From assembly GCA_005281725.1 (NCBI GenBank), contig SSBO01000012.1, positions 14,409,704 to 14,473,703 of the forward strand: 64,000 nucleotides of DNA, given 5' to 3'. The stretch's first letter is position 1. Every line of letters begins with the position of its first letter. This document shows positions 1 to 64,000 of the stretch, in pieces. This DNA comes from Wuchereria bancrofti (lineage: Eukaryota > Nematoda > Chromadorea > Rhabditida > Onchocercidae). The translations under genes and the position numbers were made by a program. Below the pieces are notes generated by a model. The model ran no database searches. It was not told the DNA's origin and saw only the letters and a program-made list of their open reading frames with translations.

Positions 1-94
1 TAAATTTTCTACTTGAAAAATACAGGTGTATTGAGAAGATTACAATATTATTCTCCATTTTCAATGAGAATTTGGATTTGCTAAAATTTTGCTC

Positions 95-295
95 ATGTCC
101 CGTTTTGCGGTCATAGCATTATGTGCTTTTTGGGGAATTGAAATATTTATTGTATCCAACGGGTTAGGAAGTGAATATCATTATTTTTGTCTAAACGGAG
201 AATGTTTTATATACATTAATCCATTCTCATTGTACTTGCATAAAGACAGTCAGAAATCACTTCATCATAGAGGATTAAATTACTTCTGGTCTTAA
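95..295 (+). CDS. small secreted-like ORF with half-EGF motif, uncertain
   Basis: An ORF of 66 codons starts at the ATG at 95 and ends with TAA. Residues 1 to about 24 look like a signal peptide (MSRFAVIALCAFWGI, then hydrophobic residues up to NGLGSE). It is followed by a short Cys motif, FCLNGECFIYI, which resembles the first half of EGF-like growth factor domains (C-x-N/H-G-x-C). The rest of an EGF module is not in the ORF. A GT at 253 and an acceptor at 334 (TTTTTCAG) could join it to another exon, but no joined frame I tried supplied the missing cysteines. It could be an incomplete gene, a divergent secreted peptide or chance. Not recognised. Confidence 0.25.
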   Translation: MSRFAVIALCAFWGIEIFIVSNGLGSEYHYFCLNGECFIYINPFSLYLHKDSQKSLHHRGLNYFWS

Positions 296-300
296 ATAAA

Positions 301-3300
301 GTTTTATTGGTTTAGTTTTTTGTTTTCTTTTTCAGGATTTTCTGGCTCTGTCGCATATATTTAGATATTGGTGGTCTTCCGTCAGAAAAAAGAAAGAGCA
401 ATTTCAATAAAAAATAATTTCCATAGCAGACAGTGTTATCTTTCTTGGTACAAATATCTCATACTTTATGCCATTCATCAGTCATTCTTTCTATTCTCCC
501 CGTCATTTCCTCTGTAACGTTCCGTAACTGTGTTTTATTTCATTTTCAAAAATGTATTTTCAGTTGTGCCCATCTCTTCGTTTTTGTTCAATCTTTTTTT
601 CTTTCTCTTATATGACGAATGAAGTTTTCCGTTTTTTAAATTTATTGCTTTCAGTCTTTTTAAAGATTAATTTTTGATTTGGGAATATGGTGGTATGCCA
701 GGTATCAACTAATGGAACTTTGTATTAATAATCAAACGCTAGCGAATTATAAGTATCGGGCATAGAGAAAGAATTCGATTTTATGTTTTAAAGTATTTCA
801 TTTCAATTAGAAGGGGATATTTCCATATTTTTTGGTTAGAAAAATTAGCTGATCAAATCTGTAAGAACGAATTGAGATCCACATGGTAATGTCAGTTACG
901 CGTTTTTTCGATAAGGCTTCTTGCCCACAATTAGCCAAAGATATACGTAGACAAGCAACAAGTTGTACCGTATTTTTTTTTTTTAGGCCTAACTATTCTG
1001 ATATAATGTGGTTAATAAAAGCAAGCCATTTACAAAATTCAGGAAAGTTGTACTCAAAATTCCTACAGAGTTATTTGAACAGAGACTAAGATGTTTTTAA
1101 ATCTAAATGATAATAATAAAGGTTAACATTTATGCACAACTAAGAGTTTTCGTAAATTTATTTGAGGTTGTGAAAATAAGGTATGTGGTTATTGTGCCAT
1201 GAAGGAGAAGGAAGATAACTTCATTTCGAACATAAGGAAATCTGAAGGGAAAAAGTAACTTTTAATGGATAAAGTAGTTCATTCGGTGTTATAACTTTTT
1301 AGTAGTCCCCGTACGATTCCGTGAATTTTTTATATTTCGAGTAAAAGTAGCTTCTGTATAACCGTTTTATCTCACAAGGAGTTTATAGCATCATTCCATG
1401 AAAATTTTGCTGCATGTGAAACTTTCTGTTCTTTTTGTAGAAGGATACTTATTCACAAATTTTGTTTTATACATATTTAAGTATTATGTAACGCTTTAGT
1501 AGAATACTGTACTATTTGTATGGATTATTTTTTCTTTTCCTTTGAAGTTAAATAATAATGGTGAAGGTTAATATTTGTTTACAGCTTATTCATCGTTCAT
1601 TGTGGCAATTCTTTTAATGAATATTAGGCAAAAATTTACCTATGAATGTGACAATTTCGGGACAAGTAAAAGTTTGGGGTATTTAGAATAATGGTTATTT
1701 GAGATTTGGAAGGGAAACATTCAAGTTTTTATGTTATAAGTAGCATAGTTTGTTCAATGAGACGTAACTTATTATTAATTAGATTGAGTTGAAGACGGTG
1801 AAGTCGAGTAGTGAAGTTTAATCAGAGATAATAACTGAAGAGAACTTTTGGGATTATCCCAATAATTCTGTCCGGAAAATGAAAATTAAAATTTTTTTGC
1901 CCTATTATAGCTGAAATAATAACCAAGCTGAGGCAATTTATTCTTGTTGAGGTACAGTGGTTGTCGCACTATGTAACGTATTCAGAATTATTCCTGAAAT
2001 CAGTATTTGACCGTTAGACCTTTCTTAAGGTCTCAAAATAGACAAAGTTTCTGTATAGGATATTATTTTCAACGAAGTATCTTATATATTATCTTGAATT
2101 CAAAATAAAGTCTTGAGAAAAATATTGGGTGAAAAAATTTTAGAATCTTGTAAATGTAGGATTATTGCAAATATATTTCAGTAAAGTTTTTCAAAGTTTT
2201 CATCTGCTAAGTACTAGCTTGCTTCGGATTTTATACTTGCATTTACACGTGGTAATGCGTCTGGTAAAATTACTGATAAAATTACTATTATAGTACAGAA
2301 ATCCTTACTAACTTATCGATGATTTAATTCAAAAATGCTTATTTCATTTCTTCATTGTTGCTATTTTTTCAGTTTCTGCCGATTTACCAACTTTTCGAAT
2401 CTTCTTATTGTGAAAGTCAAAACCTGGTTCTGGCTTGAACTTGCAGCAAATAACTGAAGCAATCTGAATGGTGTGCATCTAAAGGCTACTTAAAAATATC
2501 AATTAATGAAACGATAAACATTACGCTAAGTTTGTCTGGTTAGAGCAATATGAAATTTATTCAAAATTTTCACTTTCATTAATGTGAAAGAATTAATTTA
2601 AAATTGACTTATAATATGTTCAAATGGACATGTAGATAGATATATTTAAATGATAGAAATTGTTTCGTAATCCTATTATTACAATAATTAAGCTAACGTT
2701 AACAGCAATGATAAAAGCAACGACAACATGTAGAGGTAGTTGTCTCCAGCAGTGGTCGAGTGACAAGACTTCAAGCATAAACAATAATATGTGATTGATT
2801 TGGCGAATAAAAAAGAAGACTCTGTAAAATTTTTTTTTTTTTGAAAAGAAAAAATAAAAGCATTAAGCGTAACTGATTAATAAACGTCCTTTTTAATTAT
2901 TGTGGAATATTACAAAATAATCTGAGTAAAGGCAAGTATTTTATCAATAATTACTAGAATAAAAATGATGAATATGTCTCCTCGTTTTTCTTTTCCAGTG
3001 CTTCTTTTATTCTTTATTTTATAAACTTTCTCTTCCTAATTTGCAACTGAATTATTTGTAACTATTAATCATAACTTCTTTCAATTTTTTAGCATACATT
3101 AAATGACAAAAAGTTATACTGAAGTTTCCAAAATTTCTTCTATCAAAAATTTACGTTAGAAAAATTTGAGCAGCTTACTTCCTCACTTACTTCTTATTTA
3201 TTTACTTGTTGACTTCTTTTTCAATTCTTCTTGCTGATTAGTTTGGTAACCAAAATGACGCAACGACCACCTGATCTGTTAGAAAACATATGCAGTGGAA

Positions 3301-4395
3301 ATTATATAATAAATGCTAAAATATAAATGGTTGAAATGAATTGAAATTGATGCAATCTTTCTTTTTTGTTTTCATCAATAAAATTATAGCATGTATTGTA
3401 TGAAATGAAAGGCAGTATATTTATTTATTCGATTAATGAAATTGAAAGAAAGGGAGAAAGAAAAAAAGAAATAAAAATGGCACAAAAGATGATGGCACAT
3501 GCTATATTACATGAGAGTAATATATTTTCGTGTAAATTCATAAGTAAAAGTGAAATAATAAAATTTCTCTTTAAAGAAAGAGAAGAGAATGATATCTTAT
3601 ATATCCATTTATCTAATGTTTATACAGCTCATATTACTAATAAAATTAAATAGTTCCGATATATACCGGTATAAACGAATCAAAAATAATCATTAATAAA
3701 ATTACCTGCTTGAATAATCGATTTATAAATGAAAAAGAAGTAATTAGAGGATACAATGATATATTACTGTATAAAATAATGGCAATAAAAAGTAATTAGC
3801 TTGCAGCAATAAAAATTAATGAGCTTTAATGAGATTTGTTGACTTCCTATGAAATTTTTTAGAGATTTTCACATTCTAAATTTTATTTTCAAGTCATATT
3901 TTACTTCAAGCAAGTTTTTAATTATTATTATCATGAGTTGCCTTTACATATTAGCATAAAATTTTTCACCTTTCATAGGTTGTAGTTAAATTTCCTGATT
4001 AAATACTAGCATGAGGAAGAATATTATTGTAAGCTTTAATTTAACTTTTATAAAAAACTTTAACAAATTTTGAAGTCAGCAAGAATAAGTAAGATTTTCT
4101 TTATATTATTACATAATTGATACAGATAACAAATATCTCAAAGAATGACCTGACCTCTCAACTTAGGTGAAGCAAAGAGGGCATTGATTGTTGTCTCATT
4201 GAATATAGCTGAACTTATAGATTTTAAAATGATATGTTTAAGTAATTACTTTTAAAGGGATCATTTGTGGAAATTGCATCTTGTCGTAACCTTTTCAAAA
4301 TATTTGAATTTATTAAATTCTAAAAAAAAAGATTTAAATTTTTAGGTTTAATAGGACTTTTCATAACTTAACATTTGATTTTTTCATCATATTTC
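301..4395. other. AT-rich stretch with no supportable gene
   Basis: Only short ORFs with biased composition occur (for example 433-615, 883-1089 and 3396-3653). None has flanking splice sites in phase or a recognisable domain. A poly-T tract lies near 2830. I see no RNA gene and no mobile-element coding sequence. It lies 3' of the minus-strand DOXA gene and may be intergenic. Confidence 0.5.
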
Positions 4396-4444
4396 ATGAT
4401 GAAAAATCATCTTTCATCATATTTCAAAGATGATTTTTCATCAT
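4396..4444. repeat. perfect short hairpin, 19-bp stem
   Basis: The left arm 4396-4414 and right arm 4426-4444 are exact reverse complements around an 11-nt loop (4415-4425). The stem contains GATGAAAAATCATC. It lies about 235 bp beyond the stop codon of the minus-strand DOXA gene, so it could sit in or after that gene's 3' end. A stem this short is below the usual size of a microRNA precursor. It is a structural feature without a proven role. Confidence 0.7.
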
Positions 4445-4678
4445 TAATTCAATGAAATTTGATAAATTCAGCAAAAAAAAGTGAAATATAAATTTTGAAT
4501 AATGCGTATCACACAGATCATATTATGTAATAATAAATATACATGAGAACATTTGGAGAAAGGAAAAATAAATGAAATTAAGAATGAACCCGGCAGTAAT
4601 ATCCCGTTTCTTTCATTTTCTGCATATTTTTCCAAAGAAAAAAAATTGGAACGAACATCATTTTTTTTTCTTTGACTT

Positions 4679-7600
4679 TCAAAATCTTTCCGGTAGTGAA
4701 GAAATCATTCCAGTAAATGCATTATTTCGTCTAGTTAAACTGACCATTGTTGTTTCACTTGGGATCGTTAAAGTTGAACTTGGTGGTGTAAGTGATAACA
4801 TACTGTTACTCTCGCATTTCATCACTTTGCAACATTGCTTATCAGCATGACAGGTAATAAAAGTTTTTAGTGTATACAATGATTTTGCTTGCAAAATTAC
4901 CAATATTCCACCATAAACTAAACTTGTAACACCTGAAATTTCTTAACACTAATCAATAATGTTATCATTTAGCATTACAGTTTCATTACGATAGTTCTAT
5001 AAAAATTATCATAACCATTTTCCAATATTGTATTTAATTCAAATAGCAAAAATTTTAGAATACTAACATCAACAAAAAATTTCATGTTTTCTTGCACTGT
5101 TATAAATACATTTAAAATTTTCCAATTTTTTAAAAAATTCTCTAATTTGAAATTTTATTTTAAAAAATTGGAAACTTTTAGATAGCACACTAAAAAATTG
5201 GAACAGTGAAAGGAATAAGATAGATACTAACCGGCAGTTAATGTTGTGTAAAAGCAAGTCGAGAGGCGGAAGTCGAGAATTGATATTGACCCATCTGATG
5301 ATGGAAATCTTATTTGAAAATTTTTCGGCACAAAAGTAAAGTAGACGAAATCAGCTGATAAAATTAATACACCAACAATGACAACTAATTTAGCAAAATT
5401 GTGCGGTACCAAGCACAACATTAAAATTTGGATAATCCAAAAAGCAAATGCAGTCCTGAATGAAAGAAATTGTATAAATAATGAAGTGAAATGCTTATAA
5501 TTTGTACAATTAGCTAATTTAAACTGCATCCATTGTTATTTATTTAATCAATTTAAATTGATGTCATCGTAGTGATGGCATTCTTGCTAAGTGCTTAATT
5601 TATTATTATAAAATTGTGAGAATGAAAGAAGAAAAATTCCTGTAATGTGTCGGAATTTTAAACGAAATACTGAAATTTGAAATGAGACTGAAATGAAAAA
5701 CGTCTATTATATTACTTGTTATATTTTACTCCCTCAGATTTTTGTTAGATTATAATTACCTGCAAAAAATTAGCGTAACCTTGAATTAATACAGCTCTTT
5801 TTTAAAAGAAAATTTCTTTTTTTAAAAGAAGTGGAAAAGACATTTCTGTACTGCCATATAAATGCAAGATAGCTTAGTTTAAATAATTTTATAAAAAATA
5901 AATTAGCTTTTTTTGCTTCAAAAAGTACTACAAATTTCCATATCTCTACTAAAACTATTGTATTATTATAATAAATAATTAATGTTTAATCTGAAATGAA
6001 ATCAATTAGTTTATTCTTTAGTGTTATGAACTTTTAAAAAATAATTAGAAACTCTTTTAATAAACGAATAGTTATTACTACTACGTCATTTTCTCTGTGT
6101 GTAAATTTCTTATAACTTCTTATAATCAAATGTTTTTAAGCTGTAAATGTAAATTATGATAAAAGAAATTATTCTTAATCAATATATTCAACGTAAATTT
6201 AAATATACCTAAATTATCAAATATGCTAATGAGCGCTTAAACAATTAGTCACCAACCATTCGCTATTAAAATAATTTAGGATGACTTAACTTTGATTTTT
6301 TTTTCTTCAAAATTAATATTTACAACTTCTATAAAAAGTTTATGAATAATCCCTACCATAGCAAATATATGGTATAATGGCCAGTAAGACGATATTGTCT
6401 CCCCCAAATAAATCCCGCTCGATCCACACTTAAATATTCGATTACTTTCAAAATTGGATATGGTAAACCTTTCTTTAAACTTTTCTCTAATTCCATTTCC
6501 ATCGACAATACTGCAAGAAAAATTTCCTTTTTTGATATTGTACTTACAAATCTTTGATATGCATTTTCTTAATTAAATATGCATTTTTAATGATTTAATG
6601 ATTAACTAATTGATGAAAATAGATCGATTTTATAATTTCATATTTGTGCATCTAAACCGATTACAATATTCACTGATCATTTTTAAATTTTCATGTATTC
6701 CAAAGATAGGTTGATAATAAAAATTTGTAAAAATAAATGCAGTTTTGCTCTTGTTATGAATAAAACAAAAAGTTATTTCGAAATTTAAAATCAAACTTGA
6801 AAAACATAAATTATGCATAAATTTTTTTGGCTTTTTTAGCAGGTTGAATAGATTTCTTAAGTCTGTTTTGAGGAATTTATTGTAAGCTATTTCTGATGAA
6901 AAAAAAAAGTTTCAAATACTCTTAATTAATTCTAATGAAAATTTTTTTATTGAATGAATAAATAATAAACCATTTAGAAATTCAAAGCGTTCATTGTATT
7001 CCAAACCATCCAATGACTTGTGTTCTTTTTCAGACGTTGGCACACCTGAAGAAAAAAAGGCTATGTTGATTAATTCCAAAGGTTCATTTTTTGTTTAACA
7101 CTTCAAATGCTTAATGAAGTAATTTTAGTAAAGCAAATAGAGTAATTAATGATTGATTTTGTTATAAACAACCTAAAAATGTTAATTTTAATGAAATATA
7201 AAACGATAATAATTCAAAAATATTATGAAATAATTTCTAATTACCAAAAGCTTTTAAAGATAAAATCAGATATGCAAAATTTGCTATCATCCATTCTTAT
7301 TTAATTTCATAGCTTAGAAACTTTTGATGCAATCTTAAGTAGTTTCAAAAAAGAAAAATAATGATAATAGTAATCGAAATTTTTGGGAAATCTTAAAATA
7401 TACTTGTAAGGGTGACATTAAGGTGTTTGAGGCCCATACGTACACCAAGGATAGCATTCAGTTTATCAGTTGTAAATGCTCGATAAGGTGAACAAATTCG
7501 AATGCTTCCCTGATGCCAACTTGGATGATGAATACTTACTAAAATTCAAAAAAAAAAATTTTAAATTAACTTGAGAAAGCAATTAAAATTAAAAATTTGA

Positions 7601-10488
7601 AAAAAATAAGATTAAACAATCATGTTTCAACTTATCTTCAAGCTATTACTGCTAACTTAATTATAACTTATTAAAACCATTCCATTATTTTACTTGTGAA
7701 TACATATTTTAGTTTTAATAAAAAACGTTATGCCAAATTAGATGTAAAAGCCAGAAAAACAATTGAAAATGTTAAGCGATGTTAGCTTTATATCATTTTA
7801 TTATCATTTAAAATTTGAAATCAATTTTGTTTGGCTTGAAACTTTGTAGTTGATTTACCTCATAATATTTCAACTTGAAGCTTTGCAGTAAATTTACCTC
7901 ATAATATTTTAATACTTTCCAGTGCGATAATATCCTTATATTGTCGTTGTTATAAGAGAAATTCGAAATTTATCAATTTTTTTCGAGATTAGATACAAAA
8001 AAAAATAAAAATAAATAAGTAAATAAAGTAAAATACAATTATCTTTTTGCTACTTTCTCTTCAATTCATAAAAATTGGAACGATTTGTAAGAATTAGATA
8101 TTATGAAAGAGAATTAACGGTTGATTTATTCCTTAATCAGTGATCATTCTCTAATAAAAGGATATGTGTTATCAAATTTCATATGAAATAGCAAATATAA
8201 ACAGGTTCAGTAAACAAATAATCTAATAATTGTAAATAAGCAATATATTTATTGCCAGAAATTGCTATAATATTGCTATCAGATATTCGGTAAGAGATAT
8301 TTGTAATCAATGTGTGTATAAATATATATGACGATTTAAAATTTTCGAAGATTTTTTTAAAAAACATAATTAGATTTCAAAATTTAAAAAAATGGGAGCG
8401 AAAAAAGTAAATTTTATTAGTTTACAATTAATATATCAAAAATTGTCAATTTTAATTGACAATTTAATTCAGTAATTATATGGATGAAATTGACAGAAGA
8501 AGGAAAATTTTTCTAACAACGACAAAATGTAGAAAATTACCGTAAAGTACATTTATGATTCAAATATAAAAATACTGAATTGAAGTTTTATATTTCTAAA
8601 CAAATTATTTACTTTTTTGGTAAATTCTTAGTCATATATCATAATACTATTTCATGATATTGTAAAGTAATTATTAATGCAGAATTTCGTTAGATTAAAT
8701 TCTTCCATTGAAATAAAAAATTAAAATCCATCGCGGATCATTTAAATTTTTAATTACATTTCCTTTTTAAATTTTTTATTTATTTGTATTTCCTTAAAAT
8801 TTTTATTAAAATGATGTAAGTGAAGACTAGGAAAAAGAACTTATTTTTCAGTTTTTCTTTATTTATATAAAAATTAATAATTTTAACATAAAAAATATTC
8901 GATTTATATCAAAAATTTTGCATTTTTACTTTAAGTCACATTGCAATGATTAAATTGAAGAAAAAATGTAACTGCAAGCATTTATTGAAACTGAAATGTA
9001 AATATTAAACTTAATAGTATCTAAAGATTCATTTCATTTCAATTAATTATTTCATTTCTTTTCTTCATCACTGAATTAGTAAATGAAATGCAAAAAATAG
9101 TTTTGTTGAATTTTTAATCTTCCAAATTATGTAACCAAAAATCAATTAATTGTTGTTTGAAAAACGAAATTTCAGAAAAAAAATTAAATATAAAGGAAAG
9201 CTGAGAGAGTCGCTACGATATTGCGTAGATATCATTTCATCCCATTGTAGTTTTACTTTAATTAAATGCTAATTATCCAACTATTTATGCAACTTTTAAC
9301 TAATCATAAAAATGATTAGTTGAATTTTAATCTTTTCTAATTAAACAAAATGCTTTGGTGACTGTAAGAATGATTGAAATCATTTTGTCATATCTTTTCC
9401 TTCACATTATTTAATAATGGAACGATAAAATGATGAGCAGATTTTCAGTTTAAAACAAGATTTCAGTGGATAAAGACGAATGGATCAAAATGTTTATCAC
9501 ATTTGGAAATCTCATCATTTCTAATGGTCTCAGATTTTGCTGAAATATTCTTCATATTTCATTTCATTTTATTTCATTTCATCAATTATTTAAAAATGTA
9601 CCAAAGGATAAGAAATTAATTATTTCCGTAACAAAATTCATAAACTTTCTTTTATTTTTAAATTAAAATCTTTTAGTAATTTTATTAGCTTAAAATTAAT
9701 GAACTAATGAATCATACTTTTTTTCTACACTACCTGCAGTGGGGAATATTTTGTGGATGAAATACTAGTAATAACTTATGAGTGCGATCATGATTTTCAC
9801 CACGTCTTCTCACTTATGATTGTATTTCATTGTATCCTATTAGCTAGATTATTTTATCACCATTAATTTAATTTAATGATATGACACTAAAGAAATATGT
9901 ATCCCTATTTTTGATTAATTAATATGAACTGAATACTAATAAAGATATGTTCCTTATAATTATATCACTAAAAGAAGAAAAAGAAAAAAAAAATGAAATA
10001 CCATAGTTTGATCAATTAAATGAATTATATTAGCATCATATTAGCATTATATCTATGGAATTATATATGGAATTGCTATATGGAATTATTTGTTATAATT
10101 AATTTAGTTCAAGTATCACAGTTTTATGTTAATTACTATATTATCATTTCTTTTATCTCATTTCTATCAAACAGAAACAATTTAAAAAATTTTTCCATGT
10201 GACTGTAGCAAAATGATTATTATATGAAAATTCTGTTAATGAAAAAATAGATTTAAACTTACTTAAGATAACTGCGCCAACAGTAACACTCAATACGAAT
10301 GCGATTGTTGATGCGATACGATAATGTCGCACACCGGGAAGAATAATTAGAAAAGCTATAAATGGTATAATAAACATTGATGCTAAAGCAAAAATTTGTA
10401 AATCGAATACCACGGGCGTTCGATTTTCACCAAACCATGTTGGATCGCCATTTTCCCGAAATGCATCAAACCAACCAATCCGATGCAT
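4679..10488 (-). CDS. doxa-1: dual oxidase maturation factor (DUOXA / DOXA-1 family)
   Basis: Six exons, all joining in phase: 10488-10263, 7538-7404, 7045-6971, 6510-6357, 5455-5232 and 4932-4679, giving 355 residues; vertebrate DUOXA1 is 343. DUOXA proteins are membrane partners that carry dual oxidase out of the ER. In C. elegans DOXA-1 works with BLI-3, whose peroxide cross-links cuticle tyrosines. Visible marks: an N-terminal GWFDAFRENGDPTWFGE block; hydrophobic segments at about 30-50 and 58-78; an extracellular loop with GVRMGLKHLNVTLT (N116 a likely glycosylation site) and LEYNERFEF; GRQYRLTGHYT, then a third hydrophobic segment (LLWTAFAFWIIQIL) and two more; and a Ser/Thr-rich tail ending LPERF. 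The order and spacing match DUOXA throughout. The start ATG lies 17 nt after an acceptor (TTTTTAG, 10506), which may be a spliced-leader site. Intron 1 is about 2.7 kb. The family call is strong; the exact start is moderately sure. Confidence 0.9.
7837..7914. repeat. imperfect tandem duplication, two copies of about 39 bp
   Basis: Two adjacent copies each contain CTTGAA, then CTTTG, and end TTTACCTCATAATATTT. They differ by a few substitutions. The repeat lies inside intron 1 of the DOXA gene and has no evident coding potential. Confidence 0.6.
8440..8465. repeat. perfect 12-bp inverted repeat with 2-nt spacer
   Basis: The left arm 8440-8451 (AAATTGTCAATT) and right arm 8454-8465 are exact reverse complements. 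It lies inside intron 1 of the DOXA gene. In AT-rich DNA such palindromes arise by chance fairly often. Confidence 0.55.
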
Positions 10489-10507
10489 AATTATTTGATT
10501 GGCTGCT

Positions 10508-13500
10508 AAAAATATTAAATGCAAAAAAAAAGCAATAAATAGTAATAACAAACAATACGAACTGTAGAATAACAATAACAACAATAATAATAGTAAGAAT
10601 AGAAAGACAAGTAAGAAATATTTTAAAAATAGAGCAAAATCAATGAACGAACAAATGGGTTTTTATTGTTCGATGTAGACTGGTTGATTACTCATTTGAT
10701 CGATTAGTTATTTTATTTGTTCCAACCATTAAAATATTCATTTATGTTAATTGTTAGAGCACTGCATGCAATTGCGATGACTGCAACACTACCATTTTTA
10801 TTAGTATTCGAGTAATTATTATCTGATACAAATGGAAATTAAATGAATACTACAAAATTTTAGTAGGATTGAAACAATGATAACTGCTGCAATAATAATG
10901 ATAAAAATAATAATAATAAAGACAACAACAAAATTGTTGAAACATTAATAGGCTGTGGAAAGAAATTGATTGATAAATGAAATTGTATTATTTTGAATTA
11001 TTAAATGCTAAAATTATAAATGATAGTTTGTAAAATGTGCATAAAATTAATAAAACAATATATACGAAATATGTCTAATAAATATTCGTTTAATTTTATT
11101 TCAATTTTTTTTTTCTATCTCTTTCATTACTTCATTTTATTTCATTTAATTAACATTTATTAAAAAGTGTTTTAGCAACGATAATTAATAAATTGTATTT
11201 CAAAGAGGAACTAATGATAGCGATAAATGAATGCACTGATTCGCTAGAGCAAAAATTTCTGCTCGATTTAATTAAAATATGGATAAAATATTAAAATAAT
11301 CTTATTTTTTGGTACATTGAATATTAAACTGTCGGGAGGTTAACTTTTTTGATTTTTAATTCATATTTTTCTAAAAATTTTCATATTTTGAGTGCAAAAA
11401 ACTTCATATAAATGTTACTCGCAAATACTGCTATAATCATTTATTTGATTTTTCTTTTTTCTTTTCTAATCTATTTGAATATAGCATCTATTTCATGCTT
11501 AATTTTAATGAAATTAGTTTTTTGGGAAAACTAATGAATATATTTTTGAAATAATCATTAAAGGAAAAATAAAAAGCATTTTGAAATAGTAAGGGACAAG
11601 ACGGAAATAAAATGAAATAAAATGAAAATATCGGACGCAGAAATATTATCTTCAAAAATAAATCTAATAAATCCTTTTAATCATAAAAAAAGGAAAAAAT
11701 AAAAATAAAAGTTCATTTGTTGATTTCATCTTTTCGTGTTTCATTATTTTAACATAAAAATGAAATCAATCATTCATTTAAAAAAAAAAAAACAAAAAAA
11801 CAAAGTTTTGGGCATCTAAATTAACGAAACAGCAAAAAAATGTGAACAGGGTTGAAATAAATCTTTTCGTTCTCTTTCTTTAATTAAAAAAAATTCCATT
11901 TTTTTCTAGAGGAAAAATTTGAAAAAATTAGTCGTATATTATTAAGAATTTTTAAATTCAGTTAAATTCAATAATGATGATAGCAAAGAAATTTAAAAGA
12001 ATTTTTTTCAGATTTTTTTTAAACTCTATAATTTTTTAGGTCAAAAATTAAAAAAGTTCACCTTTTTTTAGAATTTAAGGAAAAAAGTGTTTTCTTTCAA
12101 AAATAATTATGTGAATTATTATTACTGTTAGAAACTTTTATGCATATTTTGCTAGCAGAAATCCACTTAAAGTTACAATAAACAATAAAAATTTTGAAAA
12201 GAAGCTTATTAATTAATTTAAAAATAATATCGAAATATGCATAACATTTGCAATTCGCCGAAACAACAAATGTGACAAGTTTGGATGTGACACACAAAAA
12301 TACACTCAGACACATGCACAGATGCACAGAACTAATTCTTTCGAATCATACATTCTTCTAAAGACAAACTTTTGACGTCAATTGAAACCAGAATTTTTGA
12401 GAAAAAAAATGAAGAAAAAATTTGAAAAAATGAAAGAAAACTTGTTAAAATCGAGTTACTCTCATTTACCATTTCATGAATTAAAATTCATTTTATCTGT
12501 TAATTTACTTAATTAAGTATACAGTTCAACAAATATTTCTTGCATTTTAATTCTACAAATAGAAATATGCTCAAGAAATATTTATTTCATTTACTGCAAA
12601 GCATAAGTAATAATGTTTAAGCAATTGCAATCATTTAATTCAAACCTTATAACTGAGTTAAATATTAGATTAGAAATCTTTCAGTTTCGTTTTTCTTCTC
12701 TTTTTAACTTCTTAAGCAAAAATTATTTTATCATTGAGAATGATTTCTGGCTGTTTTGTCTTTCTCATTTGATATTTAATATTTCCATTTATAAATGTAA
12801 TTGAATTGTTTCAAAAGTATAACTAATAAAGTATTTGTTTATTTGATTTTTAGTCCAGTTGAATATCAATAAACAAAGCTTAAATATATCGCACAATTAT
12901 GTTAGTGCGGAAAAAAGTATTTCAAATGATTGATTAAATGATAAATAAGCAAATAGCAATGGTATTAAGCTAATATAAAACATATTAACCAGAAATGCAT
13001 TGTTTCCAATAAGAATGTAATGCAGAATTGTAAAAAAAAATATTTAAAAAAAGTTACGAAATTTTTTTAAAATGACAGTTATTTCATTTTCAATTTGTTT
13101 GGAAAGCAGTACCAATGTAAGAGATTCTCGATTACGTTGGAATTTATGCATATATTATAAGTGTATGCATATAATTACTGCTGTTAAAATTTTTTAAAAA
13201 GAAAACCGGTTCTGACCGGATAGGTGAATGAAACAGAGAAAGGATTAAGTAGGTAATTTGAGCAATTTGAACAGTTCCATAGCATTCAATTTGCAAAATT
13301 GGCTATAATGAAAAGAAATGTGTAAAATGAATTTTTGAAAATTAAATTTTCAAGGTCATTAAATGTATAAAATATTTTTAAGGATTGATCTATTTACTCG
13401 TTGATGCTATTGAAAATTGCGCATTTTTTTTGAAAAAGATTGCATTGGCATTTTAATTAGTTAAAAAATTCAACAAATTTTAAGTTTTGTTTTCACAACT

Positions 13501-14662
13501 TTTTTCTTGTTCCAATTTTGCAATTTGTAGCATTTTTTGCGAAATGTTTTTGACTACTATTAATTCTAATCAAATTCAAAATTAAGTTTCAGATTAAAAT
13601 TTCTAGGTGCTAAATTTTTCATTAACTGCTTAACAACATAATCGAATGAAAAAGCAGTTAATCAAATTTCGTAAAATTATTGCTGAATTATACGGTTCTT
13701 TTCAAAAAAACAAAACAATAAACTGCAATAAACTGCCATAAATTTCCTAAATAATTTGGCAAAGTCTTCTAACGGACTGAACGTCATCTGTTGATTTATT
13801 GGCATGGAAATGAAATGAACCGCAAATCTGACCTTTAAAAAGAATAACAGCAATTGAAACATTTAACTTATCCTTCTCAATATCAAACTATAAGGATGGT
13901 ATATGTAATATAATGAATAGATACAGGCCTGGTATAATTAGCATTAATCCATATGTGATTACTAATTTAAAAGAATTCAATAAAGTGCCATTCAAAATTC
14001 ATTCCTCTGTTCCTATTTACATTTTTCATTACTTATTTGTTTTCTCACTTGTTCTAAATTTTCGTTATTTTACGAACGAAAATTCATTTATACAACTAAT
14101 TTATTATTCTTTGCACTTTATAAGAAAAAATGACAATTTGTCTTTTTTTCTTTCTTTTTAAATAAAATATGTTCCGCAACAAAAGGAAAAAAAGTAACGG
14201 TAAAATTGCAAAAACATAATAAAGTGATATTATGGCTATTTCAAATGGTTTATTTCATTTCTTTTCCATTTAATTTTCACCGAATAAATTTTAGGTAAGT
14301 GATTAAATGGTTGGGTAGTTTTAGACGTATGAATTGAGTGAATCAATCTTTGTTATAACCTGCTTTATCACTAAAGTTCATTTATTATGACATTTTAGAG
14401 TATAATTTCTCAAGTCACATATGCAAATTCGGAATTTCTGCTTTTCAATGATATCTATCAATTTTACCATTGTTATTGGTATGAATAAGAAGGGAGAGCA
14501 AGGAAAGAGAAATAATTATTTGCATTGTATATCAAAATTTATTAAAAATTTGGAAGAATATTTGACAGATGTCCATTTGTCATCAGTTATATCCAAAAAT
14601 TAAGTATTATTACGTGTACTGATCTACAATATTGCTATTTACACCTAATTAAACATCATTTT
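10508..14662. other. AT-rich intergenic stretch, no supportable gene
   Basis: This is the 5' flank of the minus-strand DOXA gene. It holds CAA/TAA-rich simple sequence near 10570 and 10890-10930, and scattered short ORFs (12097-12327, 12613-12804, 13677-13862, 13913-14161) whose Phe/Leu/Ile/Asn/Ser bias is what random AT-rich DNA gives. No splice-bounded exon or domain is visible. DOXA promoter elements may lie just above 10505, but I cannot point to one. Confidence 0.5.
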
Positions 14663-15295
14663 TAAATAAATAAAATTAATGCAATAAAATCTTATTGATA
14701 AAAAAAAATAATAATCGATATATTGATAAAAAATAATTCATTAATGTGGAAAAATTAATGTTTGCGTGAAGAGGAAGTAATATAATATTTTGCAATGAAA
14801 TTAAAGTTCAGTAATGTTTGCACTTATTTTTATGGCTTTAAATATAGCTAAATTGTTGTTTTTTTCCCAGACAAATGTAAATTAAATTATTTATTTAAAT
14901 TAAAATAACTGAATGTAATAGATAAATTCAAATATTATAACGATCTCAAATAATGAATTAACCAAAGTTTTCTTTTTTTCTTTTTATTATCATTTAAAAT
15001 ATGACAGTGGTATGTATTAGAAAAATCCATCAGATCAAATTATCAGTCGTTTCTACTAGTGTAATAGCAATAAGTTTAAAGAGGAAAACTTATATTTCAC
15101 TTTAATTAAAAGCTTTTCAAATATTTGAATTATTAATTTCAAAGTCCAATTTTTGCATAATGAAAGAAATGTTAAAAAAGATTGGGCTTCGAAGTTTTAA
15201 ATAAATTTCAACAATAATTTTCCTATATTATGATTAAATAATAACAATATTGTAATAATAATAGTAATAATGATAATGATAATAATAATAATAAC

Positions 15296-15327
<32 letters not shown>

Positions 15328-16040
15328 TGGTAATAGTAATAATAGTGACAAATGTATCTTTAAGACTGCATTACTTTTTTTTTTGAAAATAGTCAGTAGT
15401 TTTTTCATTTATTCTTCTTTTCGTTTTTATTTCTTATTTTCAGTCTTTATAAGACAACTAAATTATTAATCATAATATAGGAAAATTATTGTTGAAATTT
15501 ATTTAAAACTTCGAAGCCCAATCTTTTTTAACATTTCTTTCATTATGCAAAAATTGGACTTTGAAATTAATAATTCAAATATTTGAAAAGCTTTTAATTA
15601 AAGTGAAATATAAGTTTTCCTCTTTAAACTTATTGCTATTACACTAGTAGAAACGACTGATAATTTGATCTGATGGATTTTTCTAATACATACCACTGTC
15701 ATATTTTAAATGATAATAAAAAGAAAAAAAGAAAACTTTGGTTAATTCATTATTTGAGATCGTTATAATATTTGAATTTATCTATTACATTCAGTTATTT
15801 TAATTTAAATAAATAATTTAATTTACATTTGTCTGGGAAAAAAACAACAATTTAGCTATATTTAAAGCCATAAAAATAAGTGCAAACATTACTGAACTTT
15901 AATTTCATTGCAAAATATTATATTACTTCCTCTTCACGCAAACATTAATTTTTCCACATTAATGAATTATTTTTTATCAATATATCGATTATTATTTTTT
16001 TTTATCAATAAGATTTTATTGCATTAATTTTATTTATTTA
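14663..16040. repeat. large perfect inverted repeat, left of the N
   Basis: Arms 14663-15237 and 15466-16040 are reverse complements with a constant coordinate sum of 30703, so there is no net insertion or deletion across 575 nt. The stretches I compared were identical. The 228-nt spacer 15238-15465 contains an interrupted AAT microsatellite. The right arm stops exactly at the N at 16041. The perfect identity and the contact with an ambiguous base argue for an assembly or amplification fold-back rather than an old biological repeat. No coding sequence is supportable inside. Confidence 0.95.
15241..15345. repeat. interrupted AAT/TAA microsatellite
   Basis: Runs of TAA with occasional CAA, TAG or GAT units form the spacer of the first inverted repeat. 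The Leu-rich ORF on the minus strand here (15223-15408) is a product of the repeat, not a gene. Confidence 0.85.
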
Positions 16041-16041
16041 N
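16041..16041. other. ambiguous base N, probable assembly junction
   Basis: This is the only non-ACGT base in the window. It separates the end of one perfect inverted repeat from the start of a second, unrelated one. It most likely marks a gap or contig join. Confidence 0.85.
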
Positions 16042-16816
16042 TATTGCTAACACTTCTTTTAAAACCAAAAGGCAAATTTAATTTTCTTACCGAAATTTTC
16101 AAAAAATGAAAAAAGTGTCAACATTTTTTCAAATTAACCAATTATTTGTTACATTATATGTGTATATTTCTTTATTTTTTAAAAATTCTCGCACCATTTT
16201 ATAAATGATTTTGATGGAAAAGTAAAATTCTTTCCTTCCGTTATCATCAGAAAACTAAAGTGAAAAATTCTGGAATGACAACTTTTCCGAGTTCCCTTTC
16301 TCCTTTTTTCTGGCATTAAAATGAAAACAAAAAAAAAAAGAAAAAAAGAAGAAAGCACAAATGAAGGAATGGCGGAATGAAGATTGATTGCATCAATCAT
16401 TAACCTTGAAATACCGAATAACCAATACCGCTAGCAAAGTGCGCAATTTCTTTTTCTTTCTTTTCTTTTTTCTTTTTTTTTTTTGAATAATTGCTACAAG
16501 TTGAATTAATAGTCGTCGAAAACCATCAGGAATATGAAAATAATCGGAAACAATTGAAGCATTTCAATAAATATCTAAACAACTTAGGAAAAAAAGAAAA
16601 CTTAACTAATGAAATAAACAATAATAGATGTATGTAATAAATATTAAACATTAAAAATTATTAATTGAATTTATATAAGACTTATAATTATAATCTGAAT
16701 TGGTGCAAAAACTTATAATTATTTAGAAAAGAAAGTAAAAGCAAAGAATATGGTCAATTAACAGCAATATAAAAAAAAATGATAATAATAACAATAGTAA
16801 TAGTAATAGTAATAAC

Positions 16817-16873
<57 letters not shown>

Positions 16874-17445
16874 TTCATTAGTTAAGTTTTCTTTTTTTCC
16901 TAAGTTGTTTAGATATTTATTGAAATGCTTCAATTGTTTCCGATTATTTTCATATTCCTGATGGTTTTCGACGACTATTAATTCAACTTGTAGCAATTAT
17001 TCAAAAAAAAAAAAGAAAAAAGAAAAGAAAGAAAAAGAAATTGCGCACTTTGCTAGCGGTATTGGTTATTCGGTATTTCAAGGTTAATGATTGATGCAAT
17101 CAATCTTCATTCCGCCATTCCTTCATTTGTGCTTTCTTCTTTTTTTCTTTTTTTTTTTGTTTTCATTTTAATGCCAGAAAAAAGGAGAAAGGGAACTCGG
17201 AAAAGTTGTCATTCCAGAATTTTTCACTTTAGTTTTCTGATGATAACGGAAGGAAAGAATTTTACTTTTCCATCAAAATCATTTATAAAATGGTGCGAGA
17301 ATTTTTAAAAAATAAAGAAATATACACATATAATGTAACAAATAATTGGTTAATTTGAAAAAATGTTGACACTTTTTTCATTTTTTGAAAATTTCGGTAA
17401 GAAAATTAAATTTGCCTTTTGGTTTTAAAAGAAGTGTTAGCAATA
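16042..17445. repeat. large perfect inverted repeat, right of the N
   Basis: Arms 16042-16615 and 16872-17445 are reverse complements with a constant coordinate sum of 33487 over 574 nt. An identical 73-codon ORF on opposite strands (16400-16179 and 17087-17308) confirms the symmetry. The 256-nt spacer holds an uninterrupted TAA tract at about 16816-16872. The left arm starts directly after the N. The near-equal arm length to the neighbouring palindrome (574 against 575) suggests a common technical origin. Confidence 0.95.
16781..16872. repeat. TAA microsatellite
   Basis: Roughly twenty consecutive TAA units follow mixed AAT/AGT units. It forms the spacer of the second inverted repeat. Poly-Ile ORFs on both strands (16754-16996 and 16779-16961) are artefacts of this tract. 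Confidence 0.9.
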
Positions 17446-20400
17446 TTTGCATATTGAAATGGTTAAATTAAATTGATAAACTGATTAAATGAGAAGAAGA
17501 AAGGAAAACTGAAATTATAAAATATGGTGGCACTAACTCATTGGTCAAGAATTTAAAGAATAAATATTTGTAGATGTGAAGGATTGGACTTTTAACATTT
17601 TAATTATGGCAATTTCAACTGAAGTGAGTTAAAAGAGGAGAAAAAACATAGTGTGAAAATTGAAAAACTTCGGATTTCATTTCTCATTTATTTGGTTCCT
17701 TTTTTTTGAAACTTCATTTTACAGTTCGAAATAAGTGTTAAATTAATGTGCCAAAATTTGAATGAATAAAGGAGTAATAATCCTCTGATTATTTTAATAA
17801 ATTCTTAAATTTCGAGAACTAACTTTGCAGATAAAATTTTAAACTTTTAATTGGAAAGTAGTCCTAAATTTTTATGAGCAAATTTTTTTATTTAAAGGAA
17901 CAAAAACATCGAAGAGTAAATTTATGCAGTGATTTTCAGTTGTTTAAAAATTTTTTTTAATTATTTAAGTACTTTACGCAAAAATTAGCTCGATTGGTTT
18001 GGCATTTCAATGATTCAAAAAGCTATTTTGGGCTATTTTTTTCTTCCCTCTAATAATCGTTCCGTTAACAAATTAATTAATTTAAAAAGTGGTTAAAATG
18101 AGCTGTAACAATTTTCACCATTTTTTAGTTTAAGGTTTAAAAGAACCAGTTATCTAAAAGTTGCATAAGTTTATGTTGCTTAATTTTATTACTCAAATAT
18201 TGAAAAAGTGTTGAAATGGAAATCTTTTTCAAAAACATACAATACAAAAAAAGAAAGGAAGAAAAACCAAGGGACAGAGATAGAGAGGGAAGAGAGAAAG
18301 AGAGAGAAGCGAAAAGAAGAGAAAAAAGGGGAAAATAATGCAGAAGAAAAAAAATCAAATTTGAATTATCTTGAATATTGAAATTATGAATCTTCTTACA
18401 ATTTCAGTTGAGGAATTTACGTATATATGGCATTATTTCGGATTCCGGATTTCATACTATAACCATTCCGGTTAGTCATTATATAATACATATAATATTC
18501 GTTACATTTAAGCAATTCCATCCATCTGTAAGCTTTCCAAACTTTATCAAAACTCCAGCTTATGCTTCCCTCATCATCAATTTCTTTCAATTATACTGTA
18601 CGCTATCACTAAATAAAAGCCACATAAAACCACGTCAGCACGTGGAAATTTCTAATTGCTCGTGGATTATCCTATTCTGTTTTTGGTGATAAATTTAGGA
18701 ACATAAAATAATTATAAATATGTTATTATCTCAAGCGAATAACTTAAAATGAATGATATGTCTCTTAATTTTTTTGCATATTTGACATTCCAAATAAACA
18801 TGAAAGATACGTTTTATACGCGTAAGACGTAGATGAAACGAAATATGGCGTCACACGTATTAATCATAATGAAAAAAGGCGCATATATCAATAATGCTGA
18901 ATAAGGCATTATCAGTTACATTGCTGTATTTTATCTATTTTTCGACTATTAAAATTTGGGCAAAAATTTTCAATCATAACAATAGCAACAATTTTAAACT
19001 AAATTGTTGTTGAAAAATTTTTATATTAAAAAATCAAGAAAGAAAATTTTAGAAAATAATTTCCTAAAATGAAAAAAAAAATAACAAAATAACTAATGAA
19101 ATTTTGCAAAAATATGATTTGCAAAATTTCTTAAAACTGGTTGGTTTCATTTGTCGAAAAGAGGAAAAGAGAGGGATATAGAGAGAAGGGTAGAGAGAGG
19201 GCGAGAAAGAGAGAGGAAGAAAAGAAAAATGGTTAATTAGCCGAAAGATGAAAATATTACCAATCATTTCAAACTGGCAAAATTCACCTCTTTTAACTTT
19301 TTTTTCCCCTTTATTTTTTTCCTTCTTCAGCTTTCGCTCCCTCTCCCTCTTCGTTTCCCTCTTCTTTTTCCTTTTCCTTCATTTCCTTTTCTTCCTTTCC
19401 GCCATCCTAACAACAACAACAAAAACAATAACAAGAAAACAGTGAGAAAAGCACCTTTCTTGCTTTAACTTTTTTTTATATTTCAAAAAATATTGAAGAA
19501 AAAAAAAACACTCTGTCACTCTTTCAAGTGTTTCACTACTAATTAGTTAATTTTATCTTTCATTTCCCATGCATAAAACACTGTTTCATTAGGATTTAAA
19601 TGAATTTATTCCGGAAAATATAAGCATACCATTATATGCAAAACAAAATTGTAGTTAAAAAGTAGTCCTTTTTTCTATTTTTTCAATAAAGAGCAAGAAA
19701 AATTTAATCACTAAATATATTTATTACCAAATTCTTTGTTTGTTTATTAATTTAACAATTTTAGTTGTAAGAATGTGCGAACTATCTTGTCTAAATTGTT
19801 TAAATGTTCCTTTGGTACAAGTTTGCGCCAAAAATTTTATCCAAGTCAACGAGAAAAATTAAAAATGAAAGAAAAAATAGAATGGAAGAAAGGAGAAATA
19901 ATAATACACATTGGCAAAATAAAAAATGAAAAACTATTTTTCATTTCGGATATTTGTTATTTATAATTGTTATTGCTTCATATAATTACTGTCGTTCACA
20001 TAAATTGTTAGATAAGGTTAAGGTTAACTGCCGTTTTAAATTCGTTTTTTAAATTTTGAAAATTTTTGGGTAACTAAAATGATTGAAGCTTAAAATTTAA
20101 TTTGTTTTATTAACAAATATCTTTTAAATCTAATCCCATTATTCCCCTTTTCTTTTCCTTTCCTCTCTCTCTTTCTCTATATGTTGTAATATGTTTGATT
20201 TCTTTCTTTTCTAAGAATTATAAATTTCTGAAATTGTTAATTCTCTTTAATTTTTTCTTAAAAGAAAAATGCATAAAACGAAACAACATTGAACAAATTG
20301 ATTTGTTTGATCGTTCTGCAAGGTAATCATATCAATTCAAAAAAATTAAATCATTTCATCTTGTCATAGCATATATTACTTTAGTTTATAATATTTACCT

Positions 20401-22394
20401 AACCCATGATTCTTTCCTTCCATCTTCCCATATTCGTCTCACTCAATTATAGGGTAAAGTGGCTTATTTGAACATTTTTCGGAAATGTTTTCATTATAAC
20501 AAAATGAACGGATCATTTCTTTTCTTTGATCGGTAATAGTAGTAGTTGGATAATGCATTTGTTAAAGTTATCAAATCATTTAATTAATTCTGACGAAAAA
20601 GTAATTAAACAAAATGAAAACAAGTTGGAAGTGGATACAATAGATAACAGCCATCAATTCATTTTTATTCATTTCTTCAGCTCTCATCATTTCAACAATT
20701 AATTGGATAATTTCAGAAAAGAAAAAAAAACTATTTTAAAAAAGAGAAGCAATATATGAGAAAAATGATGAAAGAAAAAAGATAAGGAAAGAGTAAATGA
20801 AATGACACGAAATTAGACATCTAATATAGTAAATTTAAAAAAATAAAATAAATTCAAATTATTTCTATTACAAAATACTTTGACATGTATAAAGGGAAAA
20901 ATAAGAAAAAGTTTTCCAAATAAAAAATTTTCAATTGTGTGAACGATTAATTAAAGCAATTAAAGTAGTTACATAATAAATGTGATTGATTGTGTTCAGT
21001 CAAAATTTAAAAGGAAAAATAATCAATTGTTTGAAATCAACAATTTTTTAGTGATGCCAAACAAATGCTATTATAATACCTTTTCCTTGTGTAATTTCTG
21101 GTAAGTAATAAATGTTACCTGTTATTTATCAACAGTCAAAAGATTTGTAATATATTGATTGACTTATTAAACCGAACACTATTTAAATTAAAATTAGTTT
21201 TCTCGAGGCACTTCATATCTTTTTAATCTATGATAGTTTAAATTTAAATCGCAAGTTTTAAAATTTCGGAATAAATCATAGCATCAGAAATTAATGAAAG
21301 AATTAGGAAAAATAATTATGGATGAAAAAAATGTGAATTTTTTCCAAATTTCAAGAGAATGTTATCATAATGAGAAAAAAAGAAGATATATATATAGTCG
21401 AATAAAATAAAATGTTTAATTGTCACAATTTTTGCATTACCTATTAGCGTATGACAAACAGTAATAGATTGATAAGTTTAAAATTTTAAAGCTATATCAA
21501 ACGCTATATTTCTTGAGGAAAAGAGAACCAATAATGATAAAGACCGGCCTTCGATTTAGTAAATCAATGCCCTACGGCTAATGAATGACCATTAATTTTG
21601 TTGGAAATTTTCGTTGTATCTTTTGTTCTCTTCCATTATCATCGATTACTCTCTTATTCTTTATTATCTATTTTCGATAATCATTATTGCGCTTAGTTAA
21701 AAAAATAGTTCAATATGTTATGCAAAATAGTCTTTGTGTTAAGGATGAAAAAATTCAATAATGCTACAATCATAATAATAATATTTAATTAATTACTAAC
21801 AATAATAATAACAATAGTAATGAATAATAATTTACGATATCAATAATAATAATAATAATAACGAATAATAATTTACAATAATAATAATAGATAATAACAA
21901 TAATAATAAGAATGTTATTGTGCTATTCAAAACTAGCTTAATTATGATGCTACTAGCAATCATTATCGCTATCATTGTGACGAACTTGAATTAATCCACT
22001 TATATCGTTATGGACACAACTAGATATTGCGAAACCATTTGATATCCATCGCTATTTTTGCAAAAACTTCCAACCGCTGTTATTTGTTACCTATTGGTAG
22101 AAGCGATAAAGTTGTGATAAGCTGGAAAACAAACTAATGATAATAGCAATAATTGTTGGCAAATTGTCTACAACAATCAAATGATCATAACATACTTCAA
22201 TATGTATACTTAATGAATTGAAAACAAATAATGTAAATTTATTATACATATACTTCGAAGACTTTGCAGTAATTTATTAAAATGTAAGTTGCAAAACAGA
22301 AATGAGAAACATCACGAATAAACATTGCAAGAAATAAATTCTGTATGTTTTGAAAATTATAAAAAAAAGAATGAAAAACATTTCAAATTCTAAA
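17446..22394. other. AT-rich stretch with purine-rich and trinucleotide repeats
   Basis: GA-rich simple sequence occurs near 18250-18330 and 19160-19225, CT-rich sequence near 19330-19400, and AAT-type repeats near 21775-21910. Most ORFs here are low-complexity translations of these tracts. One splice-bounded open segment (18409-18469, plus strand) is noted in the findings. Otherwise no gene is supportable. Confidence 0.5.
21770..21915. repeat. interrupted AAT/ATAATA microsatellite cluster
   Basis: Several short AATAAT runs are separated by CAA, GAA and unique bases, including two near-copies of a block reading CGAATAATAATTTACAATA or similar. No coding role is visible. Confidence 0.7.
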
Positions 22395-25193
22395 TTATTT
22401 TCCGGGTGTCAAATTGTATGGAATTTCACGGAAGCAATTTTGATATAAGCTAACAAATGCAGCAAGATCAAATTTTTGAATAGCTTCAAAAATTTTTTGC
22501 TCATTAGTCGTTTTTGAGAAACGAATTTCAGTTGCACGATTACAACTATCCATCATATCCATTTTTTCATCTTCTTTCTGTGGATTGCTCAATTTCTTTG
22601 TTGCTATCAAATGTTGAAATATACCAACTAACATATGTCCCCAATTTCTTGTGGAACAAAACAGAGCTGCGCCAGCATCATCCTTAACATCTTTTAATTA
22701 TACTCTAATTAAACGGAAGAAATGAATAACTTATAAGAATACATGTGTATTTTGTAATAACTAATCAAATTACATGAAATACAATATGCAAATTAAATGA
22801 AACGGATTACTTTGTTTGTTTCAAAAATAATTATTAGTAGAAAAATGAAAACTAAAATGAATGAATGCATTCGTAATTTGCATGAATGTAAAGTATTTTT
22901 CATCATTTAACTCTTTTTCAATATCTAACTGAGAATTGAGGAAATAATTTCACTCAGTTGTATAAATGAATGACCTTCATTGTGTACTTTAAGGAGCGGA
23001 AATGTGAACGAAGATTAAAAAACTGATCAGATATCAGAAGTATGTCAGAAGAGGACGATAAATTTTTGTGGAAAAAAGAAAAAGATAATGGCTAAACCTA
23101 AGAAAAAAAAAGAAATCTTTTCAAGAATTCGCAGAAATTTTACGAATATGTGCAAGTGCAAAAAAAAAAAAAAAAAACGAGAAAAGTGTATAATGTAAAT
23201 GAAGAGACGGCAACTGATGCAATGGAAGAAGAAAACAAAAATGCATGTGTAGATTGTTACAAAAGATTAAAATAACATGACAAAAAAAGAAAAAGTAGTT
23301 TAAATTTAGAATTATAATAAATTTTAGCTAATAGAGAGAAGAAAAGAATAAACAAACCCAACACGCAGTCTCATTAGCAATAATGGGTGACCAAAAATAA
23401 TTAGGCTTATCTTTTACAAGATTGATTGAATGAATGTTAATTAATTGAATTTGATCTTGCTTGATGAATTCAGTTGCTGAAATATGAAATAAACAAGTTA
23501 TAAATTTAATTTTACTGTTAAAATTACAAATTGCAAAATCTCGAAGAAAAAATATATAAATTAAATAAAATATTATAGAAATGAGAATTCTATTTGCAAA
23601 CTTTTAGCACTTATATTAGCTTAAAATATTAATTTTTTTTTCTCCTTTTTTACATAATGTCTTTTTTATCATTATTAATTACTAACCGTTATTTGTAGTT
23701 GTAAATCCAACAATCCAACATTTTTTCTTTTTCAGTTTCAAAACGTCAAAATTTACAATTGAAGATTGTATCAATGATGGCCGAACATTTAATTGAGCGA
23801 CTCGTTTTGGTGCTGGTATTGGTGGGCAAAGCTAAAATTAGCCAAAAGAGTCAAAAAAGAAAAAAAAAAGAACTGGAATTGAAAATGGGAATAACTAGCA
23901 TGTACTGGAATACTTTGGAAAATATTGTAATTTGTACAATTAAAATGAATGTTTGACGTATATCCGATATAATTCTCCTATTTAAATCTTTTAAATGAAA
24001 CGGATTAACTATGGAAGCGATTAAAAAATATTTCATAAAGATGAGAAAAAAAGAAAAATAATGAAAACTAATTTAGATATTGTATCATTATAGGCAATAC
24101 TTTCATCACTTATTTAACGCATATACAAAAAAGAATTTAAGTTATTAAATTACTTAATTTTTTATACTTCTTTTACTATTCCAATGTCTTTTTTTTCCTT
24201 TTTTCTAGATCATTCTTTTTTATTTTTACCTACCTAAAAGCAACAGGAAAAATGGAAAAAGAAAAAAAATAGATGAAGGTAAATATAACAGAATTTAAAA
24301 AAGTTTACTGCAAAAAAAAATTTTATGAAACTTTCAAAAATTTTTCATGACAAGTTCGTTATTTTACAAAAAGGTAGCAATTTGGTAAGCAAATATTGCA
24401 CCTAAAATTCTTTCATCACTTCTTTTGCACATTTAATTTCTTACTCTTTAAATGAAATGCAATTATTTGTCTCAGCGATAATCCAAATATGGGAAAGAAA
24501 ATCTATAGGAAGAATTATTTTCCGATTAACAATTAGCTTAATAAATGATAAAAGGTTATTATTTCGGTATACACTGATTATATTTGCAGAAATGCTAATA
24601 TATTTTAAACAAAAGTAGCAGGAATTTAGAAAATACTCATTAAATTTTATTTATATTTTTCAAAGAGCAATTTAAGGTTTATATGCAATCAATTTTAACA
24701 ATATGATTTCGTTGATAAACTGTTAAATTTCGAAAAAATGCATTACTTAAAATTACTAATAAAAATGAAGGAGAAAATTTTGGAATTATAAATCGAAAAT
24801 ATTGTAAGCAATATTAGAAATAAAATTACTGTTGATAATGCCATTTCGGGAATTTTCAATATTCCCCAGGTTTGTCCAATTTCCACCACTTCAGCTGGTA
24901 ATGTTCTAGGTCGTTTCAATGATTGTACAGTAACTACGAATTCGGATAGCCTAGAATTCCACTTGGCCAAGTCTTTGTCTTAAAATTGTGTTTCAAATTG
25001 ACTGCTAATGAATTCAATGAAATTTAAAGGATGAAATTAATTAATCAATCATTCCGTTAATTGAATTTAACTTGGATTTCGAAACTGTTAGTCTTAATCT
25101 TCGATTTGATGACAACAACAATTTTAGCCAAATATCTCCTCATCACATTTTCCACAAATGACGGTATGTCATTGAAATCGGAAACCGTATTCA

Positions 25194-25236
<43 letters not shown>

Positions 25237-25407
25237 GGTAGATTTTTAATATTGGTAGATTGGTTTTCTAATTACAATTTCATTTTTGAAGTAAAATGAT
25301 GAAAGTAGAAAATCTTGCGTGAATCCTACCTTCCGCCGGTTGTTGCATTCAATAAGCAATACGATGAAGTCAATATCAGCTGAGTAGAAATGATCGTTCC
25401 GGTACAA
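22395..25407 (-). CDS. unrecognised multi-exon protein, 3' part of gene
   Basis: Not recognised. Likely exons, all in phase 0, are 25407-25330, 24961-24830, 23831-23757 and 22682-22395, ending at TAA. They encode in order LYRNDHFYSADIDFIVLLIE..., then ...SLKRPRTLPAEVVEIGQ and GILKIPEMAL, then CPPIPAPKRVAQLNVRPSL, then a 95-residue last exon with GAALFCSTRNWGHMLVGIF and FREIPYNLTPGK. Composition, frame continuity and donors such as AAG|GTAGGA support coding. The acceptor of the second exon (24962) is weak, so that junction may be wrong. A further exon may end at 26221 with ...NRFGFLVK before GTATTA, since an open frame extends to 26478; the gene start is not found. The sequence looks largely helical, but I see no motif that fixes a function. 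The exon set is moderately sure. Confidence 0.5.
25197..25236. repeat. ATT microsatellite, about 13 units
   Basis: An uninterrupted ATT tract lies in a probable intron of the unrecognised minus-strand gene. It directly precedes, on the minus strand, an ATG that opens a 45-codon frame (see findings). Confidence 0.9.
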
Positions 25408-25549
25408 CTGGTAACAATGTTTGATGATTCCTCACGAGAAAATATCTAAATCTTTTCGTTTGTAACCAAAATTAGTTACATTAGCAATTCTTTGTTTTAT
25501 AATTAAAAACTTTCTAACTTTTCAAATTTCGTCATATTAATTTTTTTTT

Positions 25550-27410
25550 TAATTCGATCATCTTCTGGAGAAAAAACATAACATATGCAATCCACATACG
25601 TCATTGACGTTAATTTATATCAGAGAATGAAGCTTATCCTGAGGAAATATTATGCAATGATAAATTAAGTATTCACTCTGAAGCATTTTCAAATAATGTT
25701 TTGATAAGTTCCAAACTTTTAATCTGATATTTAAAACTGATAGTTAGTTATTTCTGTTTTGTGATGTTATTCAATGGTAACTTGAGTAAATCTAATAATT
25801 GCTGTCAATAACATACATATCACATGTCATCGAATTTGGAATTTGTTAAGCAGTAATTAAAATAAATAAAGTGTCATATGGTCTAAATGACGGTCGAAAA
25901 ATATTATGAGAACAAAAATAATTGAATTTCATTTGTATCACTATTTCAGTCAATTTATTTGCATGCTTTTCGGTTTATCCAAGTAACAGTCTTTTTATGA
26001 TTAATGATTTAAGGCTTTCAGATTTTTATTATCTATTGTTGATTTTACGGAATTTTTAGAGAGCAAATGATGTATATGATTTCTTTTCTCGTCTCTTAAT
26101 TTCTGAAAAAAAAAAAACGAAAATTGAAAATCCTTTTAATTTCGAAAAGTATTAAAATTAAAAACAGTATTTGTGGTTTTTATTCATTAAAAGAAAAACA
26201 ATACTATGTAAAAATAATACTTTAACAAGGAAACCAAATCGATTCCAATTCTTCTCTTCACCACCAATAATTGCCATTGTATAAGGAGACATTAGCCATA
26301 ATATGATGGATGATAATATAATGTTGAATAAATTTAGAAAATGCATCATTAACTTAGATTGATCGGAAGAGGATAATATAATAATGCTAAGAAGGCAAAC
26401 TTTGATGTAATAAAAGAAGCTTTGAATAATAGACAAAATGGATGGAAGGAAAAGACTGCTTGGATGGATTGGTGGCAAACGTTTTGCGTCATTTCATTAT
26501 CTCCAACTCCTACCTCCTTCTGATTGTTAGAAATGATAACGATGAATTGGAATGATAGGTAGCATATAAAAAGATATTCATCATCTTTAAGTCTTTGTTA
26601 AACTATATTTCCCATCCTAACATATGACATCATTTTCTGAAACCAATTTCTCCTTTTTCTTTGTAAGAAAAGGAAAAAGAAAGAATGATCATTGATAGCA
26701 ATATTTTATTCAAACTAATATGTAAATATGAAATCGAATAAGGAAAATTTAAAATATGAAATACGTATGCTTTACACTCCGAAAGATTTATTACGAAAAA
26801 AAATCTTTTTTTCCTTATTTTTGCTAAGGAAATATAAACTTAAAGAAAAGTGTAATATTTGAATAATACTATTCTTCAAAAAATAATTTGAATGATAAAA
26901 ATATATATGAATGAAGAAAGTTTGTAATTTCAGAACTATATCATGAAACACTGAATATAAATGCAATCTTGATTTCTGAAGATCAACTTCGTAATATCAA
27001 AATCTTATTGTCGTGTCTACCTTTTATTATAGATATGATCTGTTTAGTGATTTTAAAAATTTTGAAATAAAAAGCAAAAATGACTTCTCATCATTATGGC
27101 AAAAGATAAACGAAAAAATGCTACTATGATCCCAGAAAAGAACTAAGGTAGCATAAAACCACCTCTTAAAGAAGATCAAACTAATGGGTCAGCAAACAAT
27201 GACATACCGTTATCATTTCGTATTAAGATGGAGAATTAAATTTCATTTGTATCGCCACTAAAACTGACATGCGATAAATGACCGAGGAAGATAACGCTGA
27301 ACTGATTTAAAAAATAAAAAGGATTTATCATTTCATATGATCATGAACAAAAACAGAAAAAGGAATTTTTTATTCGATAAATTACATTTGAACATCCAAT
27401 AGACGAAGCA
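25550..27410. other. AT-rich stretch, possible 5' exons of the left gene
   Basis: The minus-strand ORF 26158-26478 contains the segment SSSDQSKLMMHFLNLFN...NRFGFLVK before a GT at 26220, and may hold an upstream exon of the gene at 22395-25407. Its own left edge is unclear. Beyond 26500 I see only low-complexity ORFs up to the stop codon of the TMEM70-like gene. Confidence 0.35.
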
Positions 27411-29272
27411 TCAGCTTGTTAGTTTGATATTTTTAGTTAATTTTCTAAAAATTTCAACATCTCCGTAAGTTTCTTCGTTTAAAGAAAGCATCAAAGGTTT
27501 TCCATATATTACAGCAGTAGCAAGAGGAAACCATATTTTGAACATATCTGGCGACTTGTTCGAATCTACTACATCTTCTGCTCGAAATCTCAGTGCTCTT
27601 TTGCCCAGGAAAAACCCAAAGTGTACTGATGTGAAAATCTAAAATGCTGTTCAAATCATGCCTTGTTTTAGAGCAAGAAATTAATGCTAACCTAAATGAT
27701 ATGATTTCAAAGCATGGAAATGTTTAAAAGGGTATTGAAATTGAAAACACTACCACTTCAAATCTCGACATCAAATCTCGAAATATAATTATGGTTGCCA
27801 ATCAAAGAAAAAGTGAAGATACCAAACATTTTTCACGCAAGATTTCACGATGTAAACAAATTAAAAAAATTGATTTAATAATCATGAGATCAAAAAGTCG
27901 GCGGAAGAACTGGTTAATCTTTATGAAATATTTCAAAAAATATACCTCTGTATTCGGATTATAATATAAATCAACTACATATCGTTTCACCAAGATCTGA
28001 TGTAATAAAATCGGTGTAAATGCATACAAAATGAAGAACGAATCCAGAACTATAAATACATTAATAAATATCAGAAACAAAAAATTGCATACAATGCATT
28101 CCGTTACTTCACACTGTTATTTACTTGAGAAAGTATAAATCACAGTGTAAAGAAAGAGATAAAGGCATTGGTTGTTAGTTCGCAACAATGCAAACAAAAA
28201 CCCTAAAACTACCAAATATTCAACAAATGAAGTAAATTTTCTTCTAAATTTCATAAAGTCAACTTAGACAAAAGAATGAAGTATGAATGTAAAAATTTCA
28301 TGTAAATCGGAAGCGTAAGTATTTGGATTGCAAAAAAAAAAGATTCAAATTATTAACAACTTAATCAATAATAAATCAAGAAAGATCAATGAGTATTCTT
28401 GAATTTCTTTTTGGGGACTACCCCTTTTGTAACAAGAATTCAGTTGCGCTATCATTGAAAATATGCCGAGAAATTCGTTATATAAAAAAGAAAAAGAAAA
28501 CAGCAAAAATGGTACCAAACCTGCAGTGATAGCGCCAGTCCCTGATTTCCGAGCTGCAAGTTGTGATATTATTGGTATCATAGCAAGACTAACAGCTGAA
28601 CTGGATAGTGATAATATCTAAAATGAGTAAAAAGGGAAGCTAAAAAACAAAAGCATAAAAGCTCAGAACAACTTGACTATTTAAATTAACATTTTAAATA
28701 AGAAATTCAGAAACACTAACTTTTGCAGCGAACACCATTTTTGGAGACAGAGTTCCACCTTCTTGCACAATTTTTAATGAAATATCCTTATCACTATTGG
28801 CTAGAACTGAATGACCTAAATCTGAGGATGGAATACAACGCAAAGGCATGAATGCTCGTGATATAGCTGTGGAACTTAGATTAATGTCCGCTCTTTTACC
28901 TGTAATATCACAGTTACTCATTTGTTAATCGTTCCTGAATCAGTATCTATCTAACAGCAATGATGTCATTCTTTTCCGAACATCCAACAAAAGTATATCG
29001 ACATGTCAAATGAAAATCAGCTCTTTAATACTTTCTCTGACATATGAGCACAAGCGGAAATCAAAATGTAATATACAGTACACAAAAAGCTATTTTTATT
29101 AGACAGTTAGCACAGTCAGTATAATTTAAAAATAAATTAGCTCTAAATTTAGAAATAAGGATTTCACACTCTACTCACCATGACTTGAGCGCACTGTTGA
29201 AAACTTCCGCACGCAAACAGACCCAGAGAAATTGAAAAAATCTCTAAAACATTTAATTCGACGAAAGGACAT
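27411..29272 (-). CDS. TMEM70-family mitochondrial membrane protein
   Basis: Exons: 29272-29179, 28899-28721, 28617-28521, 28049-27946, and a last exon 27625-27411. The start MSFRRIKCFRDFFNFSGSVC is Arg/aromatic-rich without acidic residues apart from one Asp, as in a mitochondrial presequence. Exons 3-4 give two hydrophobic segments (SSSAVSLAMIPIISQLA and FFILYAFTPILLHQI), then KRYVVDLYYNPNTE, which matches the TMEM70 signature of a P-x-LLH helix followed by K-x-Y-V-x-x-LYYN-x-x-T. The last exon carries PDMFKIWFPLATAVIYGKPL, like the conserved C-terminal strand region. TMEM70 helps assemble ATP synthase and complex I in the inner membrane. The first three junctions are in phase, but exon 4 ends in phase 0 and the last exon needs phase 1, so a small exon or a different donor is missing between 27946 and 27625. 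Length is about 229 residues (human TMEM70 is 260). Confidence 0.75.
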
Positions 29273-30323
29273 TTCGGCTAGAATCCCACCACAAAATAAG
29301 ATAAAACTTTCATATAGTATTAGAAAGCAACCGCATGTACCAACACTTTCAAACAATAACCTGAAATTTTTCTCAGTAGAAACGACAAGTTTCACCGATA
29401 CAAAACAAATATACGGAAGGAAAATATCGAATCGCAATATGGGATAGCAACCAATGATTTACTATTTTTGAATCAATTGTAAGAAAAAAGGATACAAAAA
29501 ATACTCAAAAATCATGATAATGCCATACTTCGATATTAAGTTTTATTTAGATTTTCGCACATTCACCCTTCGATTTTGCTTTTTTAATCTCAGAACCATA
29601 GTATAGTATACAAAATCATATTTTATGATACATCTTGGAAAACTTATTTTCTTTTAGAAAAGAAACAATTAATATTAAGTAAACAAAAAGACAAAAGGAT
29701 ATACTATAATTCCATTAAATCTGACTGTTATAAAAATATCAATTAACACATAAGAAACAAGACTTCATCGGCGATACAGTGAAAAATTAAAAGAAAATTT
29801 ATCAAGAGCATGATGGTGATAGCATAGTCATTACACAATAAAGTGAAGTTCACACAGGTATAATTTAGTTCAAGCAAAAACCTTATGTATAAGTAAAATA
29901 TATCATAAAGTTATTCTTTTCTCCTTCTCTTTTGAGCTAACTGGTATTTCAAGCTATTTTTCCTACGGATAATACAATAAGCTTCTTTAAATAAAAACTG
30001 CAATTATTCGCTGCAAAAAAAAAGGTAAATTAGATAATAAAAAAAAATTAAAACAATGAATGATGCAACATTCAAAGTAGCACGACAAATTCTATTATAT
30101 TATTAAACAGAATAAATAAACTGAAAAGACCTCCTTATAAATCGTAACATGGCTCTATGCATTCATTCACTGCTTTTTCTTTATCGTACTACTTTTCCGC
30201 ATCTTCTCTGTTACAATCATCTTCTTTGGCTAAAAAATTTTACTATATTTTGAAGCCTTAATGAAACATGGCATGAAATCCCTTCAAACAAAAATCTATT
30301 GTCATGTAAGCTTTCTAATAATC
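29273..30323. other. intergenic, no gene seen
   Basis: This lies between the TMEM199 stop codon and the TMEM70-like start, both on the minus strand. Short antisense ORFs only overlap exon 1 of the TMEM70-like gene. No domain or splice-bounded exon is visible. Confidence 0.5.
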
Positions 30324-31824
30324 TCACATATCTACAAATCCTGAAGAGGTTGTAAATTTATGAACCTTTATTGGTTTCTCTCCCACATCATCCATTCCTT
30401 TTACTATGAAGTATAGATCTGCGAAGAAAACAACAGTGGCAATTACTAAACCAAGAGCTACTCGAAATGCCACATTCAGATGTAAACTTGGATAAACATA
30501 GCCCATTCCTGAAATACTAAAATTTTTGATATTCATGAAGAAAAACTAAAAGTCTTGCAACAATAATGAGGACATTAAGAAAACATAACCAACTCCCTCA
30601 AAGTTTGAAATATAAAAAGTAAGACAATGAATCCTGAAGTATTATTGAAAGTGATCCGGTACATATTTTAATTAATTTAAAAAATACTTTTTAGAAATCA
30701 AAAAACGTTTACCAAAATATCCGAATAAAAAACCACCAGCTACTGTGAGAAGTGTATTTAATATCACCATCAACTGTCTATTCACTGCTTTCATTTCCTA
30801 CAATACAAAAGTACCTTACATCAATCATCGTCTCCACAACATAACTGAGATTCAATGATTATCGCAATTGTAGCATTGTCCTAAGACTACTTATTAACCG
30901 CTGCTTAACGTTCAGAGCATTGTCATTCACAAGTTATAATATTTCCCAAAACACAGTAAAAATACAAAAAATATAAATTGAAGAAAAAAATTAGTTTAAG
31001 AAAACTTATAATTTCACTACAAGAAAATGGAAGTTAAGTAAAGATCAATCTTATAAGGAGAATTCTAACAGCAACTAATAAATTCACACTTCACCAAATC
31101 CATGTAACAAGTTTTCACGCCCATAAATCTGGTTAGGATCAACTGATCGTGTCATCTTACGATATTCACGATCTTCCTGAAACAAAGTCCTTTTATCTTC
31201 CCGAATAATAACTAAGCCCAAAAATCAACAACTGCACATGCAAACACGAAGTAGTTCATTTTTGAATAAATCTTGAAATGAAAAAAATGAATCTTACTAA
31301 AAGTTTATGAGATCATGGTACTTTTTAAAAATTTAAAAGAAAAAGTAACGAATTACAAACAGTTTCCTAGATATTTACCTCTTCTCGCCTCAACTTTTCT
31401 AGTCTAGCCTCATATTCGGGGTCAACTTTTTTCTCAATCGCTGGAACATGAGGCTTAATCTTCCCAACAAACTTGTAGACAGGAAATTTCTTGGAAAGAG
31501 ACTTCAAAATGGGCATCATTTCATCGCAGTCAAATACCATCATTTCCTGCTGCAACAATAACAATAGGTGTTGTGTAAACTGTCACACTTTTATTACAAC
31601 TTATTTTGCTAAATTAGTTATTTATTTATTAGAACATCTCCGATTTCCAATGAACTACGTAACTTCAAGGTTACCAAAAGAATCCAGTCTTAATATTAGA
31701 ATTGCTACTAGTGCGAAATTTTCACCTTTACTAAATGATTACTTCGTACTTTCATATCCGTATCATCCAGTTCATCCAGCCAATCTTGTAATAACTCAAT
31801 ACCGTCTCTCGATACCGCCCACAT
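30324..31824 (-). CDS. TMEM199/VMA12 V-ATPase assembly factor
   Basis: Five exons join in phase: 31824-31750, 31549-31379, 31176-31090, 30797-30713 and 30508-30324, giving 200 residues (human TMEM199 is 208). The family acts in the ER membrane to assemble the V0 sector of the vacuolar H+-ATPase. Marks: N-terminal acidic segment MWAVSRDGIELLQDWLDELD; PEYEARLEKLRREEEDREY and YRKMTRSVDPNQ, which match the conserved Tyr-x-x-MT-x-x-V block before the membrane; then two transmembrane segments, MVILNTLLTVAGGFLFGYFG and VALGLVIATVVFFADLYFIV, separated by a short loop. The C-terminus is polar (KGMDDVGEKPIK...). The ATG is 15 nt after a TTTTTCAG acceptor (31839-31840), a plausible spliced-leader site. 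The plus-strand 151-codon ORF at 31491-31946 is antisense to this gene. Confidence 0.9.
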
Positions 31825-31849
31825 TACCAAGCAAAAACCTGAAAAAGAT

Positions 31850-34057
31850 CGCCATCCTGAATGCGCCAAATAATAACCAAAAGGGGCTGGACAGCAATAG
31901 CATCAACTGGTCAATCGGCCTACTCCCTGATATGTCCACAGTTTAGCTTTCATTTGTCACAAAATAATCCATTACCTTAAAATACCTCAAGCAAACGCTT
32001 TGAACAGATTTGAGTTGAAAGTGATTGCTTCAAACACTAGCCCTTGAAGCGTCCTTTAAAGAGAAATTACCGCATGACACTTGAAGGTGGCAAATATTTT
32101 CGGAATATCTCAATGTAAACAAACATCGGTCCAGACATACACTTTCGACACAAAATAAAATACTCCGTGGTTATATCGCACAATTATACTCTTCTAGTAG
32201 CTCAGAAAATTCCCAGTCTGTAAACATGCAAAAATCGATAAAAATTTCCGAAATATCGCTTTATGCTAAAACAGTTCTTACAGAAAACAAACTTTAATAC
32301 TTGAGAAAAGAAAAACAAACAAACAAATAATGTAACAGTAAAATGACACAATCCGAGGCAATTTGCTTTCGTTGATAAATACGAAACAATAACGTCAAAT
32401 TTTAGAAATTCTGAGAAACAGTTTGAGAATGACATCCAAAAACCATGAAGACTGTTAAATTATTAGAATGCACAGGTCAATGTTGGATACAAATGCTGAA
32501 TCTGTCAATCCTTCCAGAGGATTTGGAAAATCCATATATCAATGAAGTACTATATTAAATATTAAATTCAAAAGATTCAGATTGCTACGACATGAAAGAA
32601 AAATACTGGAAAAGAAATATATGGAACGATTTAAGACACAATTCACTGGTACCAGAACAAACAAGTTACCCTACAAGTTGAAATGAATATACAACCAACA
32701 CAGAAAAGAGTCGCCACAAAGCAAAACGGCAACCCGTATAAATTAAGAAATCCAGAGATATTCCATTGCCCTTCATTTCTTAACATTGCACTTCAAACAA
32801 ATGTGCAATTTCCCTGCATTTTCACACACTTTTTCCACTCCGAAATAAGCGACAAAGTAAACATTCAAAACTTTAAAATCAAATTTTTTTTACATTACTT
32901 GTGTATGGAAATGTAAGAAAGGACACTAATCGTAATAAACCTTGGAAAAATGAACTTCTGAATCTCCCAAAAACGGCCTTCCCACAACTAGAAGAAATCT
33001 GAGAGACTAAATAATGAATAACGTTAGAAGTTTCGAGAAGCACTTCCATTTTCATTAACACATTTTGAAAAGTGAGGGTTGGAGATTCGTTGACTTGTAA
33101 CACTTTAAATGAAGTTGGTAGGTCACGCTAAAACAAACAACTGTTCAATATATTTTAGTTATATTCGTTTTTTCCCCACTAGAAATATATGCATAAAAAC
33201 CCATAGAATTCTATTTTAACCAAAAATAGAAAAACAGTAAGAAAATCAAGAATGACTGTAGGAGATCATTTCACTGTCACCAGAAGTATAACATGATGAA
33301 TTCAACGAGATCTCCAACAAAGTAGATGTCAAAACAAATGAAGCCCAGTGTAAAGCAGATCACGAGGGTCATAAAATCAGTTCCATTGTAACCCAACAGA
33401 AATTTATAGAAGGCAGAAAAATCGAGAAAATTCTTAAATGTTGCTTAAATATAACGCCAGAAGTACAATTTCAAGTAATTCTAAAGGCAGTGCGCAAACT
33501 GAACAAATAAAGGGCCTAAATGACCGGTAAGAAAAAAGAAACAGACAACAAAACTGCCATAAACCTTACGTAGTAATTAATTAGCAATGATCAGTAATGA
33601 TTTACAAGATTACAGTTAAAGAACAACTCTATTTCCATCAATACTAGTACTTTAACATAACTAATACAATATAAAATGACACCACCAAAAAAATACATGT
33701 ACATTTTTAAGCAACACTACAAAAAAGAACAGTTCAACTGCCCAATACTTTTAGGAGCTTGCTTTTCAGCACTTATAAAAATTCATATTATCAGAAGTCA
33801 TAGGAAGAAATTCGATCCGAAACCATGAGGTTAATATTAATCAGCTATCACTCTCATTAAATCATCTCTATAACTCCCAAAGTTATCCGCAGATACTCTA
33901 GTTTACGACTGCTTTTTGGAATTTTTGGGTTTTTCCCTCTCAATTGTTTCCTTAGCGAAAATGTATTTAACAGTAGTGCCTCAAAAAAACAAATTTAAAA
34001 AGAAAAAGACCCTTTTCAAACCATCCATTAATCAGTGAATATTGCAAATAAAAACGC
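31850..34057. other. spacer with several ambiguous open segments
   Basis: No gene can be assembled with confidence. Protein-like open segments exist on both strands: minus 33132-32879, starting at a TTTTAG acceptor and reading RDLPTSFKVLQVNESPTLTF...; plus 32448-32570, starting MKTVKLLECTGQ; and plus 33305-33511, ending QVILKAVRKLNK and lacking a start codon. None links to a neighbour in phase. They may be a decayed gene, an unrecognised gene or chance. Confidence 0.4.
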
Positions 34058-37000
34058 TTAAGTATCCATTGATATTTGTATATATGGACGCTTCATCACT
34101 CGATTTCTGGTAGGTGCATCGTTCTGTATTTCATTCGCAGCACTCAGTGCTATCGAAGATGAAACGGAATTCCTGAATGCATCACAACGAACGTACAATA
34201 GCATGTACGCCTGTGTATTGTGCAGTTCAGATAGAGAAACTCTGTGACGCTGGAAAAACAAGTGTTTAAAATCATTATGTCACGGAGACAAAAAAAAAGT
34301 TCATCGGAACGATTGTCACTCTAATTTAACATCACTAAGTGCAAAAATACTGGAGAAAAGTTTTAAAATCTACAGAATTAAACATATCAGAATGCACGTC
34401 AGATAAAGTGCTCAAATTACAATAAAAAATTTTTTTTTTTTTTTGCTTAATATTCCAAAACAAATATACATGCTATTATTAAACACTAATAGACAAATCA
34501 GTAAAGTGATCTATGGTAAATATTGTACGCTTCCTTCCACACTTTCTGAAAACTCAAAAACGATCACGTATAACGTACACGACCACATTACGCTACAACG
34601 GCTCAATGAAAAACGAAAAACGGAGATGTAGATAAGTACGATAGTTACGTAAATGTTATATTACCTGCAGCTAACTTCCTTTTTATTTCAATCAAATTCC
34701 GTGTTTCATCAGCAAATAAACTAAATGTCGATTGCAGAGAAATTTTATGCAAATGCAAATTACAAGAAACAATACTTATACACTACATACCTGCTCATCA
34801 TCGAACATATAATAACTTCTACCATCAAAACCTCGTACAACAGCAATATAATGACCATGTTCCACTGCATTACCCATATGTTGAACAATACCAGTAAGTT
34901 CGTAAACATGCGCTTCCCCTGCACGGTGAATATATCGTTCGAGATCCAGCCTCAACTAAAAAAATAAGAATAGTATTTTGTCTTCACAGAGTCACGAAAT
35001 ATACTAACGACAATAACTGCATAGTTTGTTTTATAGAAAATACTATTCTACCATATATTCTTGTTTGTTTTATATAAAATGAGGGGCACTATGTAGTGAA
35101 CAACCAACTACAGCAATCTTGAACTAAAAGGTGAGTAGATTCAAAAGGAAAGGAGACTGCATCAGAAGCACAATGCACTCATTTGAAGACATACTGTAGG
35201 CTAATGAATGTTCACGGCATAACGCAAGACAATTTTTTTTGAAACAACATACATTGAAATTAACATGAACGCCTATTTTTCCACCAAAAGAATTGAACCG
35301 TTTTATCTGGATAAGTAAAAGGTTCGGTGCACGCAGAATACGTGAACTACGTTGAATTTGCGTCGTCCTCTTACAGCTGCAGATTTCATGATTATAGAAC
35401 ATATTTCTTAATTCCGGAACATTTATTCCTTCTCCTTGATCATTTTTTTGACTACCTAACTACCATTAAGGTACTCACATCAACTAAAATCCAAATATCA
35501 TCTCTTGATTTTAAACTAATCTTTGTGCCTTTTTTTGTTCCCTCACTTAACTTATTCTTTCAGAAAAGTTATATTTCAAGAAGAATTTGTCAGTCCAATT
35601 CTTGAACCAAAAAGAAAAGGTACTTAGTGCATTTAAAACTGTTCAACACTTCGCTGCCAAAATAATCGTCGAGCAAATCCTCCAAAGTTATCCGCCTATC
35701 ATAACCTGTTTTCTTTATGCCAAGGTTAAGCTCCCGAAAGCGCTCGTAATTTATTAGTATTGCGGAACAAGCCGAACACTGAATTTGATTTCGCAATGTC
35801 CCGACAAAAAGTTGCTCCACTGGTGTTGAAAAGCGTGGTCCACTAAAAAAATAAAAACAAGTCCAGTTTTCAAGAAATGGGAACAATTTCTAATTTCAGA
35901 TAATCCAAAGTTTTTCTGGTTTTTTATATTCTATAAGATATTCTCATGCAATAACAACACAAAAAGTACTTTAATGGATTTGAGAAATTACGATCGGAAG
36001 AGGACATTCCATTCCGTGCTTCTGAATCGAGAGCATCCAGTATGTGATTCAAAGCTTCATGAGCATCTTCCTGTGCACCTAACAGGTGAGATGGAAATGC
36101 CTCTAAAAAACGGTGGGTAATTTATGACAAATCAACACATTTCTAAAACCTTATTTATAAAAGCATAATTTGATTTATAAAGTATAATTCAAAAATATGT
36201 TAAACAAGAAAAAATCCTACTTTCCAGAATGAAACTAATCCAAGCTGGCTTGAATGGTTGTCTGCTCGACATTGAATACCTTATAAATCTCGCTAGACCA
36301 CAAGCGACACAATCCTTCACACCTGCAATTTAAATTTAGCACAATAAACGATCAAACAGAACATGAAATATAGCAGTGAAATAAGAAAGCTAGCTTACAA
36401 GAAAATAAAGGGAGATGCTCGCCAAGATATCGTGCAAACGGGATGCAGTGCAAAATAATCTGAAGAACAGCGTTTAAAAAGCAGTCGTTGGAATAGTTAC
36501 AAAGTCCAACACCAACATTACGACCATCCGGATTCTGAAAATAAAATAACGGAAATTTCAGAAAATTCAAAGCAATGAAATTACTTCAAAATTAATGGAT
36601 ATACAAATATTCCAAGCATTATCTTGAAAATAAATCGAAACAGACCAGAACACGGCTTCCTTCCCATGTTGCATAAAATACTATACGACTATTTGCAGGG
36701 AATCTGGTTTCCAATTCGCTGCTTTCTGATATCAATCGTTTCCCTTCAGCTTTACCATTCAAAGTTCTATTACCCTGAAAAACATAAATAGGAGTACAAG
36801 AATACAAGAATGTCGCAACCGTTGAAGAATCAGAAACAAACCTTTCGATCATAACGGAGTGCTATTCAATCCAGCTAACCATATCACCACACTACTTCTT
36901 TACCTCTAAAGTTTTTCCCTAAAGCCTTGAATTTTCCTGAACCAAAACTGCAAAAGGAAATGGACTTTGAGATAATAATAAACTCCTTTTCCTAATGAAA

Positions 37001-39773
37001 GTACTTCCAAAAGTTATTCCCCTATATTCCACTTTTTTTTATGCAATACAGGATAAGAGAAAAGTGAGGTAAGCTAAAAAGCATAGCAACCAAAAAAGAA
37101 GTATGAAGCAAAACTGAAATAACATCTAAAAATTATTACAGTCAAAGTCAACCTGAGATTCCATTTTTCTGGTGGAAGTGTGACTAGTATTTATGTCTAT
37201 ACGCCGTTTTACTGCACCATTTAGTAGGATCTTCGATCCCGATGTAAAACATTTAGACGTTGATGGCCTGTTATCATCATAGCCATTATGATTTGCAAAG
37301 TCCAGGTGAGAGTTAATGCGAACTGGCGGAGAGCTGAAATAAGCAGAATAAATTCAAAAATTTGTAAGGTTTCATTTTTGTTCTGAAAAAGCATAAAGAT
37401 TTTTATAAGTTCTGTACTTCAGAGAAAGAATAAACGACCATAACCAAGAAATCCCAACTACCACAAGAAAATTAGAATCAGCATACATGACACAATTCAT
37501 TTTTTAGAACTTGAAAAATCATACTTAAGTCGTCTAACATTATTTGTGCCATGGAGCATGTCCCGAGCAAAATATTTCGTGAGTTTTGTCGACCCATCAT
37601 TCGTTTGAATAGAATTTGAATTGTTCAGATGTTTTCCTGCACCTTTATGTGGAGTGTCCGAGACAGCATGACTTTTTGGCGATTGGTTGTTGGGATTAAC
37701 AGCTGCTGATAATGTACTAACAGTACTACTCACACTTGAACTACGCGCTGACGATGTGGATGAATTTATTTTTAACCGTTTGGCGCTAAAAAAGATCTTA
37801 TTTGCTATATAAGCTACATGTCTTTATCTGATAGTATTATAACAAAGTATTCCCTACTTTTTTAGTAGTAAAACAGATAAGTTCATGATGTTTCAAAAAT
37901 ATATTCTCATTGCGTGTTTAAAATGATTTCAAACATCAAATCATGTCAGGTAAAACGCTGCTGACATGCTTACGAAATTAGAATTCAAACTTCTCGAAAT
38001 CCGCACCGGATTTTCAGATGCTTTAAAGAACTGCATTACTATGACGCTCAACTAATCAGAAGACACTTGCTATGGGTGATGAATAATAAAACGGGTCAAA
38101 GAAAAACCGACAAATTAATCCGATTATAAAAATCCGTCATACTGGAATGTCAGCTCTGTTTATTTCCCAGACAATGGGCTGGAAAGCTTCTAATGCATAA
38201 TCCAACGTCAGATTGTATTGACACATCAGTATCAAATCAGCGGCACTTTTCACCTTCTCCTTTCTTCCGCGTAACACCCTTTTCCACGACAAAAAGCTCA
38301 TGACATGTTATAAATATATGCAAAAGAAATGACAAAGAAGAAACCATCGAGCTGGAGGTGAACGTGGTGATGACGAACTATCTCGATAATTTGTTTGAAT
38401 CATACGTAGTCCTGTAGAGTCAAATGACGGTGGTGCATGATTTGAGGTTGACCCTAAACACAGTGTCTCGGCAATTAATTTAAAAATTTTTAGTGTCATT
38501 AACTTTATTTACACTGATCCGACAACTAACTCCACATCACATAACATCGAGAAACTTACTGAATAAATCTGACTTCTTTCTTTTCAGTTTGTATAAGACA
38601 TCATAAATTTGTATCCCGTCCACGAATTTTAAGATAAAATTAAAAGTTATAGTCCAACAAATTCATTAATCTTCCTGCGGTGAACTGATTTTCAAATGAA
38701 AGGGTATAGTAAATGTGATTTTCTATTAGAAAATTCAAAACAGACCAGAATTAGCACTGGAAACCATTTCGTATCCACGTTCACGTCCAATTATTTCGCA
38801 TGTTCTTGACGTGCTTTGTCCTGAATTAGATGCCGACGAATTTAGCACAGTGCAATTCTTCGCAGCAGATCGCATCACTGATTGTTTTTCAAAATCAAGA
38901 CTTTGACTATAATAAATTCCATTTAGCAAACTTCATGTGGAAAAAAACCAAGAAAAAAAGCATTATGATAACAACTTATGTGCATATTGACAACACAATA
39001 TCTGACCTTCTTATATGTAAAGAGAGTAAAACAAGAATCGAAAAAATGAAAAGAAAAAAAGCGAGAGAATGTCAACATAAAAGAGTGAGATGAAATTTAC
39101 CTCTAAAAATAAAGAAAAAATGAATTGCCAATTAGTTCAAAAATCTTTGTGAAATTTCATTCTTAAAATGCAGCTACCCCACATTATAATTACTAATACC
39201 AATAAGAATAATTCACTGAATGATTGTTATCACTGTTCCTTTCGGTTCCCTTTTTTGATTTATTTGTCGGTCCTTTCCTAGCTCAAAATTGCTTCGTACC
39301 ATCAACTCATCTACTGGACAACTACAACCAATGCTAGTTCAGGAGAGGCTTTCACGTAAATTCATTCAAACTTCTCAATAGGTCCCAACTGTTCACTTTT
39401 TCTTTTTCCCCCCATTGAGATGAACAAAATAGAAAGAACGCACATCTTGAAGAATGAAAAAAAACAATGACTGTCTCTTCTCTTCGCTGTATGCAAACTA
39501 AACAGTTTATTTTTAGGTGAGCGTATCGTTTTGTTAAAATACAAGGATATCATTCAAGGCCCTATTTTATCTTATATTTTCACCTTTTCAGTAAATGAAC
39601 ATTGTGTGAAGTACTAAACCTATTAGAAACATATTTTTTGTATTAAATTTCTTAAATCATGACCTGCCATCGAAATTATCCCATATGGAATATGTTAAAA
39701 AAATAGAATAATACCTCGATTTAGCAAATGGAATATATGCTTGAATCAATGCAGTGGGATCAATTTGCGCCAT
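34058..39773 (-). CDS. ubiquitin-specific protease (USP, peptidase C19), USP36/42-like
   Basis: Thirteen exons join in phase: 39773-39715, 38906-38746, 38453-38345, 37785-37525, 37333-37153, 36774-36646, 36534-36399, 36322-36221, 36102-35970, 35842-35624, 35376-35253, 34955-34791 and 34249-34058 (656 residues). USPs cut ubiquitin from proteins. Residues 1 to about 290 are Ser/Asn-rich and probably disordered. The catalytic domain starts near 301: Cys box GVGLCNYSNDCFLNAVLQ (nucleophile C318), QEDAHE box, zinc-ribbon cysteines C446, C449, C495 and C498, LLLIQIKRF, and His box VEHGHYIAVVRG (H573) followed by YYMFDDEQ (acidic residue D590 or D591). The layout resembles USP36/42/17. Two oddities are SNDC in place of the usual GNTC and a very short tail after the domain. 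The start MAQIDPTALIQAYIPF is the only ATG upstream in frame. Family certain, subfamily likely. Confidence 0.9.
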
Positions 39774-40780
39774 GAAACGATAGAAAAGCCAACAACGATT
39801 GATGCCATACAGAAATCTGTCACTTTAAGCATCCACCACAACACTACTGCATAAACAATTGTTGTCGCTTGCTTTTGTCACAATACCTGCATTACTGATT
39901 AGGGTTGCTAGAGATAAATAGAATTCTCGCACAATAAGGTATAACTACAAGGTCTCAAACAGTAGTTCCTTGAAAATTTGTTTATGGTGTCATTTTTCCA
40001 TTTATTCCTCGATTTTACCGCTGCCCACGGCTATCAGTGGATCGGGAATCCTCGGTATTTTCGTTCGAATCAAGTATGCTAATTTCTAAACTTCTCGTTT
40101 AATTAAGCTACTTAAAGGATCCAAAGACTTTACTCCCAAGTTCAACTGGCATATTATTTTTTATAGTAAAATGTTTGAGAGACAAAACTATTAACTAAGC
40201 AAATAAAGAAATCTGTGAAATTATCAATCTAGCATGTATCAGTAATGAGATGTAAATTATTTCCTGTTCTGTTGGATATATACAATTTACGTATGCGTGT
40301 ATGAACGACGTGACGAAAATGAAAGACTACGTGATGTAGGTGACACTCTTCTTGCACATACACAAGCGAATAACTTAGGAATAAAAATTTACATATTATG
40401 CAGCAAAGCTAGAAGTATTAATTAGCCTACATCTCTTCCAGAGCTTCATGTTGCTCTTGCAGTTACCAATACACGTACACGCTCAACAGAAACAAGAGGT
40501 TGTGCAACGCACGTCAAGCAAAAAGATAAGTACACGCCCACACTCGTCTGAATTCCTGCCGTTAACCGCCCAAATAAACGGGTCATCAAATGTTTTCGCT
40601 CCAAAACCTTTCTCATTCGGATAATGATTGCTACTTAAGCACAATGTTCATATCAATTCCAATGCTAGACGGGACTGCTAATCAGCTAATCTCACTCCCT
40701 CGTACCTGTTCCGTGTAACGTAATCCCGAAATTAACGTTATCTACACGCGCTATAACGCTGCAACAGTAGCTCTTCGTAG

Positions 40781-40815
40781 CGCATATGCGAAGCCACGCG
40801 ACGTGTTGCGTCGCG
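40781..40815. repeat. CpG-rich palindrome cluster
   Basis: CGCATATGCG (40781-40790) is a perfect palindrome. Seven bases further on, 40797-40803 and 40809-40815 (CGCGACG and CGTCGCG) form a perfect 7-bp stem around a 5-nt loop. They sit in a segment much richer in CpG than the surrounding AT-rich DNA, about 1 kb upstream of the USP start codon. A regulatory or structured-RNA role is possible but unproven. Confidence 0.6.
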
Positions 40816-41393
40816 GATGGCGCTGCGTATCTGGGCCGTGTCATAGCCGAGAGTTGGATGTGTGACAAAGTGAGCGAATGAATTTGACAAATGCATAATT
40901 GTGGTAGGTCTGACAAATGCATGAATTGACGTCCCTACAACACCGAATTAAATTTGCAATGATTTTATTTTAATGTCCTGTGCAGTTAATTTTACCGAAT
41001 TTCTCCTGAAAATTCAATCAAGAAAAAAAAATAGTCATAATGATATGCACAGCATGGCGACAGCAACCTCCCAGAGAAAGATATACGATGTGCTGATATA
41101 AGCACGTCGCGATGGATCCAAGAGTATGCTGGAATGCTAGTTGTACTGTAGAAATTGGCTATGTCGACGAAGTGTAGATTAAAATGAAATTGGTGCTTAA
41201 CTTTTCAGTAGCATTATGCATTATGTAGTCGAAAAATACGGCACAAAGTCCCAAAGAAAATTTTGATTTTGGCAATGAAAATTATCGGCTTGAAGTGGGG
41301 CAGACATAAAACGATAAAAATTTTTTGATTATCAAAAGATATGAAAGGATAAGAATCGGTCCTGAAAGTCAGGATCGCTTTAATGAGTGGCAT

Positions 41394-41487
41394 TTCTATT
41401 TGGGTTCCCAAACCTCCCACAAAAAAAAAAAGAAAAAAAGTTCTATTTGGGTTCCCAAACCTCCCCAAAAAAAAAAAAGAAAAAAAG
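41394..41487. repeat. two-copy 47-bp tandem repeat
   Basis: Copies 41394-41440 and 41441-41487 each run from TTCTATTTGGGTTCCCAAAC through CTCC to a poly-A tract interrupted by G. They differ by about one base. The repeat keeps the frame open on both strands, which explains the overlapping ORFs there. It looks like a recent local duplication, probably non-coding. Confidence 0.9.
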
Positions 41488-42247
41488 TGAAATGGCACTA
41501 CCCTTCTCAGTATATATTTGATGAATGAATCCTGAACACTTCGTTCTCCAAATGACATTTACATAAATTCCTTCCGAATTACTGAATTCATTCCTTGAAT
41601 AGATTGATAAATAACAAATCAAAGGAAACGAGAAATTCTTTTATTTTCTTCTTTTGGCATTTAATTCATTAATCCGGAACACAATGCTTTATACCAAATA
41701 TACAATTTGCACAATGAATAAGGCAATGACATTGTAACAAATGTTAGGAAATGCTTCATTAATTATAAAGTAAGAGATTCCTACAGTGAGAAATGACCAT
41801 GCTGAAGGAAACAGTTAGACATGTCATTGTCCAGAATATTGGAAGCATACAAATTGTTTGTACTTTTAAGAAATTACGAGATTCCTATTGTAAAGAATAA
41901 CATGTTGAAGATAACCAGATATGAACATAAGCTTGAATCTTGATTTTGTTTTCATTAATTTTTCAATTGTGAGCTGCCGCATCACTCACTTTCACATTTC
42001 ATCAAAAAGAGATGTTGAAGCGTGAGATCAAACCAGGAATTATGGATTCTGAATCCATTACCTTTCAGAAGTATCTGAGAAGACAAGAGATTGGAATAAT
42101 TAAGAAGTAAGGTACTGGGAGTCAAAGAATGCGTACACTCAAAATTTTCTGCAAAATCATGAGATCATGAAAATAAAAGAAACACATCACGTCTAAAGAA
42201 TCCAGCTAATTACCATTCTTATGCAAAGATATTCTCTTCGGCTCCTA

Positions 42248-45200
42248 TTATAATAACGCTAGAGTGTCAGAATTAATTGCAATTTCTCCTTTTTGAATAT
42301 ATTGCGCTGAATTTTTCGTAACCTGAAATGGTATGAATTTGAAACTTGGTATTTCACATATAACCAAATCTAGTTGCATAGCAAATCAACCAGCAAATTA
42401 TTAATACAACAGTCAAGTCACATAAACTCAAATAATTCTTGAAAAAGTCACCAAAAATAATTTAATAGAACTTAACAACTGTCACAATAATTCGTAAAGG
42501 ACAATCAAATAAATTTTGATAGACTGAATGCTTATAATTATTACTTGTCATTCTTAAGTAAAGAAATCTTAAATGCTTAGATACATAAGAGCATATAATA
42601 ACCTGATCTAATCGATAGAGATAATTCACCATCACACCATAACTACTTTCCATTCCTTTTGTTGTTGTATCAGCTTTCCAATTTACGGCATAAATTTCTG
42701 CGCCATTTCGCAAATGAAAATTTTCTAAAATAAATGCAGAATATCTATAAAATTTGAAAACCCAAGCAGATTAAAATCTTAATTTAAATTAAACTGCTTC
42801 CATGAAATAAAACAGTTTGAATTTTTAATTACAAATACGAAAGATAAATAATTGGAAAAGTGAAAGCAGGAAGCAAAGCTTAGTCAGTGTTTCAAACATA
42901 GTAACAGTACGCTGAGTGTGAAATGCATTTTTATGCAAGATAAAAAGAATTTCTAAGACAGCAAAAAGGTGTAACAATCAATAAAAACAGTGAATTACTA
43001 ACTTGAAAAAGATGAGTTATAAAGTGGAAAGAGTATAATTAACAAAAGTTAATTCGCATCTCATCGTTCACGAGTACATAAACTTAAAATTGTGGAAGGT
43101 TATTTAGTTTAGCAGTAATTACATCTCATCTAATGCTTCATAATAAAGGAACTAATACCATACATGCAATAATAGTAAACTACCAACCAACGGGATCATA
43201 AGCACGTCCTGTAGCAGAATGTTTTACTTCCAGCAAATACCGAACCGCTAAATGCATAATAATCTCGAAAATTTTTTCATACCTGTAAATATTTTTCAAG
43301 ATTTGGTGGAAAGGAATATTCTCGAATACCGTATTAGGAGGGAATTATACGATTAATTCTCTCTATAAAGCAACAAAATTTCATTTTTACCAAATTTAAG
43401 AAGCCCGTATTGGTTAACAACTCCATCAATATTATCTCTCGACTCAATAACAGAGAGATAAAAGATTGAGGCATATATACCAAACCGAAATTTTCCCTAT
43501 TCACCTACCTCGAGCTCATATCTTCCATTTAAGACACTGCTTTCATTACTTGCAAACAACACCACTGCGGTGAGCAATTCTTCAAATTCTTTTTTTTTAA
43601 AACCACCATTATTCGAAAAAAAAACTAGCTTACTTGCTAACATTAATTTTGTTCAAATGATCCAATAAAAACAATCGTACAAGCTCGACTATTCTAATGT
43701 CGCCTTCGAAGAATTCATTTTCCTCACACACAGCCAATAATCTTTCATCAATCACATCTCCTGAAATATTTAGAAGATAATAAACGGAAAAATAATAATT
43801 AGTAGTGTCATTCCATTCAATTAATTTTACGCATTCTTAATTTTTAAAAATTTTTTCAATGTTTTTTTCCCAATTCAAAAACTTTTTTTATTCTATTTTC
43901 TTTTTTCTTTTTTAAATCTGCTCGCCACATGTCAGCGATATATTAAACCGCTATGGCGCTGAAGCAGGAGTTTGATATCAGATGCCTACCACCGTGGATC
44001 ACATCCAGTAACATCCAATTTCATTGAAAAATCCAAACCGGTATGATTTGAAATCATCAAAACCTCATGACCATTCAGAGAAATACATGAGGTATCGCTA
44101 AATTAATTGATATGAAGAAGAAAGTCATCACTTTAACTTTCCCGATATATTAGGAAGTATTTGAAATTAATTATTCTTGCAATACTTTTGTTTTCAATCT
44201 CATGTTAAGACTTTTAACCTCACATTAAAGAAACGTTTTACCAGATGGCGCTGCACATTTAAGGGATCGTAAAAGCCAGCCACGAAAATAAGGCATAGGT
44301 GATAAAGTTGCAAATATGCGTATGTGCGGGTTAGTGTTTGAAATCTCTGCAATTACCCGCTTTATCAACATATTACCCAGATCGATACCACGCAACCCTA
44401 TAATTATTATAGCTGATTTGAAGCGAACAATCAACACGAATTGTGAATATTATTTATAATTAAAGTTCGATGATGCTTTGAGATCCCAGATATCCTTCTG
44501 AGATGAATAACAACATCCTCCCATCTCTTCTGAAAAAGTCAATGTTACCGTCGTTGAAATGGGACATGAATCAGTTGGCACAACGGTTGTTAAATAAGTA
44601 GTCTTGAATTGAAACTTCGCCAAACACACAAAACGTCTGCCAGTATCTTGCCATAAAAGTGTAATGTTCAGTTTTAAAGATTAAAAAGAGTGCAAGAAAT
44701 AGCGAGTAAAGACTATTCTAATTAGAAAATTGATATTAAGTGCATTCTGAAAATGATATAAAGATACCAAAACCTGCTTGTGTTGATGATATCGAATAAA
44801 ACATCGCTGTATCACTTGAATTTTCATCCTCGAGTATATCGGCGTCATTCATTATACTCTGAAAGTTGATAGAATCACAATTTTGTTATAGAATAAATGG
44901 ATCTATAGTAAACTATATATTTGCTTTCAGTTATTTATTGCGTGGCCATTTCTATCGCCATTACTGTCATAGAAGATATAAGAAAGCTATACGGAAACAG
45001 TTCCATAATTGTCCTTTAAAAGCTAAGAAATAAGAACTGCTAAGAAATTCATATGAGAATTCTGAAAGATACTGTCATCTGAATGTGGTCATATCCATCA
45101 TCACTGATCCTGAAGAATCTTAAGTGATAAATGACGAACATGTAAAATGACAATTCTATTTAGCGAATTTAACTTAGAGACTATAATTTAGCAGAAAATC

Positions 45201-46903
45201 CAACTGACTTCAAGATTTTTGACAATCTTTTTCATAAATGCGGCATAAACAACAACTAGCGGTTCACGAGCCATTGCTTCATGCATAAACACAAAGCAAC
45301 GTCGATTAGGGCCAAGGCGTCGTTTCATATCTATCAAACCGGCTAATGGATGCACAGCTTCATATTTCATAACCTAAGAAAAAGAAAACTGATGAATAAT
45401 TGTATAACTCACTCATTCTGGATCACCTAAAAATGTCACGAAACTACATGTGCAGTTACATTTGAAAACCAAAAAACTGAATTTCAAACTTTACTCAGAG
45501 AATAAAAATTTACAGATTTAACCACTCGTCAATAATAGTATGGCAGAAATTTCTCATAAATCCTGAAAATAAAAAAGTTACAAATGTAATTAGACTAACT
45601 TTATCAAGAATATCACCCGGTGATTCAATCGTCAGTTGTTGCAAGCGCAAATTACTTTGACAAAACCAAAGCGTCAGTAATTCATGAAAACAATTTTCGA
45701 CCGGTCGTAACGCTGCACTTTCAGTTCGGGTCAAATCCGAAGAACAGAGCATTTCCTGAAATTCAAAAGTGAAATAATCACTATTTAGTAAATATCCCAA
45801 ATTCCAATTCATATCATATTGTCGTTATGATAAAGATAGCCTTTCTTTATTAGTGATCCAATTTCTACCTTTACAGAGAAATAAGATTTAACGAAATTTT
45901 TCTATTGAGAAATGTATAATGACTATACACACTAAGGTATCAGCACGCATTGAACATATCCTTTCCACACCGCCTGTTATGTTGCCAATAGATTGGAAAA
46001 GTCGAAAATAATGTGGACGTGATGCTGAAGCAACATTCATAAATGCTTGTTCATTCTGAAAATGGATTAATCTTAATTCATTTAAAAGAAAAAAAAAAAA
46101 GAAATATTTATATTCCAGAAATGTATATTCTCATAGCAACATACCAGCATATTAATTTTTACTAAATATTTCAGAGTCCGTACCCCACTAATACATACCA
46201 TTACCTTACAGTCATTTGATCATAGATTTTTTTTTTGACTGCGTTTGTATTATAATGCTGAATTAATGAGAATGAATTGCAAACTTTATGATAGAGTTCA
46301 ATGGATCGTTTAAGTACTGCATGATCTACACCAAAATTCTGCGAAAGTTTAACCAAAATAGAACGTCGGTGCAACATGGATGATGCAAAATACTTTTCGA
46401 TTAGCTGTTCTCCAGCATCCTGTAAAATGATGTAAATCTGTAAAGTCGGAAGCGTTAGAGCCAAATTGTTAAGAATCATCAATACTTTAATCGAAAGAAA
46501 CGTTAAAGAAAAAATCTTAAAAGTTAGTAACGTGAATCTCTTTAGGATAAACATATAGTCGTATTCCCCTAATAAATGTATCAATCCAACTGATAAAGAT
46601 GGAAAAATATAGTTTCTAAACTTCAGACTTATGAAATAACGTAGATGTATAACATTCTTACTGGAGAAGTTCTGGCATGGAAATCTCTTCTTACAAAACA
46701 AAAGTACTTACATGCCATTGGTCGGATGATGAATGGGACGTAAGTTTGCTGTATATATCTCGGACAATCGTTGAATTAGCTCGATGCCCTTTGGCTGTTA
46801 CACGATGATGAGGACCGAAAGTAAGTGCGAACAATTTTCTTGTAATAGCATTCCTCTGCCTTATCAGAAATAATAAATTAGGTGTAACTGATCGACTAAA
46901 CAT
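42248..46903 (-). CDS. malonyl-CoA decarboxylase (MLYCD)
   Basis: Eleven exons join in phase: 46903-46712, 46419-46210, 46055-45933, 45755-45600, 45373-45209, 44858-44774, 44397-44242, 43760-43634, 43282-43188, 42724-42603 and 42322-42248 (501 residues; human 493). The enzyme converts malonyl-CoA to acetyl-CoA and CO2, which relieves the block on carnitine palmitoyltransferase and favours fatty-acid oxidation. Marks: YEAVHPLAGLIDMKRRLGPN-RRCFVF, LGNMLIKRVIAEI, FATLSPMPYFRGWLL (S343, matching human Ser329) and DPVENFHLRNGAEIYAVNW (H440, matching human His423). The N-terminus MFSRSVTPNLLFLIRQRN is Arg/Ser/hydrophobic without acids, as in a mitochondrial presequence. The C-terminus is LALL, so the peroxisomal SKL-type signal of the human enzyme is absent. 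The ATG lies 8 nt after a TTTCAG acceptor, a likely spliced-leader site. Confidence 0.93.
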
Positions 46904-46910
46904 TACAAAC

Positions 46911-48051
46911 CTGAAACAATACATTTCAAATTCATTATTCGTCATAAAATAACTATATATTTACGATCAATTCTCATGCCGTTTTCATGCTAATTCGGAT
47001 TGGTAATAATACAACGAAACCAATTCTGACCATATTTATGGATAATCATTTATTGTTTAGATGACACACGAGAAAACAATGAAACTGAAGTCGTAACAAC
47101 ATCTTCTAGTGACCCTTTCCGTGATTATCTCCATCCTGCTTATAATCACCCCAGCCGTAAAGTACAACAATTAGTTTGGAGAAACAGCTAATCTCTTATT
47201 CATAGGCTATGAATGATAAAACAATAGCCGAGGATTATTCATGCGGAAGCGCTGTCATTTGTTTAGCAGTGTGATTGGATACATTTCGACTAAATTTTAG
47301 TCTACTGAAGGAAATTCATAAAATTAAAGTAAATGATCAAATTGTTTGACTTCAGTTAAGTGATAAATCTCGGGCTTTAGTTATGAGAAGGCCAATTATT
47401 AAAGCAATCTCTTTATTAAGGGGAATAGAAGAGTAACTAAAACGTGACATCTTGTCTCTCATGAATGTAAAGACAACTTTTTAGACTTTCATGCACAATA
47501 AGTCATTCCATGATTAAGGATACTCTTAAAATCATTGCATTTAGTAACATGTTAACTTTAATCAACATCCGAACATCATGCTCCACATCCCACATCACGC
47601 AAGACAAAGGATTAATAATCCACCTAAATGATAACTGAATATTTAATGGAGACATAAGCATAATCTAAGACATGAGTGGTACATAAGGTTTTTTAGCAAT
47701 GAGGAAAGTACCCAAAAGCATAATAGCATAAGTTACCCAGCAAAAGGTTCACAATGTCGACCATCAAAACCCTAAATGAATACTACAACACAAAATTCAT
47801 TATAAAGTAGCATCTATCTCTTTTTTTTCAAATAAGGGATATTTCCACTCTTAAGTAGATATCTCCAATATTTCCCTTAAGCTTTAAATCTCAAATTTCT
47901 TACGAGAAACTTTGGGTTCTTTTTTTGGGTTTACATGAAAACAAGAGTTTAAATTGGAAATTTGTTCTAAAATCAACAAAACAATCCTGAATAACAATAA
48001 ACACAAAACAAATTATAGAAATCCAAAAGAAAAAATAGTGTAAGACAATAT
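46911..48051. other. intergenic, no gene seen
   Basis: About 1.1 kb lies between the EXOS-1 stop codon and the malonyl-CoA decarboxylase acceptor. Both genes read on the minus strand. No ORF with a domain or splice-bounded exon is visible. The spacing is too long for a classical C. elegans operon but does not exclude one. Confidence 0.5.
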
Positions 48052-49765
48052 TCAATGATTCAGATCAGGTATATGCGCAACTTTTCGAGGTTCACGTATA
48101 CCTGTTATAACTGATTTTACTTCACCAAAAGAACATGGTATCATTCGTTCACCCAAATCACCAATACCGCTCACAACACCCAATTCATCTTCTACGATAC
48201 TGAGTAAATATGAATGCTGATTATCACCGAAGCCAATAACACGTGCTAGAATAACATCACCGGGATGTATACATTGATCTAGTTTTACCTGCAAAAATAT
48301 ATCAGGCCCTATTTAAGGAATCATCGAGATTGTTACAGCAGATAGTTTTGTTTCTTCCTAATATTAATCGCTATTCGGTTTAATCCGCTCATCATTTAAA
48401 GTTATAATTAACCTGTATGCAACAATTTTTTCCTACGTTATTTGAAAGTTTCTGAAAGTATGAAAACAACACAGTATACATAAGTTCATCCGAAAATGAA
48501 AGCAATAGTGTATAACTATCTATCATTGATATATATATAAAGTTCAATAATCCAACTAAAAAAAAAATCACTTTTTCTTTCTCGATTGGCATTATATCTT
48601 CTTTCCTCAATATTCCATTAAATTCGTGAGATAAAACGGAACACTCCACGCAGTGTATCGTACATTTGGCAAACCTCTGACCAATATTTTGCACCTAAAA
48701 ATACGCTAACTACATCAATGTGACCTATATCCAAATCAAAAACAAAAGCTTAGTATGCTTAATTAGCCTATACAGCGTTCTTTATCAACATTTTAAAGAG
48801 CTTAGGATCTTAAAAAAATGAACTTGATATCTTAAAAAGGATAGAAAAAAATTTTAAAAAAATAAGCTTGATGTCGAAAATGTTCAATCCGCTAATAAAT
48901 TAAGGCACATTTTATGTTCACTTAGAATTGTAAATTTTGAGATTTCTTCTTTTGTTTTGTTTTCTAACTTTTTCGGTAACGATGTAGAGATGAACTTTAA
49001 GAAAAATAAACCTTTGCAGTTGCAATACACCCCACATATGGCATGACATGTCGTTTCTCTTTTTCCGATTCTCGTCGTACTTCCACTATTTTCGTTTCTT
49101 TGTCACGCTGTAAATTAGACTGCAGGAATAAAAGTATTATTATTTCAATTCTTGCTCTATTCAACATCTTCCAAACTCCCAACTTTAAAAAAAATAGGTA
49201 ATAACAAATGAAAGTGTTTGTGTTCCCCACATGTCTCCAAGTGACAAACTTCTCTCAGGTTGAAATTCTCTTCCCGAAGAGAAACCCTTCCGTGTCCACG
49301 CAAATTCTGCAAAGTGAAAAGTAAAGACACTCTACAAGATTTAGGATTTTCCAAGGTAGCTAAACCAGCTATATCTTCGAGAAATACATTTAAATCGGAC
49401 AAATAATACAAGCAGTATGTCATGTTTTTATCCTTTTTTCATGCTTATCAGTGAAAATGATAATTACCACCTAATTTTGAAAATATACCAATCTATAATA
49501 TGGAACCTAAATGTATGTAGTAGAATAAATCATTTCTATTCCTACGTGAGATAGAAAAACTTACCTCGACAGTTGCATACATATGCAAGGCACCAGCTAG
49601 TGATGCATAAATATGTCCGAACAATTCGTAAGTACCAATACCTGCCTTCAACTGTTCACTAATAGGAAAGAGCCGATCACCTGGTATCACATACTTGTTG
49701 CATCCTTCACCTCTGAGAAATGCATTGCTGCCACTGCCGCTGCCGCCACTGTTGCTTGCATTCAT
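48052..49765 (-). CDS. exos-1: exosome complex component CSL4 (EXOSC1)
   Basis: Four exons join in phase: 49765-49565, 49107-49012, 48694-48572 and 48288-48052, giving 218 residues (human EXOSC1 is 195). CSL4 is one of the three RNA-binding cap subunits of the RNA exosome, which trims and degrades RNA 3' ends. Marks: an N-terminal Ser/Gly-rich leader, then YVIPGDRLFPISEQ and GIGTYELFGHIYASLAGAL (N-terminal domain); MPYVGCIATAK, FNGILRKEDIM and HPGDVILARVIGFGD followed by SYLLSIVEDELGVVSG (S1 domain and C-terminal part); and a C-terminus with REPRKVAHIPD, matching human FRKVARVQPE. The ATG directly follows a TTTCAG acceptor, consistent with trans-splicing. Exon 2 has a second in-frame acceptor 12 nt upstream (start 49119), which would add SNLQ. 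Confidence 0.93.
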
Positions 49766-50533
49766 CTGAAACATTCATCCTACACATCTATGGACATATC
49801 AGAAATGCGTCAGTATTGCTTAGGGAGAACATGAAGATGATTTAGAAAGATGCTGGAGATAATAAAGTGATGTTCAGTAGTCCAATTTTGGATAACTGAA
49901 AAATTAAAATATAAAAATTCATAACGGAATTTGCAATGAATTTCAAAAGTATTTTTGAATGAAAGAATTTGTATTGAAAAGCAAACTGGCTCTTTATATT
50001 TAGTAAGGACATCAAAAGTTGACAAACTGAAAAGCATTATTTCACACTAAGGAAAATTGAAAATTTCACCGATTGCATATGAAATGAAAAGTGGAAACAA
50101 ATGTGTGTCCACGTCATTAGATAATAAGGAAGTGAGGAACTGTGTGCAATTATACTACATAGTGGTAGCATAACTTATAAAGAAAAGAAAGAAAAAACAA
50201 AGTGGTAACGACTAACACGATTTTAAAACATAAAGTGTTCCCAGAGATTAAAAAGAGTCAGCCATGCAGAGCACGGGTCAAGAAGCATAGATCAGAAATT
50301 CATGAACTCTTGGTCTGATTGGACCATGTTGCATTGGGTTACTCTTTGGACTGCGGCCGGTGATGTTGCTTTGGATTGAGGCCAAGAAGTGTTCGTTGGT
50401 GGAGTCACGTGGGTTGAGTTGTTTTGGACGTGCATTGATTGGACGTATGATTATATCTGACGTAAAGTTGTAGAAATTAACGAGAGATATAGGGTCTTAC
50501 TGTTGCATACCTTTGAAAGGTGATGGGAATTGT
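49766..50533. promoter_or_regulatory. divergent intergenic region, candidate two-way promoter
   Basis: This 768-bp region separates EXOS-1 (minus) from the unrecognised gene and its CCCH partner (plus), so both transcription units should start here. Its right half (about 50280-50450) is less AT-rich than average. I cannot point to a core promoter element. The minus-strand ORF 49810-50037 is low complexity and probably not coding. Confidence 0.4.
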
Positions 50534-52936
50534 ATGGCTATGCAGATAAGTGCAATCAGTATTTTTCAGTAAGCAACAAAACATGTCGTCCACTTCCGTT
50601 TACCCACTGTGGTGATTCTAATTTGCAAATTTTGAAATTAAAAAGAAAATGCTTTAATTGCAGTGCTTGCAGATTTATGTCATATCATCATGAATTTCGC
50701 CATGGACGAATTGGATTGGTGGATTTGACACAACATGAAACAATATTACCCTTGAAAGTAAATCTCATACTGGATTTCATAATTTTTAAAATTTTTAAAA
50801 ATTGGTAGTAAATGAGTAAAAAGAATTCCACTGAAATTATTCCAGTTAATATTGTTTATCGAAATATGAATAGATCCTGCTTATTAATTCATGTTTTTGG
50901 CTATTTTCCTCCTCCAGATTATTTCCAAAAAATATGATTTGGTTCCGAATAAGATTTGATAACTTTTATAAGAATGATTTTTAGTATCTTCAGGACTTAT
51001 CTATTCATAATTGCTTAGTAACAAATGTTACCTGACTTCCTTATTCTTTCCGCAGATATTACTCTTATCACGTATCAATGGATTATAGATTACAGTTGGA
51101 TGTGATGCACTGTCACTGCCGCCGCCTCCACCGCCGCCACCTCCACCATTACCGCCACCACCACCTCTGCCATCATCAACGTTTTCAATTCTACCTGAAC
51201 CTCCGCCGTTACAGCTAATAACAAGTAACAATACAGTTATAACAGGTGGTTTCATTCATAATGTTTATCCATACGAAAGTATATATTTCATTGCCTTAGT
51301 AGAGTCGGTTGTCTTTTCCAATTTTTGTATATATCATTATTTAATTTATTTTGGACAAATGCGGTTACTGGTTTTTAAAACTCATTATTTGATTGATTTA
51401 TCTTGGCTTTGCTAAATTATTATATAATTGATCTGCTAACAACTTAAATTTCTGCAAGGAAATACATCACTATAGATATAGTGAAGGATGGTAGTTTGAA
51501 AGGCAGATAGAAAATACTTCTACCTGTTAGTAGTCAGAAAGTTCCCGAAGTGCGGAATCACTAGTGGAATGGATGACCAGTATGCTATCAATTTCTCTCA
51601 GCATCCAATGCTTGATGTTGCATCGCATCATCCCGTTTTGACGAATCGACAAAAATAGATTTTAATAGTTTTTTTAGGTTCTTATTGGCGAGATACACAA
51701 CAATTTTACGAGCCAGTAACTACTGCAATGAGTGAAAGTTAGTTTACTTTGTAATGTGTACCTTCAGATTCGTACTTTTTTTATATTGAGCATCATATAT
51801 TATTAGCATAAATAACTTTCATTCCACAATAATTCCGTAATTTACTTGATTTCCTTAACTTATTTAACGTGATATTCTTATCATTTCATGCTCTATATCC
51901 ATATTTACGTCTCTTAGTTTAAGTAAAGAAGCAAAGAATTAAGTACTTTTTTGCTTATTTGAAACAAAGCTTTGTTAGCGAACGAAAAGTATGCTGTTCG
52001 TTCACGTCTGTTACTGTATCTTTATACATGTATGAATACCAAACTGAAGCACATTGCTTCAGTTCTTTATTAATTTACAGTTCAATACTGTGAACCATTA
52101 CACGCATCTAATGTGGGAATATTGCGCAATAATTTGATTAACCGAATAACACAAACGCATTCCGAACCGAGAACTTATGTTCGTTTAATTGATTCACCTC
52201 CACCGCCACCTGAGGTAAATTTTTCCAATATGCTGCTTCTTCACTGTTCGGTCTGAGCTAAATATCGTTTGTATGGCAATGAATGCATCTTATAATTTCC
52301 ACAAGAATTACATAACTTTCTGTGCAGAAAATTTATTTTAATTGTCATATTTTTAGTTTGGTATGCCAGTAAAGCAAATCGCTGGAACGCTGCAGATTAC
52401 CAGCTTTAACACAATAGGCAGTTTTTTTTTTTTTTTTTAGAAACTTAAATTGGCTGAAATGGACATGGTATATATATTAGAATAAAGATTGATTTCTAAA
52501 TCTTGCATTGCATGACAGTTATTTACAGAGAGTGATATTCAGTGTGCTGAAAAAGGTATCCTTCAGAATGTTCAACAGGTTAGATTTCTTTTTTATGAGA
52601 ACTGGGGAGCTTTTTGCCTCAACATTTCTTATGGCAAATTATAAATGTAATGTGTATCTTTGCTTTCTACAGCTGTTGGGAACTAGTGATATTGATAAGC
52701 GATTTATGACGAATGGTATAAATGCATTTTTTTTTTTTTTGAAGCCTCTTTTAATGCCGAAAAAATGCGCCTCAGTGAAAGTGTGAATAGCTGATTGTAG
52801 AATTCTGATTGAGAAGCTGCAGGAAAAATCGAGTGATTCATTTATTTACAAATCGGTCTTACTTTTTCATTACTGCATTACAGGCAATTCAGTCAGATGG
52901 TTTGATTGGACAGAACACGAAGTTTTCTACTGGTAA
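50534..52936 (+). CDS. unrecognised 173-residue protein, first gene of a candidate operon
   Basis: Not recognised. Nine exons join in phase: 50534-50568, 50664-50757, 51056-51071, 51678-51737, 52081-52214, 52441-52467, 52519-52578, 52673-52715 and 52884-52936. The N-terminus MAMQISAISIFHACRFMSYH could be a mitochondrial presequence. It continues HGRIGLVDLTQHETILPL, RITQTHSEPRTYVRLIDSPP with a five-proline run, LFTESDIQCAEKGILQNVQQ and ends SVRWFDWTEHEVFYW. Exons from 51678 on are well supported by phase and splice sites. The 16-nt exon 3 is the only bridge I found that restores phase, so it is less sure. The first intron is also uncertain, because it stays open and would add several cysteines if retained. 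The CCCH gene begins 151 bp after the stop. Confidence 0.6.
51028..51255 (-). CDS. secreted-like glycine-rich ORF, antisense in an intron, doubtful
   Basis: The minus-strand ORF starts MKPPVITVLLLVISC, a plausible signal peptide, followed by a run of about ten glycines and a tail HPTVIYNPLIRDKSN. It lies inside the third and fourth exon region of the plus-strand gene and overlaps its micro-exon. The glycine run comes from a CCR-type trinucleotide repeat (51117-51165). No partner exon is visible on the minus strand. Chance is a fair explanation. Confidence 0.2.
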   Translation of the reverse strand: MKPPVITVLLLVISCNGGGSGRIENVDDGRGGGGGNGGGGGGGGGGSDSASHPTVIYNPLIRDKSNICGKNKEVR

Positions 52937-53080
52937 ATTACATTTTCCCAGTTCACATTTGTATTGTATGTTTTTAGAAAGGAGAGGATGAGATAAGGAA
53001 AGGAACAAAATAAGTACTATTGATCTGTCTAAAGTTTGAAATCTTTGGATCATAGCTATCTGACTGATCATGCTTAATAA

Positions 53081-53087
53081 AATTCAG
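53081..53087 (+). promoter_or_regulatory. candidate spliced-leader acceptor of a downstream operon gene
   Basis: AATTCAG ends at 53087, 25 nt before the ATG of the CCCH gene and 151 nt after the stop of the gene before it. With no room for a promoter of its own, trans-splicing at this site would explain how the downstream message gets its 5' end. Inference from spacing and acceptor shape. Confidence 0.5.
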
Positions 53088-53111
53088 AACTTGAAAGAGA
53101 AGCAGTTGCGA

Positions 53112-55835
53112 ATGAAAGCTGCCTTACCACACGATCGCAATTCAAAGGGAAGGTATTTAAATTGCCGAAGAACTGTGGTCGCCCACAATCTTCAGAAGGG
53201 CGCACATTCCCGTTGAAAGTGCGGAGTGACGATATGAATTATGATAGCAGCGATTATAATGAATTTCAACCTGAAAAAGTATTCAGTTTTTGAAGACTGC
53301 CTTACTACGGAAACGCAATTTTTTGTATATAGTTCTATAAGTAATGCATAAGATTATACCAGTCTTTGATGAGTGGTGCTTGGAACGTTATATATTCATT
53401 TTCCTTTTCGCAATGGTTCGTTGGTCTTTGTTTCTGTTATTTACCTTCAAGAATAGTTTGCAAGTACTGGATGAGAAATTTTTATCTCACTAATACAGAC
53501 TATTTGGATTAAAAGCACTGAAGTGTTGTAATTCATATTCCTTTTCAGGATTCTCATCGCAACAATCCTGATCCACTGTTGAAATCTACATCTTTAAAAC
53601 GTTCATTACCCGTAGATCAGGCTCCGGCTGTTATTCGTACTGCTACCAAAATTGTGCGTAAAGTTGCTTATCCTGTGCAGAAGATTCTGACTTCAAATCT
53701 CGTTATCAGTAATGGAGTTTCCTGTATGTTTGTGAACTGTTTGTTACCTTATATGGATTCTATTTCTCTGTATGTATACTTAATAAGGTGATTTTCGGTT
53801 AAGCTGTTGTTTTGTTTTAGCTGGTCCTGTAGTTTCTGCTCATTCGAATACGTTACCTGTAGTACCAAAGACAGCAAAACCAGTAAAACGTATATTTTCC
53901 AATGGGACAATGTCAAAGAACGGTATGTCGTGGAGAAGACGACTAACAAATGAAGGTTTGGAAGTTGAGGATGAAGTCCCTGTAAGATTTTTTCTTGTTA
54001 AAGACGTACACTATACAAATACACGTATTATGATTAAAAAATAAATAAATAAACATATAAGGATTATGAACAAAAAAAAAACACTTCAAATAGTTTTTGT
54101 TATTTGAATAGTTCATGTAGTCATCTATTATTTCTATTTGTACAGTTCATATATTATTCGTGAAAACCTGTTTTAGCAGACTGCATTGGTGCATAATATT
54201 GCATTTAATGGACAAAGGATAAACCGTCGACTTCGTAGGATTAAAGGTGAGAATAAAAATATTCTTAACATCATTCCATTTTAATGTGAAATATAAATTA
54301 GTCTACATTTTCTTTAAACGACCAGATTTTATTTTTTTTTCTAGTTTAGTATTAATATTTTCAAAACTAGTTTAGTAATAATATTTTCAACTACGATTTT
54401 TAAAGATAAGCTGTATACGGAGACATCTCACGAATGTTTTGAATTCGCGGAACATCATCATTGCCTAGCTGATGTCTTCTGTCCGTTTGATCATGACGGT
54501 GACTCAACCCACAGAATGACGAAGATTTGTAGCAAGTAGGGTTTTTTTTTTCTTTACTTCCATACTTGGAAGTTTTAAATTTATTTGTAAGATGAAGAGT
54601 AAGATAAGCATCGTGTATTACAGATTAATGTTGGGTTTGTGTCGGGGTCACTGTAAGCAGGCTCATTGCCTTTCTTCACATCAGATGCCAATTTGTGATT
54701 ATTTTTTGCGCCTTACTTGTTCCAATGAACACTGTCAATATTTGCATGTTAAGCATGCTGTTGGCAGCAAACCATGTGAAGATTTCAATCGAGGAATTTG
54801 TAAAAAAGGCTCAGGCGTATGTTATTGAAATTTATTATCTTGCAATTATAGGAACTGTATATTATCGTTGCTTAAAGAATTGATTCAGTCTGGATCTTAC
54901 AAATTTTATTTCTTCTTTAAATCCTTGAAGTTTTATTTTCAATTTATGAAGTTGCAAACATTTTATGGCATTGGAAAGTTTTTCTTGAATTGTGGACTTG
55001 TTTGGCGATGACGCAAACTTCACATTGAGGATGCAACTTAATTTGTCAATTCCGTCGGTTGAATTCACATGCATTCTTTGAAAGATGTCTAATCTTCTTT
55101 CTGAGCCATAACATTATCCAAGAATTAAATGAGATAAGGGTTGGTGGGAAAGAAAATGATTGGTGTAAGGTCTGTAAGGGATTGAGTTTGCACTGACACT
55201 TTATTTAAAAGTTTTTTGGAGAAAAGTTGACTATTCATTTACTATCCCTTTATTTTTTTCTTCTTGAGATTCATTCAGTATTTTGCATTGTTTAAAAGTT
55301 AGGATTTTCTACAGTCACTAATTCTGTGCTAATTTGATATTTTTTTGTTGAACTGGTGCCAAAATTCACTTTTTTTGGATTAAATTTCAGTGTTCGTTTC
55401 CTCATCGTTACTACTATTCGGTGATTAAAAAGAAGTGTGACGGACTTGATATGTCTAACGTATCCCAACTGTCTTTACATCATAGCGAAGCAATTAAGAG
55501 GTTCCTGATATTTTTCTGCTTATATTAAGTTGGGTATAAGCAAAGCTTTGAATTTTTGTCCAATCTGAAAGAAATTTGGACTTTCATGAGTTCGTTCAAG
55601 TAACGTAATCATTAAAAAATAACATCATTTTCGGATGTTCCATTATGTATTTATTATTAAGAGTGCTTCTTAGTTGTCTTGTCCTTTCATGAATACATTA
55701 AGATTCTTTCTTCATTAGCAAGTGATTTAAATTGAAAAGACAGTTTTTGATTAATGAATGGTAATATACAGCGAAGGAAGCGATGATGAAGGATGCAATG
55801 TAAATAAGAAGTGTACATTACAATGGATATTATGA
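53112..55835 (+). CDS. CCCH zinc-finger array protein, ZC3H3-like
   Basis: Nine exons join in phase: 53112-53152, 53248-53278, 53549-53723, 53821-53981, 54177-54246, 54406-54535, 54624-54816, 55391-55500 and 55772-55835 (324 residues). Residues 1-155 are basic and Ser-rich (KSTSLKRSLP, SWRRRLTNEG, NGQRINRRLRRIK). Four consecutive CCCH fingers follow: C170/C179/C185/H189 (x8-x5-x3), C201/C209/C213/H217 (x7-x3-x3), C227/C235/C240/H244 (x7-x4-x3) and C254/C262/C268/H272 (x7-x5-x3). The tail is Ser/acidic. A C-terminal CCCH array after a basic disordered region resembles ZC3H3, which acts in polyadenylation and mRNA export; the CPSF30 family is the alternative. The second exon acceptor (TTATGATAG) is not ideal; a longer open reading through 53153-53247 in another frame also exists. 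The finger region is secure. Confidence 0.82.
54339..54391 (+). repeat. imperfect two-copy tandem repeat
   Basis: Two copies of about 26 bp share CTAGTTTAGTA and ATATTTTCAA. They lie in the intron before the first zinc-finger exon of the CCCH gene. Confidence 0.6.
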
Positions 55836-56993
55836 AGTAAGTTTTAGTTTTTTCTTTTTCTTTTTTTAAGTAGTTTTTGCATGATTAATGTAAAGTGGTT
55901 TTTCATTCTCGCGTATTTTCCTCATAATTTGGAAATCAAATTATCCATGATTCTGATAGGTATAATTGAATTTGTCTTCGGAAAATTGCTGTTATGAGAA
56001 GCGTATTTGTTGAAAATTTCTATCACTGATAATGCTTGCTTGGTTATCTCATTTATTTTAATTGGCAACCAAGGACTTATATTTTTCGAAATACCCGTGT
56101 TGTATTAAAATCTTTATTCGATAAATAGTATTTCAGGAAAGAATTAGAACTTCTTCCGTTCATTCGGTAAATTTCAGTTTATAAACATTTTTTAGTGGTA
56201 TGTCAATTTTTTGCTGTTTTTTTCTAGCCTCGGTACAAATTTCAACTCTAGCAAAGACTTAAGATATTTCAAATCTTTGTATTCAAATTTTTGTTTTAAA
56301 TTCATGTAGCCATTTGACTTTCAGCTTATTATTGGCTGCTCTGTGTTAATAACGTGTATTTTATTTTTTTTCATCACAATTTTTTTTTACAATATTCCGA
56401 GACAGTGAAATTGCCTTTAATTTTAAAAGTATATGGGTGCAGTAGTTGACGGTGAAATATCACTGTATATAATGGAATTGTTTTGAGCTAAATAAACTAA
56501 GCAGTTGAGTATGAATAATGGGTATTTAATAAATGACAGTTATTTTTTGATAATAGTTTCTATGCTGTCGAAGAGAATCCTCATTCTGGTAAGTTTAGAA
56601 TGGCTGTGCTCGGCTACGTTAGTCTTTTAATAGTATAGAGAGCAGTGCTTTAAGGGTGAGAGATGCTGGTGATGAAATAATTAAGTTGTAAAGTTGGGAT
56701 TTTTAGTGCCAAGGTATCCATTACACTTCTTACAATCCAGACCTTTTGCTGAAAACCGGATGAATGTTGGATAATGATTTTTAATGCATTATCCCGGAAA
56801 TTTATGTTTGTTAATTCAGAGTTAGTTGATGGAACAATGGTTTTGCTTTGTTTTTCTCGTTTCAGGGTTTTTCGGAAGCATAATTAATTTTCGGTGAATT
56901 ATTATCCATGTGGTACGAGTGAAGTCAGCATAACATCGTAGTTCGGTAAGCTAGTGCGATTATGTTTCTGGTTGGTGGTGCTTGTAGAGGTGA

Positions 56994-57029
56994 TATATAT
57001 ACATATATAATATATATATATATATATAT
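56994..57029. repeat. TA microsatellite
   Basis: An alternating TA tract interrupted by ACA and AA. It can form a perfect hairpin and is probably variable in length. Confidence 0.85.
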
Positions 57030-59437
57030 CTTCAATGCAGGAAGCTTTCTCCTCTTATTCTTTCATTAGTGCCACATAGTAATGTGAAAAAAAAATATTG
57101 AAAATGTATGGTTTTGAAATTGCTTAGTATGAATGAAAATAGAAATTGTGTAAAAACGTGTTCTTTTTTGCATCGTACATGATTGATTTACATACAGTCT
57201 ATATTTCTTTCGCTATCTCCTTACCCTTCCACATTGCTGTGGGCAAACACAATGAAAGAACATTACCATGGTTCGCGCATCACCCTGTTATCATTTAAGC
57301 ATTTGTTAAGACGGCCAACCAGCGGTAGAAGGTAAATGAGCCAGGTGATATCCAGCGTGTATGCTTAAATCGTATTGTATAATAACTTTCATTATCGTTT
57401 AAAAATTAGTAGCACGCTAAAGGGAAAGAAGATATGGGATTGCCATTAGACTATCAGCATTATCATTAATTTTATCAATTTTTCGGAGAGATAGAGATGC
57501 TTTCATGTTTTTTGCTGTTGAAGGATGGCTGTATCAATTCAACTTTTCCAGATTTTAATTACTATATTCTTCGGACATAGTTGGAATACCCATGAGTGAA
57601 TAGAGATATTTACGAATAGTATATCTGTTACTGCCTAAGATAAAAAATTTGAAAGCAACTTGTGCTTGCATTACGAAACGATCTTGAGCTGAAAGGTTTT
57701 CTTTTTTTTTGGGTAAGTACCGGGCAATTGCCCTGTAGTGCTAGTCGCTGAAATACATGCAAAAAGAACGACAGTTGTTAAGAGTTTGTTTCTGTGGATA
57801 CGGTTGCTGTTGAGAATCATAAAAACAATGTTGCTGTGATTTGTGGAAGAGGATTTTTTTGTTTTGGGACATTTCGTAATCGCTCATCTTGCCCACGTTT
57901 TAACTAATCTCATTCTCAGTAGAAAAGGTCGGTCGCATAGATGTTCTCTGAATTTTTAAATATCTTTAAGGTACCTACAGGATCTTACGAAAGGTACTAT
58001 GTATCTAAAGATACTAGATAGTATCCATGGTCGAAGTGGCATATATCATCACATATCAAATTACAATTCCAGAAACTTGGCGTTAGCACGATGTGGGATG
58101 GTATTTGGTCGTTTCTTACATCTATAATGAATTTGTGTGGATAAAGAGTATTTTGGAACATTTTAACGATTGAAAATTTGGTAAAAAGAAATTAAAGGCA
58201 TAAAAACCTTGCAAATTTCCAGCGACAAATTGACATTTTTTAGCAGCGGTAAAAATAAGCAAATATGTGATAACCCACTTTAAAAATTCTTTCAACAATT
58301 TTTCTTTGCTGTACAGGAAAGTTATGTATCGGAAGTGGATAATAAATTTCTGTCATGAATAATAAAAGATTAACGTCAGAAGCAGCAGTATCTCGAAAGA
58401 TTGGTGTGGCTGATGTTCGGGAGAAGCGGAGAGTTGGATAATCATTATAAAACGGATAAAAATTAGGAAGCCAGGACAGTTCTTCAAGTGAAATTTATAT
58501 TTTACTCAATTTTTAAATATTGTGCTTTGTGTTTTTATACTGATTTGTATTTCTATGAATAAAACTTAAGTTTTCACTAATATTTTCCCATTATTAAGTG
58601 GTAATAACAAATATACTGACTGGAACCAAAATAATTATTGGAAAATAATGGAAAAAGTGGAGTTGAAAATATATGCTGAAATTGGATAATTCATTTAGAA
58701 GAACGGATGAATAATTTTGTTAATTGTTTTAATTCTGGAAGAAGAAATCAAGTATTAGGATTATGGGATTTCTCCGATTGCTGTTAAAATTCCTTTACTT
58801 TTGAACACTTCTATATTTTGGTTAGTAATTTAATGGATGTGTCTAAATAAAAGAAAAAAGTTAAACAAATGGAAGAGCAGACAGAGGCGGAGTTTTCATC
58901 GAAAAATGGCTCTCTTTTTCAAAGGCTAACTTATGAATAAGGATGATAAAAGGTATAAGCTGAGTTTACAAAACAGTTTCAAACATACCGGACGTAACGT
59001 TCGGAAAGCTACGTAAGGATGCAGAAATGCGATGGTAAGATACTATGGATTCTGGTACTATTCTTCATTTTTTCTTCACTGCTTCCTTCTTTCATCAATG
59101 GTTCGTTGTTTTATCAATAGTTATCATTTGTTTTAATATTTCTTCCCCACCGCTTCCTCTTTTCCCTATTCTGATTATCATTGTTATCATTGTCATTTAT
59201 ATCTTTATTGTTAATCGAACAACTGTCATTATTAAGTACTGTTATTGCTTTAAGCAAATGTTCGCTATTATCACTGTTATCATTACAACTATCATTTTTG
59301 TTATAAATATAATCATTCCAATTATTATGTCAATTATAAATACCGTATGCTTGCAAAATTGAAAGGATTTAATAAGATCTTTCTTCCCTTTTATAACTTA
59401 TAGCAAATACATTCTTTAGGGGTATTTGTAGAATATT

Positions 59438-59707
59438 ATGGCTTCTAAAATGGATACTACGCTATTTTATCAGGAAGGTAAAACAACCCCAGAAGTTTGG
59501 TATACTACTCAGGAAATATTCTGGAATAAATACCCTCCGAATATTACATACACAAAATTTCGAAATTATGGTTTATTAAGCCAGGATTTAGCTATCTATT
59601 ACATAATGGAATTATTCATTAAACCAATAATCAATAAAGATAAGCAGGATAAACCTATTTCTTCTAAAAATTGTGAAATAGAGAACACTTTTTTTGGAAT
59701 GACATAA
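59438..59707 (+). CDS. small single-exon ORF, doubtful
   Basis: An 89-codon ORF begins MASKMDTTLFYQEGKTTPEV and ends IENTFFGMT. Unlike most nearby ORFs its composition is balanced, and TTTGTAG lies just 7 nt before the ATG. The phrase EIFWNKYPPN faintly recalls the W-x-x-YPNP stretch of PRELI-type lipid-transfer proteins, but the rest does not follow that family. It could be a short gene, a decayed retrocopy or chance. Confidence 0.3.
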   Translation: MASKMDTTLFYQEGKTTPEVWYTTQEIFWNKYPPNITYTKFRNYGLLSQDLAIYYIMELFIKPIINKDKQDKPISSKNCEIENTFFGMT

Positions 59708-60095
59708 TTGTTGTGAATTAATAATAATGTTATTTAGAGTTGTCATGTTTATTAATTAATTAATGAATAAAATAACGGGACAAAAAAGAAATAAATTGGG
59801 AAAAAATATTTCTGGAAATTTGAAAGAGATTTTATTGTTTTACTTCACTTAGAAATGGCTAGTTTTAAGCGCTGCTAGTTCCAATTCATCGTACATTAAG
59901 TTTGAAACAACTGCTGTTGAATATCCATGAAAAAAAGAAGCTAAGCATTTTGCTGAAATTAAAAAAGCAATGCAACAAAAAGACAGATGTGCAGATTTTT
60001 GGAAGATTACAATTGAAAGATTAATTTATTTACATACTTTATAGCCTAGGCTTAGGTTAAACTTTTAAAAATTCCGACTACAATCTTGCCGAGTT

Positions 60096-60160
60096 AATTA
60101 ATATCATAAATAAACTTATGTTAATTATGTAATTAATATCTTAAATAAACTTATGTTCAT
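60096..60160. repeat. imperfect tandem duplication, two copies of about 34 bp
   Basis: TTAATTAATATC, then TAAATAAACTTATGTT, occurs twice in a row with few differences. It is non-coding. Confidence 0.65.
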
Positions 60161-61076
60161 TATTTCTGTAATAACTATTGTCGCATGATTACATAAAATG
60201 AGAGAACTTTGAGCAACAACAAGAAGAAAAGCACTACAAAATAAGTTCATTAAGAGTCAATTAAGCTTAATTAATGAAGGATTCTATAATTTCTATAAAC
60301 TGGAATAAGTTCTAGCAATCCCCGATTTATAAATTTTTTTTTTTGGAGTATAATTGAAATTTCGAAAACTACAATTCTGTCTGAGAAGAAAAAATTTTAA
60401 ACAAGCAAAATCTGTAAAAATTTATTTTGATATTTGCAAGATATATGAAAATCGACTTTTTATATTATATCAGGATTAATTATTGAATTCTAAAATTTAT
60501 TCTTCTCTTGAATTCGTTCGCAAAGAAGAAAAAAATATTCCATTTTCTTTTATCCTAAATAGTTATAATTTAGCTGTATCGTTGAATGAATTTTTAAAAA
60601 TGAAGCAAAATTTAATGGAATATTTTTAATTTATGTTACACTGTTGAAAATGTGATAGCCATAAATTCGTCACTTTTTCTTCCTTCGAATAAACAGCTGA
60701 CCGATTAGCGATGTATGATTTCAAAATAAAGGAAAAACCTTTCACTATCATGTTTTACTGTTGTAGTGAAATTTAATTAGAAAAATGTTTTTTGATCATT
60801 TTTTTTCTTTGCAAAAAAAATTTTTTTGTACTATTTTCAAGATTAACAACAACAAAATACGGTAGCTGTGTGGGATACGGTAAATATTATAGGGAAAAGT
60901 AGAGAATTATTCATAACAATTGTTCTGGGAGAAGATCAATAATTATGTTGTGCAATATTTTAAAATAATATCAATAAACTTTGATGAGATTCTTTTTGCA
61001 AATATAATCATTGAAAAATTTTAATATTTTGTCAAATTTTTTCAAAGTGAATCTTTTAATTTGAAAAAAAAGGCAA

Positions 61077-63902
61077 ATGTTAATACAGAAATTATCAGGA
61101 TTACCAGTTTTTTCCTCTTCATTTCTTTTTGCAGGATTAGCAGGGAATTACTCAACTAACGATGGTAATATGACTGTATTTGAGATGTCTAATGCGGTAA
61201 AAACTGATGAAACACCTGTGGACAACATTACTTCGATGTTTAATGCTACAGAAGTAAACGCTGATTTGACATGCAGTTAAACAATCTGGCACCAATGAAC
61301 ACGTGACATGTACACGTGAAAAATCTTGAATTTTTGGCATATTTTGTAAATAAAAGGAAAAGAGAAAGAGAAAAATGAGTGTGAAAGTTTAACTTTTCAA
61401 ACTAAAAAGCGATGTTATGCTACATAATGGCACGTGAAAATATTAACTTATAGATTAAATAGTATTGTCATGAAGTCTTCAATTCGAGCAGTTCGTTGTC
61501 TTGCGTAAAAGAATTTTTTAAAGATTTACTTTGTGGAAGACTGGTAGGAATATTATCAGTATCAGTCAATAGACGAAGATTTCTTCTTGATCACTGATGA
61601 TTGAAGGAACTGTTTCAAAGTTTGAATAGGAATTGGTAATGAGGCAGTTGAATCGCAGTCTAGGAGAGGTCAGTTAAGCTGTCGCAAACGAAAGTTCTTC
61701 GTAAAGAGTAGATAAGTAAATGATGACGAGGAAGTAGTAGTAAGTGATAAAAGCAAAAAGGAAAACGTGTGAATTAATTTATCAGGTGTTCAAGATAGGT
61801 GCTTAAAAATATGTGAAGTGAATTATATAAACAATTAAAGTAGAAGAGATTTCTAGATTCTAAATTTTAAGCAATTGATTGAATTTCTATAGAGATATTC
61901 ATAGTCTCTGTGAATATATTTACTTATATAATTTGCTAACTTTTAATTTATGCTTTCCTCAACTTATTTTTTGTCCGGATTTCTAAAGTCATCATAATGT
62001 ACCAGAAATCGGAAAATCGCTTATTTATTTATTTGACTCTTTTATTTAATATTTCATTGTTTTATCTTATTTAGATCGAATCACTCTGTCTTCGAATGCA
62101 TAACAATACAGCGTTTATGGGCGTTCAACCGTTTACACGTCTTGTACTCTATTCAGCTAGCGAATGTCGCCGGAACTGTGTTGATTTGTATCCGAAATGT
62201 GTCGCCGGTATGCGTGAAATTTGAAGAAATTAATTTAAATTAGGAATTCCTAATTTAGCATTGATATAAGCAATTAATAATACAATTAGCAGTTAGGCTG
62301 CGATAATTTTTTTTTAATAAATCAGATTTATGATTAAAAAACTAATTAATATGTTAATTGATAAGTTAAATGAAATTATTAACTTATTGGCGTGTAAATT
62401 TATGGGTGATATTTTAATATGAAAAAGAATTCTAGATAATGATCATGATTACAGAAAAAAGCAAAAAGTGAAAAAGAAATTCTAATCATAATAAATTTGC
62501 AATAAAACATTAATTGAAACAATAAGCTCTTGTTCCTTAAATGTGTAATTAACGATAATTTCAGTCCTTAATTTTATTTAGCATAAGAATAATTTTTGAA
62601 TTTTAATTAAATATTGGAAAGTAATTTGCAGATTTCATTTACAATAATAGATTATAGAATAATTTTATTTTACAATCTACATACATAATTTTAACAGTAT
62701 TTTAACTGCATTAAATTTTTAATTGGATTGATAAACTAATTTTCAGTGATGTTTTACTATTTACATGAACGGGAGAAAAATCATATTTGTTATCTATTCA
62801 GCAAAAACAGCATTGATGAAGATGTAAGTGTATTTATTTCTGTATGACTGGTAAATGATGATTTGATTATTCAATTAAAAATTTTTGCAAAACGTTGGAA
62901 AAGAGAATTTTTACGAAAAAACATTTATTATTGATTGATTTCCGGAATTTTATGCATTGATATTGCTGAATATATTGTTTCAATCAAATTTATTGATACG
63001 TTTTGGATTTGTCGTTTTCTAGAAGTTATGGAAACCGAGTGTTTGATAAAATCTGAATCAAAAATTGAGACGAAATAGCCGTGGAATTTTTTACCATACA
63101 TATCTTGAAAAGTCCATTTGCTCCAGGTTGCTTTGGTACCAGAAAAACCGATGAAAAAGTTGGATATGATACGATCGTTGGAAATTGTAGCCGATTGCCA
63201 TCAATTCGATCCTTTCCCACCGCTCTTCACTGATTTCACGGCCTCTACTGATGGAGTGTCAAAAAAGAAACGAGGTAACCGGTTAAATCAATTGGATACT
63301 GTGGTACAATTTAGACTGATGAAATCATGTGACTTGGTTAAATTACTTTGATATGGTAATATCATTTGGTGTATTTCACCTAGACCATCAATTATTTACA
63401 ATTGTAAGGGATATTAAGGAATCGTGGATTTCTGATGTATTTCTTATTCAGATGTTGGCTATGATAGGCCAATTGAAACTACCGGATCCTGGTCAACATG
63501 GTCTGAGTGTTCGACACGATCAGGTAAATACCATAACTGATATATGGTCAAAGAATTTGATTTGTTTTGATCTAATTTATAAGCTTTCTCAATTTCAGGT
63601 TTCAAGTTACTGAATGGAAGAGTATGATCTGTCAAAGAATTAACCACATATGAAATAAAAATGTATCTGTGAGACAGACAGTAAAGGTACAATAAATGAA
63701 AAAGTTATTATATATTCTTTTTAGGACGACAAGTTCGGTCGCAACTCTGTGAATATGGACGAAACATTCAGCGTCGACGATGCTCCAGCAGCGCTTCTCA
63801 TCATGCATTAGGTTACGGTGTTAAAATTACTAGTTACGCTCCAAGTATCGACATCAGTATATCGTATCCACCGTATCCATATCAGCACCCTGATGTCAGT
63901 TC
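61077..63902 (+). CDS. secreted PAN/apple plus thrombospondin type 1 protein, 3' incomplete
   Basis: Exons in phase: 61077-61253, 62075-62207, 62747-62823, 63127-63274, 63452-63523 and 63725-63902; the last ends at a GTAAGT donor, so the gene continues past the window. Residues 1 to about 23 (MLIQKLSGLPVFSSSFLFAG) look like a signal peptide. Next comes a short linker with four N-glycosylation sequons (NYS, NMT, NIT, NAT). A PAN/apple module spans exons 2-4: LCLRMHNTAFMG, SECRRNCVDLYPKC, VMFYYLHE, HICYLF and the closing C of IVADC. Exons 5-6 give a thrombospondin type 1 repeat start (GSWSTWSECSTRSG) with cysteines in SQLCEYGRNIQRRRC. It should be an extracellular matrix or cell-surface protein. 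A TTTTTGCAG inside the signal peptide (61134) could instead be an acceptor for an earlier exon, so the start is less certain than the domains. Confidence 0.78.
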
Positions 63903-64000
63903 GTAAGTATCTTTTCCCTGTTTCGATAAAGAATCATTTTTTACTTTCTATTCCGTATACTGTATCGAATTATGATTCATACTTTATAATGATCACATCA

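What the first reader, a model, noticed from the sequence alone, without database searches (positions are those of the whole stretch)
14663..17445. Twin perfect palindromes of equal arm length meeting at the only N
Two unrelated perfect inverted repeats (arms 575 and 574 nt, spacers 228 and 256 nt) lie back to back and touch at a single N. Both spacers hold a TAA microsatellite. Biological palindromes this long rarely stay identical or come in matched pairs. The simplest reading is that both contig ends beside a gap were extended with fold-back sequence, so the true locus is left arm, spacer 1, unknown TAA-rich gap, spacer 2, right arm, and about 1.15 kb of the window is spurious. If real, the locus would give long perfect double-stranded RNA.
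Basis: partly seen in the sequence, partly recalled or inferred. Interest (0 to 1): 0.75.

Follow-up and report, generated by a model that had tools for sequence, protein, structure and literature searches.

The report
Fold-back assembly error at a gap
Two back-to-back perfect palindromes in a nematode chromosome sequence are almost certainly a genome-assembly error at an unresolved gap, in which each contig end was followed by a reversed copy of itself, and not a real DNA structure.

Summary
The window lies on a 24.1 Mb contig of an 86.5 Mb nematode genome. I sampled 29 stretches of it, window included (308,281 non-N bases). Perfect local repeats of at least 200 nt number 12: 10 end exactly on an N or contig end, the others 20 and 80 bases away. 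Shorter ones do not follow the rule: 5 of 8 lie over 1.7 kb away. Seven of 11 single Ns are flanked by near-identical copies, so a single N usually marks a failed contig join. Both palindromes start at the outer edge of a TAA microsatellite, a plausible contig end. The inner arms plus the N total exactly 1,150 bases and add no sequence of their own. Best reading: each contig end was extended past the microsatellite, then given a reverse copy of its own last ~575 bases, with one N left. No raw reads were available, so this is strong inference. Not a real feature.

The parts
14663..15237 (+). left outer arm: probably the real end of the left contig
   Evidence: 575 nt identical to the reverse complement of 15466-16040; continuous with single-copy flank to the left
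15237..15344 (+). AAT microsatellite, about 36 copies, starting at the inner end of the left arm
   Evidence: Tandem Repeats Finder
15345..15465 (+). unique part of spacer 1, possibly true sequence beyond the microsatellite
   Evidence: 15346-15465 found once in the genome
15466..16040 (-). left inner arm: probably spurious reverse copy of the left contig end
   Evidence: the arm has only 2 matches in the genome, both here
16041..16041 (.). single N: scaffold join that was not resolved
16042..16615 (-). right inner arm: probably spurious reverse copy of the right contig end
   Evidence: 574 nt identical to the reverse complement of 16872-17445
16616..16777 (+). unique part of spacer 2, possibly true sequence before the microsatellite
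   Evidence: 16616-16775 found once in the genome
16778..16873 (+). AAT microsatellite, 32 copies, ending at the inner end of the right outer arm
   Evidence: Tandem Repeats Finder
16872..17445 (+). right outer arm: probably the real start of the right contig
   Evidence: continuous with the right flank

Best explanation
This is an assembly artefact at a scaffold gap. Two contigs that flank a TAA-rich, very AT-rich stretch were joined across a gap. A gap-filling or end-extension step extended each end by 228 or 256 bases (microsatellite plus about 121 or 162 unique bases). It then ran back onto the opposite strand of the same contig end, copying about 575 bases in reverse, and left a single N where the two sides failed to meet. 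Shown: the geometry, the perfect identity, the absence of any sequence in the inner arms that is not in the outer arms, the flush position on the N, the start at the microsatellite edges, and the association of long perfect repeats with Ns elsewhere in the sampled assembly. Inferred: that the original contig ends lay at the microsatellites, and that one software rule set both arm lengths (a fixed flank length, or a shared fill budget of 1,150). The cause of the first jump, a chimeric read or a software orientation slip, is not determined.
For: Perfect arms of 575 and 574 flush on both sides of one N. Of 12 perfect repeats of >=200 nt (copies within 10 kb) in the sample, 10 end exactly on an N or contig end and 2 lie 20 and 80 bases away. 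A BLAST list (>=98%, >=100 bp, within one stretch, low-complexity filter on) gives 12 duplications, 11 of them with an end within 2 bases of an edge and 1 at 80; only 0.043% of bases lie within 2 bases of an edge. Single Ns in L003 separate direct copies of 1,077, 155 and 1,384 aligned bp, which look like undetected contig overlaps. In L023/L003 a 1,349-base piece between two Ns is a perfect reverse copy of sequence beyond the second N. Contig C7 starts with a 405-base inverted copy at base 1 (L019). The arm ends coincide with the TAA array edges on both sides. The arms have no other long copy in the genome. In passages of the GapFiller paper (PMC3446322), gaps are filled one nucleotide at a time from left and right edge, and close only if the two extensions overlap and match the estimated gap size; such a rule could give equal fills on both sides.
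Against: No other single N in the sample shows a fold-back of its own flank on both sides: 1 of 11, this one. Four of 11 single Ns have no near-identical copy of >=100 bp within their own stretch. Perfect repeats away from edges do exist: inverted repeats with arms of 192 nt (1,855 bases from the nearest N run, though at the end of a duplicated block whose second copy ends 80 bases from that run) and 67 nt, and direct repeats of 134, 126 and 116 nt. The assembly software and reads are unknown, so the exact step is not shown. A k-mer filler needs a read that contains the jump, and the sequences beside the two arms at each jump share little.
Confidence: 0.93

Rival explanations
1. The fold-backs were present in sequenced molecules: chimeric inverted fragments, for example from whole-genome amplification or missed hairpin adapters, at a low-coverage AT-rich site. 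The assembler copied them at both contig ends. This is a variant of the artefact reading with a different cause.
For: Artificial palindromes are frequent in amplified DNA: 47.8% and 43.6% of reads in the two amplified Arabidopsis samples visible in the passage, against 0.5% in the unamplified control, where missed SMRTbell adapters are also named as a cause (PMC6218980, passages). A loop of 228-256 nt fits a strand that snapped back (inference).
Against: Random chimeras would not give arms equal to within 1 nt on both sides, nor start at the microsatellite edge on both sides. A missed adapter would leave almost no loop (recalled).
Confidence: 0.25
2. Two real, recent perfect palindromes, for example hairpin loci that make long double-stranded RNA, or inverted duplications, happen to lie beside an assembly gap.
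For: Arms are perfect and could fold; nothing in the sequence alone forbids it. One perfect 192-nt inverted repeat elsewhere in the sample is not at an N.
Against: Two unrelated palindromes of equal arm length that both end exactly on an N; long perfect repeats in the sampled assembly occur at or near edges; no other copies found, so not a repeat family.
Confidence: 0.03
3. The true locus is left arm, one TAA array, right arm. Both spacer uniques (15345-15465, 16616-16777) are also misplaced, taken from other TAA-flanked places that were not assembled. This too is a variant of the artefact reading.
For: Both arrays have the same orientation and begin or end at the arm edges. The unique parts do not overlap each other.
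Against: The unique parts have no other copy found in the assembly, and the interruptions in the two arrays differ (array letters printed).
Confidence: 0.2

Closest known systems
Duplicated contig ends at scaffold gaps (undetected overlaps, overfilled gaps)
   Same: Near-identical copies flush on both sides of a single N, as at L003 2005, 3692 and 5747
   Different: Here each side copies itself in reverse instead of copying the other side
Artificial palindromes from whole-genome amplification or missed adapters (PMC6218980, passages only)
   Same: Inverted copy of a neighbouring stretch, absent from the real genome
   Different: Equal arm lengths on both sides of an N, and arm ends at the microsatellite edge, point to a software rule
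k-mer gap filling from both edges (GapFiller, PMC3446322, passages only)
   Same: Both edges are extended by steps, which could give equal fills and an unclosed remainder if the two sides do not overlap
   Different: Which tool was used for this assembly is unknown; the single N as its output is recalled, not tested

Membership tests
assembly fold-back artefact at a gap edge | the duplicate ends exactly at an N or contig end | tested here: met
   arms end at 16040 and 16042 beside N 16041
assembly fold-back artefact at a gap edge | the extra copy adds no sequence of its own | tested here: met
   575/575 and 574/574 identical as reverse complements
assembly fold-back artefact at a gap edge | the same class of defect recurs at other gaps of the assembly | tested here: met
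   10 of 12 perfect repeats of >=200 nt end on an edge, 2 of these 10 being the window's own; other flush inverted copies at L023 and the start of C7; but the twin fold-back itself at only 1 of 11 single Ns
assembly fold-back artefact at a gap edge | raw reads do not support the inner copies (depth, pair orientation) | not testable with these tools
   no reads held
transposable element with long inverted ends (fold-back element, MITE) | more than one copy in the genome | tested here: not met
   575-nt arm: 2 matches, both here; right arm plus flank: 2 long matches here and 4 short ones of 37-46 nt elsewhere
transposable element with long inverted ends (fold-back element, MITE) | target-site duplication outside both ends | tested here: inconclusive
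   each palindrome has one outer end at the N, so the flank on that side is missing
hairpin siRNA locus | transcription across both arms and small RNAs from the stem | not testable with these tools
   no RNA data held
known structured RNA | match to an Rfam family | tested here: not met
   0 matches at gathering score in the whole window

The most novel reading that the evidence does not exclude
A nematode chromosome really carries two adjacent, unrelated, perfectly homogenised palindromes of equal arm length whose arms begin at TAA microsatellites. They would be made by a microsatellite-triggered fold-back duplication, and the gap remains because the structure blocks sequencing.
Probability: 0.02. 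Interest if true: 0.6.

Novelty: not a real feature. Interest (0 to 1): 0.07.

Why it matters
It is a quality warning. In the sampled part of this assembly a single N is usually (7 of 11) beside duplicated or inverted contig ends. Tandem duplications, inverted repeats, small inversions and copy-number calls that touch single Ns should be treated as suspect until checked against reads. As biology it is ordinary.

Tried and rejected
Chance: rejected. Repeat family or transposable element: rejected because no other long copies of the arms, spacers or flanks were found. Structured RNA: no Rfam match at gathering score in the window. Coding content: of 13 open frames in the window sent to Pfam (3, 10; chosen by hand), only 10153-10584 (-) matched above its cut-off (DuoxA, E 5.6e-11); one match was below its cut-off (PsbH, E 0.024, taken as noise); the right-arm frame 17057-17308 matched nothing. 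Finding the true sequence between the two sides in another contig: the unique spacer parts were found only here. Naming the species: the exact 22-nt spliced leader (recalled as nematode SL1) occurs 243 times against 0 for the reversed control, so it is a nematode. The G+C of the window (29.3%) and the 24.1 Mb contig suggest a filarial worm, which is a guess. Brugia malayi in its published chromosome assembly is unlikely, because that paper reports only eight gaps (PMC7181701, passages); the four filarial assemblies tabulated in PMC12546972 (passages) have other sizes and scaffold counts. No paper was found that states this assembly (listings of the searches). Searches for published descriptions of this kind of gap defect and passages of three papers listed gave nothing specific to fold-backs at single Ns.

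Full report
What is there. The window contains one N, at 16041. On its left, bases 14663-15237 and 15466-16040 are perfect reverse complements of each other (575 nt), separated by 228 nt. On its right, 16042-16615 and 16872-17445 are perfect reverse complements (574 nt), separated by 256 nt. With one gap allowed, the first pair extends to 580 aligned bases. The two pairs share no 14-mers directly and 6 in reverse orientation. Five random sequences with the same dinucleotide make-up have longest inverted repeats of 17-19 nt, and the rest of the window has at most 21.

Anatomy. Reading outward from the N, each side is the same: a reversed arm, a unique stretch, an AAT microsatellite, then the outer arm. 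The microsatellites are 15237-15344 and 16778-16873. They begin and end at the inner ends of the outer arms (15237 and 16872), within 1-2 bases. The reversed copies therefore start at the point where a contig could naturally have ended, and they leave out the microsatellite and the unique stretch. The two inner arms and the N together span exactly 1,150 bases. They contain nothing that is not already in the outer arms.

Genome context. The window is bases 14409704-14473703 of a 24,139,319-base contig (C12) in an assembly of 86,486,585 bases in 108 contigs. The exact 22-nt spliced leader that I recall as nematode SL1 occurs 243 times, and its reversed control 0 times, so this is a nematode. No other long copy of the arms, the two spacer uniques or the outer flanks was found in the genome (one search lists four extra matches of 37-46 nt). 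The tool warns that its DNA search skips simple repeats and very common words.

Test against the rest of the assembly. I fetched 28 further stretches (20, 8). With the window this gives 29 stretches, 343,704 bases, of which 308,281 are not N, with 21 N runs; 11 of these are single Ns. The long N runs may be gaps or withheld sequence; I cannot tell which. Two counts were made. First, a BLAST list within each stretch (at least 100 bp, at least 98% identity, low-complexity filter on): 12 duplications, 5 inverted and 7 direct; 11 have an end 0-2 bases from an N run or contig end, and one direct copy lies 80 bases away. Only 132 of 308,281 bases (0.043%) lie that close. Second, a recount with exact matches, adjacent stretches joined, copies less than 10 kb apart, simple sequence left out: 8 perfect inverted repeats of at least 60 nt and 12 perfect direct repeats of at least 100 nt. 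Of these 20, 13 end exactly on an edge, two lie 20 and 80 bases away, and five lie more than 1.7 kb away: inverted arms of 192 and 67 nt, direct copies of 134, 126 and 116 nt. Of the 12 that are at least 200 nt long, 10 end on an edge, including the two in the window, and the other two lie 20 and 80 bases away. So the rule is strong for long repeats and does not hold for short ones. The 192-nt inverted repeat is the main counter-example; it lies at the junction of a 1,764-base exact duplication whose second copy ends 80 bases from an N run.

The single Ns one by one. Of 11, four separate direct copies (L003 2005, 3692, 5747; L022 2454), two belong to the L023 cluster (7605, 8955), one is the window's, and four show no near-identical copy of at least 100 bp within their own stretch (L006 7618, L012 559, L017 9962 with 38 bp only, L024 7741). 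With adjacent stretches joined, L012 559 also has beside it a 124-nt stretch with an exact copy about 8.8 kb away. At L023 the piece between the two Ns (1,349 bases) is a reverse copy of sequence beyond the second N, while 1,058 bases before the first N are repeated directly after the second.

Interpretation. In the sampled part of this assembly a single N usually marks a join where contig ends overlap, duplicate or are misplaced. The twin palindromes look like the reverse-orientation form of that defect. Equal arm lengths on both sides, both ending on the N, would be an odd coincidence for two real palindromes, but they follow if one software rule governed both ends. Two such rules fit. One is a fixed flank of about 575 bases copied in reverse from each contig end at the microsatellite, which explains both the length and the starting point. 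The other is a filler that adds bases step by step from both edges up to a common budget of 1,150, which explains the length alone. [quoted passage not shown] That an unclosed gap is then left as one N is my recollection, not something I read there. The reverse jump itself needs a chimeric read or an orientation slip; artificial palindromes are common in amplified DNA (PMC6218980, passages). I could not decide between these.

Limits. No reads, no RNA data and no second assembly were available. The twin form was seen once among 11 single Ns, so its frequency in the genome is unknown. Many of the edge-associated repeats come from one cluster (C12 about 14.339-14.357 Mb), so they are not all independent. 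Whether the two unique spacer parts really lie between the arms is open. The software and the species were not identified.

Verdict. About 1,150 bases (15466-16615) are most likely spurious. The real-palindrome reading keeps about 2-3%.

Noticed in passing
window 10153-10584 (-): Open frame with a match to DuoxA, dual oxidase maturation factor (E 5.6e-11).
   Followed up: no
L003 932-7131 (C12 about 14.351-14.357 Mb): Three single Ns, each between near-identical direct copies (1,077, 155 and 1,384 aligned bp): probably false tandem duplications from unmerged contig overlaps.
   Followed up: partly
L023 6544-10000 and the start of L003: A 1,349-base piece between two single Ns is a perfect reverse copy of sequence beyond the second N: probably a redundant contig placed the wrong way round.
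   Followed up: partly
L022 974-3569 (contig C10): Sequence right of the single N repeats the left side at about 98.6-99.3% identity but skips about 370 bases: perhaps the other haplotype placed in tandem.
   Followed up: no
L019 1-405 and 4440-4844 (start of contig C7): The contig begins with a 405-base perfect inverted copy of sequence about 4 kb inward.
   Followed up: no
L024 9361 to L023 3211 (C12 about 14.339-14.343 Mb): A 1,764-base exact direct duplication ending 80 bases before an N run, with perfect inverted repeats of 192 and 252 nt inside or beside it; origin unclear.
   Followed up: partly
L024 1-7729 and L003 1330-9574: Two stretches about 20 kb apart are alike at 85-89% over several kb: a diverged local duplication that may be real.
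   Followed up: no
L009 8160-8226 and 8681-8747: Perfect inverted repeat with 67-nt arms, away from any N.
   Followed up: no
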